Source of the DNA: Halorussus marinus
GTDB lineage: Archaea; Halobacteriota; Halobacteria; Halobacteriales; Haladaptataceae
Length of the DNA stretch: 38,796 nucleotides
Direction of reading: 5' to 3'
NCBI RefSeq assembly: GCF_004765795.1
Contig: NZ_SBIV01000014.1
Coordinates: 1 to 38,796, forward strand
The first letter of the stretch is position 1, and the number at the start of each line of letters is the position of its first letter. The notes under the pieces were generated by a model. That model was given only the letters and a program-made list of their open reading frames with translations, made no database searches and had not been told where the DNA came from. Made by a program: the position numbers and the translations under genes. This document shows, in pieces, positions 1-38,796 of this stretch.

Positions 1-126
1 TTTGAGCAACCGGTACAACCTCCCCGATGAAGCGGGAGATTTGCGTCATGGTCAACGGAACTCTCCCGCTTCAACTCCTTTGATTTAGCGGCCTACCTCT
101 CTGCCGTATGGCGATTCAACACAGCC
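1..126 (-). mobile_element. Left edge: 5' end of an IS, reading outward
   Basis: Bases 1-126 are the exact reverse complement of 38670-38795. Read on the minus strand, the segment runs from the IS tip (position 126) through a short leader to an ATG whose product begins MTQISRFIGEVVPVAQ. This resembles the N-terminus of haloarchaeal IS5-group transposases as I remember them; family assignment is an inference. The element leaves the window, so only its end is seen. The tip lies 11 bases before the ATG of the TraG-like gene, so the insertion separated that gene from its native upstream region. The 8 bases beside this tip differ from those beside the right tip, so the two ends are not one insertion event. 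Confidence 0.85.
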
Positions 127-137
127 CACTCAGGAGG

Positions 138-3100
138 ATGACTGAACAGACCCCGTCAGAAATCCCGTCAGTGGCTAACGGCGACGAGTACATCCGGATC
201 ACTCCCTCCCGGAGCGATCTCGCGCCGGAGACCGTAGTCCGTCAACTGGCCGGCCTCCACGGCCTTGACGCTGGCAACGACGGACTTCTCGCAAGTATCG
301 GTCCCTTCGGCGATCCGCCACCGGTGTTCGAGTTCCTCGCAGTGAGTGAGGGGGCAGACGAGCCGGTCGAGTTCTATTACGGGGCCGACCGCCGGTTAGA
401 TGCCTTCGAAGAACGCCTCCGGACGCTGTATCCTCCGACCGTCACGTTCGAGCGGGTCACCCTTGACTTGGAAACGAAGCTACTCCCATCGACAGCAGAC
501 CCGTCTCAGGACCACAGTGCCGGAGGTGACGATAGCCACGGAATGAACCCCAGGACAGCTGAGGAATTCTCCGGAGACCCGAATTCGGATTCAGAGCCCG
601 TGACTCTCTTCGATTCGACGGGGCAGGAACCGGTCGGTGATGGCGGAAGTGTGCTGTCGGAGAGCACTATGTCGCAGGACGAGGACGAAGTCTTGTTCGA
701 GGCCGATTCGAGTGACGAGTCCACAGCGGCTGGTCCGTCCGACTCCGAACTCGATGCCGATCACCAGCCGGCTCATACGCAACCGACCGTCGATGAGACG
801 ACCCCACTCGGAATCAGTTGGCACGGGCAGGCTACCCGGCGGGAAGACTGGATGACGACACTACCCCAATTCACGAATACGGAAGACGACGATGACGATC
901 ACGCTCGGGCCCCGCTCGCGTCACTCATCGATCAGCTGACCCGGGCCGAACACCCGATCGCGTTCCAGGTACTCTTTCAGCGGAAATCGGACTGGACGCA
1001 CGAGGCACGAGAGCGCCAGCGGAAGCTCCGTGAAGGCGAAGACCGGGTCGTCGACTGGTTCTTCGGAGAACTCCTCGGAAACACAGAGAACGAACCACAG
1101 AGTCCGTCGAACACCGGGCGACAGCGTCGGTATCTCGACATCGGTGGGCGAGAGCGGGTCGAGGCTATCGACGAGAAGGAGCCACAGCACACGTTCACGG
1201 TGAATATGCGGGCACTTTCGCTCGTGACCTCCGACCGACAACGAGAGCGGGTTGACCATCGTCTCGATGATATCGGGTCGGTATTCGATCACCTGAACGG
1301 ACCGCACTATCGGCTCCGACCGAAGCGCATCCGCCGTGGGCTTCGAAAGGGGCGGCGAGCCAAGAAGCACGCCGACCGGGTACTCAACGCTACGTTGGCT
1401 ACCAAGAGCGACTGGCGGAAGACCCGCCCCGATCTCGTCCTCGGGCCGGCTGAGTTGGCGAACTTCGTGGTCGTTCCGCCGGCAACTGACCTCACGACCG
1501 AGGGCGGGCGGGGGTCCGACGCCGAACCCGAGAGCCGGACGCCCCTGCCACTCCCGGCGCAGGACCACATGGATGCGTTCACGGACGCCGGGATGGCGAT
1601 CGGCCGCGGTCTTGGGGAAGACGGTACGCCCACGTCGGAGCCGATGCGGATTCCCCCGCATCTACTTCCGTTCCACGTCGGCCGGTTCGCGAAGAGCGGC
1701 GCCGGCAAATCGGTCGCGCTTGAAAACGACGCCCTCTCGCTGTACGACCAGACGAACGGGCCAGTGTTCATCATCGACTCCAAGGGCGGGAATTTCCCCG
1801 AGAACTATATGCGGGCTCACGCGAAGCGCTTCGGCACCGACGACCTCGAGGAGAACGTCCTCCACTTCTCGGTGCCCGACATCCTGCCTGGCTTCGCGTT
1901 CTTCGACATCACGCCGGCATTGGAGGACGGCGTCCGACGCGTCGACGCGATTCAGGACAAGGCCGACCACTACGAGGAGCTCATCAAGCTCGTGATGGGG
2001 CCGGAGCGGTACGAGGACGCCATCGCCTCGCCGACGCTCATCAAGTACCTCATCAAGGCGATGTACGACGAGGAGTACGGCCTCGAAAACGGACACTTCC
2101 GGCAGGATACAAACTACTTCACCCACGACCAGTTTGAGCAGGCGGTGACCCAGTTCCACGCCGCCGGGCCACCAGATTCGACACCCGAAGATGCACCGCG
2201 AGCCAGCGACCCGCAGGTCGCCGAGAAACTGGAGCGACACCTGCGCTCGAACCCGGCGACGTTCTCGAACGTCGTGAGCGGCATCAGCAACCGGATGGAC
2301 TACATCACGCAGGACGCCCATCTCCGGCGGATCTTCAACAATACCGAGTCACAGTTCGACTTCCGCGACCTCCTCGACGAGGACAAAGTAGTCATCTTCG
2401 ACCTCGGCGATCTCCGCGACGAGGCCGCCCGTGTGATGACCGGCGTCATTCTGACGCAGCTCTACGATGCTGTCAAGCGTCGCGACGGCGACGAGCTGGC
2501 CCGCAAGCCAGACGACTACGTGGCGAACCTGCTCATCGACGAAGCGTCGTCGGTCGTCGTCTCTGATACGCTGACGACGCTGCTCGAAAAGGGGCGGGAG
2601 TTCCGGCTATCCATCGAACTCGTGACGCAGTTCCCTGAGCAGATGAAGGAGGCCGGCAACCGCGAGGTCTACCTGAACGTCCTGAACAACATCGGCAGTC
2701 CGCTCGTCGGGAAGATCGCCGTCGACGCCGACATCGCCGAGGCACTCTCACACGAGGCAATGGATCCCGTCGAGTTCAAGAATCGGATCAGTTCCCTCCC
2801 GCGTGGCGAGTGGATCGCACAGCTCCCGAGCCCAGAGTTCGGCGAAACCGGCCCCGACCCGTTCAGTATCGAACCCCTTCCGATTCCACCCGGTCATCCC
2901 GATAGCGAGCAGCCACTGACCGGGACGCAAGAAGAGCGATTCCAAGACGCCTTGGACGCCGTCCACGAGCATACCCGCGAGGAGTACGGGGTCGCCGGCG
3001 GGACGACCGTGGAGAGCCGTGACGCTGCGACTGACGTCGCTCTGGAGAACGCGGATGACCTACCGTTGGAAGTCGCGATGGCCCGTGCGATTCGCGCCGT

Positions 3101-4508
3101 CCAGCTGTCGAACGACGTACGTGAGACGAACGGCTGGGTCTCCGTCGAGGACGTCGATGAGGAACTGCTCTCGCGCATCGAGGAAGACACCATCGAGGCG
3201 CAGGGCTACGAGACACTACCAGAAGTGAGGGAGGCGTCCTCGCTCATCGAGGTCGATCTCCCGGACGGTGGTTCGTCGGTGCAGTGTCGGCTCACAGACG
3301 AGGGTGAGCAAGCAGCCGCGCCCGACACGTCGACATCACCGACCGGCGGGGGCGAGCACCACGATGCAGTCCTTGAAACGGTCGAGCAATCCCTCGCAAC
3401 TGCGGGGTTCTCCGTGGAGGTCCTCGATCAGAACGGGGAGTCCCGCCCCGATGCCATCGCGACGCATCCGGATCTCGACCGGGAGCTCCAGGTGGAGGTC
3501 GAAACCACCACCCACGTCCGGCCGGCGAAGGTCCTCACGAACCTCCGGAAGGCCCAGGAACAGGAGCGAATCCCGCTGTTCGTCGTCGCAGACCACGACG
3601 ATCAGCCGGCTGACGAGATTGCCGACCGGCTTGCGAAAATCCTCAGCGAGCCGCGAAATCAGCTCTCCTCCGGGGAAACACGGCTGTATACGATGAACCA
3701 CAACGTCACATTCAACGGTGGTGCGCGAGCCGCGGATGGAGTGACGGCCGTCCGACCGGCCACTGGTGGTAGTCGCCACACCCGCTGGTTCGAGCGGGAC
3801 GGTGCGTTCGTCCTCGAGGATAGTGCCGGAGACCAGCACGCCCGGATCGACTCCTTCGACGCTGTGTCGAAAGATCAGTTCCCGGCGACGTACAGCTACG
3901 ACGCCGAGAGCGAGTCATACACCGTCTTTAGGCCGGGAGAACTTCCCGAGTCCTACGAGTCACGTGAGGCGTTCGAAGCGGATTGGGTACCTGTCAAGCG
4001 CCCGTTCGTGCCCAGTACCGACCTACCCGTTCCGGAGTACACGGATGATTCGTATGCGATAGGTGTCATCGAGGATGAGCAGAATCTCGAGCTCTACACT
4101 CGAGACTCTGACGCGACCAAAGACCTTGCTGGGCTCATTGAGGCGATCGAAAACAATGAACTCCATCTGGCAGGTGTGGAGCCAGACGAACCTGCCGATA
4201 AGCAATCTATGAAGCAGGAAGACCACGAGAACGATCCGTTCGGCATCCAAGCATTCGTCCGCGATAGCATCGTTAAATCCGGCGACGGGGTCGTCGCGGT
4301 CGCTGAGGTCTACGATGCGTACGAGCAATATGCGACGGCCGAGGAGTACGAGGTGAAGCCAAAAAACCGGTTCACACGTACGCTTCGCGACCACGTTGCG
4401 TTCGAGCGTGACAAGAAGTGGTTGGACGGTCAGACGCGACGCTGTTACGTCGGAATCGAGCTGGACGACGCCGGCGACCAGGAGGAACCGAATGATGCCA
4501 GTGCGTAG
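138..4508 (+). CDS. TraG/VirB4-like conjugation ATPase with extra C-terminal domains
   Basis: A 1456-residue P-loop ATPase of the HerA/FtsK/TraG type, expected to act at the membrane as coupling protein or motor for plasmid DNA transfer. The N-terminus (EYIRITPSRSDLAPETVV) is followed by an acidic low-complexity linker (about residues 115-245). Walker A is AKSGAGKS at about 518-525 and Walker B is LLIDEAS with D801/E802. After the motor, about 1100-1160 looks like a PD-(D/E)xK nuclease-type fold (VEVETTT), and about 1375-1445 resembles the winged-helix end of P4/D5-type primases (VYDAYEQY...KNRFTRTLR). Both C-terminal readings are inference. An ATG at 108 in the same frame lies inside the IS end, so I prefer ATG 138. 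AGGAGG directly abuts that ATG, too close for a normal ribosome site. The primase gene follows 39 bases later. Confidence 0.8.
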   Translation: MTEQTPSEIPSVANGDEYIRITPSRSDLAPETVVRQLAGLHGLDAGNDGLLASIGPFGDPPPVFEFLAVSEGADEPVEFYYGADRRLDAFEERLRTLYPPTVTFERVTLDLETKLLPSTADPSQDHSAGGDDSHGMNPRTAEEFSGDPNSDSEPVTLFDSTGQEPVGDGGSVLSESTMSQDEDEVLFEADSSDESTAAGPSDSELDADHQPAHTQPTVDETTPLGISWHGQATRREDWMTTLPQFTNTEDDDDDHARAPLASLIDQLTRAEHPIAFQVLFQRKSDWTHEARERQRKLREGEDRVVDWFFGELLGNTENEPQSPSNTGRQRRYLDIGGRERVEAIDEKEPQHTFTVNMRALSLVTSDRQRERVDHRLDDIGSVFDHLNGPHYRLRPKRIRRGLRKGRRAKKHADRVLNATLATKSDWRKTRPDLVLGPAELANFVVVPPATDLTTEGGRGSDAEPESRTPLPLPAQDHMDAFTDAGMAIGRGLGEDGTPTSEPMRIPPHLLPFHVGRFAKSGAGKSVALENDALSLYDQTNGPVFIIDSKGGNFPENYMRAHAKRFGTDDLEENVLHFSVPDILPGFAFFDITPALEDGVRRVDAIQDKADHYEELIKLVMGPERYEDAIASPTLIKYLIKAMYDEEYGLENGHFRQDTNYFTHDQFEQAVTQFHAAGPPDSTPEDAPRASDPQVAEKLERHLRSNPATFSNVVSGISNRMDYITQDAHLRRIFNNTESQFDFRDLLDEDKVVIFDLGDLRDEAARVMTGVILTQLYDAVKRRDGDELARKPDDYVANLLIDEASSVVVSDTLTTLLEKGREFRLSIELVTQFPEQMKEAGNREVYLNVLNNIGSPLVGKIAVDADIAEALSHEAMDPVEFKNRISSLPRGEWIAQLPSPEFGETGPDPFSIEPLPIPPGHPDSEQPLTGTQEERFQDALDAVHEHTREEYGVAGGTTVESRDAATDVALENADDLPLEVAMARAIRAVQLSNDVRETNGWVSVEDVDEELLSRIEEDTIEAQGYETLPEVREASSLIEVDLPDGGSSVQCRLTDEGEQAAAPDTSTSPTGGGEHHDAVLETVEQSLATAGFSVEVLDQNGESRPDAIATHPDLDRELQVEVETTTHVRPAKVLTNLRKAQEQERIPLFVVADHDDQPADEIADRLAKILSEPRNQLSSGETRLYTMNHNVTFNGGARAADGVTAVRPATGGSRHTRWFERDGAFVLEDSAGDQHARIDSFDAVSKDQFPATYSYDAESESYTVFRPGELPESYESREAFEADWVPVKRPFVPSTDLPVPEYTDDSYAIGVIEDEQNLELYTRDSDATKDLAGLIEAIENNELHLAGVEPDEPADKQSMKQEDHENDPFGIQAFVRDSIVKSGDGVVAVAEVYDAYEQYATAEEYEVKPKNRFTRTLRDHVAFERDKKWLDGQTRRCYVGIELDDAGDQEEPNDASA

Positions 4509-4547
4509 TCGTTTCGCTCCCGCTCAGGAGGTGCAGGAGCACACGAA

Positions 4548-6563
4548 ATGACGCTCTCCGAGGCAGCCATCCGCGAGCACTACCGTCGTGCCAAACCCAT
4601 CTACGAGGCGCTGGCGACTGTCAAGAACTATCCAACCATCGGGTTGAACGACTTCGTCGGATGGTACATCAAACGCGACCACGACGACGTCGAGGCGATT
4701 AAGGCCGGGTATCCGCAGCGCGGACGGGTTGCCCGCCTCGATCGTGACTACGACGAGATTCACGACCGCCTCAACCGGACCCTCTATGCCGTCACCACCT
4801 ACAAGACACCGACCGCCTTCCAACAGTGGGAACCCTGTCGCTACGACGAGTCTGAGGGGACGACCGTTTGGCAGGATGAGCCCCCAACCCCCGGGTATGC
4901 CGACCTCCGGGCAGTTCCCACCTGGGGCGATATTGACCTCGCCGACGACATCAAGCCGCAGCGAGGCGACCTGGATGGCGAGACGCGTGCCCTCGTCGAG
5001 CGTACCCTCGACGCCTACATCGACGAGTATGCAACGCTCTACGGCACGCGGAAGGCGGTGTATGCGCTGGACTCCGTCGGGGGCGCGTACGTCTTTGGGG
5101 CCCCGGAGGCCACACTACCAATTGCGGACCACTTCAATGACGATCCGGATGCGCTCGAACGGGTGTTCAACGAGTTCCTCGACCGCTCGAACGCATGGCT
5201 CCAGAAGGCAGAGGCCCGCGTGAACGAGCGCGTCGACGGCGCCGGCGACGTCATTCAGCCCGATTGGGTGAACAACAAGAACCGCCAGTACAAGCCGCCA
5301 CTCTCGATCCACGCCGACCACGATGCCGTCGTCACGCCCATCGCGACCGACAACGTCCGCTACGAACTCCGTCCGTTCGAGGGTGTCGACGACGCACTCC
5401 TCGAGCAGGCGGTCAGTTGGGCCGATGACCTCACGCGAGTCGAGCACACGGACTGCGTCGACTCGCTTGTCGCGACGCTCTGGCCGGACCTGTACGAGGA
5501 CCACGGGGGGTGGCAGGCCACGCTGGAGGAATGGGTGGAAGCGGAGCGTGAGCGGGAACGGGAGCGCCAGCGACAGCGTGAGGCAGCGCTCCAGCGACGC
5601 GAAGAGCGAATGGCAGAACTCGACGGTACCCTCGAAGGCCGTCCCGTTACGCCGTTCAAAGAGGACGTCTACGAGGCTGTCGAGGATATCGACATCACCG
5701 AGATTGCCCGTCACTACGCGAGCGATGCCTACGATACGGATCCGAACCAGCCGCGGCCGCAGTTCGACCCGTGCTGGCGCCACAGTGAGAGCGGGCAATC
5801 CTGTTTCGTCGACGAGCAGGCCAATACCTTCGGCGATTCGAAGGTTAACGCCGGGGGCGGGCCGGCGAAGCTGATGGCGCTCGCGACGGGGATTATCTCC
5901 GCCGCCGATGCGGACCTCGACGGGGAGGACTACTGGGCTGCCGTCGACGAACTGCGGAGCGCCGGCTACGACATTCCGGTGTGGGTTCCAGAGGCCGGAT
6001 CGGACCGCGTCGACGGCGGGACCTACGACCAGATGCCGTTCTGGGCCGTTCGGAAAGCGGCTGTCGCGCTCGAGATTTGTCCGGAGAATGCGTTCGTCGA
6101 TCGTGAGGGCGAGGAAGGAACCTACGAGGGATTCCCCGGGTACGAAACCTACAACGAGACGCTAGAAGCCATCGAAGACACGGACCTGAACCACGGGCGC
6201 GAGCGGGTCACGCCCGAGGAGAACGCAGCTGACGATGAATCGAAGTCACCCCCCGAATCTCCTACGAGTGACGATCGACCTGGTGACTTGGACCGGGCTC
6301 ACCTTCGCGAAAAGAACCGTCTGTTGACAGCGAAAATCAAGCGTCTCGAATCTGAACTGGAGGAGAAATCGGAGCAAATCGAGGGGCTGGAAACAAAGGT
6401 CAACCATCTCCAATCGGAGCTCGCTACCGTCCGCTCTGAACGTGATCGGCTAGAGGCTGCTCTCGAAGAACGTGAGTTCGAGCAAGAGCCAAATCAGGGA
6501 AACCAGGACGAGAATCGATCCCCACTTGACAGGGCGAGAAGGTTCATTTCATCCAATCGGTAG
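4548..6563 (+). CDS. Archaeo-eukaryotic type plasmid primase, coiled-coil C-terminus
   Basis: 671 residues, probably a DNA primase/polymerase of the archaeo-eukaryotic primase (PriS/AEP) superfamily, acting in plasmid replication or conjugative strand synthesis. Motif I is WGDIDLADDIK (D128, D130). A motif II-like segment SVGGAYVFG (about 177-184) has Tyr where many AEPs have His. A motif III-like segment KPPLSIHADHDAVVTP lies near 249-264. Around 405-445 (CWRHSESGQSCF...AGGGPAKLMAL) there is a layout like a CHC2 zinc finger, but the second Cys pair is missing. Residues about 585-650 form a predicted coiled coil. GGAGGTG lies about 15 bases before the ATG and likely serves as ribosome site. 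It follows the TraG-like gene on the same strand and is probably co-transcribed. Confidence 0.72.
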   Translation: MTLSEAAIREHYRRAKPIYEALATVKNYPTIGLNDFVGWYIKRDHDDVEAIKAGYPQRGRVARLDRDYDEIHDRLNRTLYAVTTYKTPTAFQQWEPCRYDESEGTTVWQDEPPTPGYADLRAVPTWGDIDLADDIKPQRGDLDGETRALVERTLDAYIDEYATLYGTRKAVYALDSVGGAYVFGAPEATLPIADHFNDDPDALERVFNEFLDRSNAWLQKAEARVNERVDGAGDVIQPDWVNNKNRQYKPPLSIHADHDAVVTPIATDNVRYELRPFEGVDDALLEQAVSWADDLTRVEHTDCVDSLVATLWPDLYEDHGGWQATLEEWVEAERERERERQRQREAALQRREERMAELDGTLEGRPVTPFKEDVYEAVEDIDITEIARHYASDAYDTDPNQPRPQFDPCWRHSESGQSCFVDEQANTFGDSKVNAGGGPAKLMALATGIISAADADLDGEDYWAAVDELRSAGYDIPVWVPEAGSDRVDGGTYDQMPFWAVRKAAVALEICPENAFVDREGEEGTYEGFPGYETYNETLEAIEDTDLNHGRERVTPEENAADDESKSPPESPTSDDRPGDLDRAHLREKNRLLTAKIKRLESELEEKSEQIEGLETKVNHLQSELATVRSERDRLEAALEEREFEQEPNQGNQDENRSPLDRARRFISSNR

Positions 6564-6606
6564 ACATCTCACTCACTCAGCATCAAATCTTAAACTACCT
6601 CAACAG

Positions 6607-8586
6607 TCACGTCTCCGGCGAATCCTCTCTATCAAACGCCCCCTCAGACACTGGGAAGATATCGATAACGTGCTTATCAAAGGTTCCCCACATAGTCTCG
6701 TGCCCGAAACGAATCCGATGACTAAACTCCGATTCAGCCTCCTCCCTATCAACCTCCGAACGCTGGAGCTCACCGACCGTCTCCCCATACCCTTCTCGCA
6801 GCTTATCAAGTAACTCATCAGGTGTATACTTCGTCGACTCAGGGTGTGTCCAGCGTACTTCCCCAGGAAAACGTTCCATATCATCCGCATCCTGAGATTC
6901 GCTCAAACCCATTATAGCACGGAGCTCGCCTAAATCCTCAGCGTGTGCCGGCTCATCCTCATCAACATCTACATCCGAGAAATCACCCTCCCAGACAGCA
7001 ACACCCACTAATGACCGCCGAACCTTTTCACCTCGCTCCTGAAGCTCAGAAAGAATCTCCTCTGCTGTATCAGAGTCCAAATCGGAATCCTTGTAGTCAT
7101 CGTACACCTCCCGATGCTTCTCCGTGATAAACTCCGGAAGAGGAATCCGAGTATCCGTCGCCAACCCCACACGTTTCACAAACTCGAGGATATCACGATC
7201 CTCGGGCTCAGGTAAATCGATACCTTCGAAAGGCTCCTCAAGCCGCTGCTGATACGTCTTATCCGAATCTGGGAATTCAAATTCTACCCTCCGGATATCA
7301 TCCTTATCCTGGATTTTGAGCATCTCAAAGTATTGCTCAACACTCAGATCATCAGGATCAACATTAAAATTGAACTGGCCTTCTCCGAATTCGTGGATAT
7401 CATCGGCAGTCTTCTCCCAATTAATCTCAACGTGGATTGGATGCTCAGGTGTAGGCTCCGAACCAAACTCTACCTCAAACTCCAGCGTGTCGCCGGCAAG
7501 AGACCAATTACCGATCCACTCTACTGTTGACTTTTCTGGAACCTGCAAATCCTCAATTACATCCGGCATTACATTTCTCGGCAATAGAATCCGAGAATCA
7601 GGATTAGCGATATGTATCAAATCATTCTCATCCTGGCCACCACCACCGGTGGACTTCCAGAAGCTGAGATTAATCTCTTCACCCTCATCTAAAGTCGCCA
7701 CATCATATGCCTGGGTATAGAGAGTATACACATCTTCGACGACATTCAGAGTCTTCTCTTCCAGAATCGATCGAGGAATAGTCAGCAGATACGGCTCACC
7801 ATCCTGTGAATCAGCAGAGTACTTACACAGGAACTGAATGACTTCATCATCGAGAACAATTCGATCATCGAGTAACTCGTCATTCCCGAGCTCAAACCCA
7901 GTACTGTCACCAACCGTAACCCGATTGCCGTGTTTAACGGCGTTGTACGCCTCTCGGAAATTCAAATAGAAGACAGCAATATTCTTGAGTTTATTTCTCA
8001 GATTCTCAATCGAATCCTCGACTAACAACTCCATCTCCATCGACTCAGGGATATCCTCACCCTCACCTTCGTGAATCTCTATATCAGCCAACCCAACATC
8101 AACTGGAACATCTTCCAGTTCTTCCTCTGAGAAACTAATCGCTCCCTCTCGCACCGCCTGATACCCAAAGATCAAACTCAGAACCTCATTCGAGTCAGCC
8201 TCAACATCTCGTTTATCAAGATACCCATCAAGTTCCTCCTCCAGAATAGCCTCAAAGAGTGGCCGTATATCTCCGCTTGAAGTCCGGATAATCTCATTAA
8301 TATAGGATTCCTTATTCAAAATGAGATATCTGAAATAGGATCCAAACTCCTCGATATACTGCATCGTTGCTCGGAAAAGATCCACGACCGAGTACACCTT
8401 TACAGTATCCCGCTGGTCCTCAGGTACCGCATCCAACCCTGCGTTGATTGTCCCTGCGATTTTACATATGTGAGCGTACGCTATCTCCGGGTCTTGACGA
8501 TCCTGAATAACCTCTTCGGGATCCTGAGTCTCTGAGTCAGAATAAAACTCGGTATACTCGAAGAAGCTTTTCTCATTTTCAGACAT
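6607..8586 (-). CDS. Orphan 659-residue protein, AT-richer, weak HEPN-like motif
   Basis: I do not recognise this protein. It is 659 residues, very acidic, with no signal peptide or clear membrane segment. Residues 195-222 form a helical stretch ending in REAYNAVKHGNR (R211, H219). This resembles the N-x-x-KHG element of HEPN-type proteins, although the R-to-H spacing of seven is longer than the usual four to six. The middle (about 330-420) looks beta-rich, including a Gly-rich loop STGGGGQDEND. The gene is visibly AT-richer and uses more A/T-ending codons than its neighbours, which suggests recent transfer. It stands alone, convergent with the primase gene (43-base gap). An AT-rich TATATAAAA-like box lies at 8596-8604, only about 14 bases before the ATG. 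A defence or toxin role is possible but unproven. Confidence 0.8.
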   Translation of the reverse strand: MSENEKSFFEYTEFYSDSETQDPEEVIQDRQDPEIAYAHICKIAGTINAGLDAVPEDQRDTVKVYSVVDLFRATMQYIEEFGSYFRYLILNKESYINEIIRTSSGDIRPLFEAILEEELDGYLDKRDVEADSNEVLSLIFGYQAVREGAISFSEEELEDVPVDVGLADIEIHEGEGEDIPESMEMELLVEDSIENLRNKLKNIAVFYLNFREAYNAVKHGNRVTVGDSTGFELGNDELLDDRIVLDDEVIQFLCKYSADSQDGEPYLLTIPRSILEEKTLNVVEDVYTLYTQAYDVATLDEGEEINLSFWKSTGGGGQDENDLIHIANPDSRILLPRNVMPDVIEDLQVPEKSTVEWIGNWSLAGDTLEFEVEFGSEPTPEHPIHVEINWEKTADDIHEFGEGQFNFNVDPDDLSVEQYFEMLKIQDKDDIRRVEFEFPDSDKTYQQRLEEPFEGIDLPEPEDRDILEFVKRVGLATDTRIPLPEFITEKHREVYDDYKDSDLDSDTAEEILSELQERGEKVRRSLVGVAVWEGDFSDVDVDEDEPAHAEDLGELRAIMGLSESQDADDMERFPGEVRWTHPESTKYTPDELLDKLREGYGETVGELQRSEVDREEAESEFSHRIRFGHETMWGTFDKHVIDIFPVSEGAFDREDSPET

Positions 8587-9056
8587 ACTATACAGTATAT
8601 AAAAGAGGGTGAAAAGCGTTTGTCACCAGAATTTCTTTCACTTTCTTCAGAGTTCGACAGGGCCATTTCGGTTAAATCGTCCGAACAGTTAACCTGACAC
8701 CAGCGACGACCTCCCCTAGACACCAGGTATGCTGAGAGTCGTGCTGAGTCAACAAATCGTAGGACGGCAGCACTAGACACCAGACTCACCGACGAGGGAG
8801 TTCCCGGACAGCCCCCGAAATCTGGTGTCAGGTATTGCTGTCTTGCGATTTGGAGGCGAATTGTGCCACTAGACAGCAGGAAAATCAACCGATATGTGGT
8901 GGGGGTGGCGGCCCAAAGTTATGTTCGCGGCCACCAGGGCCGAGATGCCAGGCCGCTGGCCAAGCGAGAGTAGGCTGCCACCCGGACGATGGCGTGGGGC
9001 GTGGAGGGTGAAGGAGCAGATCGACATCGTGACTGAGAATGGTGACTGTGGCGACT
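8587..9056. other. Non-coding region with iteron-like repeats
   Basis: No convincing gene is seen here. The left part is AT-richer and holds the promoter of the minus-strand 659-residue gene. From 8693 to 8880 there are five copies of a CTRGACACCAG-like repeat (listed separately). The right part (8890-9056) is GC-rich and contains an open 70-codon frame with high Trp/Arg content and no ribosome site, which I do not accept as a gene. Confidence 0.6.
8693..8880. repeat. Five iteron-like repeats, consensus CTRGACACCAG
   Basis: Copies are at 8693-8703 (CCTGACACCAG), 8716-8726 (CTAGACACCAG), 8773-8783 (CTAGACACCAG), 8822-8832 (inverted, reads CCTGACACCAG on the minus strand) and 8869-8879 (CTAGACAGCAG, one change). 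Starts are 23, 57, 49 and 47 bases apart. Such short repeats in a non-coding stretch are typical of iterons at plasmid origins or of regulator sites. No initiator gene lies next to them, so the role is open. Confidence 0.6.
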
Positions 9057-9111
9057 GTTTATTGTGCCCCCGAGTGGGTGCGGGGCGGTTCCTGTGCTGC
9101 CCCTGATTTGT
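9057..9111 (+). promoter_or_regulatory. Switch-hairpin element 1 (before 9112)
   Basis: TATA-like GTTTATTG at 9057-9064 is followed directly by a GC hairpin: arm A (GCCCCCG, from 9066), a loop with GAGTGGGTG, and arm B CGGGGC (9081-9086). A second copy of the A arm, GCCCC at 9099-9103, can pair with GGGGC at 9082-9086 instead. Member of the nine-copy family described in the findings. Confidence 0.55.
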
Positions 9112-9402
9112 ATGTCTGGTCCGGATAGATACGACGATACGGCAGACGATCACGAACGGTTCGAAGCGGAATTGCTCGCTCAGGATCGGGATGCGCGGTC
9201 ACCATCGACGGCGGATCTTGACGACGAGACGGCCCGCCAGCTGGTTCGAGAGCTACTCGATGCCGGGACAGTCACACCGGTCGTCGACCAGCGGCTCCTC
9301 GTTCACGAGCCCAGCAACACAGCGTTCGAATCGATGCAGCAGCTCGCCGTCTTCCACACAGGCTGGACGGCCGCCCGGGACGCCGGCGAGGGTGATGGGT
9401 GA
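9112..9402 (+). CDS. Hypothetical acidic 96-residue protein
   Basis: A 96-residue protein starting MSGPDRYDDTADDHERF. No family is recognised. The sequence is acidic and soluble, with a helical middle (DDETARQLVRELLDAG) followed by VTPVVDQRLLVHEPSNTAF and a C-terminal helix ending GWTAARDAGEGDG. The frame stays open further upstream, but ATG 9112 follows the hairpin element and gives a sensible N-terminus. Its stop overlaps the start of the next gene (TGATG), which indicates translational coupling with the zinc-finger gene at 9402. Confidence 0.65.
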   Translation: MSGPDRYDDTADDHERFEAELLAQDRDARSPSTADLDDETARQLVRELLDAGTVTPVVDQRLLVHEPSNTAFESMQQLAVFHTGWTAARDAGEGDG

Positions 9403-9728
9403 TGCAGCAGACGCTGGCCGGCTGTGCCTTCTGCGAGGCTCCATCCGGGATAGAGACTGGGATCGCCTACACGTGGGGGAAGGAAGAGCGGGTCAACCAC
9501 CCGATTTGCGTCGACTGTGCGATCCAAGAGACGCCGGATCCCGATGATCGTGATCACTACGCCTGTGACAGCTGTGGCCTCGTCGTCAACGCGCTCGCAG
9601 CGCTCACACGGTTTCGAATCGAACTCGGCCATCTCGAAGGCCCGATACAGGTCTGTGCGCGGTGTAGTCCAGGCGGGCCAGCAACGTACTGGACACGCGA
9701 CCTCGAGGCACACATCGTCTCTGACTGA
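9402..9728 (+). CDS. Double zinc-ribbon protein
   Basis: A 108-residue protein with four CxxC pairs (CAFC, CVDC, CDSC, CARC), enough for two zinc-ribbon sites. No catalytic domain is visible; proteins of this sort usually bind nucleic acid or serve as protein adaptors. ATG 9402 overlaps the stop of the preceding gene (TGATG), so the two are probably translated together. An upstream GTG at 9399 is possible but less likely. The sequence ends RDLEAHIVSD. Function unknown. Confidence 0.7.
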   Translation: MQQTLAGCAFCEAPSGIETGIAYTWGKEERVNHPICVDCAIQETPDPDDRDHYACDSCGLVVNALAALTRFRIELGHLEGPIQVCARCSPGGPATYWTRDLEAHIVSD

Positions 9729-9878
9729 CCCGCCGAGCGGTCGTCGACGCGAGTGGTACGGCGACCACTGCGGGAGGGTCACAGTTGTCCGTAGCTGTCC
9801 CACCCCGCGAACTCAGCAGCGCTGGTTGTGTCGCTGTCTCGTTGCTCCGCTATCTTCAACAGACGGGCGCTCCTCGGG

Positions 9879-10235
9879 ATGACTATGGACTGCCCCGCGT
9901 GCGGGTCCCCCGTCACCCTCGAGGTCGGACCAGACCGGCCCCTGTCGACGTCGCTGTCCGACGCCGTCCTCGCAGCGGAAGAGGACGAGCAGATCGAGGT
10001 GACCCGCGATTGTTGGGACTGTGGCTGGCACGAAACGCGGGCGCTTCGCGTCGCATCGATCGACAGGACCGCCGGCGACGAGACTGCCGTCGAGCGAGCC
10101 GCACTCATCGACGAGATTGCCGATGAGCTCGCAGCGATCGGCTGTGTGGGTACGCTTGAGGAGACGCTGGCTGCAATCCGTGAGCAACGAGAAACCGACT
10201 CGGCGACGACCGATACGGACGACGCGGCGGAGTGA
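9879..10235 (+). CDS. Zinc-ribbon protein with helical C-terminus
   Basis: 118 residues from ATG 9879 (a second ATG at 9885 gives MDCPACGSPV, equally plausible). The N-terminal half has one treble-clef or ribbon-like zinc site made of CPACG and CWDCGW, about 40 residues apart. The C-terminal half is a predicted helix pair rich in Glu and Ala (ALIDEIADELAAIGCVGTLEETLAAI). The longer open frame upstream of 9879 is Arg/Ser-rich and not accepted. The next gene begins 6 bases after the stop, so they likely form an operon. Function unknown. Confidence 0.6.
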   Translation: MTMDCPACGSPVTLEVGPDRPLSTSLSDAVLAAEEDEQIEVTRDCWDCGWHETRALRVASIDRTAGDETAVERAALIDEIADELAAIGCVGTLEETLAAIREQRETDSATTDTDDAAE

Positions 10236-10241
10236 CTCGCA

Positions 10242-10571
10242 ATGCCTGATACAGAGGCCAACTATAATGTTCGTGAGCAAACCGGGAATCCCGAGCACGC
10301 ATCGGTCGACGATGTGGTTGACCTCGTGATCTACCGGGCGCAGAACCCGCGAACCGAGCACGAGGATGCACATTTCGATACGGCGGTCGCGGCTCTCGTC
10401 GACAGATACGGAACGGAGTCGGTCCGGACAGTCATCAACCGCATCCTCGTCGACGACGAGCCGTTCCGGACCGCCACGAACGGCCTTGAGATGCGCAACG
10501 TCGACGGCGTTCGGATCGGAACCGCAGCCAGCTGGTTTCTCGAGGAGCTAAACGCACAGGACGACCACTGA
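10242..10571 (+). CDS. Hypothetical 109-residue protein
   Basis: A 109-residue soluble acidic protein, MPDTEANYNVREQTG at the start. A predicted helical stretch DDVVDLVIYRAQNPRTEHEDAHFDTAVAAL is broken here into two helices, followed by VDRYGTESVRTVINRIL and a C-terminal helix ASWFLEELNAQ. I do not recognise the family. It starts 6 bases after the zinc-ribbon gene and likely shares its transcript. Confidence 0.6.
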   Translation: MPDTEANYNVREQTGNPEHASVDDVVDLVIYRAQNPRTEHEDAHFDTAVAALVDRYGTESVRTVINRILVDDEPFRTATNGLEMRNVDGVRIGTAASWFLEELNAQDDH

Positions 10572-10655
10572 GGGACCGGTTGAAAGGCCGCAGCGACAGG
10601 CCGTCGAGCCCCCATTTTTAACTCCTGTTCGTCCTATCTACCCGTCGAGGCCATA

Positions 10656-10913
10656 ATGGCACCCTCCACCCCGAGAGACTCAGATCCATCCCCCGATCTA
10701 CTCGTTGAAATCGTCGAGACACTGGAAGCCCACGGGCTCCCCACCGACTCGTATCAGCTCCACGACGCTGTTGACGTCGAGGCACTCGAGCAGCTTCTCG
10801 CATCCTCAGCCGGGGACGTGGAAGTCCGGTTCACCGTGGAGGGGATCCAACTCGCCGTCACCCACGACGGCGTCGATGTCCTTCTCGACGAGCCAGCCGG
10901 GGCACCGGATTAG
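10656..10913 (+). CDS. HalOD1-type protein
   Basis: 85 residues matching the pattern of the haloarchaeal HalOD1 output domain: an N-terminal helix (LLVEIVETLEAHG), a short stretch SYQLHDAVDVEALEQLL, then a beta unit VEVRFTVEGIQLAVTHDGVDVLL. HalOD1 occurs alone or fused to receiver/PAS modules and is thought to be a signalling output or interaction domain; its biochemical role is not established. A TATA-like TTTTTAAC lies near 10615-10622, about 35-40 bases before the ATG, so the gene seems to have its own promoter. The long structured region 10914-11500 follows. Confidence 0.65.
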   Translation: MAPSTPRDSDPSPDLLVEIVETLEAHGLPTDSYQLHDAVDVEALEQLLASSAGDVEVRFTVEGIQLAVTHDGVDVLLDEPAGAPD

Positions 10914-11228
10914 TAGCGCGATCGAATTCGTCGACAGCGACACTCCCTGAAAGCCCTCGGCCGCTCGGCATCCCGCGACCACCGCTGCGCTCCTCGTCCC
11001 TGCGGTGCTTGCGGGGTCGGGGGACGACCGAGGCGGCCTCGCCCTTTCTGAGTCCGCCAGGACGGTGAATGACCATCCGAGCGGCGCAGCCGGGTGGACA
11101 GGTGTGTCCGTACCGGCCCGCCCCGCTCGCCGCTGCCGCCCTCCGCGTCGCTCGCGACCGACCATTCCGGGCTGCCTGCCTGCGGTAGCGGGCGGGCTGC
11201 CGGGCTAAAGTGAATGTGCCCTCGGCGC

Positions 11229-11289
11229 CAGCGGGAAAGCGCGGGGGGTTGCGCGGCGTGGCTGCTCACCCCCCACGCTTTCTCCGCTG
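11229..11289. repeat. Near-perfect inverted repeat
   Basis: Arm 11229-11249 (CAGCGGGAAAGCG followed by GGGGGG) pairs with arm 11268-11289 (ACCCCCC to CCGCTG). There is one bulged base and one mismatch, and the loop is 18 bases (11250-11267). It is GC-rich and would be very stable as RNA or as single-stranded DNA. Confidence 0.8.
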
Positions 11290-11344
11290 GCCGCTCGCTC
11301 CGGGCGGGTCGGCGCGCGGTGCTGGTTGGGGTCGCCGCACTCGG

Positions 11345-11400
11345 GCGCGCTCTCGCTCGCGCCCGGTAGGGCGCTCGCGAAGGCGCGAGCGAGAGCGCGC
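11345..11400. repeat. Perfect 18-bp inverted repeat
   Basis: GCGCGCTCTCGCTCGCGC at 11345-11362 and its exact reverse complement at 11383-11400, separated by 20 bases. It is about 100 bases before the RPA-like ATG. The length and perfection argue for selection on structure. Confidence 0.9.
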
Positions 11401-11500
11401 AGTCGGTGCTATCGGTCGTCGACGTCGTCGGAAAACCGCGATGTTAGGGGCATCGCGGTGGCGGCGCACGAGCGCCTTCAGTGGTATCTGGAGGATACCA

Positions 11501-12361
11501 ATGTCAAGTAACAACTCGAGTCGCAAGGTCGTTACGGTGGATGAACAGGCATTCGAACGAACCGAAGACGCCGGCGTCGACGAGGACGGCTTCAAGGTCG
11601 TCGACGACAAACCGGAGTTCCGAGCGACGGTTCAGCAGGAAAAGCAGGCGAAGGTGGATTCCAACCACCCAGACGGCATCGTCCAGGACTTCTCGCACCT
11701 GCCCCTCGCGCAGGAAGAGAAGATTCGCGCCCGGGAGGCCGAACTGGACCACATCAGCGCCCAGGCGGAACTCGGCACCCAAGACGGGCGGGCGAAGCGA
11801 ACTCGCAAGGTCGTCACCGAACGGCGACAGCGTAAGCGGGCGGAACGCACCCCGGACCGGACGGATCCGCGAGAGCGTCTCTCCCGGATGGAGCTGGCGA
11901 AGGTGAACCAGGAAGCAGACCGGATGGCACAGCGGCTTCGCACCGGTCACAGTCGGGCGGCCGTCTCGCGGGCGCTCGCAAAGCGGGTCGCCAAGGGGCA
12001 AGACATCACCAAAGCAGTGTTCGACACGATGGATGCACTCAAGGCGGCCCCCGGCGCCATCTGCCCGATCGAGGACGTCCCGGACGTGCAGACGGATGAG
12101 GTGAGCATCGAAGGAGAAGTCGTTCAGCTCTGGGATGCTTCCAGCCGGAAGATCGCTCAAGTGGGCTTGGTCGCGGACGACACCGGGAAAATCAAGTTCA
12201 CCTCGTGGCGAAAATCGGAGCCTGCCTTCGTCCAAGAAGGGGACACCGTCCGAATGCGGGCGGTTAAGAAGAACTGGTACGAGGGACGATGTTCACTCGC
12301 CGTGACCTACGACAGTATGATCGTCTTCCCAGAACGCGACCGCCGCTGGTGGGAGGAGTAG
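11501..12361 (+). CDS. RPA-like single-stranded DNA-binding protein
   Basis: 286 residues from ATG 11501 (MSSNNSSRK). The C-terminal part (about 195-275) is an OB-fold of the archaeal RPA type: VSIEGEVVQLWDASSRKIAQ, GLVADDTGKIKFTSW, then GDTVRMRAVKKNWYEGRCSLAV. The N-terminal two thirds are charged and helical (KRTRKVVTERRQRKRAERT). Expected role: binding single-stranded plasmid DNA during replication, repair or transfer. The frame is open upstream to 11210, but that extension is unlike the rest. TATCTGGAGGATACC just before the ATG holds a GGAGG ribosome site. A terminator hairpin follows the stop. Confidence 0.72.
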   Translation: MSSNNSSRKVVTVDEQAFERTEDAGVDEDGFKVVDDKPEFRATVQQEKQAKVDSNHPDGIVQDFSHLPLAQEEKIRAREAELDHISAQAELGTQDGRAKRTRKVVTERRQRKRAERTPDRTDPRERLSRMELAKVNQEADRMAQRLRTGHSRAAVSRALAKRVAKGQDITKAVFDTMDALKAAPGAICPIEDVPDVQTDEVSIEGEVVQLWDASSRKIAQVGLVADDTGKIKFTSWRKSEPAFVQEGDTVRMRAVKKNWYEGRCSLAVTYDSMIVFPERDRRWWEE

Positions 12362-12382
12362 GGGCAACGCCCTTTCTTTTTT
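12362..12382 (+). terminator. Hairpin plus T-run terminator
   Basis: GGGC-AAC-GCCC (12362-12372) is followed directly by TTTCTTTTTT (12373-12382), right after the stop codon of the RPA-like gene. Confidence 0.65.
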
Positions 12383-12560
12383 CGTGAGTGCCGGACCGGC
12401 CCAGGCCCCACCGCCCCACCCACCGCTCCGTGCTCGCTCCCGCTGGTCGCTGCGCGCGCAGCCACAACCTCAAGAACCGAGCTGAGATGTATGTCAGAAT
12501 TCGGGAATTCGCTAACCGCGTGTATCCGTCCGAAATAAAAAGCAACTACCGCCTAGAGAG

Positions 12561-12568
12561 GTTTTTAG
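12561..12568 (+). promoter_or_regulatory. TATA box, leaderless promoter of 12593
   Basis: GTTTTTAG centred about 28 bases before the ATG at 12593, the spacing expected for a haloarchaeal leaderless transcript. A further AT-rich patch (GAAATAAAAAGC, about 12531-12542) lies upstream. Confidence 0.5.
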
Positions 12569-12592
12569 GCTGACTAGAAACATAGAGGGAAT

Positions 12593-13930
12593 ATGGTTAA
12601 ATCGGGAGACGTGGATCAGCGGTGGCAGGATCTATTGCGTAATCCACGAGAAGAGGTCCATCGTGAAATCAAAAGCTGGCTTGATCTGTCTGATAATGTG
12701 GACAAGGCAAACGTAGCAAAAGCGATGCTCGCATTAGCGAATTCTGGTGGGGGTCAGATTTTGATTGGATATGAGGAGGTCGGTGAATCATGGGAACCGG
12801 ATCCATCTCGACCACATCCGATTGACCACTACGATCAAGATACGATTAATGGGATCGTTGAGAAGTTTGCTGAGCCCCAGTTTCACTGTGAAGTATACCA
12901 TATTGAACATCCAGAATCTGGTGAAGTCTTTCCAATTATCGATGTACCGGGAGACCATCGGGTGCCGATTCGATCAGACAGTGCTGGCCCTGAAGACCAA
13001 CACGTTACCTACAACACATATTATATTAGGCGGCCAGGGCCAGAAAGTGCAGCACCGAAGACAGGACGTGAGTGGGACGAATTGATTCGGCGGTGTGTCA
13101 CTGCCTCACGTGATGATCTGTTAGATCGAATGCGAACCGTACTGACGGGGTTCGAAAAAGGAGCAAGTGAAGAAGAGATTGATCCGCTGGATCAGCTTGC
13201 TTCGTGGACTGAGGCTATGCGGGAAGACTGGGAAGCCAACGTGATGGACGAGTACGGAAATATGGATAATTCACCCTATCGTCACGGGTACTGGTCATTT
13301 GCTTACAGTCTGGATTCTGAGTTTGATCAGCCATCTCTCTCTGAGTTCTTAGATCTACTACGGGAGGTGAAAGGTCATGAAACGGGGTGGCCGGCGTGGC
13401 TGATCAGCGAGGATCAGGTACATCCCCGCGATGAGACAATCGAAGGGTGGTATACCGGCGGAACATTCGATGACCCAGCGCACGCAGACTACTGGCGTGC
13501 ATCCCCAGACGGGATGCTGTTCTTGCTTCGTGGCTATCAGGAAGACAGCAAAGATGAACTTGAGCCAGGTACAGTTTTGGATTATATTCTCCCAATCTGG
13601 CGAGTCGGTGAATGCTTGCTACATGCGAAGCGGTTGGGGCGAGAACTCGGTGAGGAAAACACGTCGGTCACCGTGCAAGCCCGATGGACGGGACTAGAGG
13701 GACGAACACTGGGCTCAATTGAAAATCGCCGTGGACTTTTCCCTCCGATTGAAAGAGAATCACATCAAGCGACAGTTACGGCCAGTCAACGCTTCACTGT
13801 TCAAGATTTTGAAGACGCTCTACCGGAAGTGGTTGAGACCTTGACCCAACCGCTATACCAGATCTTTGATTTCTACGAGCCGCCATCCGATCTAATCCAG
13901 AATGAGCTGGACCGGATGCAAAGCCAGTAA
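12593..13930 (+). CDS. AlbA_2/Schlafen-type putative nucleic-acid-binding protein
   Basis: 445 residues. The N-terminus (about 17-150) carries the AlbA_2 (divergent AAA-4, Schlafen-core-like) signature: an acidic/Trp start HREIKSWLDLSD, then AKAMLALANSGGGQILIGYEE, and a later strand pair ending NTYYIRRPGPES. The C-terminal half has ASPDGMLFLLRGYQEDS, DYILPIWRVGECLLHAKRLG and ARWTGLEGRTLG. I remember similar segments in the C-terminal part of bacterial AlbA_2 proteins. Members of this broad group include defence-associated and regulatory proteins; substrate unknown. The gene is AT-richer than its surroundings, has a leaderless promoter, and converges with the 13936 gene over a 5-base gap. The pair looks like an acquired module. 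Confidence 0.65.
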   Translation: MVKSGDVDQRWQDLLRNPREEVHREIKSWLDLSDNVDKANVAKAMLALANSGGGQILIGYEEVGESWEPDPSRPHPIDHYDQDTINGIVEKFAEPQFHCEVYHIEHPESGEVFPIIDVPGDHRVPIRSDSAGPEDQHVTYNTYYIRRPGPESAAPKTGREWDELIRRCVTASRDDLLDRMRTVLTGFEKGASEEEIDPLDQLASWTEAMREDWEANVMDEYGNMDNSPYRHGYWSFAYSLDSEFDQPSLSEFLDLLREVKGHETGWPAWLISEDQVHPRDETIEGWYTGGTFDDPAHADYWRASPDGMLFLLRGYQEDSKDELEPGTVLDYILPIWRVGECLLHAKRLGRELGEENTSVTVQARWTGLEGRTLGSIENRRGLFPPIERESHQATVTASQRFTVQDFEDALPEVVETLTQPLYQIFDFYEPPSDLIQNELDRMQSQ

Positions 13931-13935
13931 CAACG

Positions 13936-14685
13936 CTACTCTAGATGTTCATCCAATTCCCACGCACCTTCATCATCGTAATAGAAACCGGGATGATATC
14001 CGAACTGAGAGTTTGATAATGGTCGGAAAAGCGGTGTGAGTTGGTCACGGATACCGTCTTCATCGGACAGACTGAGAGGTGTGAGGCGCGAGGTGCGGTT
14101 AGGTTCAGGAAATGCTTCAACCCGGTCAACCTGCCGATGTTGGTCTATTGTCGCGTTCGTGAGATTTGTCCCACTGAGGATTGCATACACCTTCTCGCTG
14201 TGTTCATCAGGAAGGACGTCACGATAGAACTGGAGGACGGTGACGAGACTTAATTCAAGATCCTGTGAACTGACTGCATAGTCACAGTCGTATGAATGAC
14301 CGGTTGGATAGCAGAGCCCGCTCCCCCGGGCCTCATATATGCCAGTATCATACAGAGTTGCCACTGAACTCAGGTCTTTTCGATTCTCGTAGCGAGCGAC
14401 AATATGGTTCCATGTCGGATCCGCGTGTTCAAACAGTCTATCGGGCCGAAACGATGGTCGACACGTCGCGGGAACAGGCAGTTCCTCAAGTTCTGTGATA
14501 TCGACAAGACGCGATCCATCAAGAGCACTTTCAGGAACAATATGGAACAAGAGCTGTGGAATTGCATCCTCTGAATTAAGCATATCGAAGCGCTGAAGGT
14601 GGTATTCGCGATATAATGTCGACCGATCAACCGCCGGATATTCACGGTTGAGTTCATGGAGACGCCGAAGATGTGAATCACTCAT
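13936..14685 (-). CDS. Protein resembling the C-terminal part of AlbA_2 proteins
   Basis: 249 residues starting MSDSHLRRLHELNREYP. I know no named family for it. Segments such as QLLFHIVPESALDGSRLVDI and YDTGIYEARGSG resemble the C-terminal region that follows the AlbA_2 domain in many bacterial proteins, where an (L/F)HxxP segment is followed by an FRxGxIE-type strand. Here that part is a separate protein with no AlbA_2 domain, placed tail to tail with an AlbA_2 gene. The AT-richer codon use matches its partner. It may be a partner or regulator of the 12593 protein; this is inference from position and weak similarity. Confidence 0.55.
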   Translation of the reverse strand: MSDSHLRRLHELNREYPAVDRSTLYREYHLQRFDMLNSEDAIPQLLFHIVPESALDGSRLVDITELEELPVPATCRPSFRPDRLFEHADPTWNHIVARYENRKDLSSVATLYDTGIYEARGSGLCYPTGHSYDCDYAVSSQDLELSLVTVLQFYRDVLPDEHSEKVYAILSGTNLTNATIDQHRQVDRVEAFPEPNRTSRLTPLSLSDEDGIRDQLTPLFRPLSNSQFGYHPGFYYDDEGAWELDEHLE

Positions 14686-14840
14686 ATGCTCCCCCTCTCA
14701 CCTTAGATAAATATGTATTCGGTCCCCTGTTGTGGCCTTGAGTGCCGCCCCAGTTCCTGCATAGCCAGTTCATTGGTATAAGAATCAGACTCGGTCGCTG
14801 TACGCCATCGGTTCCGAGATATCTGAACCGTCTTGTAGAG

Positions 14841-14863
14841 GTTTATTCCACCCATAATGGGTG
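14841..14863 (+). promoter_or_regulatory. TATA box with adjacent dyad before tfb
   Basis: TATA-like GTTTATT (14841-14847) is followed directly by CACCCAT-A-ATGGGTG (14849-14863), a perfect 7-bp inverted repeat with a one-base centre. It lies 44 bases before ATG 14907 and would overlap the start-site region, so it is a likely repressor operator. Confidence 0.55.
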
Positions 14864-14906
14864 AAGGATTCGCTGTACTGGCGAGTTCCTGAACATGGTG
14901 AGAACG

Positions 14907-15827
14907 ATGACTACCAGAGACATCTACGAAACTGGCTTCGACGAAGACGTCCAAACAGAGTCGAGCGCTACCCAGTGTCCAGAGTGTGACGGCCGGGTCA
15001 CTACGAATGCGGTCGAAACGATCTGCGAGGACTGTGGACTTGTTATCGAGGAACAACGTATCGATCACGGGCCGGAGTGGCGGGCGTACGATGCAGACGA
15101 GCGCGAGCGAACAGGCGCACCACTCACTACAGCCCGTCACGATCGAGGCATCTCGACCGAGATCGGCCACGGAACCGACGCACACGGGAACGAACTCTCT
15201 GGTCAGAAACGCCGGCAGCTGGCCCGGATGCGACGTGAGCAGACCCGTGGTCGCTGGCGGTCCAAAGCGGAACGGAATCTCGCACACGGGTTGGGCGAGG
15301 TACGCCGGCTGGCGAGTGCGCTCGAGCTCTCTGAGTCGATTCGTGACCAGGCGTGCCAGCTCTTCCGGAGCGCTCAGAGCGAGGATCTGCTTCGAGGCAG
15401 ATCCATCGAAGCCATCGGTGCAGCGAGTATCTACGGTACCTGTCGATGTAACCAACACCCGCTTCTCCTCGAGGATGTCGTCGACGCCGCCCGAGTCGAG
15501 TCCGCTCGTGTCACCAACGCCTACCGAACACTGAATCGCGAATTAGAGCTCCCAGCACCACCAATGCGCCCGACGTCGTTCATTCCACGCCTGATCTCGG
15601 CGCTGGAGTTAGACCACGACATTCGTCGGCGCGCGAACGAACTCGCAGAACGCGCCGAGGGGACAACCCTCACGAACGGCTGTCAGCCATCGGGCGTCGC
15701 GGCCGCCTGTGTCTATCTGGCTGCCCAAGAGCAGGGCGCGTTGATTACCCAATCCACCGTCGCGTCGGCAGCAGAGGTGTCAGTCGTGACGCTCCGAAGC
15801 CGGCGAGACGAACTCCAAGCGATCTGA
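14907..15827 (+). CDS. tfb: Transcription initiation factor TFB
   Basis: 306 residues from ATG 14907 (MTTRDIYETG); ATG 14895 in the same frame adds four residues. The N-terminal zinc ribbon is CPEC...CEDCG, followed by a B-finger/linker stretch (GPEWRAYDADE...RHDRGISTEI). Two cyclin repeats follow: GEVRRLASALELSESIRDQA...IYGTC and ELDHDIRRRANELAE...GVAAACVYLAAQEQG, ending TLRSRRDELQAI. TFB recruits RNA polymerase to TATA-bound TBP. Haloarchaea carry several TFB paralogues, including plasmid ones that can shift promoter choice. The promoter has a dyad next to its TATA box. Some divergence (CQPSGVAAA in place of the usual GRSPxGxAAA) fits an accessory paralogue. Confidence 0.9.
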   Translation: MTTRDIYETGFDEDVQTESSATQCPECDGRVTTNAVETICEDCGLVIEEQRIDHGPEWRAYDADERERTGAPLTTARHDRGISTEIGHGTDAHGNELSGQKRRQLARMRREQTRGRWRSKAERNLAHGLGEVRRLASALELSESIRDQACQLFRSAQSEDLLRGRSIEAIGAASIYGTCRCNQHPLLLEDVVDAARVESARVTNAYRTLNRELELPAPPMRPTSFIPRLISALELDHDIRRRANELAERAEGTTLTNGCQPSGVAAACVYLAAQEQGALITQSTVASAAEVSVVTLRSRRDELQAI

Positions 15828-15880
15828 GACGCCTCCGGTAGAGGAATACCTACATACAGGCAGAGAGTCTACAAGGGGGT

Positions 15881-15985
15881 ATGGATCTGGACGAGACTGT
15901 CGAGTATCTGTCGACAGAACTCGATATCGAGCGGAGTGAGCACGTTCGCGAGGTCGGTCGAGCGGTCGCCGAGCTCCGTGACTGA
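15881..15985 (+). CDS. 34-residue small protein
   Basis: ATG 15881 preceded by AAGGGGG (a possible ribosome site) opens a 34-residue acidic, fully helical ORF: MDLDETVEYLSTELDIER followed by SEHVREVGRAVAELRD. It lies between tfb and the 16091 gene. It may be a helical adaptor or antitoxin-like peptide. Codon use and composition fit a real haloarchaeal protein, but the size leaves doubt. Confidence 0.45.
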   Translation: MDLDETVEYLSTELDIERSEHVREVGRAVAELRD

Positions 15986-16053
15986 ATCGGTCTCAGGCGG
16001 TCAGATTTATCCCGTCGTCGCCGAATCCGTCCCCGCATTTTCTCACCCCTGAG

Positions 16054-16060
16054 TTTAAAT
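16054..16060 (+). promoter_or_regulatory. TATA box of the 16091 gene
   Basis: TTTAAAT centred about 34 bases before ATG 16091, which would give a leader of only a few bases. Confidence 0.5.
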
Positions 16061-16090
16061 ACCAAACCGGGGGAAACGCGGAGCGAATCG

Positions 16091-16960
16091 ATGACTGACC
16101 ACAACTCAGACCGAGAGGCGTTCCAACCTGTCGGGGAGGGCGCTCTGGTGCCGGACCCAGCGCTGGATCAGCCAGCAGACGGCCAGCCAAGCCGCCAGCG
16201 TGAAGCCTCGCATTCGGGTGGGTATCCGGACGGAACAACCGACACAGACCGATCCTGTGTCTCCTGTGGCGCATCGATCCCGGCGTCGCAACGAAAATGC
16301 CGGTTCTGTCTCGAACACGAACTTGACGGCGCGTCGGAGTCGGGTGCTGCGAGTTCCGAGCAGACACTGCGTGGTGTGATCCACTTCCTCGTCGAATCGG
16401 GGACGTTCTACGGCGCCGTGGCAAGGGGAGCAGCAGCAGCGACACTTCTCTCGTCAGGTCACGACCAGCCCATCGACGACTGTACGCTCATCTACGATCT
16501 CGACGACGAGCCCGCACCCCAGCTAACCGAGCGCTGGCCTACGCTCCCCGCTGCTACTGAGGTGACCGCAGCGGCTGGCGACGCGTTACTAACAGCGGCC
16601 CGTGAGCGGACAGCGTGGAACGAGAGGAGCGATCGTTCTCAGACGGAGATTCCACGCGTCTATGACGAGCGTGGCCAGGGAATTCGCGATGAGTCGTCCC
16701 TCGAGCACACGCTCGACGACAGCGATCAGCTGTGGATCGTCCCAGCAATCGCTGTGGAAACAGTACCCCGCGAAACGAAATCCTCCAGTACCAGAGCTGA
16801 AATCCCGACCGTAACAGCCCTCGAGTGCCAGCACTGTACGAAAGAAACAGAACATCGCTTCAGTACACGCGAGTCGCTCCCTGACGAGACCTGGACGGGC
16901 CAACCAATCTGGGAGTGCCAAGTGTGTGGCACAGGTCGCTACGGGCCTGCTCCCGAATAG
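16091..16960 (+). CDS. Zinc-ribbon protein with a C-terminal domain shared with 24197
   Basis: 289 residues. The N-terminal 50 residues look disordered. A first zinc site is CVSCGASIPASQRKCRFC (about 57-74). The middle is Ala-rich and helical. At about 195-230 comes IPRVYDERGQGIRDESSL followed by DDSDQLWIVPA. The same block closes the 166-residue protein encoded at 24197 (IPMYDQHAQGIR...LWIVPA), so it is a mobile plasmid domain. A second zinc ribbon, CQHC...CQVCG, ends the protein. No enzyme signature is visible. A strong inverted repeat begins 12 bases after the stop. Confidence 0.7.
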   Translation: MTDHNSDREAFQPVGEGALVPDPALDQPADGQPSRQREASHSGGYPDGTTDTDRSCVSCGASIPASQRKCRFCLEHELDGASESGAASSEQTLRGVIHFLVESGTFYGAVARGAAAATLLSSGHDQPIDDCTLIYDLDDEPAPQLTERWPTLPAATEVTAAAGDALLTAARERTAWNERSDRSQTEIPRVYDERGQGIRDESSLEHTLDDSDQLWIVPAIAVETVPRETKSSSTRAEIPTVTALECQHCTKETEHRFSTRESLPDETWTGQPIWECQVCGTGRYGPAPE

Positions 16961-16972
16961 GGCAGTAGGAAT

Positions 16973-17030
16973 CTCACCGTTTAACCAACAGTCTCCGATG
17001 GAGATGGCTTCTGTTGGTTAACACGGTGAG
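16973..17030. repeat. 20-bp inverted repeat with inner hairpin
   Basis: CTCACCGTTTAACCAACAG (16973-16991) pairs with 17011-17030 with a single bulged base. The loop contains its own hairpin TCTCC-GAT-GGAGA (16992-17004). The core TTAACCAACA recurs as an inverted pair at 31866-31906. Possible roles are a terminator for the gene ending at 16960, a protein-binding site, or the remnant of a small mobile element. Confidence 0.8.
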
Positions 17031-17214
17031 TACCCGCAAGTCCGACGTCAGTCATAGCGGGCGTTCATTCGGCAGGTTCGCAGCGGCCTGTCTCTACAAA
17101 GCGGGGCGGGAACAGGGGGTGTGGGTAACGCACCGTGACATCGCCAAGTCCGGAAACGTCACGCCGACCACGGCCTGGACGCATCACCAGAGGTTCGATG
17201 AACTCGCTGTCTAG
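17026..17214 (+). pseudogene. TFB C-terminal fragment or mini-TFB
   Basis: The frame from GTG 17026 (a TTG at 17014 in the same frame is also open) gives 62 residues. FGRFAAACLYKAGREQGVW and the rest align with the end of the TFB encoded at 14907 (SGVAAACVYLAAQEQGALI, then the HTH of the second cyclin repeat): RDIAKSGNVTPTTAWTHHQRFDELAV against QSTVASAAEVSVVTLRSRRDELQAI. No zinc ribbon or first cyclin repeat is present. It is probably a truncated TFB. Some such mini-proteins may be expressed as DNA- or TBP-binding competitors, which cannot be told from sequence. It overlaps the inverted repeat at its 5' end and the stop of the 17211 gene at its 3' end. Confidence 0.6.
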
Positions 17215-17699
17215 ACGGGCCAGGTAGGGAGCGAGGGCGCTCCATTCTTCCAGTGGATCGCATCTAGCGCGGGCGGGAACTGCTGTAGTCGGTCATCGAG
17301 GACGGCGAGTGGGTGCGCATCGAGAAACGTCGCCTTGTGCCGATCAACCGGCGTGTCTTCGTGATTGAGTTGGATATGACAGGGCCCAAGGTCCGGATGG
17401 TCGGCATCTTGGTGGAATCCGAGCATCAGATTTCGGTCCGGTTCGACCCAGTTTATGCGGTAGTATTCGTGGTCGACGCCGGCGGGGTACCAGAAGCGAA
17501 TCTCCAGTCGTGCTGTCGCCGCGTCGTACGAGTCACTCAGGAACGTCGTCGGATCGACACCCGCGATGACGTACCGGGGTCGGCGTCGAGACGGGCGATA
17601 GCGGACCTCTTCACACCCTGGCTGGTTCGTCAATCGGTCGTGAACGTCGCGGAGGAGGGTCCGCTGTGTATAGCGGTCGCGACCGGCAAGAAAGATCAT
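17211..17699 (-). CDS. Putative toxin, TumE-like
   Basis: 162 residues starting MIFLAGRDRYTQRTLLRDV. The core TARLEIRFWYPAGVDHEYYR, then GFHQDADHPDLGPCHIQLNH, and DAHPLAVLDDRLQQFPPAL resembles TumE-type (DUF6516-like) toxin proteins, in which a short beta sheet with conserved His is followed by a helix. This is recognition by pattern only. The gene begins 17 bases after the stop of the winged-helix gene 17717-18268 on the same strand, the order expected of an antitoxin-toxin operon. The stop overlaps the end of the TFB fragment on the other strand by 4 bases. Confidence 0.5.
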   Translation of the reverse strand: MIFLAGRDRYTQRTLLRDVHDRLTNQPGCEEVRYRPSRRRPRYVIAGVDPTTFLSDSYDAATARLEIRFWYPAGVDHEYYRINWVEPDRNLMLGFHQDADHPDLGPCHIQLNHEDTPVDRHKATFLDAHPLAVLDDRLQQFPPALDAIHWKNGAPSLPTWPV

Positions 17700-17716
17700 T
17701 CTGTGAGAGAGGAGGG

Positions 17717-18268
17717 TTAGCTCGTGGCGCGGTCAGCCACGTCGGTCATCTGCTCGCGGGCAGCTTCGACGTCGGAGTAGAGTTCCAGTGCGTGCTTGAT
17801 GAGGCGGCGATCCTCCTCGTTCTCACGCCAGAACGCGATGACGTCGCGGCGGTCCCGGAGCTCCGCACTTGTGAGGTCGCCGTCGGCGAGCGACTGTTCA
17901 AGCTCTTCCCACGTCTCGACGTCGTAGGTCGCCTGCCACTCCTCGATCTCCTCGGTAATCGCGGCCAATTCACTCCGCAGCTCCTCGCGGGTATTTTCCT
18001 CGATGAGCGTGCGGATCTCCTCGAAGAGCAGTCGCGTGTAGTCCGGTTGGTAGCGCGTCGTCTCGCCGGCCTCGACGCGACGCAACTGGCCCTGGTCGAC
18101 GAGGTCCTGAAGTTCCTCGTTGGTCGTGCTCCAGGCGGCGTCGGCCTGCTCGCTGATCCAGTTAACTGAGCGGGGTTCGCGAAGTGACTCGGCGACCGCC
18201 CGAATGCGGTCGCGGGCGCTCATCGACTCAGTCCACGATTGGACCCCATCTCGCGAGGATTCGGTCAT
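17717..18268 (-). CDS. Winged-helix protein, likely antitoxin
   Basis: 183 residues from the ATG at 18268 (MTESSRDGVQSW). The N-terminal half is a winged helix: DRIRAVAESLREPRSVNWI, then SEQADAAWSTTNEELQDLVD and QLRRVEAGETTRYQPDYTR. The C-terminal half is a helical coiled region (LFEEIRTLIEENTREELRS). This is the DUF7342-like haloarchaeal layout as I recall it. It precedes the putative toxin by 17 bases. A longer open frame to 18400 exists, but ATG 18268 gives a better start and leaves a promoter: CATATAT (18308-18314) reads as a TATA box on the minus strand about 43 bases upstream. Confidence 0.65.
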   Translation of the reverse strand: MTESSRDGVQSWTESMSARDRIRAVAESLREPRSVNWISEQADAAWSTTNEELQDLVDQGQLRRVEAGETTRYQPDYTRLLFEEIRTLIEENTREELRSELAAITEEIEEWQATYDVETWEELEQSLADGDLTSAELRDRRDVIAFWRENEEDRRLIKHALELYSDVEAAREQMTDVADRATS

Positions 18269-18403
18269 GGTTGGCACCTCTTGGGACAGTGTTCGCGCCC
18301 TACTCCCATATATGTTTGTACTGTCTCGCATAATCAAGAATGCCTTGCGGGCGAAGGCGTCCGGACGTTGAAATGCGATACCGACAGAAGGTATGGCCAA
18401 CCG

Positions 18404-18607
18404 ATGTACGACCGATATTCTGACGTTGAGGAACTACGGCCGACCGGCGAGGCATCCCACAGCCCGGACACAATGTTGGACGACGGGTGTGAGAGTGACC
18501 TCCTGGCGGCAACGCGTCGCGACGAGCACTGGTGGCGACCTGATGCGACGACGACAGTCACGTGGAGTGTCTATCCGCGCCGGCGAGTGGTGAGGCGCTA
18601 CCGATGA
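18404..18607 (+). CDS. Small hypothetical protein (67 residues)
   Basis: ATG 18404 gives MYDRYSDVEELRPTGEASHS, with a Trp/Arg-rich end (DEHWWRPDATTTVTWSVYP, then RRRVVRRYR). Family unknown. Its stop overlaps the next start (ATGA at 18604), which supports it as a real coupled gene. The basic tail is unusual beside the acidic neighbours and could bind nucleic acid. Confidence 0.5.
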   Translation: MYDRYSDVEELRPTGEASHSPDTMLDDGCESDLLAATRRDEHWWRPDATTTVTWSVYPRRRVVRRYR

Positions 18608-18792
18608 ATCAGCAAGTCGAACAGGGCTACTGGATGCATCGTGTACTCAGCAATCTCAGCCGCCTCGACGTCGAGCGGTTGGACGACGCGGATCGAGAGC
18701 GAGTCGAGACTGCAAGAGACCTCCTGGAAGAAGTGAGCCTACTCACGGGACCAGAGGACGGGAGCGGACCAGACGCCCCAACAGACGACTGA
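18604..18792 (+). CDS. Small helical acidic protein (62 residues)
   Basis: ATG 18604 overlaps the preceding stop. The product MNQQVEQGYWMHRVLSNLSR continues with DVERLDDADRERVETARDLL, a predicted helical hairpin, and an acidic, Pro-rich tail. Family unknown; the layout is that of a small adaptor protein. The longer frame from GTG 18562 would overlap the upstream gene and is not preferred. Confidence 0.5.
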   Translation: MNQQVEQGYWMHRVLSNLSRLDVERLDDADRERVETARDLLEEVSLLTGPEDGSGPDAPTDD

Positions 18793-18831
18793 TCGTCATC
18801 GCCGTCGACGCCAGGGGCACTTCCAGTGTCG

Positions 18832-18878
18832 GTTTATCGCCCCCCAAGAGGGGTGCGGGGCTTCCCGCGAGTCCAGAC
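18832..18878 (+). promoter_or_regulatory. Switch-hairpin element 2 (before 18879)
   Basis: TATA-like GTTTATCG (18832-18839). Arm A GCCCCCC (18839-18845), loop AAGAGGGGT, arm B GCGGGGC (18855-18861; one C-C mismatch with A). A' CCCGC (18864-18868) can pair with GCGGG (18855-18859). It ends 10 bases before the ATG. Confidence 0.6.
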
Positions 18879-19259
18879 ATGGCGACACTACAAGCTGCGA
18901 CGACGTCAACCGGCGCGATCGTATCGGATCCACAGGCTGTCCGCGAACTCTGTGAGAGCTACTGCTTCGGGACGCTCGACTGGGAGGTCACCGACAAGGG
19001 CGAACTCACCATCTGGGGGTACGATGACTTCGAAGTGTACGAGGCGCGGGAGAACGGCCTCCCGGACTACGAGGGCGGCATCGTGACCCACGAATTCTTG
19101 CGAGAACTTGCCGACCACCTCGAAGCTGACGAGGAACTCGACATCCAGACAGCGGGGTTCACGAAGTGTCGCTTCCCAGTGCTGGCGAAGCGGTACGTCG
19201 TTCGCGACGGCGAAGTCCTCTACGCGGATCTCAGTTCCCCCGAACCAATCGAGGAGTAG
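18879..19259 (+). CDS. Hypothetical 126-residue protein
   Basis: 126 residues, MATLQAATTSTGAIVSDPQA. It looks like a compact alpha/beta protein: AVRELCESYCFGTLDWEVTD, then IWGYDDFEVYEAR, VTHEFLRELADHLEADEEL and CRFPVLAKRYVVRDGEVLY. No family named. It stands behind a switch-hairpin element and is followed by a second such element before the next gene, so it is probably an independent unit. Confidence 0.65.
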   Translation: MATLQAATTSTGAIVSDPQAVRELCESYCFGTLDWEVTDKGELTIWGYDDFEVYEARENGLPDYEGGIVTHEFLRELADHLEADEELDIQTAGFTKCRFPVLAKRYVVRDGEVLYADLSSPEPIEE

Positions 19260-19260
19260 C

Positions 19261-19326
19261 GTTGTTCGTCCCCCGAGAGGGGTGCGGGGCGATCCAGTAG
19301 CGGTCGCCCCGTGAGGTGATTGCTCG
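19261..19326 (+). promoter_or_regulatory. Switch-hairpin element 3 (before 19327)
   Basis: GTTGTTCG (19261-19268), arm A CCCCG (19271-19275), loop AGAGGGGTG, arm B CGGGG (19285-19289). GGGGCGA (19286-19292) can instead pair with A' TCGCCCC (19304-19310). GTGAGGTGA, with a possible ribosome site, follows A' directly, so the second hairpin could affect translation. Confidence 0.65.
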
Positions 19327-19989
19327 ATGGGCCACCGCGCACTCGTTGCGTACGAACGCACAGACGGACAGTACACGCTCCACTACAGCCATTGGGGCGC
19401 AGCGAACCTCAAGCTCAAGCACCGAATTTCGGCTGAGTCGCCGTTCGGTGGCGACGACACCAACTCCAAGTGGGCGAAACAGCTGCTGGCTGAACTGGCC
19501 GATGGCCTCGAGGCAGATGCGGTCGACGGCTACCTCGCTGACGAGGATCGACCGTCGACGGTCGTCGAGCCGAAGCCCCGCGCCACCGGGCTCACCCTCG
19601 ACGAGATCATCGCTGACCATCTCGACTACCTCCACCACGAGGCGTTCTACGTGGTGTCACCGACCTTCGAGGTGACCGCCTACCGGACGCTGTGGTTCGG
19701 CCTGCAGTACGATTCAGAGACAATCGACAACGGTGAGACGGTCGGGAACGGGGCGCTCGCGACCGTTCGGTGGCACGACGGCGAGCCGGTCGGCGACGGC
19801 CATCTGAAGGGGCAGTTCCGGGCGCTGAAGGACGTCGTCGGCGATATGGTCGACAAGGGGGTGTTCACGCCGTCGACGGCGAGGCAGTACCTCAAGCAGA
19901 AACTCGGCGAGTGGGTCGGCGAGCGCCAGGAACTGCGCATCCCTGGTGGTGAATCACCGTCGAAAACTGCGTCAGTCGACCGATTATAA
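19327..19989 (+). CDS. DUF6735-like haloarchaeal protein
   Basis: 220 residues beginning MGHRALVAYERTDGQYTLHY followed by SHWGAANLKLKHRIS. This start is typical of a haloarchaeal plasmid family that I recall as DUF6735; function unknown. The middle has LDYLHHEAFYVVSPTFEVTA and YRTLWFGLQYDSE. The C-terminal helical part (GQFRALKDVVGDMVDKGVFT, then ARQYLKQKLGEWVGERQEL) is basic and could bind DNA or a partner. It sits behind switch-hairpin element 3. Confidence 0.6.
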   Translation: MGHRALVAYERTDGQYTLHYSHWGAANLKLKHRISAESPFGGDDTNSKWAKQLLAELADGLEADAVDGYLADEDRPSTVVEPKPRATGLTLDEIIADHLDYLHHEAFYVVSPTFEVTAYRTLWFGLQYDSETIDNGETVGNGALATVRWHDGEPVGDGHLKGQFRALKDVVGDMVDKGVFTPSTARQYLKQKLGEWVGERQELRIPGGESPSKTASVDRL

Positions 19990-20026
19990 CGCCAATCCCT
20001 TTCTGAGTCCCCACGAACGTCTGGAT

Positions 20027-20311
20027 ATGTCAGATCGGGCTGATGACGAGGTGCGAGTATGGCTCGTCGAACGTACCTACTCCGATGATGAACAGAACCT
20101 AATCATCCTCACCTACGCGACACCCGACGGCAAACAGTATTATCGGAAAGAGCGGGCACTCACGTCCTTCACCGATATTCGAGATACGACAGCGGCAGTC
20201 GATGCGGGGCCCGGCAATCTCGGCACGGTTGATGACCCCGATCTCCAGGACCAATACGCGGCCGAAGCGCAGCGAATGCAGGAGGTCCACGACCCGAACG
20301 ACGTGATCTGA
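20027..20311 (+). CDS. Hypothetical 94-residue protein
   Basis: ATG 20027 gives MSDRADDEVRVWLVERTYSD. The core is a short beta sheet (NLIILTYATPDGKQYYRKER followed by ALTSFTD), with an acidic tail. The sheet resembles small cytosolic proteins of haloarchaeal plasmids; no family named. Upstream, GATTATAACG (about 19981-19990) may be the TATA box. Confidence 0.55.
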   Translation: MSDRADDEVRVWLVERTYSDDEQNLIILTYATPDGKQYYRKERALTSFTDIRDTTAAVDAGPGNLGTVDDPDLQDQYAAEAQRMQEVHDPNDVI

Positions 20312-20372
20312 TGCTCACCAGTAGACGTAGTCCCGTGCCATTGGTTATGTCGGAGGAGGCCGTAGACGGGGT

Positions 20373-21122
20373 ATGCGCGAACTCGTCTTCGCCCTCGAAT
20401 ACGAGCCGGGGTGCAATAGGGTGGCGGATGCCCTTGCCGACTACCCCGACGCCCGTGTCCGCTCGCTTTCGTTGCACGCGACTGCCGACCAACTTTGGCG
20501 AGTCGACCATGCCACCGGCACTCCGGACGCACTCGACGCCATCGAGGACGCGTTTCGAAACAGCGACTACTACGCCGACTGTCTCGCCACCGAGGACTGC
20601 GGCGCCACCCAGACCACCCGCGTCCTTGACCGCACGGACGACACGCTCGTCCTCTACTCCGACTGGGAGCGAACCCCCACCTGCGCCTCGGTTCCCCACA
20701 TCGCCCGCGACCATCTCGGGGACGGCGTGCTGTTCGAGACCCGTCATGAGGGCCGCCACTACACGTGGCGACTCATCCACTCGGGCGACGGCGACGTGGC
20801 GGCATTCTTCGACTCCCTCGAGGTTGCCGTCGAAGAATGCGCTCAGATGGAGATGCTCCGCACCGCGGACACGACGACAGCAGCTGGAGGAAGCGACGAA
20901 ACACCGAGCGGATTACCCCCGGCGCAGGAAGCCGCCCTCCAAGCCGCCGTCGAACACGGCTACTACGAGTCGCCCCGCGAGGTCGATGTCGGCGAGTTGG
21001 CCGAGCATCTCGACGTGCCTCGGTCAACACTTACCTACCGGCTCCGTCGGGCGGAAGAACATTTGGCGAAGCAACACGTCGCCGGCGAGCGGGTAGCGGA
21101 AGAACGGCTGGCATCGCACTGA
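20373..21122 (+). CDS. HTH-10 (Bat-type) transcription regulator
   Basis: 249 residues. The N-terminal 170 residues form the sensor-like part seen before HTH_10 domains in haloarchaeal regulators (MRELVFALEYEPGCNRVADA...). The C-terminal 60 residues are the HTH_10 (bacterioopsin-activator type) domain: LPPAQEAALQAAVEHGYYES, then VDVGELAEHLDVPRSTLTYR. Cys residues at CNRVAD, ADCLATEDC and CASVPH could bind metal. It lies 59 bases before the zinc/cadmium-type ATPase gene on the same strand, so it is probably that pump's regulator. GGAGGAGG about 13 bases before the ATG is a good ribosome site. Confidence 0.78.
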   Translation: MRELVFALEYEPGCNRVADALADYPDARVRSLSLHATADQLWRVDHATGTPDALDAIEDAFRNSDYYADCLATEDCGATQTTRVLDRTDDTLVLYSDWERTPTCASVPHIARDHLGDGVLFETRHEGRHYTWRLIHSGDGDVAAFFDSLEVAVEECAQMEMLRTADTTTAAGGSDETPSGLPPAQEAALQAAVEHGYYESPREVDVGELAEHLDVPRSTLTYRLRRAEEHLAKQHVAGERVAEERLASH

Positions 21123-21129
21123 CACCGCG

Positions 21130-21145
21130 GTTGGAATATTCCAAC
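21130..21145. promoter_or_regulatory. Perfect 16-bp palindrome before the metal ATPase
   Basis: GTTGGAATATTCCAAC is perfectly symmetric. It is centred about 44 bases before the ATPase ATG at 21182, and its AATATT centre could serve as the TATA box, so a bound regulator would block transcription initiation. Confidence 0.65.
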
Positions 21146-21181
21146 AAAGACATATCGAACTCCCGCTCCTACCGTGAGGTG

Positions 21182-23545
21182 ATGACAGAGAATTCCGATG
21201 TGGATACAGCGGGACCACCGAACGGCGGCGGGCAGCGGGAGTTGACTGCCCGTCTCACGGTCCCCGAGATGGACTGTCCGTCGTGTGCGCAAAAAGTCGA
21301 CAAGAGCCTCCAGCGCGTCGACGGCGTCGTTGAGGCCACGCTCCAGCCGACCACCGGGACAGCTACCATCAAGTACGATCCGGACCGGACTACCAAAGCC
21401 GACGTCGTCGCGGCGATCGAAGCCGCCGGCTATGACGTGATCGGCGGAGCAGACGACGAAACCGACGAGTCTGCCGACGGCGTCGATATCGCGCCACCTT
21501 CGGAGGTCTGGACGAGTTCTCGCGCGAAGAAGACGTGGCTCGGCGCAGCGTTCGTCATCCTTGGTCTAGTCTTCGAGTTCCTTCTCACCGGCCAGAACGT
21601 CGCGATAGCGAGCATCCTCGACTACCCGCTACACATCGCAGATGTCCTGTTCCTCGGTGCCGTCGCGGCCAGTGGCATCCCGGTCGTCCGCAGCGGGTAC
21701 TACTCCGCGAAGAACCGAAGCCTCGACATCGACCTCCTGATGGGGACAGCGATCATCGCCGCAACCGGCATCGGCTACTTCGTCGAGGCCGCGACGCTGG
21801 CCGTCCTGTTCAGCATCGCCGAACTGCTCGAGGACTATGCGATGGACAGGGCACGGGATTCTCTGCGCGAGCTGATGGAACTCTCGCCCGACGAGGCGAC
21901 CGTCCGTCGCGATGGTGAGGAAGTGACCGTTTCCGTCGAGGAGGTCGACGTTGGCGAGACCGTCGTCGTCCGCCCTGGCGACAAGATTCCGCTCGACGGG
22001 ACGGTCATCGAAGGCGAGAGTGCAGTCGACCAGTCGCCGATCACGGGCGAGAGCGTCCCCGTCGACAAGACCACCGGCGACGAGGTGTACGCCGGCGCGA
22101 TCAACGAAGAGGGGTACCTCGAGGTAGAGGTCACCTCGACCGCTGGCGATTCGACGCTCTCGCGTATTATCGAAATGGTACAGGGCGCACAGGCGAAGAA
22201 GACCGAGTCTGAGCAGTTCGTCGACCGCTTCTCCGGCTACTACACACCCCTCGTCGTCGTGCTGGCAATCCTGACCGCCGCTATCCCGCCGCTGGTTATC
22301 GCTGATCCGGTGGCGGTGGACCTAGCCGGTTACGGGTTCACCTTCGCGGGCGACTGGCAGACGTGGTTCATCCGTGGGCTCACGCTGCTGGTGATCGCCT
22401 GCCCGTGTGCGTTCGTCATCTCCACACCCGTCTCGGTGGTGTCGGGCATCACGAGCGCCGCGAAGAACGGCGTCCTGATCAAGGGCGGAAATTACCTGGA
22501 AGCGATGGGCGAGGTCGACGCCGTCGCCGTCGACAAGACCGGGACGCTCACCAAGGGCGAACTCGCCGTCACCGACGTCGTTCCGGTGGGTGACACTACG
22601 GAGGACGATCTGCTCCGTCGCGCCGCTGGGCTGGAGCAGCGCAGTGAGCATCCCATTGCTACGGCGATTCTCGCCCGTGCTGAGGAGGCGGGCGTGGGCA
22701 ACCTGCCCGACCCGACGGGTTTCGAGAGCCTCACTGGGAAGGGCATCCGCGGCGAGATCGGCGGCGAGACGTACTATGCGGGCAAGCCCGCGCTCTTCGA
22801 GGAACTGGGCTTCGACCTCGCTCGGGCACGCCGCGAGACGGACGGCGGCGTTATGACGGAAGAGGCGACCGAGGGCGAGAACGGGGCGTTCGCCGAGGAT
22901 GCCCTCTCCGCGCTGGAGCGGGAGGGCAAGACTGTCGTTATCGTCGGGACGGAGTCGAAACTGCTGGGTGCGATCGCCATCGCCGACGAGGTTCGCCCGG
23001 CCTCGAAGCGGGCCGTCGAACGCCTGCACGAGCTGGGCGTCGAGCGCGTGGTGATGCTCACCGGCGACAACGAGGGCACCGCCCGCGCAATCGCCGAGCA
23101 GGTCGGGGTCGACGAGTATCGCGCAGAACTCCTGCCCGACGAGAAGGTCGACGCTGTCGAGGAGTTACAGGCAGAGTACGGTGATGTCGCGATGGTCGGT
23201 GACGGCATCAACGACGCGCCCGCGCTCGCCACCGCGGAGGTCGGCATCGCGATGGGCGCGGCCGGCACCGACACCGCTCTCGAGACGGCCGATATTGCGT
23301 TGATGGGCGACGACGTCGGGAAACTCCCGTACCTGTACGACCTGTCGCATACGGCCAACGGGGTGATCCGGCAGAACATCTGGGCGAGTCTCGGCGTGAA
23401 GTTCCTGCTCGCGCTGGGCGTGCCACTGGGGCTGGTCAGCGTTGCGTTGGCGGTCGTTGTCGGTGATATGGGGATGAGCCTCGGTGTCACCGGGAACGCG
23501 ATGCGGTTGTCGCGAATCGAGCCCGATCGGTTCTCCGACACCTGA
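21182..23545 (+). CDS. Heavy-metal P1B-type ATPase (Zn/Cd/Pb or Cu class)
   Basis: 787 residues from ATG 21182. The N-terminal HMA domain has MDCPSCA (C32, C35). An eight-helix P1B layout follows, with actuator motif TGES (QSPITGESVPVDK), ion site CPC in VIACPCAF, phosphorylation motif DKTGTLT, SEHPIATAIL with the P1B-specific HP, MLTGDN, and GDGINDAPAL. It exports a soft metal ion across the membrane using ATP. CPC with DKTG and an SEHP of this form fits the ZntA/CadA branch best, but copper cannot be excluded. The frame is open far upstream (to 20765), but this overlaps the regulator and is not used. It likely forms a regulated unit with the HTH-10 gene. Confidence 0.92.
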   Translation: MTENSDVDTAGPPNGGGQRELTARLTVPEMDCPSCAQKVDKSLQRVDGVVEATLQPTTGTATIKYDPDRTTKADVVAAIEAAGYDVIGGADDETDESADGVDIAPPSEVWTSSRAKKTWLGAAFVILGLVFEFLLTGQNVAIASILDYPLHIADVLFLGAVAASGIPVVRSGYYSAKNRSLDIDLLMGTAIIAATGIGYFVEAATLAVLFSIAELLEDYAMDRARDSLRELMELSPDEATVRRDGEEVTVSVEEVDVGETVVVRPGDKIPLDGTVIEGESAVDQSPITGESVPVDKTTGDEVYAGAINEEGYLEVEVTSTAGDSTLSRIIEMVQGAQAKKTESEQFVDRFSGYYTPLVVVLAILTAAIPPLVIADPVAVDLAGYGFTFAGDWQTWFIRGLTLLVIACPCAFVISTPVSVVSGITSAAKNGVLIKGGNYLEAMGEVDAVAVDKTGTLTKGELAVTDVVPVGDTTEDDLLRRAAGLEQRSEHPIATAILARAEEAGVGNLPDPTGFESLTGKGIRGEIGGETYYAGKPALFEELGFDLARARRETDGGVMTEEATEGENGAFAEDALSALEREGKTVVIVGTESKLLGAIAIADEVRPASKRAVERLHELGVERVVMLTGDNEGTARAIAEQVGVDEYRAELLPDEKVDAVEELQAEYGDVAMVGDGINDAPALATAEVGIAMGAAGTDTALETADIALMGDDVGKLPYLYDLSHTANGVIRQNIWASLGVKFLLALGVPLGLVSVALAVVVGDMGMSLGVTGNAMRLSRIEPDRFSDT

Positions 23546-23665
23546 CTCTGCGGCGGGAAGTGCGGGCAGGACGCTCCTCTTTCGCGACTTTCCTGCGCTC
23601 TATCGAGACAATTTGCAGTTTGTCTGGGGCAGTAGAGACTGAGCCCCACCGCAGGCTCTGATTTG

Positions 23666-24088
23666 ATGCCCGAGAATCCAGACGACGATCCACTCCACGA
23701 TTGCGAGTTAAGTCCCGACGCAGTCCTCGGGACGCGCACCTTCCACGATGTCCTGTTCACTGACGATACCGAGACGCCGGTAAACGTGCTCACCGGCGAG
23801 ACACCCGCACATTCGCAGGCGACCGTCGAGGAAGCGAAGGCGTTCGCTACGAGTATCGATACGGACACACCACAAATCGCGCTCCCGGCCTCTGTCGAGA
23901 CGCAGATCGAAACCCAGAGCCAACCCTACACGGCGGCCGCGTTCTTCCACTTCAAGGCGACCGGGTCGCTCGAACTGCACCGTGCCTACCACGCCGCCTA
24001 CGACTCCGACGCGTTCAGCACCGACTTCGAGGCCGACTACGAGTCGGGCGACCTGACGATCACCGTCGAGCAGACTGCCGATTCCTGA
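23666..24088 (+). CDS. Hypothetical 140-residue acidic protein
   Basis: ATG 23666 (MPENPDDDPLHDCELSPDAV); a TTG at 23663 is also in frame. The core is SFT-poor and acidic with YTAAAFFHFKATGSLELHRA and ADYESGDLTITVEQTADS at the end. No family named. A TGGGGC/GCCCCA hairpin lies about 20 bases upstream, but it lacks the loop and A' copy of the switch family. It is followed by element 4 and the 24197 gene. Confidence 0.6.
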   Translation: MPENPDDDPLHDCELSPDAVLGTRTFHDVLFTDDTETPVNVLTGETPAHSQATVEEAKAFATSIDTDTPQIALPASVETQIETQSQPYTAAAFFHFKATGSLELHRAYHAAYDSDAFSTDFEADYESGDLTITVEQTADS

Positions 24089-24109
24089 ACGCGGTCTCCC
24101 GAAGCGAGG

Positions 24110-24196
24110 TTTTTCGAGCGCCGGCGATGGGTGCCGGCGCACCGAGCAGACAGCGCCGAGCGGCGCCCGGTGAGTCGGCACTCCGAGGTGAACCAG
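24110..24196 (+). promoter_or_regulatory. Switch-hairpin element 4 (before 24197)
   Basis: GTTTTTCG (24109-24116), arm A GCGCCGGC (24118-24125), loop GATGGGT, arm B GCCGGCGC (24133-24140), perfect 8 bp. A' GCGCCG (24153-24158) can pair with CGGCGC of B. This copy ends further from its ATG than the others. A ribosome-site-like GAGGTGA lies about 10 bases before ATG 24197. Confidence 0.6.
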
Positions 24197-24697
24197 ATGC
24201 ATATGGTCATCTACGCGCTGGTGGAAGCACCGACACAGCACGACGCCCTGGTCGAGGGGAAAGCAGTCTTCGACCGTCTCGTCGGCGCGAATCCCCACGG
24301 CTGCGCCGTGTTTGATTACTACGTCACGTTCGATGAAGACGACACGACGGTCGCCGGGAAGGCCCGCTGGGGTGACCTGCCGACGGCGGCCCCCATCAAC
24401 TCAGAGGAGGGCGGTGAACTGCTCGACCGGGCTTGGAAGGCCACGAAAGAGGAGTTTCAGCGGAATCTCGACCGCGTGAAGGAGGCGCTCGACGAGCTCA
24501 GCGACGAGGCGATCATGCGCGACGAGGACCTCGCCCGCCACGCGTTCCACCAGGTCGGCGCGTACGAAGGGCCCTCAATCCCGATGTACGACCAGCACGC
24601 CCAGGGGATTCGGCATCGAGGCCAGCTCGACCGAGTCCTCGAGGAAGACGAGGACAGCCAGACGCTCTGGATCGTCCCCGCAGACGTTCATTTCTGA
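24197..24697 (+). CDS. 166-residue plasmid protein with shared C-terminal block
   Basis: ATG 24197 (MHMVIYALVEAPTQHDALVE); ATG 24203 is an alternative. The N-terminal part looks like a ferredoxin-like alpha/beta fold (VIYALVEAPTQHDALVEGKA, VFDYYVTFDEDDT). The C-terminal block IPMYDQHAQGIRHRGQL with DSQTLWIVPADVHF matches the 16091 protein closely. No known activity. It lies behind switch-hairpin element 4; the next gene starts 6 bases after the stop. Confidence 0.65.
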   Translation: MHMVIYALVEAPTQHDALVEGKAVFDRLVGANPHGCAVFDYYVTFDEDDTTVAGKARWGDLPTAAPINSEEGGELLDRAWKATKEEFQRNLDRVKEALDELSDEAIMRDEDLARHAFHQVGAYEGPSIPMYDQHAQGIRHRGQLDRVLEEDEDSQTLWIVPADVHF

Positions 24698-24703
24698 CCA
24701 ACG

Positions 24704-25069
24704 ATGCCACGAATCACCAACTGGTCACGAGAGAGTCGCTCACCAACACTCGCGTATCGAAACACCGAGACTGGAGCGCGAGCTGTTCTACACCGGGCGC
24801 CGGATTCATACCGGTACAAGTGGCGCGGAGCGATCCTCGTCGACGGCTACCCGATCTGGTCGCGAGGCTTCGAGACGAAGGAGGCGACAACGTTCCGGGA
24901 TGCGCTTCGGGAGCGGCCAGCGCCCGAACTGAACTGTCCGGAGTGTCCAAACGACGACGTCCTCGTCGGTGAGAAGACAGCTGATGGAGCGACGGTACAG
25001 CGCTGGTACGACTGTCCGGACTGTGGGTACGAAGCCCCCTCGCGCATCGTCTACGGCCCTGAACGCTGA
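24704..25069 (+). CDS. Zinc-ribbon protein, 121 residues
   Basis: MPRITNWSRESRSPTLAYRN at the start, then AVLHRAPDSYRYKWRGAILV, which looks like a small beta-rich domain of a haloarchaeal plasmid family. A C-terminal zinc ribbon follows (CPECPNDDVLVGEK, CPDCGYEAPSRIV). It is probably co-transcribed with the 24197 gene. No catalytic motif is visible; a nucleic-acid or protein binding role is likely. Confidence 0.65.
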   Translation: MPRITNWSRESRSPTLAYRNTETGARAVLHRAPDSYRYKWRGAILVDGYPIWSRGFETKEATTFRDALRERPAPELNCPECPNDDVLVGEKTADGATVQRWYDCPDCGYEAPSRIVYGPER

Positions 25070-25086
25070 GGACGTACACACGCAGG

Positions 25087-25141
25087 GTGTTTTTCGGCCG
25101 GGGCGGAGAGAGTGACCCGGTCGAACCGGGTCGGTCCAACA
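25087..25141 (+). promoter_or_regulatory. Switch-hairpin element 5 (before 25142)
   Basis: GTGTTTTTCG (25087-25096), arm A CCGGGG (25098-25103), loop CGGAGAGAGTG, arm B ACCCGG (from 25115; one mismatch with A). Then GACCCGGT (25114-25121) can pair over 8 bp with A' ACCGGGTC (25125-25132). It is the most diverged copy but has the same order of parts. Confidence 0.5.
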
Positions 25142-25537
25142 ATGAGTCTCGAAGTACTCGACCGACACAGCGAGGCACTGTTCGAGTTCCTCTGGTGTCC
25201 CGTCTGCGGGCAGGAAGTGTTCACCCACATTCCCTTCGAGGGAGTGTTCTGCAAGAACTGTAACACGCAGGTCGTCCTCCAAGAGTCTCGAGAAGACCGT
25301 GGCTACGAGGAGGCTGTGCTCGCGTGCTTCGACACCGACTCAACGTGGAACCTTCACGTCGACGAGAAGCTCCGCCGCGACCTGCCTGACGGCTCGGCAC
25401 GGGCAAAAATCCTCGGTGCACCGGGTGCCTATGAGATCGACTGGTGGAGTCCAGCACCTGGGGAGGATTGGGAGCCGGTCGAGCGTGGTGAATTCGACGA
25501 CGTGGAGGAACCAGACGAGGTGTCACATCTCGCGTAG
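25142..25537 (+). CDS. Zinc-finger protein, 131 residues
   Basis: MSLEVLDRHSEALFEFLWCP. The N-terminal part holds a zinc ribbon, WCPVCGQEVFTHIPFEGVFC followed by KNC. A compact alpha/beta part follows: EEAVLACFDTDSTWNLHVDE, then RAKILGAPGAYEIDWWSPAP. The tail is acidic. Family unknown. ATG 25142 lies 9 bases after hairpin element 5. Confidence 0.65.
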   Translation: MSLEVLDRHSEALFEFLWCPVCGQEVFTHIPFEGVFCKNCNTQVVLQESREDRGYEEAVLACFDTDSTWNLHVDEKLRRDLPDGSARAKILGAPGAYEIDWWSPAPGEDWEPVERGEFDDVEEPDEVSHLA

Positions 25538-25564
25538 CGGATTGCAATCCCGCTACGACTGTGT

Positions 25565-25619
25565 GGTGTTGTTTCAGCGCCGGCGATGGGTGCCGGCGCA
25601 CACGCGCCGGCGAGTACCG
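25565..25619 (+). promoter_or_regulatory. Switch-hairpin element 6 (before 25620)
   Basis: GTGTTGTTTC (from 25566), arm A GCGCCGGC (25577-25584), loop GATGGGT, arm B GCCGGCGC (25592-25599), spacer ACAC, A' GCGCCGGC (25604-25611), then GAGTACCG and the ATG. Both hairpins are perfect 8-bp stems sharing B. It is one of the two clearest copies. Confidence 0.7.
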
Positions 25620-26204
25620 ATGTCGACACGGAGCCAACTCCGATTCGTCCAACGAGTCGAACAGACCGGTGAGACAGATGGCAGCGCCGACCGCGTCGCG
25701 CAGGTGTACCGGCATTCGGACGGGTATCCCGGGAGCGTCCTCCGGGATCTCGCACAACTGAAAGAGCTGCTCGATGCGACCCGCGCAGAGCGTGGCCCGG
25801 GCTACACGGCGGCGACCTTCGTGTTCCTCGACAAGCTCTCGACGGTCGACCTCTACCTGGATGGCGACCCAGAGCGAACGATCGACGCGGCTCAGCCAGC
25901 GGATCTCCTCGAGCCGTCCAATATGGAGCACCTGGACCAGCCGCTGTTCCTGCTGGGCCACGGCGTCGAGAATCCGGCCGACGGCATCCACGGCGACGAG
26001 GAGTACCTCTACGTCGTCGAACTCCCGACGGAGAACCCGTTCGACGAGCCGACCGAGTGGACAGTCAAAGTGAGCGGTCACTCCGCGTTCCCCCGCTGGG
26101 ACGGCCCGACCGACGAGGCCTTCGAGCAGGCGAGCTGGCAGTTCCACGGGTCGCTCGAGGACGCGCTCGCAGAACTGGTCCGGGACGAAGCAGTCGTCAA
26201 GTAA
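25620..26204 (+). CDS. Hypothetical 194-residue protein
   Basis: MSTRSQLRFVQRVEQTGETD. It has a first helical region (VLRDLAQLKELLDATRAERG) followed by a beta-rich core (TAATFVFLDKLSTVDLYLDG; EYLYVVELPTENPF; WTVKVSGHS) and a helical end. A fold with helix and sheet of this type is common in haloarchaeal plasmid proteins but I have no name for it. It has its own switch-hairpin element. The next gene has a separate leaderless promoter. Confidence 0.65.
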   Translation: MSTRSQLRFVQRVEQTGETDGSADRVAQVYRHSDGYPGSVLRDLAQLKELLDATRAERGPGYTAATFVFLDKLSTVDLYLDGDPERTIDAAQPADLLEPSNMEHLDQPLFLLGHGVENPADGIHGDEEYLYVVELPTENPFDEPTEWTVKVSGHSAFPRWDGPTDEAFEQASWQFHGSLEDALAELVRDEAVVK

Positions 26205-26216
26205 AATCCCAAATCG

Positions 26217-26224
26217 TATTTATA
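26217..26224 (+). promoter_or_regulatory. TATA box, leaderless promoter of 26249
   Basis: TATTTATA centred 28 bases before ATG 26249, classical haloarchaeal spacing for a leaderless transcript. Confidence 0.6.
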
Positions 26225-26248
26225 CAGTTAGGGTTTAGAAAGACCCAG

Positions 26249-27199
26249 ATGATTTCGAAGGCCGGACTCGCCGTGCTTGACGCGCTGAGTACCGGCCGTG
26301 AAGCAACACCGGCGGAACTCGCGGCCGAAACCGGATATTCACGAGACCATCTGTACGACGTACTCAACGAATTGCTCGCAGCGGGATTGCTCACAGAAAC
26401 CCGTGGGTCCAGCAATCAGCGTCGTGTCCGCATCGCGGAACATCCAGTTACCGAAGCGTATCGAACGCTGCAGTCGGAGTTCAGCCACGTAGACTGGACG
26501 GAACTGCTCTCCCCAGCCACACTCCGCGTGTGTTGGTATCTCGATAGACCACGACACATCGCTGATATCGCAGACCGGCTCGGAATCACTCGACAAGGTG
26601 TCCACAGCGCGTTATCACCGCTCAAGCACCGAGCACTACTCTCCAGATCTGATTCGAAGTACGCCCTTCATGACGAAGTCTCGCCGCTGTTGGCGTTCGC
26701 CCGGGCTACTGTAGAGCACGAACATCGAGCCCGAGTCCGGGAAATCGCTCCCAGTGCCACGATCGCGTGGTGCGATCCGAAGCGAGCACTCGTTCGCCTG
26801 CAGACCGACGAGGATACGGACGCACTCCAAGCAGCTCCGGACTGGGAGATGACCGGACTGGGTCGGTTTACAGCGTATGGTCTACAGTTTTTCCTCGCCG
26901 GCGAGCCTCCGTTCTGGTATGCTCCGGACGAAGACCTAACGCCTGCTGAAGTCGTATGCCATACGCTCCTTCTGGATAGCGGATCTAGGCGGGTCAGCTA
27001 TTCGATGCTGCTGATCGAGGCGGAGGATATCGATCAGGAGACACTCGTCGAGACCGCACAGTGGTACGACCTGGAACCCACTGTGAAAGCGTTGTATCGG
27101 CCACTTCAGGGCGACTTCGACAGAACAGATGATCTGCCAGTCATCCTCCCAAAAAAGAACGAATATATGGCACTCAAAGACCAGTACGGAGTCGCGTAA
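26249..27199 (+). CDS. Transcription regulator with two winged helices
   Basis: 316 residues. The first winged helix is at about 1-65 (MISKAGLAVLDALSTGREAT, AAETGYSRDHLYDVLNELLA). The second is at about 90-145 (VCWYLDRPRHIADIADRLGI, RQGVHSALSPLKHRALL). It is followed by a 170-residue alpha/beta domain (EIAPSATIAWCDPKRALVRL; FTAYGLQFFLAGEPPFWY) that may sense a ligand. Such tandem ArsR/MarR-like regulators are frequent in haloarchaeal plasmids. Target unknown; it lies convergent with the Mrr-type gene (36-base gap). Confidence 0.7.
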   Translation: MISKAGLAVLDALSTGREATPAELAAETGYSRDHLYDVLNELLAAGLLTETRGSSNQRRVRIAEHPVTEAYRTLQSEFSHVDWTELLSPATLRVCWYLDRPRHIADIADRLGITRQGVHSALSPLKHRALLSRSDSKYALHDEVSPLLAFARATVEHEHRARVREIAPSATIAWCDPKRALVRLQTDEDTDALQAAPDWEMTGLGRFTAYGLQFFLAGEPPFWYAPDEDLTPAEVVCHTLLLDSGSRRVSYSMLLIEAEDIDQETLVETAQWYDLEPTVKALYRPLQGDFDRTDDLPVILPKKNEYMALKDQYGVA

Positions 27200-27235
27200 C
27201 ACCAACCACGCAGTCTGGCGGAAAATTGCGATGGG

Positions 27236-28600
27236 TTAGATGATGCCGCCGATCACGAGTAGTCCGACGACGAGCAGCAGCGTCGCAACCACGCTCCCTC
27301 CAGCAAGCAGCTTGTTCTCCATCGCCTTCTCGTGGAGGGGCATCTCGGCGTACTCCTTGCGGAACGCGTCGAGGTTCTCCTCGTCGTAGAAGTACTTCCT
27401 CTTCAGCGCGAACCGTTCGGTCACCGCACAGCCGGTACAGACCGGCTCCCCTTCGAGCCGTTCGGTCTTGATGTGGGTGTCGCAGGCGATCGCCCCGCAG
27501 TTCGGACAGTAGGTGTACGTCTCGTCAACGCCGCTCGTCTCGCAGTGGACGCACCGATGGATGCCGTCCTCCAGAGTGACCCGTGAGGGGCCAGCAGAAT
27601 AGTATTCGTACGGATACGAGTACTCCAGTATCTCTGTCGTCTGCCGAACCTCAGGTAGATACACCGGCTCAATCGATTGCACTGAGATGTCCGAGAGATT
27701 CGGCTCACACGTCTTGTTGTACGTGACGTTATTGTCGCCGGTGTAGGTCACCGTCGTCGTGTGGTAATCCTGGAGGCGGTCAACAGCCCACTCCTTGTAC
27801 TCCGTTTGGGTCTGGCCGAACCGTCGTTCGTCGACGTCGTCGAATACCTCGGTAAACTGCCCGGTATCGAGGGGAACCGTCGCGTGGAAATTCTCGGTGA
27901 CCAGCGTCGCGACTTCGTCGTCGGCCACCTTCGGATGGCCGCGCTCAGCGTGGACAACGAACTGTGTGCGGTCGTTGATCCGGTGGATGACACCGACGGA
28001 GGTCTCAAAGACAGCGTTCGTGTCGGCGGTGATCGCAACCACCGGTCGGAACGTCACTTGCGAGTGCGGCACCGGCAGATCCGCAGCCTCGATGTTCTCG
28101 ATGTCGCGGAACGCCTCCTGGACAGGTGCGTCGACATCCGCCGCCGGGTCGTACGGCCGGAGCGTCTCGTCACAGAGGATCTCGATGCGGCCGTTGTAGA
28201 GATCGAGACCGATCTCGTCGGCGATCTCCCGGAGGTCCTCGCCGTCGATCAGCTCGATGGGAAAGGGATCATCGTTCCGCTGGAGCCGATCTGCGTACTC
28301 CTCGGCAGGGTTCGTAAATCGACCAGTGGTGGCGACCATCCCGCGCTTTGGACCGTCGAAGTCGAAGGTCGCGATGGCGGAATGGAGCTTCTGGACGACC
28401 GGCCGGCCGACCGTCCCGGTGTGCTTACACTCGACGATGATCGCACGCCGGGTGCCGTCGACGACCTCCTCCATGATGACGTCCCGTCCCTCGTCGGCCG
28501 TCCGCTCGGCCTGGCGGACGTTCTCGTAGCCGAGGTTGCGGAAGACGTCCTCCATCAAGTCCTCGAACTCGAATCCCGAGAGGTCGTCCAGTACAGCCAT
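27236..28600 (-). CDS. Mrr-type restriction endonuclease-like membrane protein
   Basis: 454 residues from the ATG at 28600. The N-terminal 130 residues are an Mrr/PD-(D/E)xK nuclease: FEDLMEDVFRNLGYENV, GRDV with D40, then IIVECKH with E57 and K59, and VVQKLHSAIATF. A mixed domain follows (about 190-350). Next come zinc sites CVHC, CPNCGAIACDTH and CTGC, and a single C-terminal membrane helix (LLAGGSVVATLLLVVGLLV). Mrr-type nucleases cut modified or foreign DNA. The membrane anchor is unusual for the family and would place the nuclease at the entry side of incoming DNA. The longer open frame to 28702 has no good start. Alone on the minus strand. Confidence 0.75.
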   Translation of the reverse strand: MAVLDDLSGFEFEDLMEDVFRNLGYENVRQAERTADEGRDVIMEEVVDGTRRAIIVECKHTGTVGRPVVQKLHSAIATFDFDGPKRGMVATTGRFTNPAEEYADRLQRNDDPFPIELIDGEDLREIADEIGLDLYNGRIEILCDETLRPYDPAADVDAPVQEAFRDIENIEAADLPVPHSQVTFRPVVAITADTNAVFETSVGVIHRINDRTQFVVHAERGHPKVADDEVATLVTENFHATVPLDTGQFTEVFDDVDERRFGQTQTEYKEWAVDRLQDYHTTTVTYTGDNNVTYNKTCEPNLSDISVQSIEPVYLPEVRQTTEILEYSYPYEYYSAGPSRVTLEDGIHRCVHCETSGVDETYTYCPNCGAIACDTHIKTERLEGEPVCTGCAVTERFALKRKYFYDEENLDAFRKEYAEMPLHEKAMENKLLAGGSVVATLLLVVGLLVIGGII

Positions 28601-28682
28601 CCGAATGTAATTGGATAGTATCTTGCTATAACTAAATACGTTGCCGACGGTGGCGACGAAGTCCCGACGACGTGAGCGCTGG

Positions 28683-28737
28683 TGTTGTTGTTCGTCCCGC
28701 AAGGGGCGCGGGACGACACATTCGTCCCGGGTTACCG
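28683..28737 (+). promoter_or_regulatory. Switch-hairpin element 7 (before 28738)
   Basis: GTTGTTGTTCG (about 28684-28694), arm A TCGTCCCGC (28692-28700), loop AAGGGGC, arm B GCGGGACGA (28708-28716), a perfect 9-bp stem. CGGGACGA (28709-28716) can instead pair with A' TCGTCCCG (28722-28729), also perfect. GGTTACCG and the ATG follow. Confidence 0.7.
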
Positions 28738-29184
28738 ATGAGTTCTGAGAGCAACAGCGAGATCGCTCCCGACAACTGGTGGTTGCAACGCCGAACAGAA
28801 GACGACCATTTCGTGTTCGCCTACGAGTTCTCGAAATCCGTCCTCTGCCACGTCCAGCAATCCTCGGACTGGCTGGTCCGGGTCGATCGAGCCGATGGGA
28901 CGATCCTCTTCAGCCAGCACGACCTCCGGTCCCGAGAGGCAGCATTCGCGCTCGCCGAGAGCGTCATGGAGCTCTGTACACTGCTCCATCGGGAGGTCGT
29001 CACGGAGCGGAGCCAAGCGCGAAAGCCGATGTACGTCGGGTCCCGACCAACCGGGACCGCGAGTGCGAGCAATCAGGAAGCCGGACGCGGTCCAGACACC
29101 GCCCGTCGACCGTTGGACTCCCGTCCCCGTCAGCCCCTAGAACGACCACGAGGTATGGGTCACTGGGAGGGTGGGTTTCGATGA
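28738..29184 (+). CDS. Hypothetical 148-residue protein
   Basis: MSSESNSEIAPDNWWLQRRT. A compact domain of about 90 residues (FVFAYEFSKSVLCHVQQSSD; WLVRVDRADGTILFSQHDLR; AAFALAESVMELCTLLHREV) is followed by a disordered Arg/Pro-rich tail. No family named. It is preceded by element 7. The stop overlaps the start of the next gene (ATGA at 29181), so they are translationally coupled. Confidence 0.65.
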   Translation: MSSESNSEIAPDNWWLQRRTEDDHFVFAYEFSKSVLCHVQQSSDWLVRVDRADGTILFSQHDLRSREAAFALAESVMELCTLLHREVVTERSQARKPMYVGSRPTGTASASNQEAGRGPDTARRPLDSRPRQPLERPRGMGHWEGGFR

Positions 29185-29735
29185 CCGGCGGCCGAGCGTA
29201 CCGCGGTGAACGCTGTATGGGTGGACAGCTGGTGTACACGCCCGATGGCGACGTGCTGGACAAGCACCTCCACGTCCTACGCCGCGCCCCTGGCGGGTTC
29301 GACTGGGGACCACAGGCTGACGAGGCCCGCATCGATCAACTCGCGATCGCGCTGCTGGCCGATTCAGCGACGAAGAACATCGCGCTCGACCACTACAAGG
29401 AATTCGCGCGGTACCTGCGTGAACAGCTCGAGGGCGACGAGTGGCGACTCCCGACCAGCGACATTTCGGCCGATACCTGGTCGCGAGACATCGACGTGGC
29501 TGATGAGACGCCCTCACCGGAGGACGTCGACATCACGGCAGTCGATTTCGACGAGATGACCTTCGCGGTCGAGCGAGCGCTCTGCGAGAAACACGACATT
29601 AGCATCCACCAGAGCGTCGACGACCGCCGCGAGGAACTGGAAGACGCCCGCCAGGCAGTCCAATCAGAAACTACCGACTCGGAGGAGTCACAGACCGACA
29701 CCGGCGGGTTCGAGTTCCCCGCAGCTAGCCAGTAG
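29181..29735 (+). CDS. DUF6166-like protein, diverged paralogue
   Basis: 184 residues. The core APGGFDWGPQADEARIDQLA, then DHYKEFARYLREQLEGDEWR, matches the DUF6166 pattern seen more clearly in the 29814 gene (SPTGFEWGYAGSGPAQLACG). Known members are plasmid or phage proteins of unknown function. The C-terminal 70 residues are an acidic extension (DVDITAVDFDEMTFAVERAL). The GSGPAQLA loop is changed here, so it may be a diverged copy that lost an interaction. Coupled to the preceding gene by ATGA. Confidence 0.65.
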   Translation: MTGGRAYRGERCMGGQLVYTPDGDVLDKHLHVLRRAPGGFDWGPQADEARIDQLAIALLADSATKNIALDHYKEFARYLREQLEGDEWRLPTSDISADTWSRDIDVADETPSPEDVDITAVDFDEMTFAVERALCEKHDISIHQSVDDRREELEDARQAVQSETTDSEESQTDTGGFEFPAASQ

Positions 29736-29761
29736 GGACGGTGAGGGCGTTTCCGGCTCTG

Positions 29762-29813
29762 TTTGTAGAACCCCCGAGAGGGGTGCGGGGGTCACCACTC
29801 CCGCAACGTACCG
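29762..29813 (+). promoter_or_regulatory. Switch-hairpin element 8 (before 29814)
   Basis: GTTTGTAG (29762-29769), arm A ACCCCCG (29771-29777), loop AGAGGGGTG, arm B CGGGGGT (29787-29793), perfect 7 bp. GCGGG (29786-29790) can instead pair with A' CCCGC (29801-29805). AACGTACCG and the ATG follow. Confidence 0.7.
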
Positions 29814-30500
29814 ATGAACGGGAACGCCCGACGCACCACGTCGAACGTAGTCCAGACAGAAGCGCTCGCTAACCGTCGCGACGACTCCGTCGAATACGTC
29901 GGCTTTCGCATCGACGGCCAGGCCGTCGTTCTGAATCTCTCCGAACACCAGCGTCTCACCCCGGATCGAAGTCTCGATCTGGTCAACCACAGCCCGACAG
30001 GCTTCGAGTGGGGATACGCTGGAAGCGGGCCCGCACAGCTCGCCTGTGGGCTCCTCCTCGACTACTACAACGACGCCCAGATCGCGAGAGAACACTACAT
30101 TGGGTTCCGGAATTGCGTGATCAGCCAGCTCGAGTGTGACGGCCCGGCGGCGTGCTGGCACCTCACCGGCGAAGAAATCGACGCGGCGATGGCGACGATC
30201 GCCGACGACGTCGTCGCCCTTCCCGACGGCGGGGGGCCGTCACCGACACTCCCCGAGAACTGGCGAACGGTCACTCGCCCTGACCGGCGAGTCTTCCAGC
30301 GGGCTGATCGCGACCACTACATCGTGCTTGGGGAGGGAACCGACGGCTGGCTGGCCGTCCTCTGTAATCAGGGCGATCGCGCCTATCCGGCACCCCTGGC
30401 GAGCCGGACGGTTTCGGACGATGCCGATGTCGAGCAGGCCATCCGGGCCCTGGTCGACGAGAGCAACAACCTCATCGAGCCACCGGAGGGGGAGTGCTGA
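29814..30500 (+). CDS. DUF6166 family protein with C-terminal extension
   Basis: 228 residues. The N-terminal domain (about 20-125) is DUF6166: VEYVGFRIDGQAVVLNLSEH, then LDLVNHSPTGFEWGYAGSGP and AQLACGLLLDYYNDAQIARE. The function of DUF6166 is unknown; it is typical of plasmids and phages. The C-terminal 100 residues (RTVTRPDRRVFQRADRDHYI...WLAVLCNQGD) form a second beta-rich domain. It follows element 8 and overlaps the next small gene by one base (TGATG). It heads a chain of overlapping genes to 31832. Confidence 0.72.
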   Translation: MNGNARRTTSNVVQTEALANRRDDSVEYVGFRIDGQAVVLNLSEHQRLTPDRSLDLVNHSPTGFEWGYAGSGPAQLACGLLLDYYNDAQIAREHYIGFRNCVISQLECDGPAACWHLTGEEIDAAMATIADDVVALPDGGGPSPTLPENWRTVTRPDRRVFQRADRDHYIVLGEGTDGWLAVLCNQGDRAYPAPLASRTVSDDADVEQAIRALVDESNNLIEPPEGEC

Positions 30501-30631
30501 TGGAGACAATTCGGCTGTTACGAGCCACCCACCAGCTGCTCGAACGCGGGGTCGAGGCGCTCGAGAAAATCGGTCGCGAACTGGAGCGGTACAACGACTG
30601 GCAAGAGCAGACTGACGGCACCGACTCGTGA
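30500..30631 (+). CDS. 43-residue small helical protein
   Basis: ATG 30500 overlaps the preceding stop by one base (TGATG). The product METIRLLRATHQLLERGVEA continues with LEKIGRELERYNDWQEQ, an amphipathic helix that could form a coiled coil. The stop overlaps the GTG start of the next gene (GTGA), so the ORF lies exactly in a coupled chain, which supports it as real. Confidence 0.5.
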   Translation: METIRLLRATHQLLERGVEALEKIGRELERYNDWQEQTDGTDS

Positions 30632-31293
30632 CTCAGACACGTTCTCCCGGCCAGCGGCGGAGTACCGGGTTCCAGTACACGCGCACTCCCGAGGGGTGCT
30701 CGTGTCCCATTCATCGCGACGGCCAGCCGGTCACGGCGCCGCTCGGCCTGCGGTTCGCAGAGCGCGTCCATATCGAATCGATCCCACGGCACGTCGCCGG
30801 CGCGATCTACGAAGCCCATCATTCCTATATGGACAGTGTCCCGCGGACGAACCTCGTTCATCACGGGCTCTGTTACCAGGACCAGCTACTGGGTGCGATT
30901 ACGTGGCGCTATCCACTGATTCGCTCGCTGGACTACGACGGCACGCGATACGAGGGTGACGAGATCGTCGAGGCAGCACGGATCTGCATCGGCGTCGACT
31001 TCCCGAATCTCGCCTCCGCCGCCCTCGCCCGGTCGATGGAACGATTCGTGCGTCGGCACGGTCGGCGGCGAGGCGTTCGCCTTCTGCTGACGTTCGTGCG
31101 AGCTGACTTCGACGGCTCGATGATTAAAGCGCTCAGAGACAAGGGCTGGCACTGCGCCGGGAAAACGGAACCCGGACAGGCAGGTAACCGGCCCGACAAG
31201 CAAATCCGAGAGCGGCCGAAGTGGCGGTTCCTCTGTGAAGTTCCTGATGAGTCTGAGCGGGAACAGTCCTCACTCGGACGGTGGGCTCCGTGA
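30628..31293 (+). CDS. Candidate Mom-like (GNAT-fold) DNA modification protein
   Basis: 221 residues, start GTG 30628 overlapping the preceding stop (GTGA). The sequence HVAGAIYEAHHSYMDSVPRT, then HGLCYQDQLLGAITWRYPLI, IGVDFPNLASAALARSMERF and RGVRLLLTFVRADFDGSMIK has the order of a GNAT-type acyl transferase. It resembles the phage Mu Mom family (adenine carbamoyl-methylation) or related Gp37-like proteins. In Mom the His/Tyr/Asp set lies in comparable places. This is pattern recognition, not proof. Such a modification would protect plasmid DNA from host restriction. Confidence 0.5.
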   Translation: MTQTRSPGQRRSTGFQYTRTPEGCSCPIHRDGQPVTAPLGLRFAERVHIESIPRHVAGAIYEAHHSYMDSVPRTNLVHHGLCYQDQLLGAITWRYPLIRSLDYDGTRYEGDEIVEAARICIGVDFPNLASAALARSMERFVRRHGRRRGVRLLLTFVRADFDGSMIKALRDKGWHCAGKTEPGQAGNRPDKQIRERPKWRFLCEVPDESEREQSSLGRWAP

Positions 31294-31832
31294 CTACGAA
31301 TGCTCGTCTCGATGAGTTTGCAGCAGAGGAAGACTCGGACAACCAGCCGGAGCGCGATCCATCTGTAGTCGAGCGACTGTTGGACCCGATATCACCGGCC
31401 CAGGGGCTGCGACTCATCCCCGGCCAAGGTGACCCGGTGTACCTCCAAAACAGGGGAACTGAACGCTACCTGTTCCGGGATGCCCACGAGCGGTGGTTCA
31501 TCCTCCAGCCCTCGGCCAAGGAGTCGGTCGACGACTTCGTTCGCTGGGTGTATCTCCCCGACGGCAAACCCGCCGAGATTGCCCGGACAGCGATCCGTCA
31601 ACGGACGGTTCGCGGCTACCGGTACGTTCAGCGAAGCGGAGCTCCCGAGCCGGTTGGGACGACGGTGACAGCGATGTACGTCAGTGAGCCCTGGCCCGAC
31701 GATGTCTACGAGTGTGGATCCTGCGGAGCCGAGTTCGAGTCGCCCCATGCTCACGCCCTTCACTGCTGGGAGGACCATCCCTGGGTTCCGAACCCGGAGC
31801 AGGTTCGGCTACGCCGCTCCAGCACCGAGTAA
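31290..31832 (+). CDS. C2H2-like zinc-finger protein
   Basis: 180 residues from GTG 31290, again overlapping the previous stop (GTGA). An alternative GTG at 31281 is in frame. The N-terminal part (VVERLLDPISPAQGLRLIPG; YLFRDAHERWFILQPSAKES) is a beta-rich domain. A zinc finger CGSCGAEFESPHAHALHCWE lies near the C-terminus (about 145-164); with the next His the pattern is C-x2-C-x12-H-type. Last gene of the coupled chain that starts at 29814. Function unknown. Confidence 0.6.
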   Translation: MTTNARLDEFAAEEDSDNQPERDPSVVERLLDPISPAQGLRLIPGQGDPVYLQNRGTERYLFRDAHERWFILQPSAKESVDDFVRWVYLPDGKPAEIARTAIRQRTVRGYRYVQRSGAPEPVGTTVTAMYVSEPWPDDVYECGSCGAEFESPHAHALHCWEDHPWVPNPEQVRLRRSSTE

Positions 31833-31865
31833 CGACAGTGCGACAGTTTCCCGACGGTGGTTCGA

Positions 31866-31906
31866 TTAACCAACAGACAGCCGCTTCCTAGGTTAGTGTT
31901 GGTTAA
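31866..31906. repeat. Inverted repeat with TTAACCAACA arms
   Basis: TTAACCAACA (31866-31875) and its exact reverse complement TGTTGGTTAA (31897-31906), 21 bases apart. The same 10-base core forms the inverted repeat at 16973-17030. Here it lies after the operon end (31832) and just before element 9. Confidence 0.75.
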
Positions 31907-31910
31907 CGTG

Positions 31911-31953
31911 GTGTTGTTGTTGCGCCCGGCAGAGGGGCGCAGGGCGCGAGACG
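31911..31953 (+). promoter_or_regulatory. Switch-hairpin element 9 (before 31954)
   Basis: GTGTTGTTGTTG (from 31911), arm A TGCGCCC (31921-31927). It can pair with GGGCGCA (31935-31941), or as GCGCCC with GGGCGC (31942-31947). Here two 3' arms compete for one 5' arm, the mirror of the other copies. GAGGGGCG lies between the arms. The ATG follows 6 bases after the second 3' arm. Confidence 0.55.
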
Positions 31954-33159
31954 ATGCAGGCAGCCGTCGATGAGCGTTCCTGCGTCGAGGTGACTACGAT
32001 GAAAGACCCAGAGTCGAGAACCATCTTCGCAGGCGTCGATGGACGTACCGACACCGAACTACCCGAGTGGTATCGTCAGCGTCACGGCGGCAAAGACACC
32101 GTGAGCTTCGCTGAGGCGATCCGCGACCTCCCGCAGGCCGTCGAGACGACCGTGGCGTACCAGAATCCGTACACCGACGAGTGGGTCGAGACGGAGCGGT
32201 TCAACGCGCTCGTCGAGCCGAGTCGCGCTCGAGAGCAGGCCCGTGAGGAGGACGCCGAAACGGATTCTTTGTTCCATATTCCGACCGACTCGTACTCGAT
32301 CATCAACCCGGTCGACGTCTACGGCCCTCTGGAGGAGGTCCTTCGGGAGGAGACTATCGACCGAACGCCGCTGGGTGACGTGATGTTCGGCGAGATTCGT
32401 CGCTACCGGGGCGGCGGCGAGGTCCATATGGACATCATGTTCGACGGCCTCGAAGTGCGCCTTCCCGGCCGGTCGGACCCGATCACGATGGGCGTCACGT
32501 CGGGCTACGACTTCTTCGGTGAGCACGCCGTCTACGTCGAGGGGTTCGCCCAGGACGGGTACTGTTCAAATACGATGCGTTCGCTCACCGACAAGGAGGT
32601 CATCAAACACGTCGGCGACGTGCGGAACTTCCGCACCTGGTGGGAGGAGCTTCTCGCACAGGTCGAACTCGTCGCCGACGACCTATTCGAGTTCATCCGG
32701 GACGCCCAGGACATCGACCTCGACTTCTCGGAGCTCCCGTTCACCGTCACGGAGTTTTACAGTCTTCTGGGCTTCCCGGACTACCTGGCCGAGCGCGCTG
32801 CGAGTGATGCGGAGGCCAACGCGACCTCCCCCGTCGAGATCGATATGTGGACGCTGCATTCCGGCGCCACGTACGCGCTCACCCACTTCTTCCAAGGCAA
32901 GGAGGGTGCGTCGCTGGACGGCTACGTTCGCACGGCCAACGACATCCTGTTCAACCCGGAGGGCACCATCGAGCGCGTCGAACGCGCTTACGAGGAGGAG
33001 CTGGAGACAGACGGCGATGACGGGTCGCAGGCGTCGCTCGCCGGCGAGCGCGCGCTCGCGAGCATCGAGCGCATCAGCGACGATCTGCAAGAGAAGGTCA
33101 ACCAGTTCGAGGAGCGCGAGGACGCGCTTCGTGAGCGGTTCCAAGATGCCATGAGCTGA
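31954..33159 (+). CDS. DUF932-like plasmid protein
   Basis: 401 residues from ATG 31954; ATG 31999 (MKDPESRTIF) is also plausible. The middle follows the pattern of DUF932/phage-plasmid proteins of the TIGR03299 type: YSIINPVDVYGPLEEVLREE, then DVMFGEIRRYRGGGEVHMDI, SGYDFFGEHAVYVEGFAQDG and CSNTMRS. The C-terminal part is helical and ends in a coiled coil (ERISDDLQEKVNQFEEREDA). Members are common on conjugative and phage-like elements; the role is unknown. It lies behind element 9 and the TTAACCAACA repeat. Confidence 0.65.
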   Translation: MQAAVDERSCVEVTTMKDPESRTIFAGVDGRTDTELPEWYRQRHGGKDTVSFAEAIRDLPQAVETTVAYQNPYTDEWVETERFNALVEPSRAREQAREEDAETDSLFHIPTDSYSIINPVDVYGPLEEVLREETIDRTPLGDVMFGEIRRYRGGGEVHMDIMFDGLEVRLPGRSDPITMGVTSGYDFFGEHAVYVEGFAQDGYCSNTMRSLTDKEVIKHVGDVRNFRTWWEELLAQVELVADDLFEFIRDAQDIDLDFSELPFTVTEFYSLLGFPDYLAERAASDAEANATSPVEIDMWTLHSGATYALTHFFQGKEGASLDGYVRTANDILFNPEGTIERVERAYEEELETDGDDGSQASLAGERALASIERISDDLQEKVNQFEEREDALRERFQDAMS

Positions 33160-33201
33160 TTGTCGGAGCGGCGTTCACTGATACAATCCTAAAATAGCAG
33201 T

Positions 33202-33756
33202 CTACGTTAGAGATTCCGGTTCCTCGTTATATTCGACTACTAATTCGACATCCTCAGGACCGAATTCATCACGTTCCGCTTCAAGCGTATCAAGAGCGTC
33301 TTTAACCGGGAAGAAATCCGGCTTCTCGAGTGCATCTTCTGTCGCCCAGGCGTATCGAATCGTTTGCTCGGAATCAATGAGAAACACGGCACGCTGCGGG
33401 ACGCGCTCGTGGTTCTCCCATTCATCATAACAGATGTCATATGACTCGGCAACCCGCCCGGAACTATCACTAAGTAACGGGAAATTGAGGCCGTATTCCT
33501 CGGCGAATGCTCGATGGGCGTAGACGCTGTCACCAGAAATTGCCCAGACATCGAGAGCGGGCGTTAGCTGAAACCACTCTGCATCGCGAATCGCACACAG
33601 TTCGTTTGTACAAATAGGACTGAAATCAAACGGGTAAAATACCAGCAACGCAGCCCGATCATTGGCTGTTGACTCATCCAAGCAGTACCCGGTTTGTTCT
33701 CCGTCACGGAGACCCGGAAGAGTAAATGACGGTGCAGACGCTCCCTCGTTTATCAT
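33202..33756 (-). CDS. Peroxiredoxin (AhpC/TSA, AhpE/BCP-like)
   Basis: 184 residues from the ATG at 33756 (MINEGASAPSFTLPG). The peroxidatic site is FYPFDFSPICTNELC: C49 in a Px3SxxC motif (S46 in place of the usual T), with a nearby C54. DVWAISGDSVYAHRAFAEEY and FPLLSDSSGRVAESY are the standard family stretches. It reduces peroxides using thiols in the cytosol. It lies on the same strand as the HxlR gene (101-base gap) and may be co-regulated with mercury resistance, since Hg(II) causes thiol stress. An in-frame GTG at 33771 is less likely as the start. Visibly AT-richer than its neighbours. Confidence 0.85.
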   Translation of the reverse strand: MINEGASAPSFTLPGLRDGEQTGYCLDESTANDRAALLVFYPFDFSPICTNELCAIRDAEWFQLTPALDVWAISGDSVYAHRAFAEEYGLNFPLLSDSSGRVAESYDICYDEWENHERVPQRAVFLIDSEQTIRYAWATEDALEKPDFFPVKDALDTLEAERDEFGPEDVELVVEYNEEPESLT

Positions 33757-33857
33757 ACGACATAGTAGCACACGAAGACAGGATAGTCATTGGGTCAGCA
33801 CTCCGATCTGAATTGCTCACCACTTGATGTGGGATGAAATTCACTAAAGTCCGTACG

Positions 33858-34202
33858 TCAGGAGTTCGCCGTCGCCCACTCAAGAAGCGGTTCTAATCTC
33901 GAACGAATCTCATCACCCTCGTCAGTTAGCGCGTATTCGACGCGTGGTGGAATTTCGTTGTACTGCGTCCGTGAGACGAGTCCTGCCTCCTCGAACTCGT
34001 CGAGTCGTTTCGAGATTGTCGAGGTACTCGCCGTCGGGAGGTGCTCCTCAATCTCCGCGAACCGCAGCGAATCGTGTGCGCCGATGATGCTGACGAGTTG
34101 CATCGCGTATTTCCGGCTCAACGTGTCGATGACACCCGTGAGCGGACAGTAGCACGTCCCCTCGACATCGCACGCGGGCGCCGATGACGTAGTGTCTGCC
34201 AT
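33858..34202 (-). CDS. HxlR-type regulator with N-terminal Cys cluster
   Basis: 114 residues. A winged helix of HxlR type: CPLTGVIDTLSRKYAMQLVS, LRFAEIEEHLPTASTSTISK and RLDEFEEAGLVSRTQYNEIP. The N-terminus has C11, C17 and C19 (CDVEGTCYC), close together and suited to binding a soft metal or to thiol switching. It is divergent from merA with 78 bases between. A dyad TACTCCA...TGGAGTA lies in that gap. I infer a Hg(II)-responsive regulator of merA. Haloarchaea lack the classic MerR in this locus. Confidence 0.75.
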   Translation of the reverse strand: MADTTSSAPACDVEGTCYCPLTGVIDTLSRKYAMQLVSIIGAHDSLRFAEIEEHLPTASTSTISKRLDEFEEAGLVSRTQYNEIPPRVEYALTDEGDEIRSRLEPLLEWATANS

Positions 34203-34221
34203 AGCTTCGTGGCCTCCAACC

Positions 34222-34248
34222 TACTCCATAGCTTCGGACTCTGGAGTA
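34222..34248. promoter_or_regulatory. Dyad between HxlR and merA genes
   Basis: TACTCCA (34222-34228) and TGGAGTA (34242-34248), perfect 7-bp arms with a 13-base spacer. It lies 33 bases before the merA ATG and 20 bases from the HxlR start, so one site could control both. ATAGCTTCG is also repeated directly (34201-34209 and from 34228). Confidence 0.6.
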
Positions 34249-34280
34249 CAAGAACTTCCCGTCGTAAAGTATAGGCACAG

Positions 34281-35735
34281 ATGACTCAGACAGCCGACTA
34301 CGATCTCGTGATTCTCGGTGGCGGCGCCGCAGCCTTCGCCGCAATCACCGAAGCGAGTCGACGCGATCTCTCGACAGCGATGGTGAATACCGGCTTGCCC
34401 ATCGGCGGGACGTGCGTGAACGTCGGCTGTGTTCCGAGTAAGCATCTCCTTGCCGTCGCCGAGAGCGGAGCTGCAGCGTCGGAGAACCCCTTCGACGCCG
34501 TTCGATACCCCGAGGAGCCGACCGTCGATTGGGCCGCCGCCCTCAACGACACCGACGAACTCGTCGAGCGGTTCCGGCAGGAGAACTACGTCGACGTCGC
34601 CGAGCACTTCGAGATCGACATCTACGAGGGGTACGGCCAGCTGGTCGACGATACTACCATCGAGGTCGTCGACGGCGCCGACGAGGGCGCACACATTACT
34701 GGGAAGAAGGCCCTCGTCGCGACCGGCAGTTCACCGTGGGCGCCGCCCATCGACGGCCTCTACGACGTCGACTACTACACGAGTGAGACCATCCTCGAGG
34801 AGCGCGACCTTCCCGAGAGTATCCTAATGCTCGGTGGGGGATACATCGCGCTGGAGTGGGGACAGATCCTGCACCGTGTCGGCATCGACGTGACGGTTCT
34901 CCAGCGCTCCGACCGCGTCCTCTCGGACATGGAAGGCCAACTTGGTCGCGAGATGCAGCGTGCATTCGAGGAGGAGGGCATCGAGGTGATCACCGGCAAC
35001 GACTTCCAGCGCGTCCGCACGCTAGCAGCCGACGGCGGCGCCGAAGCGATTCAGTCAGGCGTCGCCGTCGAAACGACCATCGACGGAGACGAGCGAACGG
35101 TCACCGGCGACGCGCTGTTCGTCGCGACCGGCGTCCAGCCGAATAGCGAGGGCATCGGCCTCGAAACGGTTGGGATCGAAACGAACCCCGACGGGACGAT
35201 TCGTGTCGACGAGTACTTCCAGACGACGAATCCCGACATCTACGCGGCGGGCGACGTGATCGGCGAGCCCGAACTGGAGACCGTCGCCGCCAAGGAGGGC
35301 AATCACGCCGTCAAGAACGCGTTCGGCAACGAGGGCGTCAGCATCGACTACGACGCGGTGCCAGCAGTCGTGTTCACCAGCCCGGAAGTCGCCGCAGTCG
35401 GGACGACAGAACGCGAGTATATGGACGAGCACGGCACCTGCTCGTGCCGAACCGTCCAGATGGCGGATGTCCCGCGAGCGAAGGCCGTCGAGAACACGGA
35501 TGGCCTCGTCCAAGTCGTCAAACACCACGAGACTGACGAGATCGTCGGCGTCCACATGGTCGGCCCCCGTGCCGCCGACATAATTATGGAAGCCACGCTT
35601 GCGGTGACGTTCGGCCTCACGGTCGACGACATCATCGACACCGTCCACCCGTTCCCGACGTTCTCCGAGGCGTTCAAACAGGCCTGTCAGGCGTTCCGAC
35701 GGGACATATCGACGATGAGCTGCTGTATCGAGTGA
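34281..35735 (+). CDS. merA: Mercuric reductase
   Basis: 484 residues. FAD site GGGAAAF, redox-active pair C45/C50 in GGTCVNVGCVPSK, NAD(P)H site MLGGGYIALEWGQI, FAD-binding AAGDVIG. The C-terminus ends MSCCIE with the vicinal Cys pair (C481, C482) that hands Hg(II) to the active site in MerA. It has no N-terminal HMA domain. It reduces Hg(II) to Hg(0) with NADPH in the cytosol. Length and motifs separate it from dihydrolipoyl dehydrogenase. It diverges from the HxlR regulator and converges with nikR over a 3-base gap (GAGTGA-ATC-TCACTC dyad spans both stops). Confidence 0.92.
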   Translation: MTQTADYDLVILGGGAAAFAAITEASRRDLSTAMVNTGLPIGGTCVNVGCVPSKHLLAVAESGAAASENPFDAVRYPEEPTVDWAAALNDTDELVERFRQENYVDVAEHFEIDIYEGYGQLVDDTTIEVVDGADEGAHITGKKALVATGSSPWAPPIDGLYDVDYYTSETILEERDLPESILMLGGGYIALEWGQILHRVGIDVTVLQRSDRVLSDMEGQLGREMQRAFEEEGIEVITGNDFQRVRTLAADGGAEAIQSGVAVETTIDGDERTVTGDALFVATGVQPNSEGIGLETVGIETNPDGTIRVDEYFQTTNPDIYAAGDVIGEPELETVAAKEGNHAVKNAFGNEGVSIDYDAVPAVVFTSPEVAAVGTTEREYMDEHGTCSCRTVQMADVPRAKAVENTDGLVQVVKHHETDEIVGVHMVGPRAADIIMEATLAVTFGLTVDDIIDTVHPFPTFSEAFKQACQAFRRDISTMSCCIE

Positions 35736-35744
35736 ATCTCACTC
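35730..35744. terminator. Dyad spanning convergent stop codons of merA and nikR
   Basis: GAGTGA-ATC-TCACTC covers the merA stop (35733-35735) and the nikR stop (35739-35741 on the minus strand). It could act as a short two-way terminator hairpin; no T-run follows, so this is tentative. Confidence 0.3.
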
Positions 35745-36146
35745 CGGGTCGGCCGGCGCAGTACTGCGGAGGAGCATCGTCTTCACACGACCAACCCCAT
35801 CGAAATCACGGAGCCGATACACGAGTTCCCGCACCCGCGCCGCATCGCCATGACAGAAGACGGTCTCTAAACACCACTCGCCCTGGTGGGTATGGCTCAT
35901 CGTTTCGATGACGTCCTGAAACTGGTGCTGGGCCGAATGGAGATCGTGAATCACCTCGTGGTGCTGGTAATCGAATGCCAGTACAGCGACGACCTCGCCT
36001 GAAACCTCCTCGAGTTGTGAATGTCCCTCGATGTATTCCTGCATCGCTTCACGAATCGCCCGCGAGCGGGAGTCCAACCCCTCAGCCTGCCATGTCTCGT
36101 CGAACTCCTCGAGAATGTCCTCAGACACGTTCAAGCTCGTGCGCAT
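35739..36146 (-). CDS. nikR: Nickel-responsive regulator NikR
   Basis: 135 residues from the ATG at 36146 (MRTSLNVSEDILEEF). An N-terminal ribbon-helix-helix (MRTSLNVSEDILEEFDETWQ, SRAIREAMQEYI) is followed by the ACT-like metal-binding domain. The nickel ligands H74, H85, H87 and C92 (SAQH, SHTHQGEWC) are spaced as in NikR. It binds DNA when loaded with Ni(II). It is divergent from the NicO/RcnA-like gene (103-base gap), so it probably represses the transporter or releases it at high nickel. A frame extension to 36215 adds a basic N-terminus and is rejected. Confidence 0.88.
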   Translation of the reverse strand: MRTSLNVSEDILEEFDETWQAEGLDSRSRAIREAMQEYIEGHSQLEEVSGEVVAVLAFDYQHHEVIHDLHSAQHQFQDVIETMSHTHQGEWCLETVFCHGDAARVRELVYRLRDFDGVGRVKTMLLRSTAPADPE

Positions 36147-36249
36147 ACTCCCCAATTGATCCCCTACTGTCTTGACCCCTCGATTATTACGGAATTCACG
36201 TTTCAGTCTTAACAACCGCTATACAGCGCAGGGATAGAGGAATATATGA

Positions 36250-37071
36250 ATGCTCCACGGCGAGGCGTTTCCACTGTTGGTCGGCGCGATTGCGCTCGGA
36301 TTCGTGCACGGCATCGAGCCCGGACACGGATGGCCGGTCGCCGCGAGTTATGCACTCGATCAATCCAATAAGTGGCTCTACGGACTCGCCGCCAGCTCGC
36401 TGATCGGCATCGGCCACCTCATTAGCAGTCTGGCGATGGTCGGCGTGTTCTTCTACGCGAAATCCTACTTTCAGCTGACCCAAGTGAACGAGCCGATCTC
36501 GATTCTTGGCGGCGTTTCCATCGGCGGTCCAGTCAGCATCGTCGCAGGCGTCTTACTCATCGGACTCGGGATTCGAGAGTACACGCACGGCCATTCTCAC
36601 CAGCACGAGGACAGCCACGGACACGACCACGATGAGCATACGGAGGAGCAGTCGAGCCACCACAGTCACGGCACGCCACCCACGCACGAACACTCCCCGG
36701 ATGGGCTCCTTACACGGGTGAAAATTCGGCTTGGAAAAATCGGAGGGCACTCCCACGAGCACGGGACCGATCCGGCTCCTGACGCCGACCGCGGACTCCT
36801 CGGAATCGCCTGGTTCGCATTCGTCCTCGGGTTCGCTCACGAAGAAGAATTCGAGATTATCGGCCTCTGTGCCGGTTCGACGTACTGTCTGGAGCTGATG
36901 ACTGCGTATGCGCTGACGGTCATCGTCGGCATTGTCGGGTTAACGATGCTCCTCATCGCCGGCTATCAGGAGTACGAAGAAACAGTCGAGCGGTATACAC
37001 CGTACCTGCCGCTGTTCTCAGCGACCGTCCTCATCGTCATGGGACTCGGCTTCATCGCCGGCGTCTTCTGA
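36250..37071 (+). CDS. NicO/RcnA-like nickel-cobalt exporter
   Basis: 273 residues, six or so membrane helices (PLLVGAIALGFVHGIEPGHG; WLYGLAASSLIGIGHLISSL; GVLLIGLGIREYTHGH; IAWFAFVLGFAHEEEFEI; YALTVIVGIVGLTMLLIAG; FSATVLIVMGLGFIAGVF). The motif HGIEPGHG in helix 1 and FAHEEE resemble the metal sites of the NicO family. The large cytosolic loop (about 113-160) is rich in His and Asp (HGHSHQHEDSHGHDHDEH), as in RcnA. It probably exports Ni(II) or Co(II). Divergent partner of nikR. The last 54 bases overlap the ArsR gene on the other strand. Confidence 0.82.
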   Translation: MLHGEAFPLLVGAIALGFVHGIEPGHGWPVAASYALDQSNKWLYGLAASSLIGIGHLISSLAMVGVFFYAKSYFQLTQVNEPISILGGVSIGGPVSIVAGVLLIGLGIREYTHGHSHQHEDSHGHDHDEHTEEQSSHHSHGTPPTHEHSPDGLLTRVKIRLGKIGGHSHEHGTDPAPDADRGLLGIAWFAFVLGFAHEEEFEIIGLCAGSTYCLELMTAYALTVIVGIVGLTMLLIAGYQEYEETVERYTPYLPLFSATVLIVMGLGFIAGVF

Positions 37072-37617
37072 ATCACGCCGAACACTCTCCAGCGTCCCAT
37101 TCTCAGTAAGGTCAATAAGCGCGCGATTTAGCAGTTCACGGAGGACGAACTCCTCGTAATGCTGTGTTGCACAGTACTCGCACGGCTTCATTTCTCGTGC
37201 CACCGCTTCGATGTCGTCGCCGTGCTCCCCATAGAGCGTCTCAACGAGCCCTGCTAATTCGGCTGCCGCGGTTTCCTGCGCCCCAGCGAGCGTCTGCTCA
37301 GCGTCCTCTGGTAGGTCATACGAAAAAATCCGCGTGTTCGACTTGTAGTACTTCCGCGTCCCCCCACCAGCTTCTTCGAGCCGGGCAATCTCGACCATCC
37401 CCGCATCCTTCAGGACGTTCACGTGGTGGCGCACCGTCGTCTCCGCCTTTTCTTCGCCACGACGATGCAGTTCGTCGTGGATCTCCTCGATCGTCATTTC
37501 CTCGGTTGCGAGCATGTCGAGGATCTTCACCCGGACATCGTTCTCCAGTGCCTTCGCTTTCTCCGGGTCCGTCGTCACGACTTCGCGGATCGGCACGTCA
37601 GATTCGAGGAGCGCCAT
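37018..37617 (-). CDS. ArsR-type metal-responsive regulator
   Basis: 199 residues from the ATG at 37617 (MALLESDVPIREV). Winged helix: EKAKALENDVRVKILDMLAT, MTIEEIHDELHRRGEEKAET and TVRHHVNVLKDAGMVEIARL. A helical middle follows, then a CEYCATQHYEEF motif and a charged tail. The CxxC plus His could bind metal. It diverges from the second P-type ATPase, with a 131-base gap holding a TGGTTAT dyad. Tail to tail it overlaps the NicO/RcnA-like gene by 54 bases. A longer frame to 37662 begins with a hydrophobic stretch and is not preferred. Confidence 0.75.
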   Translation of the reverse strand: MALLESDVPIREVVTTDPEKAKALENDVRVKILDMLATEEMTIEEIHDELHRRGEEKAETTVRHHVNVLKDAGMVEIARLEEAGGGTRKYYKSNTRIFSYDLPEDAEQTLAGAQETAAAELAGLVETLYGEHGDDIEAVAREMKPCEYCATQHYEEFVLRELLNRALIDLTENGTLESVRRDSEDAGDEAESHDDEDGR

Positions 37618-37713
37618 TCTTGTGACGACATAGACGGACAACGACAGTAAGAGTAACGCCATTCCAACGACAGTGGTAGTATGATATCGAGACCGCTATA
37701 ACTCTCGTCATAA

Positions 37714-37739
37714 TGGTTATCCGCGTCGCACGATAACCA
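37714..37739. promoter_or_regulatory. Dyad between ArsR and P-type ATPase genes
   Basis: TGGTTAT (37714-37720) and ATAACCA (37733-37739), perfect 7-bp arms, 12-base spacer, ending 9 bases before the ATPase ATG. Likely ArsR operator. Confidence 0.6.
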
Positions 37740-37748
37740 ACAGGTACG

Positions 37749-38669
37749 ATGGGAACGACACACGACCAATTCAACGTCGGGGGGATGTCCTGCTCGTTCT
37801 GTGCCGAGAGCATCAAGAAGGCCTACAGTCGAACCGACGGCGTTGAGGACGTCGACGTGAGTCTCGCCCACGAGGAAGTTCTCGTCGAATACGACGACGA
37901 CCTGCTGAGCGAGGTCGAGGTAAAGGACACGCTCCGAGACCTCGGGTACACCATCCGCGACCCTGACAAAGCGAAGCGGTACGAGCAACAGCAGGCCGAA
38001 CTCTCCGACGGCAAGCGTCGCCTCCTCATCACCGGTGGCGCATCCATCGTTATCGCTGCCCTGATGGGATGGATGATTTTCGTGATGGGGCGCTTCGAGT
38101 CAACATCTCTCGGGATGGATCTGGTGACTCTGGGGCTGGCACTCGGGACGATGTTCGGGCCCGGCCGCTATATCAAAGAGAAAGCCTTCCAGAGCGTGCG
38201 CCGGGGTATCTTCAACCAGCACGTCCTCCTGGAAGCGGGCGCGTTCGCCGGACTCGTGGGTGGACTGCTTGGCCTGTTCGTCTTCCCGAGCTTCCCGACC
38301 GTTCACTTCTTCGCCGTCTCCGTGTTCATCACCACCTATCACATCCTTTCGGAGTACACCAGCCTCATCGTCCGCACGCGAGCTTCCCGAGCCGTCCAAG
38401 GCCTTCTCGACCTCCAGCCCGACACGGCACGCCGCGTCAGTGATGACGGTGATGTCGAGGAGGTCCCTGTCGACGACCTCGACGTTGGCAATCGCGTCCG
38501 CGTCAAGCCCGGCGAAAACATCCCCGTCGACGGCACGGTCGTCGAGGGCGAATCGATGGTCGACGAGTCGGTCGCTACCGGCGAGTCCATTCCCGAAGAG
38601 AAGGCCGCCGGCGACGCGGTGATCGGTGGCAGCGTCAACGAGACCGGGACGCTGCTCATCGAAGTAACT
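37749..38669 (+). pseudogene. P1B-type metal ATPase, cut off by the IS
   Basis: 307 codons of a metal-transporting P-type ATPase remain. The HMA domain has GGMSCSFC (C15, C18), then predicted membrane helices (LITGGASIVIAALMGWMIFV, LVTLGLALGTMFGPG, HVLLEAGAFAGLVGGLLGLF) and the actuator domain with ATGESIPEE. The IS starts at 38670, and the frame continues 13 codons into it before a TGA at 38709-38711. The CPx ion site, phosphorylation and nucleotide-binding domains are missing, so this copy cannot pump. Unless the rest lies beyond the IS as a target duplication it is a broken gene. ArsR regulator on the opposite strand. Confidence 0.9.
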
Positions 38670-38796
38670 GGCTGTGTTGAATCGCCATACGGCAGAGAGG
38701 TAGGCCGCTAAATCAAAGGAGTTGAAGCGGGAGAGTTCCGTTGACCATGACGCAAATCTCCCGCTTCATCGGGGAGGTTGTACCGGTTGCTCAAAG
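38670..38796 (+). mobile_element. Right edge: 5' end of an IS, reading outward
   Basis: The mirror of the left edge. The IS tip GGCTGTGTTGAATCGCC starts at 38670, inside the P-type ATPase. A start codon at 38748 opens the transposase frame (MTQISRFIGEVVPVAQ), which is cut by the window edge. Identity with the left copy over 126 bases shows two copies of the same element with 5' ends facing inward. Recombination between them could invert the whole interval. Confidence 0.85.

Follow-up and report, generated by a model that had tools for sequence, protein, structure and literature searches.

Why do several genes on one contig of Halorussus marinus share a T-rich box that runs directly into a GC hairpin, and does this arrangement act in DNA, as part of a promoter, or in RNA? 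The window, by which we mean the whole 38,796-nt stretch analysed (GCF_004765795.1, contig NZ_SBIV01000014.1, positions 1 to 38,796, forward strand), had been read in a first-pass annotation as carrying four such sites, at 9057, 18832, 24109 and 29762. All four were present as described, with box and hairpin adjoining at 9057 (GTTTATTG / TGCCCC..), 18832 (GTTTATC / GCCCC..), 24109 (GTTTTTCGA / GCGCCGGC..) and 29762 (TTTGTAGA / ACCCCCG..). The total proved higher, however: a systematic scan combined with a covariance model gave seven clear copies and one weak one, all on the plus strand, and those at 19256-19293, 25564-25601, 28680-28717 and, weakly, 31909-31949 had been missed. The copies are listed below with their downstream genes and with the alternative partner of each hairpin, a segment before the start codon whose bases could pair with the 3' arm of the hairpin helix (H1).

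9052-9089, plus strand: element copy; alternative partner GCCCC at 9099-9103; downstream gene 9112-9402.
18827-18864, plus strand: element copy, with T-box 18832-18837, H1 5' arm 18839-18843, loop, and H1 3' arm 18857-18861; alternative partner weak (CCGC, 18865-18868).
19256-19293, plus strand: element copy immediately 3' of the preceding gene's stop codon; alternative partner TCGCCCCG at 19304-19311 (8 bp).
19327-19989: DUF6735 gene, downstream of copy 19256-19293.
24105-24142, plus strand: element copy with stem GCGCCGGC/GCCGGCGC; partner GCGCCG at 24153-24158.
24197-24697: gene downstream of copy 24105-24142, with its own Shine-Dalgarno sequence.
25564-25601, plus strand: element copy; alternative partner GCGCCGGC at 25604-25611 (8 bp); downstream gene 25620-26204.
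28680-28717, plus strand: element copy between divergent genes; alternative partner TCGTCCCG at 28722-28729 (8 bp); gene from 28738.
29757-29794, plus strand: element copy; alternative partner ACTCCCGCA at 29797-29805; downstream DUF6166 gene 29814-30500.
31909-31949, plus strand: weak element copy (18.7 bits) before gene 31954-33159, with a TTAACCAACA-type palindrome 5' of the copy.

Each copy consists of a T-rich box (consensus GTTTTT(Y)), a spacer of 0-4 nt, a GC stem and a loop ending in GGGTG (GGGCG in a few), whose consensus, RA[GT]GGGTG, is near-invariant; the core measures about 38 nt, to which the pre-start segment is added. The core pattern was found three times in the window against 0.06 expected, and the covariance model matched the window copies with E values down to 7e-9. 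Immediately 5' of the hairpin, 123 of 127 non-redundant copies have a T-rich 6-mer (at least four T), compared with 3 of 127 at a control position and a background of 4% of random 12-mers from the window. Across the window and the order, the stems vary while the loop stays constant, with CCCCC/GGGGG, GCGCCGGC/GCCGGCGC, GCGCCTGC/GCAGGCGC and GGGCC/GGCCC among the pairs seen. Over 150 aligned matches, 92% of stem cells were paired (71% when shuffled), both sides had changed in six of the seven stem pairs, and the covariation score was 0.462 against 0.120 for shuffled alignments, none of 500 shuffles reaching as high. Because the stem covaries in this way, the hairpin is, on this comparative evidence, a real structure of a single strand, whether RNA or single-stranded DNA. 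Folding energies of single copies were often unremarkable (z +0.2 to -2.5 as RNA, mostly within the shuffles), and the interior mismatches of H1 (five G-T, seven A-C) gave, at these small counts, no G-U preference. The fixed spacing between box and hairpin would also suit an ordinary promoter element, or an inverted repeat bound by a protein, in double-stranded DNA, but arms that change compensatorily around a fixed, asymmetric loop are the opposite of what a double-stranded palindrome would present, and with neither a TATA nor a BRE in evidence we regard such a site as very improbable.

The element extends well beyond this contig. When searched with a covariance model built from nine copies, 24 of the 28 genomes from the source organism's own family contained it, as did 60 of 146 genomes sampled across the order, representing 30 of 57 genera, while genomes sampled from the rest of the phylum, outside the order, gave no match at E 1e-4. 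Most matches fell on plasmid-sized contigs, often many to a plasmid, as in the 28 copies on one contig (G012:C3, its duplicated end region counted once) and the ten on Haloarcula marismortui pNG600, a plasmid with proteins identical or nearly identical to those of the window; some matches in large contigs took the form of single-strand islands. Rfam gave no match at the gathering score in the window, two exact core patterns were not found in viral contigs, and in the literature on haloarchaeal plasmids, RNA motifs and archaeal leading regions we did not find the element described. These comparisons make it a candidate for a widespread cis-regulatory RNA family of haloarchaea, carried mostly on plasmids among the sampled genomes.

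The box had been taken for a possible TATA element, a view that the wider sample did not bear out. In canonical haloarchaeal promoters an A-rich BRE stands 5' of the TATA hexamer, about 27 bp ahead of the start. A canonical match was present in 1 of 127 non-redundant copies, and the place of a BRE is poor in A and rich in G (A makes up 19% there and 30% at the equivalent position of non-element genes). When these 127 copies were anchored on the loop, no conserved TATA or BRE appeared at any fixed distance upstream of the T-tract, and the sole conserved AT-rich stretch was the T-tract itself, at -19 to -13 relative to the anchor. The method is able to see promoters, since non-element genes of the same loci showed an enrichment of A at -34/-33 and of T or A at -30 to -27 before the start codon. 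The spacing of genes points the same way: where the upstream gene is divergent, at least 61 nt always separate it from the box (0 of 21 gaps are shorter), whereas co-directional neighbours come closer than this in 48 of 103 cases, with gaps down to zero or less (p = 1e-5). From this difference, the promoters would seem to be located further upstream than the box, or to be shared through read-through. The divergent gaps likewise argue against the proposal that the hairpin works at DNA level, at the transcription start or ahead of it, as does the second partner of its 3' arm, at -17 to -10 before the start codon, which implies that the arm is transcribed; if this pairing is functional, transcription does not start at the 3' end of the hairpin.

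The evidence for that second partner comes from the genes that follow the element. In 123 of 126 copies the next downstream gene lies on the same strand, and its start codon mostly comes 20-31 nt after the hairpin. Leaders of that length are almost devoid of Shine-Dalgarno sequences (1 of 43 in the main bin) and carry a C-rich segment at about -16 to -11 before the start codon. The 3' arm of the hairpin is complementary to the segment at -17 to -10, which leaves this arm with two possible partners, the 5' arm of H1 or the pre-start segment. In the window the match reaches 8 bp at each of 19304-19311, 25604-25611 and 28722-28729; elsewhere, locus L047 has the stem GGGCC/GGCCCG followed by CGGGCC before the start codon, and L139 has CGTCCCG twice, flanking CGGGACG. 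To control for kinship, we grouped the downstream genes into 23 families, took one member of each and permuted the pre-start segments among families. In this test of related sequences, in which gene starts are predictions, complementarity to a gene's own segment averaged 5.40 against 4.13 for permuted ones (sd 0.24), and none of 2000 permutations scored as high. An independent sample of loci, fetched later and cleared of copies similar to the first set, comprised 29 copies from 13 gene families; here own segments scored 4.83 and permuted ones 4.06 (p = 0.0045), at an agreeing location, -18 to -10. The statistics thus support, through covariation, a second helix near the start codon (H2) that would be mutually exclusive with H1, with the signal weaker in the independent sample.

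Several features of H2 are consistent with pairing in RNA. Its mismatches in the first set were mostly G-T (21 of 25, against 87 of 213 in the control), and both sets together gave 29 of 38 against 117 of 267 (p = 2e-4), whereas in the independent sample alone the G-T preference could not be told apart from that of the control; the excess fits RNA because a G-U wobble is allowed there. The pre-start partner was also stronger in genes without a Shine-Dalgarno sequence of their own (4.60 against 3.27, p = 1e-5). Mean predicted energies of H1 and H2 were -12.8 and -13.9 kcal/mol, and predicted accessibility near the start changed only slightly with or without the 5' arm. Two other candidate functions for the loop were rejected. 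A leader peptide beginning at the loop GTG was dismissed on finding start and stop frames random, and as a hidden Shine-Dalgarno sequence the loop failed on two counts: anti-Shine-Dalgarno pairing energies showed no difference between genes with and without their own (p = 0.35), and the position expected to be A is G in 98%.

We propose, with a probability of roughly 0.55, that box and hairpin together are an RNA element in the 5' leaders of plasmid genes, acting as a bistable translational switch of an establishment regulon; a new archaeal 5'-UTR element is our best reading of the sequence comparisons. In the mRNA, a U-rich tract would be followed by H1 with its near-invariant loop RA[GT]GGGUG, and these would form first as the leader is transcribed. 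The 3' arm could then leave H1 and form H2 with the C-rich pre-start segment (at about -17 to -10), and two mutually exclusive helices of similar predicted stability would make the leader switch-like. As H2 would stand directly before the start codon, the simplest output would be translation, and a candidate trans factor would probably read the U-tract and the loop. We infer that the element is transcribed and that translation is the controlled step, either of the two hairpins being a candidate for the ON state. The same parts could also serve RNA stability or processing: a long read-through transcript would be cleaved at the U-tract, and H1, as a hairpin at the 5' end, would protect the RNA and even out the expression of its genes, with no switching. 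The frequent short co-directional gaps (48 of 103 below 61 nt) and the pairing of a U-tract with a stable hairpin and conserved loop would agree with such a role, which we nevertheless consider unlikely because it leaves the family-specific pre-start partner unexplained.

The proposed switch would have a shared context in the genes around it. The window carries, besides the genes listed above, genes of the conjugation-type module and a candidate origin:

108-4508, plus strand: gene for a TraG/T4CP-like ATPase.
8615-8880: candidate origin (transfer or replication), with (C)TAGACACCAG direct repeats and a 32-nt imperfect inverted repeat.
11501-12361, plus strand: gene for an RPA/SSB-like protein, with a weak Ssb-like OB-fold match.
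14907-15827, plus strand: gene for a plasmid transcription factor B (TFB).

Among the 61 replicons that carry two or more copies of the element, 58 have them all on one strand, and 291 of the 298 copies fall on the majority strand. Neighbouring copies separated by 15 kb or more shared a strand in 29 of 33 cases (p = 1.5e-5), while on three large plasmid contigs about 42% of the predicted genes lay on the minority strand. Only three replicons carried copies on both strands (G053:C2, G000:C7 and NZ_CP039142); in G000:C7 the two clusters resemble co-oriented clusters of G012:C3, which suggests an inversion or a plasmid fusion. Synteny follows the same rule. In nine of the ten loci with both, the TraG-like homologue shares the strand of the element, and in eight it lies upstream of the first element; the sole locus with the gene opposite the elements (L182, G116:C1:1160000-1179999) is on a 3.4-Mb contig. 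The RPA gene, whose relatives are annotated as 'DNA-binding protein' or hypothetical, was on the element strand in 30 of 30 loci, and the TFB gene in 49 of 49, with homologues elsewhere that the element also precedes. Genes led by the element include those for ArdC-like proteins (Pfam ArdcN above cut-off), TFB, DUF6735, DUF6166, DUF6610 and many unknowns: on pNG600 the element at 126843 precedes an ArdC-like gene at 126923, and on Halobacterium salinarum R1 pHS1 the element at 82763-82800 precedes the ArdC-like gene OE_RS10895.

Bacterial leading or establishment regions are marked by anti-restriction genes, including ardC, and SSB genes (PMC11541004, PMC8708921), and by this analogy a leading-region link for the element module appears reasonable. 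The suspected connection to conjugation thus held as far as the single strand per replicon (58/61), the co-oriented TraG-like, RPA and TFB genes and the element-led ArdC-like genes are concerned, but the hairpin-promoter mechanism offered with it did not. As the element precedes many unlinked genes of one module, their co-regulation as establishment or 'leading-region' genes is its most likely role; the genes of this regulon would be expressed as a group, plausibly when the plasmid enters a new cell, as gene content leads us to infer. More tentatively, and with rather more doubt than conviction, archaeal conjugative plasmids might use a dedicated RNA switch to activate anti-restriction and transcription-factor genes at entry, independently of the bacterial Frpo and EGeRS systems.

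The window has further features. The candidate origin, oriT or oriV, lies in a relatively AT-rich gap that separates a minus-strand gene from the first element. Imperfect palindromes (TTAACCAACA...TGTTGGTTAA) at 16981-17021 and 31866-31906 share a motif that on other plasmids, too, precedes several copies of the element and may represent an operator or a promoter site. The gene at 30628-31293, within the element region, weakly matches the Mom DNA-modification family (anti-restriction, phage Mu). The proteins of 16091-16960 and, only partly, 24197-24697 match NCBIfam MBSP1 ('biosurfactant protein 1'), a name unlikely to describe their role here. The 659-aa minus-strand protein gave no Pfam, PHROG or convincing PDB match and had one distant homologue. 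The contig ends in a perfect inverted terminal repeat (1-126 and 38670-38795), whose length of 126 nt suggests a k-mer-sized overlap in the assembly graph rather than a biological end.

A simple RNA regulon of one operon would not on its own account for copies keeping to one strand throughout a replicon, and the element may have a role in single-stranded DNA besides that in RNA. One such role would be that of an Frpo analogue: the hairpin would form on the single strand as it enters the cell, and transcription from a structure-dependent promoter located at the T-box would activate leading-region genes. Strand uniformity, the TraG-like ATPase, RPA and ArdC-like genes of the module and the lack of a conserved conventional promoter at a fixed upstream distance would all be in keeping with it, but the box does not qualify as a TATA, no BRE accompanies it, the pre-start partner of the 3' arm implies that this arm is transcribed, and the hairpin, unlike Frpo, contains no paired promoter elements (PMC9849209). 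Only the unpaired T-tract is AT-rich, the stem being almost wholly GC, so folding of the strand would rebuild no core promoter. Moreover, an Frpo-type promoter requires that the entering strand be the template strand of the genes, and transfer from 8615-8880 through the cluster would bring in the coding strand, useless as a template. We consider this mechanism quite unlikely.

Oligo-T tracts can terminate archaeal transcription, and the element might on that ground be thought to stop or attenuate upstream transcripts, keeping the downstream gene silent except after transfer. A parallel is EGeRS1, which stands in multiple copies before establishment genes, including ardC, is promoterless and blocks read-through (PMC8708921). 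The T-tract of the haloarchaeal element is short, however, and lies 5' rather than 3' of the hairpin, and the T-run that follows the hairpin in an intrinsic terminator was found in only 4 of 127 copies, which leaves a blocker of this kind improbable.

How haloarchaeal plasmids enter and settle in a new cell is largely unexplained, and the literature that we searched yielded no leading-region regulon from archaea. In roughly half of the haloarchaeal genera sampled, the element marks a candidate regulon and links it to TraG-like, RPA, TFB and ArdC-like genes that share a strand; the base pairs that it predicts can be tested. For dozens of uncharacterised genes, DUF6735, DUF6166 and DUF6610 among them, the element hints at a function, and its search model finds further members of the candidate RNA family.

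Among known systems, the Frpo/ssi sequences of F and ColIb-P9 (PMC9849209, PMC11541004) resemble the element in being strand-specific hairpins upstream of leading-region genes, near SSB and anti-restriction genes; the haloarchaeal copies likewise keep to one strand (58/61) in a putative leading region with RPA-like and ArdC-like genes. Frpo hairpins, however, rebuild -35 and -10 boxes for bacterial RNA polymerase (PMC9849209, PMC11541004), whereas the haloarchaeal element rebuilds no TATA, BRE or promoter and its hairpin appears to be transcribed. With bistable 5'-UTR switches, such as riboswitches and translational attenuators, it shares a conserved, covarying helix in a putative leader and one segment with two exclusive partners, the second near the start codon, but it differs in having no Rfam match and in being restricted, in the genomes sampled, to haloarchaea and mostly to plasmids. 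The nearest functional analogue that we found is not Frpo but EGeRS1 of the pLS20 family of Bacillus, which consists of repeated structured sequences before establishment operons, including ardC, has no recognisable promoter and blocks read-through in its native orientation; since it is the non-template strand that is transferred, EGeRS1 was considered unlikely to act as a single-stranded DNA promoter (PMC8708921). Both elements are conserved, structured and orientation-specific, neither has a recognisable promoter, and both are repeated upstream of establishment genes including ardC. EGeRS1, however, spans 400-600 bp with many inverted repeats and occurs in about five copies (PMC8708921), whereas the haloarchaeal element comprises about 38 nt plus a pre-start segment, reaches up to about 28 copies, and combines a covarying stem with a second partner at the start codon.

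Follow-up and report, generated by a model that had tools for sequence, protein, structure and literature searches.

A probable HxlR-type regulator of merA in haloarchaea

The merA locus

The window (the whole stretch of DNA analysed, 38,796 nucleotides of a contig from Halorussus marinus) carries a mercury(II) reductase gene and, divergent from it, a gene for a small winged-helix protein. The features of this region are as follows.

33858–34202, minus strand: hxlR-type regulator gene, 114 aa, winged helix
34203–34280, no strand: divergent promoter region, 78 bp, of which 34205–34258 is strongly conserved in 53 distinct gaps
34212–34220, plus strand: second conserved block GCCTCCAAC, between the operator and the hxlR start, from the 53-gap alignment
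34222–34241, plus strand: proposed operator TACTCCATAGCTTCGGACTC, an imperfect 18-bp dyad centred on 34231.5; the same element precedes many paralogues
34245–34251, plus strand: likely merA TATA box, AGTACAA here and mostly AGTATAA in relatives, roughly 30 bp ahead of the merA start codon
34281–35735, plus strand: merA, mercury(II) reductase, 484 aa, with a C-terminal Cys pair

MerA passes the NCBIfam profile TIGR02053 (530.5 bits, cut-off 454.45), keeps both the active-site Cys pair (GTCVNVGC) and the C-terminal SCCIE, and has mercuric reductases as its best solved relatives. The protein encoded on the opposite strand passes the Pfam HxlR profile PF01638 (64.3 bits, cut-off 20.8). Its Pfam and NCBIfam matches at E ≤ 0.001 include no MerR family, and its score of 19.1 bits against the ArsR/SmtB metalloregulator profile NF033788 is below the cut-off of 55; we therefore rejected membership of either the MerR or the ArsR family. 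It is also below the cut-offs for the redox regulators RrpA/RrpB (48.6 against 185 bits for NF047367 and 46.9 against 175 for NF047364). The translation contains Cys11, Cys17 and Cys19 as its only cysteines. The initial annotation, which had placed merA opposite an HxlR protein with these three cysteines and not opposite a MerR, was thus correct in both respects.

We note that the region beside merA (35739–37662) encodes a NikR-like protein, a His-rich membrane protein without a Pfam match, and an ArsR-type helix-turn-helix protein with a CEYC motif, and that the order of these genes is the same in locus L097. They are followed at 37749–38711 by the reading frame of a heavy-metal P-type ATPase, which is cut after 38670: similarity to the intact L097 copy (758 aa) stops there, near the end of the contig.

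Occurrence of the merA–hxlR pair

Both proteins were used as queries against 391 genomes of the haloarchaeal class. A cut-off of E ≤ 1e-110 gave 59 MerA places, spread over 54 genomes, and one of E ≤ 1e-20 gave 124 places with relatives of the HxlR protein, spread over 111 genomes. We defined merA-type HxlRs as those at least 76% identical to the window protein, a limit set after seeing that the matches break from 76% to 64%. On this definition, a divergent and adjoining HxlR is present at 54 of the 59 merA places, and merA is the neighbour of 54 of the 55 merA-type HxlRs. The pairs span 50 genomes, 25 genera and 5 families, and the linkage persists as MerA falls to 64% identity and HxlR to 76%. 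The distance between the matched parts is 74–93 bp in 49 of the 54 pairs; the other five show gaps of 492–606 bp because the MerA match starts late. A test of joint presence and absence gives p = 3e-57, a value computed over pairs that are not independent, some of them being recent identical copies. The supposition that this HxlR is tied to merA is therefore well supported by comparison of genomes, and it is very likely, on the same comparison, that the merA-adjacent HxlR controls merA.

The five merA places that lack a merA-type HxlR are in G027, G393, G096 and G180, with a fragment in G343. No regulator was seen adjoining merA in G027 and G393 (2 of the 59 places). At the merA genes of G017, G096, G180 and G003, a divergent ArsR/SmtB-type gene with a CLxxC motif fills the slot of HxlR. 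These ArsR-type genes are at loci L184, L185, L187 and L188. Both of those that were tested pass NF033788; one also passes Pfam HTH_5, and the other falls just short. The conserved element at 34222–34241, described below, is absent at the ArsR-type merA loci, where the best matrix scores are –11.9 to –19.5. In a quick FastTree analysis, whose outgroup is distant and whose deep nodes are weak, the G017 MerA (88% identical) nests among HxlR-linked MerAs, which is consistent with a replacement of HxlR by the ArsR-type gene in G017. The family profiles, together with the ArsR-type gene in the same slot elsewhere, also agree with the earlier view that an HxlR-based Hg(II) sensor would be a different solution from both MerR and the ArsR-type regulators.

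merA-type HxlRs also occur away from merA. In G318 (L180:4884–7196) the gene is divergent from genes for a CopZ-like zinc/iron-sulfur protein and a MerA-like oxidoreductase, both of which occur near merA in other loci; this genome has no merA match at the MerA search cut-off. Locus L127, which has an HxlR of 90% identity and no merA, is on a contig labelled Mollicutes and is probably a haloarchaeal contig in the wrong bin.

Structure and cysteines of the HxlR protein

The solved folds closest to the HxlR protein include the thiol sensors YodB, QsrR, HypR and B. subtilis HxlR. The AlphaFold model has a mean pLDDT of 84, with low confidence at the first residues; it places C11–C19 before helix 1 (residues 22–28), and residue 38 within helix 2 (33–41).

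The three cysteines to which the initial annotation had drawn attention are, together with Ser38, invariant in all 53 distinct merA-type HxlRs, of which 52 contain exactly three Cys. This census left out the truncated rows L127 and L139, and G357:C12:128520 has no separate row. A Cys at the position of C19 occurs in almost every HxlR-family protein, those of bacteria included, and C17 is also present in non-merA paralogues; the merA type is marked only by C11 together with Ser38. C19 corresponds by spacing to the reactive Cys of B. subtilis HxlR, since C11 and K23 of that protein (PMC7835342) are as far apart as C19 and K31 of the window protein.

Sensing of Hg(II) by these cysteines is likely, on the grounds of gene linkage and chemistry. 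The near-universal presence of C19 would also suit a general sensor of thiol or electrophile stress like YodB or HypR, for which Hg(II) is one of many thiol poisons and which responds through oxidation or alkylation of C19; the nearest structures are indeed redox or quinone sensors, and a peroxiredoxin-type gene, identified with Pfam profiles, adjoins hxlR in the window. We regard this alternative as unlikely, however, given that the partner gene is merA in 54 of 55 cases and not a quinone or oxidant gene, and that there are two further invariant cysteines, C11 and C17. Moreover, all three cysteines lie in the N-terminal cluster (52 of 53 proteins), so that there is no partner Cys elsewhere as there is in YodB, where the available text of PMC10458429 describes a C6–C101' pair. 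A disulfide among C11, C17 and C19 is possible.

The merB-linked branch and other paralogues

The HxlR relatives of lower identity (38–64% in the census) mostly retain C17 and C19. A class-wide search located MerB (alkylmercury lyase) at 66 places in 57 genomes. A merB gene lies within 3 kb of 37 of the 69 lower-identity HxlRs (29 divergent, 7 convergent and 1 on the same strand; 32 are without), and, counted from the other side, a lower-identity HxlR lies within 3 kb at 37 of the 66 merB places and is lacking at 29. The Pfam MerB cut-off is passed by all five of the paralogue neighbours tested and by the one merA neighbour tested; none of these six reaches the stricter NCBIfam MerB cut-offs. 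At loci L190–L195, L198, L199 and L201–L229, CYC-HxlRs with Cys38 adjoin merB, most often divergently and often with the same operator, and look like a merB regulator branch.

Cys38 is present in all 37 merB-linked HxlRs, and C17 and C19 in 36, the remaining row being one that starts late. (Rows L210 and L245 begin late because of the start codon chosen, which leaves C17 and C19 as gaps.) One of the 37 has Cys in column 11, and 14 have one or two Cys N-terminal to C17. The third Cys is thus placed differently in the two groups, at position 11 in the merA type and at 38 in the merB-linked type. In the B. subtilis HxlR structure described in PMC7835342, the reactive Cys is in contact with Met26' from helix 2 of the partner subunit. 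Met26' corresponds to Met34 here, which puts residue 38 a single helical turn beyond it, and C38' of the merB type could meet C17/C19.

The census group without a mer link consists of 31 of the 32 unlinked HxlRs plus that of G318; the HxlR tree, which includes 27 of the 53 merA-type rows, has poor resolution outside the merA clade. Some branches combine CxCC with CYC and adjoin genes for ABC transporters. CYC alone therefore does not signify mercury, and we rejected it as a signature. The relatives at L238 and L243 have an N-terminal CGCGC and no CYC, and are divergent from a chromate transporter gene (tested with profiles in L243); they are possibly chromate or sulfur-oxyanion regulators. As the Cys patterns and the adjoining genes differ between branches, the HxlR fold is probably used for other ligands too.

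A small protein with the pattern CTLT...ECC (for example at L265:2742–3080, L233:2866–3204, L239:2882–3223 and L194:2299–2637) accompanies 9 of the 37 merB-linked HxlR loci and 13 of the remaining 32, and with few exceptions its gene is divergent from HxlR. It has no match in Pfam (two tested) or NCBIfam (three tested). One copy carries the operator although no HxlR is close by. At L249:1376–2635 and L245:1043–2230 the same domain is fused in frame with a methyltransferase; the methyltransferase part at L249 passes the NCBIfam arsenite methyltransferase cut-off, and the L245 fusion is read from the ORF and the small-domain match alone.

These neighbourhoods bear on whether the merA regulator might sense another soft metal, such as arsenite, Cd or Cu, in addition to Hg(II) or in its place. 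The window cluster holds the NikR-like protein and the start of the P-type ATPase, one paralogue is divergent from the arsenite-methyltransferase fusion, and others are near an SBF-family transporter. The immediate divergent partner is nevertheless merA, and in the sister branch it is often merB, whose known substrates are mercury compounds; we consider a different or broader metal specificity improbable, and keep to Hg(II) as the signal.

The divergent control region

Alignment of the 53 distinct merA–hxlR gaps shows the strongest conserved block to be 34222–34241, with the consensus TACTCyATaGCTTyGGACTc. It has its own dyad, A.TCC-N8-GGA.T, centred on 34231.5, which is also where dyad symmetry over ten-base half-lengths peaks. 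This candidate operator occupies positions –20 to –39 of hxlR and lies directly upstream of the merA TATA box; a further conserved block is at 34255–34258. The AGTATAA sequence is likely to be the TATA box of a nearly leaderless merA message.

The initial annotation had described a TACTCCA/TGGAGTA dyad in a 78-base gap. The gap (34203–34280) and the two arms (34222–34228 and 34242–34248) are where it placed them, but the 7-bp dyad is perfect in only 8 of the 53 gaps, and we therefore rejected it, in that exact form, as the operator. Its outer letters TACT/AGTA are conserved and the right arm TGGAGTA as a whole poorly so; AGTA belongs to the conserved AGTATAA. Symmetry averages 0.75 over its seven pairs and 0.65 over the nine pairs that make up the 18-bp dyad, which leaves both of the overlapping dyads possible.

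When a matrix built from 34222–34241 was applied at –39 to –20 of hxlR, positive scores were obtained for 23 of the 37 merB-linked paralogues, for 8 of the remaining 32, and for none of 13,800 shuffled windows. A degenerate pattern of the same element has 61 matches in the 391 genomes, 60 of them no more than 300 bp upstream of a CYC-HxlR gene in the expected orientation (46 of merA type and 14 others); a reversed control pattern has one among the matches listed. The 61st match, with no HxlR nearby, is some 40 bp ahead of a gene whose product, a Cys-containing protein of 112 aa, has no NCBIfam match; relatives of this protein are divergent from many CYC-HxlRs. Apart from the window site, the genome has no site with fewer than three mismatches to the element. 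The conservation of the element is far beyond chance. Neither the single close site in the genome nor the 60 class-wide matches before CYC-HxlRs fit an ordinary promoter, which we rejected as an explanation.

That the pair is a plasmid-borne module which travels as one unit, hxlR controlling no gene but its own, is very improbable. The 10.8-kb block of the window does recur at 100% identity in L098 and 99.07% in L099, one such near-identical block being in another genus, and 22 plasmid records contain 80% or more of the merA–hxlR pair; plasmid NC_006394 of Haloarcula marismortui ATCC 43049 has it at 97.6% identity. Yet both the linkage and the element survive deep divergence, and conservation reaches the merA TATA box and continues across it.

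Proposed mechanism

We consider it probable that the HxlR protein is a dedicated regulator of merA and of itself, which acts as a dimer on 34222–34241 and responds to Hg(II) through C11, C17 and C19 by switching merA on. The dimer would bind the 20-bp element and so cover the hxlR core promoter and abut the merA TATA box, a position from which it could either block both promoters or aid merA when Hg(II) is present. The N-terminal thiolates would bind Hg(II), with C19 as the reactive Cys of the family and C17 and C11 as additions, and this binding would alter the shape of the N-terminal arm and how far apart the two wings lie, turning merA on. We infer DNA binding, Hg(II) binding and the direction of control, alongside the observed genes, their conserved pairing, the invariant cysteines, the conserved and specific element, and the regulator swap. 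We slightly favour derepression over conversion to an activator. The family offers precedents both ways: PMC10458429 lists YodB among repressors and HypR among activators, and in B. subtilis HxlR it is a rearrangement of the N-terminus that brings about activation, as described in PMC7835342.

A wider proposal, which we put forward tentatively and with rather more doubt than belief, is that there is a haloarchaeal family of mercury-sensing HxlRs that share one operator. The merA type would use C11, C17 and C19, and the merB type C17 and C19 with C38 on helix 2, maybe for organomercurials, the third thiolate having moved; this would be a third independent answer to Hg(II), after MerR and ArsR. 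If so, moving one thiolate would let a single fold sense both inorganic and organic mercury. A third class of merA regulator, with merB sisters and a common operator, would amount to a natural experiment in turning a thiol-stress fold into a metal sensor, and would offer a salt-tolerant mercury reporter.

Comparison with known systems

No HxlR-type mercury regulator was found in the open-access PubMed Central literature when HxlR was searched for with mercury, merA and merB. In the parts available, one survey of mer operons considered MerR, ArsR and MerD (PMC3466566), a second mentions only MerR and MerD as regulators (PMC8261052), and a haloarchaeal metal review has no mention of HxlR. In surveys that name these regulators and not HxlR, a haloarchaeal merA paired with HxlR would look unregulated. 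The fold is known and the job is known, and it is their combination that we have not found described. The pairing with merA and the merB-linked sisters point to an undescribed class of mercury sensor.

MerR has a three-Cys site for Hg(II). The MerR of bacterial mer operons resembles the window HxlR in being divergent from a mer gene and probably in offering three thiolates to Hg(II), and differs in both fold and family. The ArsR-type mer regulators (that of S. solfataricus, as given in the available part of PMC3466566, and those of haloarchaeal merA) are likewise small winged-helix proteins in the same slot. The haloarchaeal ones belong to their own ArsR/SmtB family, with a CLxxC motif, whereas the window protein falls short of that family's profile, as noted above.

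The HxlR/DUF24 thiol sensors (YodB, HypR, HxlR and QsrR) share the fold, the family and a Cys before or on helix 1, here C19; the window protein differs from them in the extra invariant C11 and C17 and in its linkage to merA. The formaldehyde sensor B. subtilis HxlR has C11 followed two residues later by K13 (PMC7835342, in the part accessible), whereas the window protein has C19-P20-L21, with no Lys at that spacing. The merB-linked CYC-HxlRs are about 48–67% identical to the window protein, share C17 and C19 and, in many cases, have the 20-bp element in the same place, but adjoin merB rather than merA and have Cys38 in place of Cys11.
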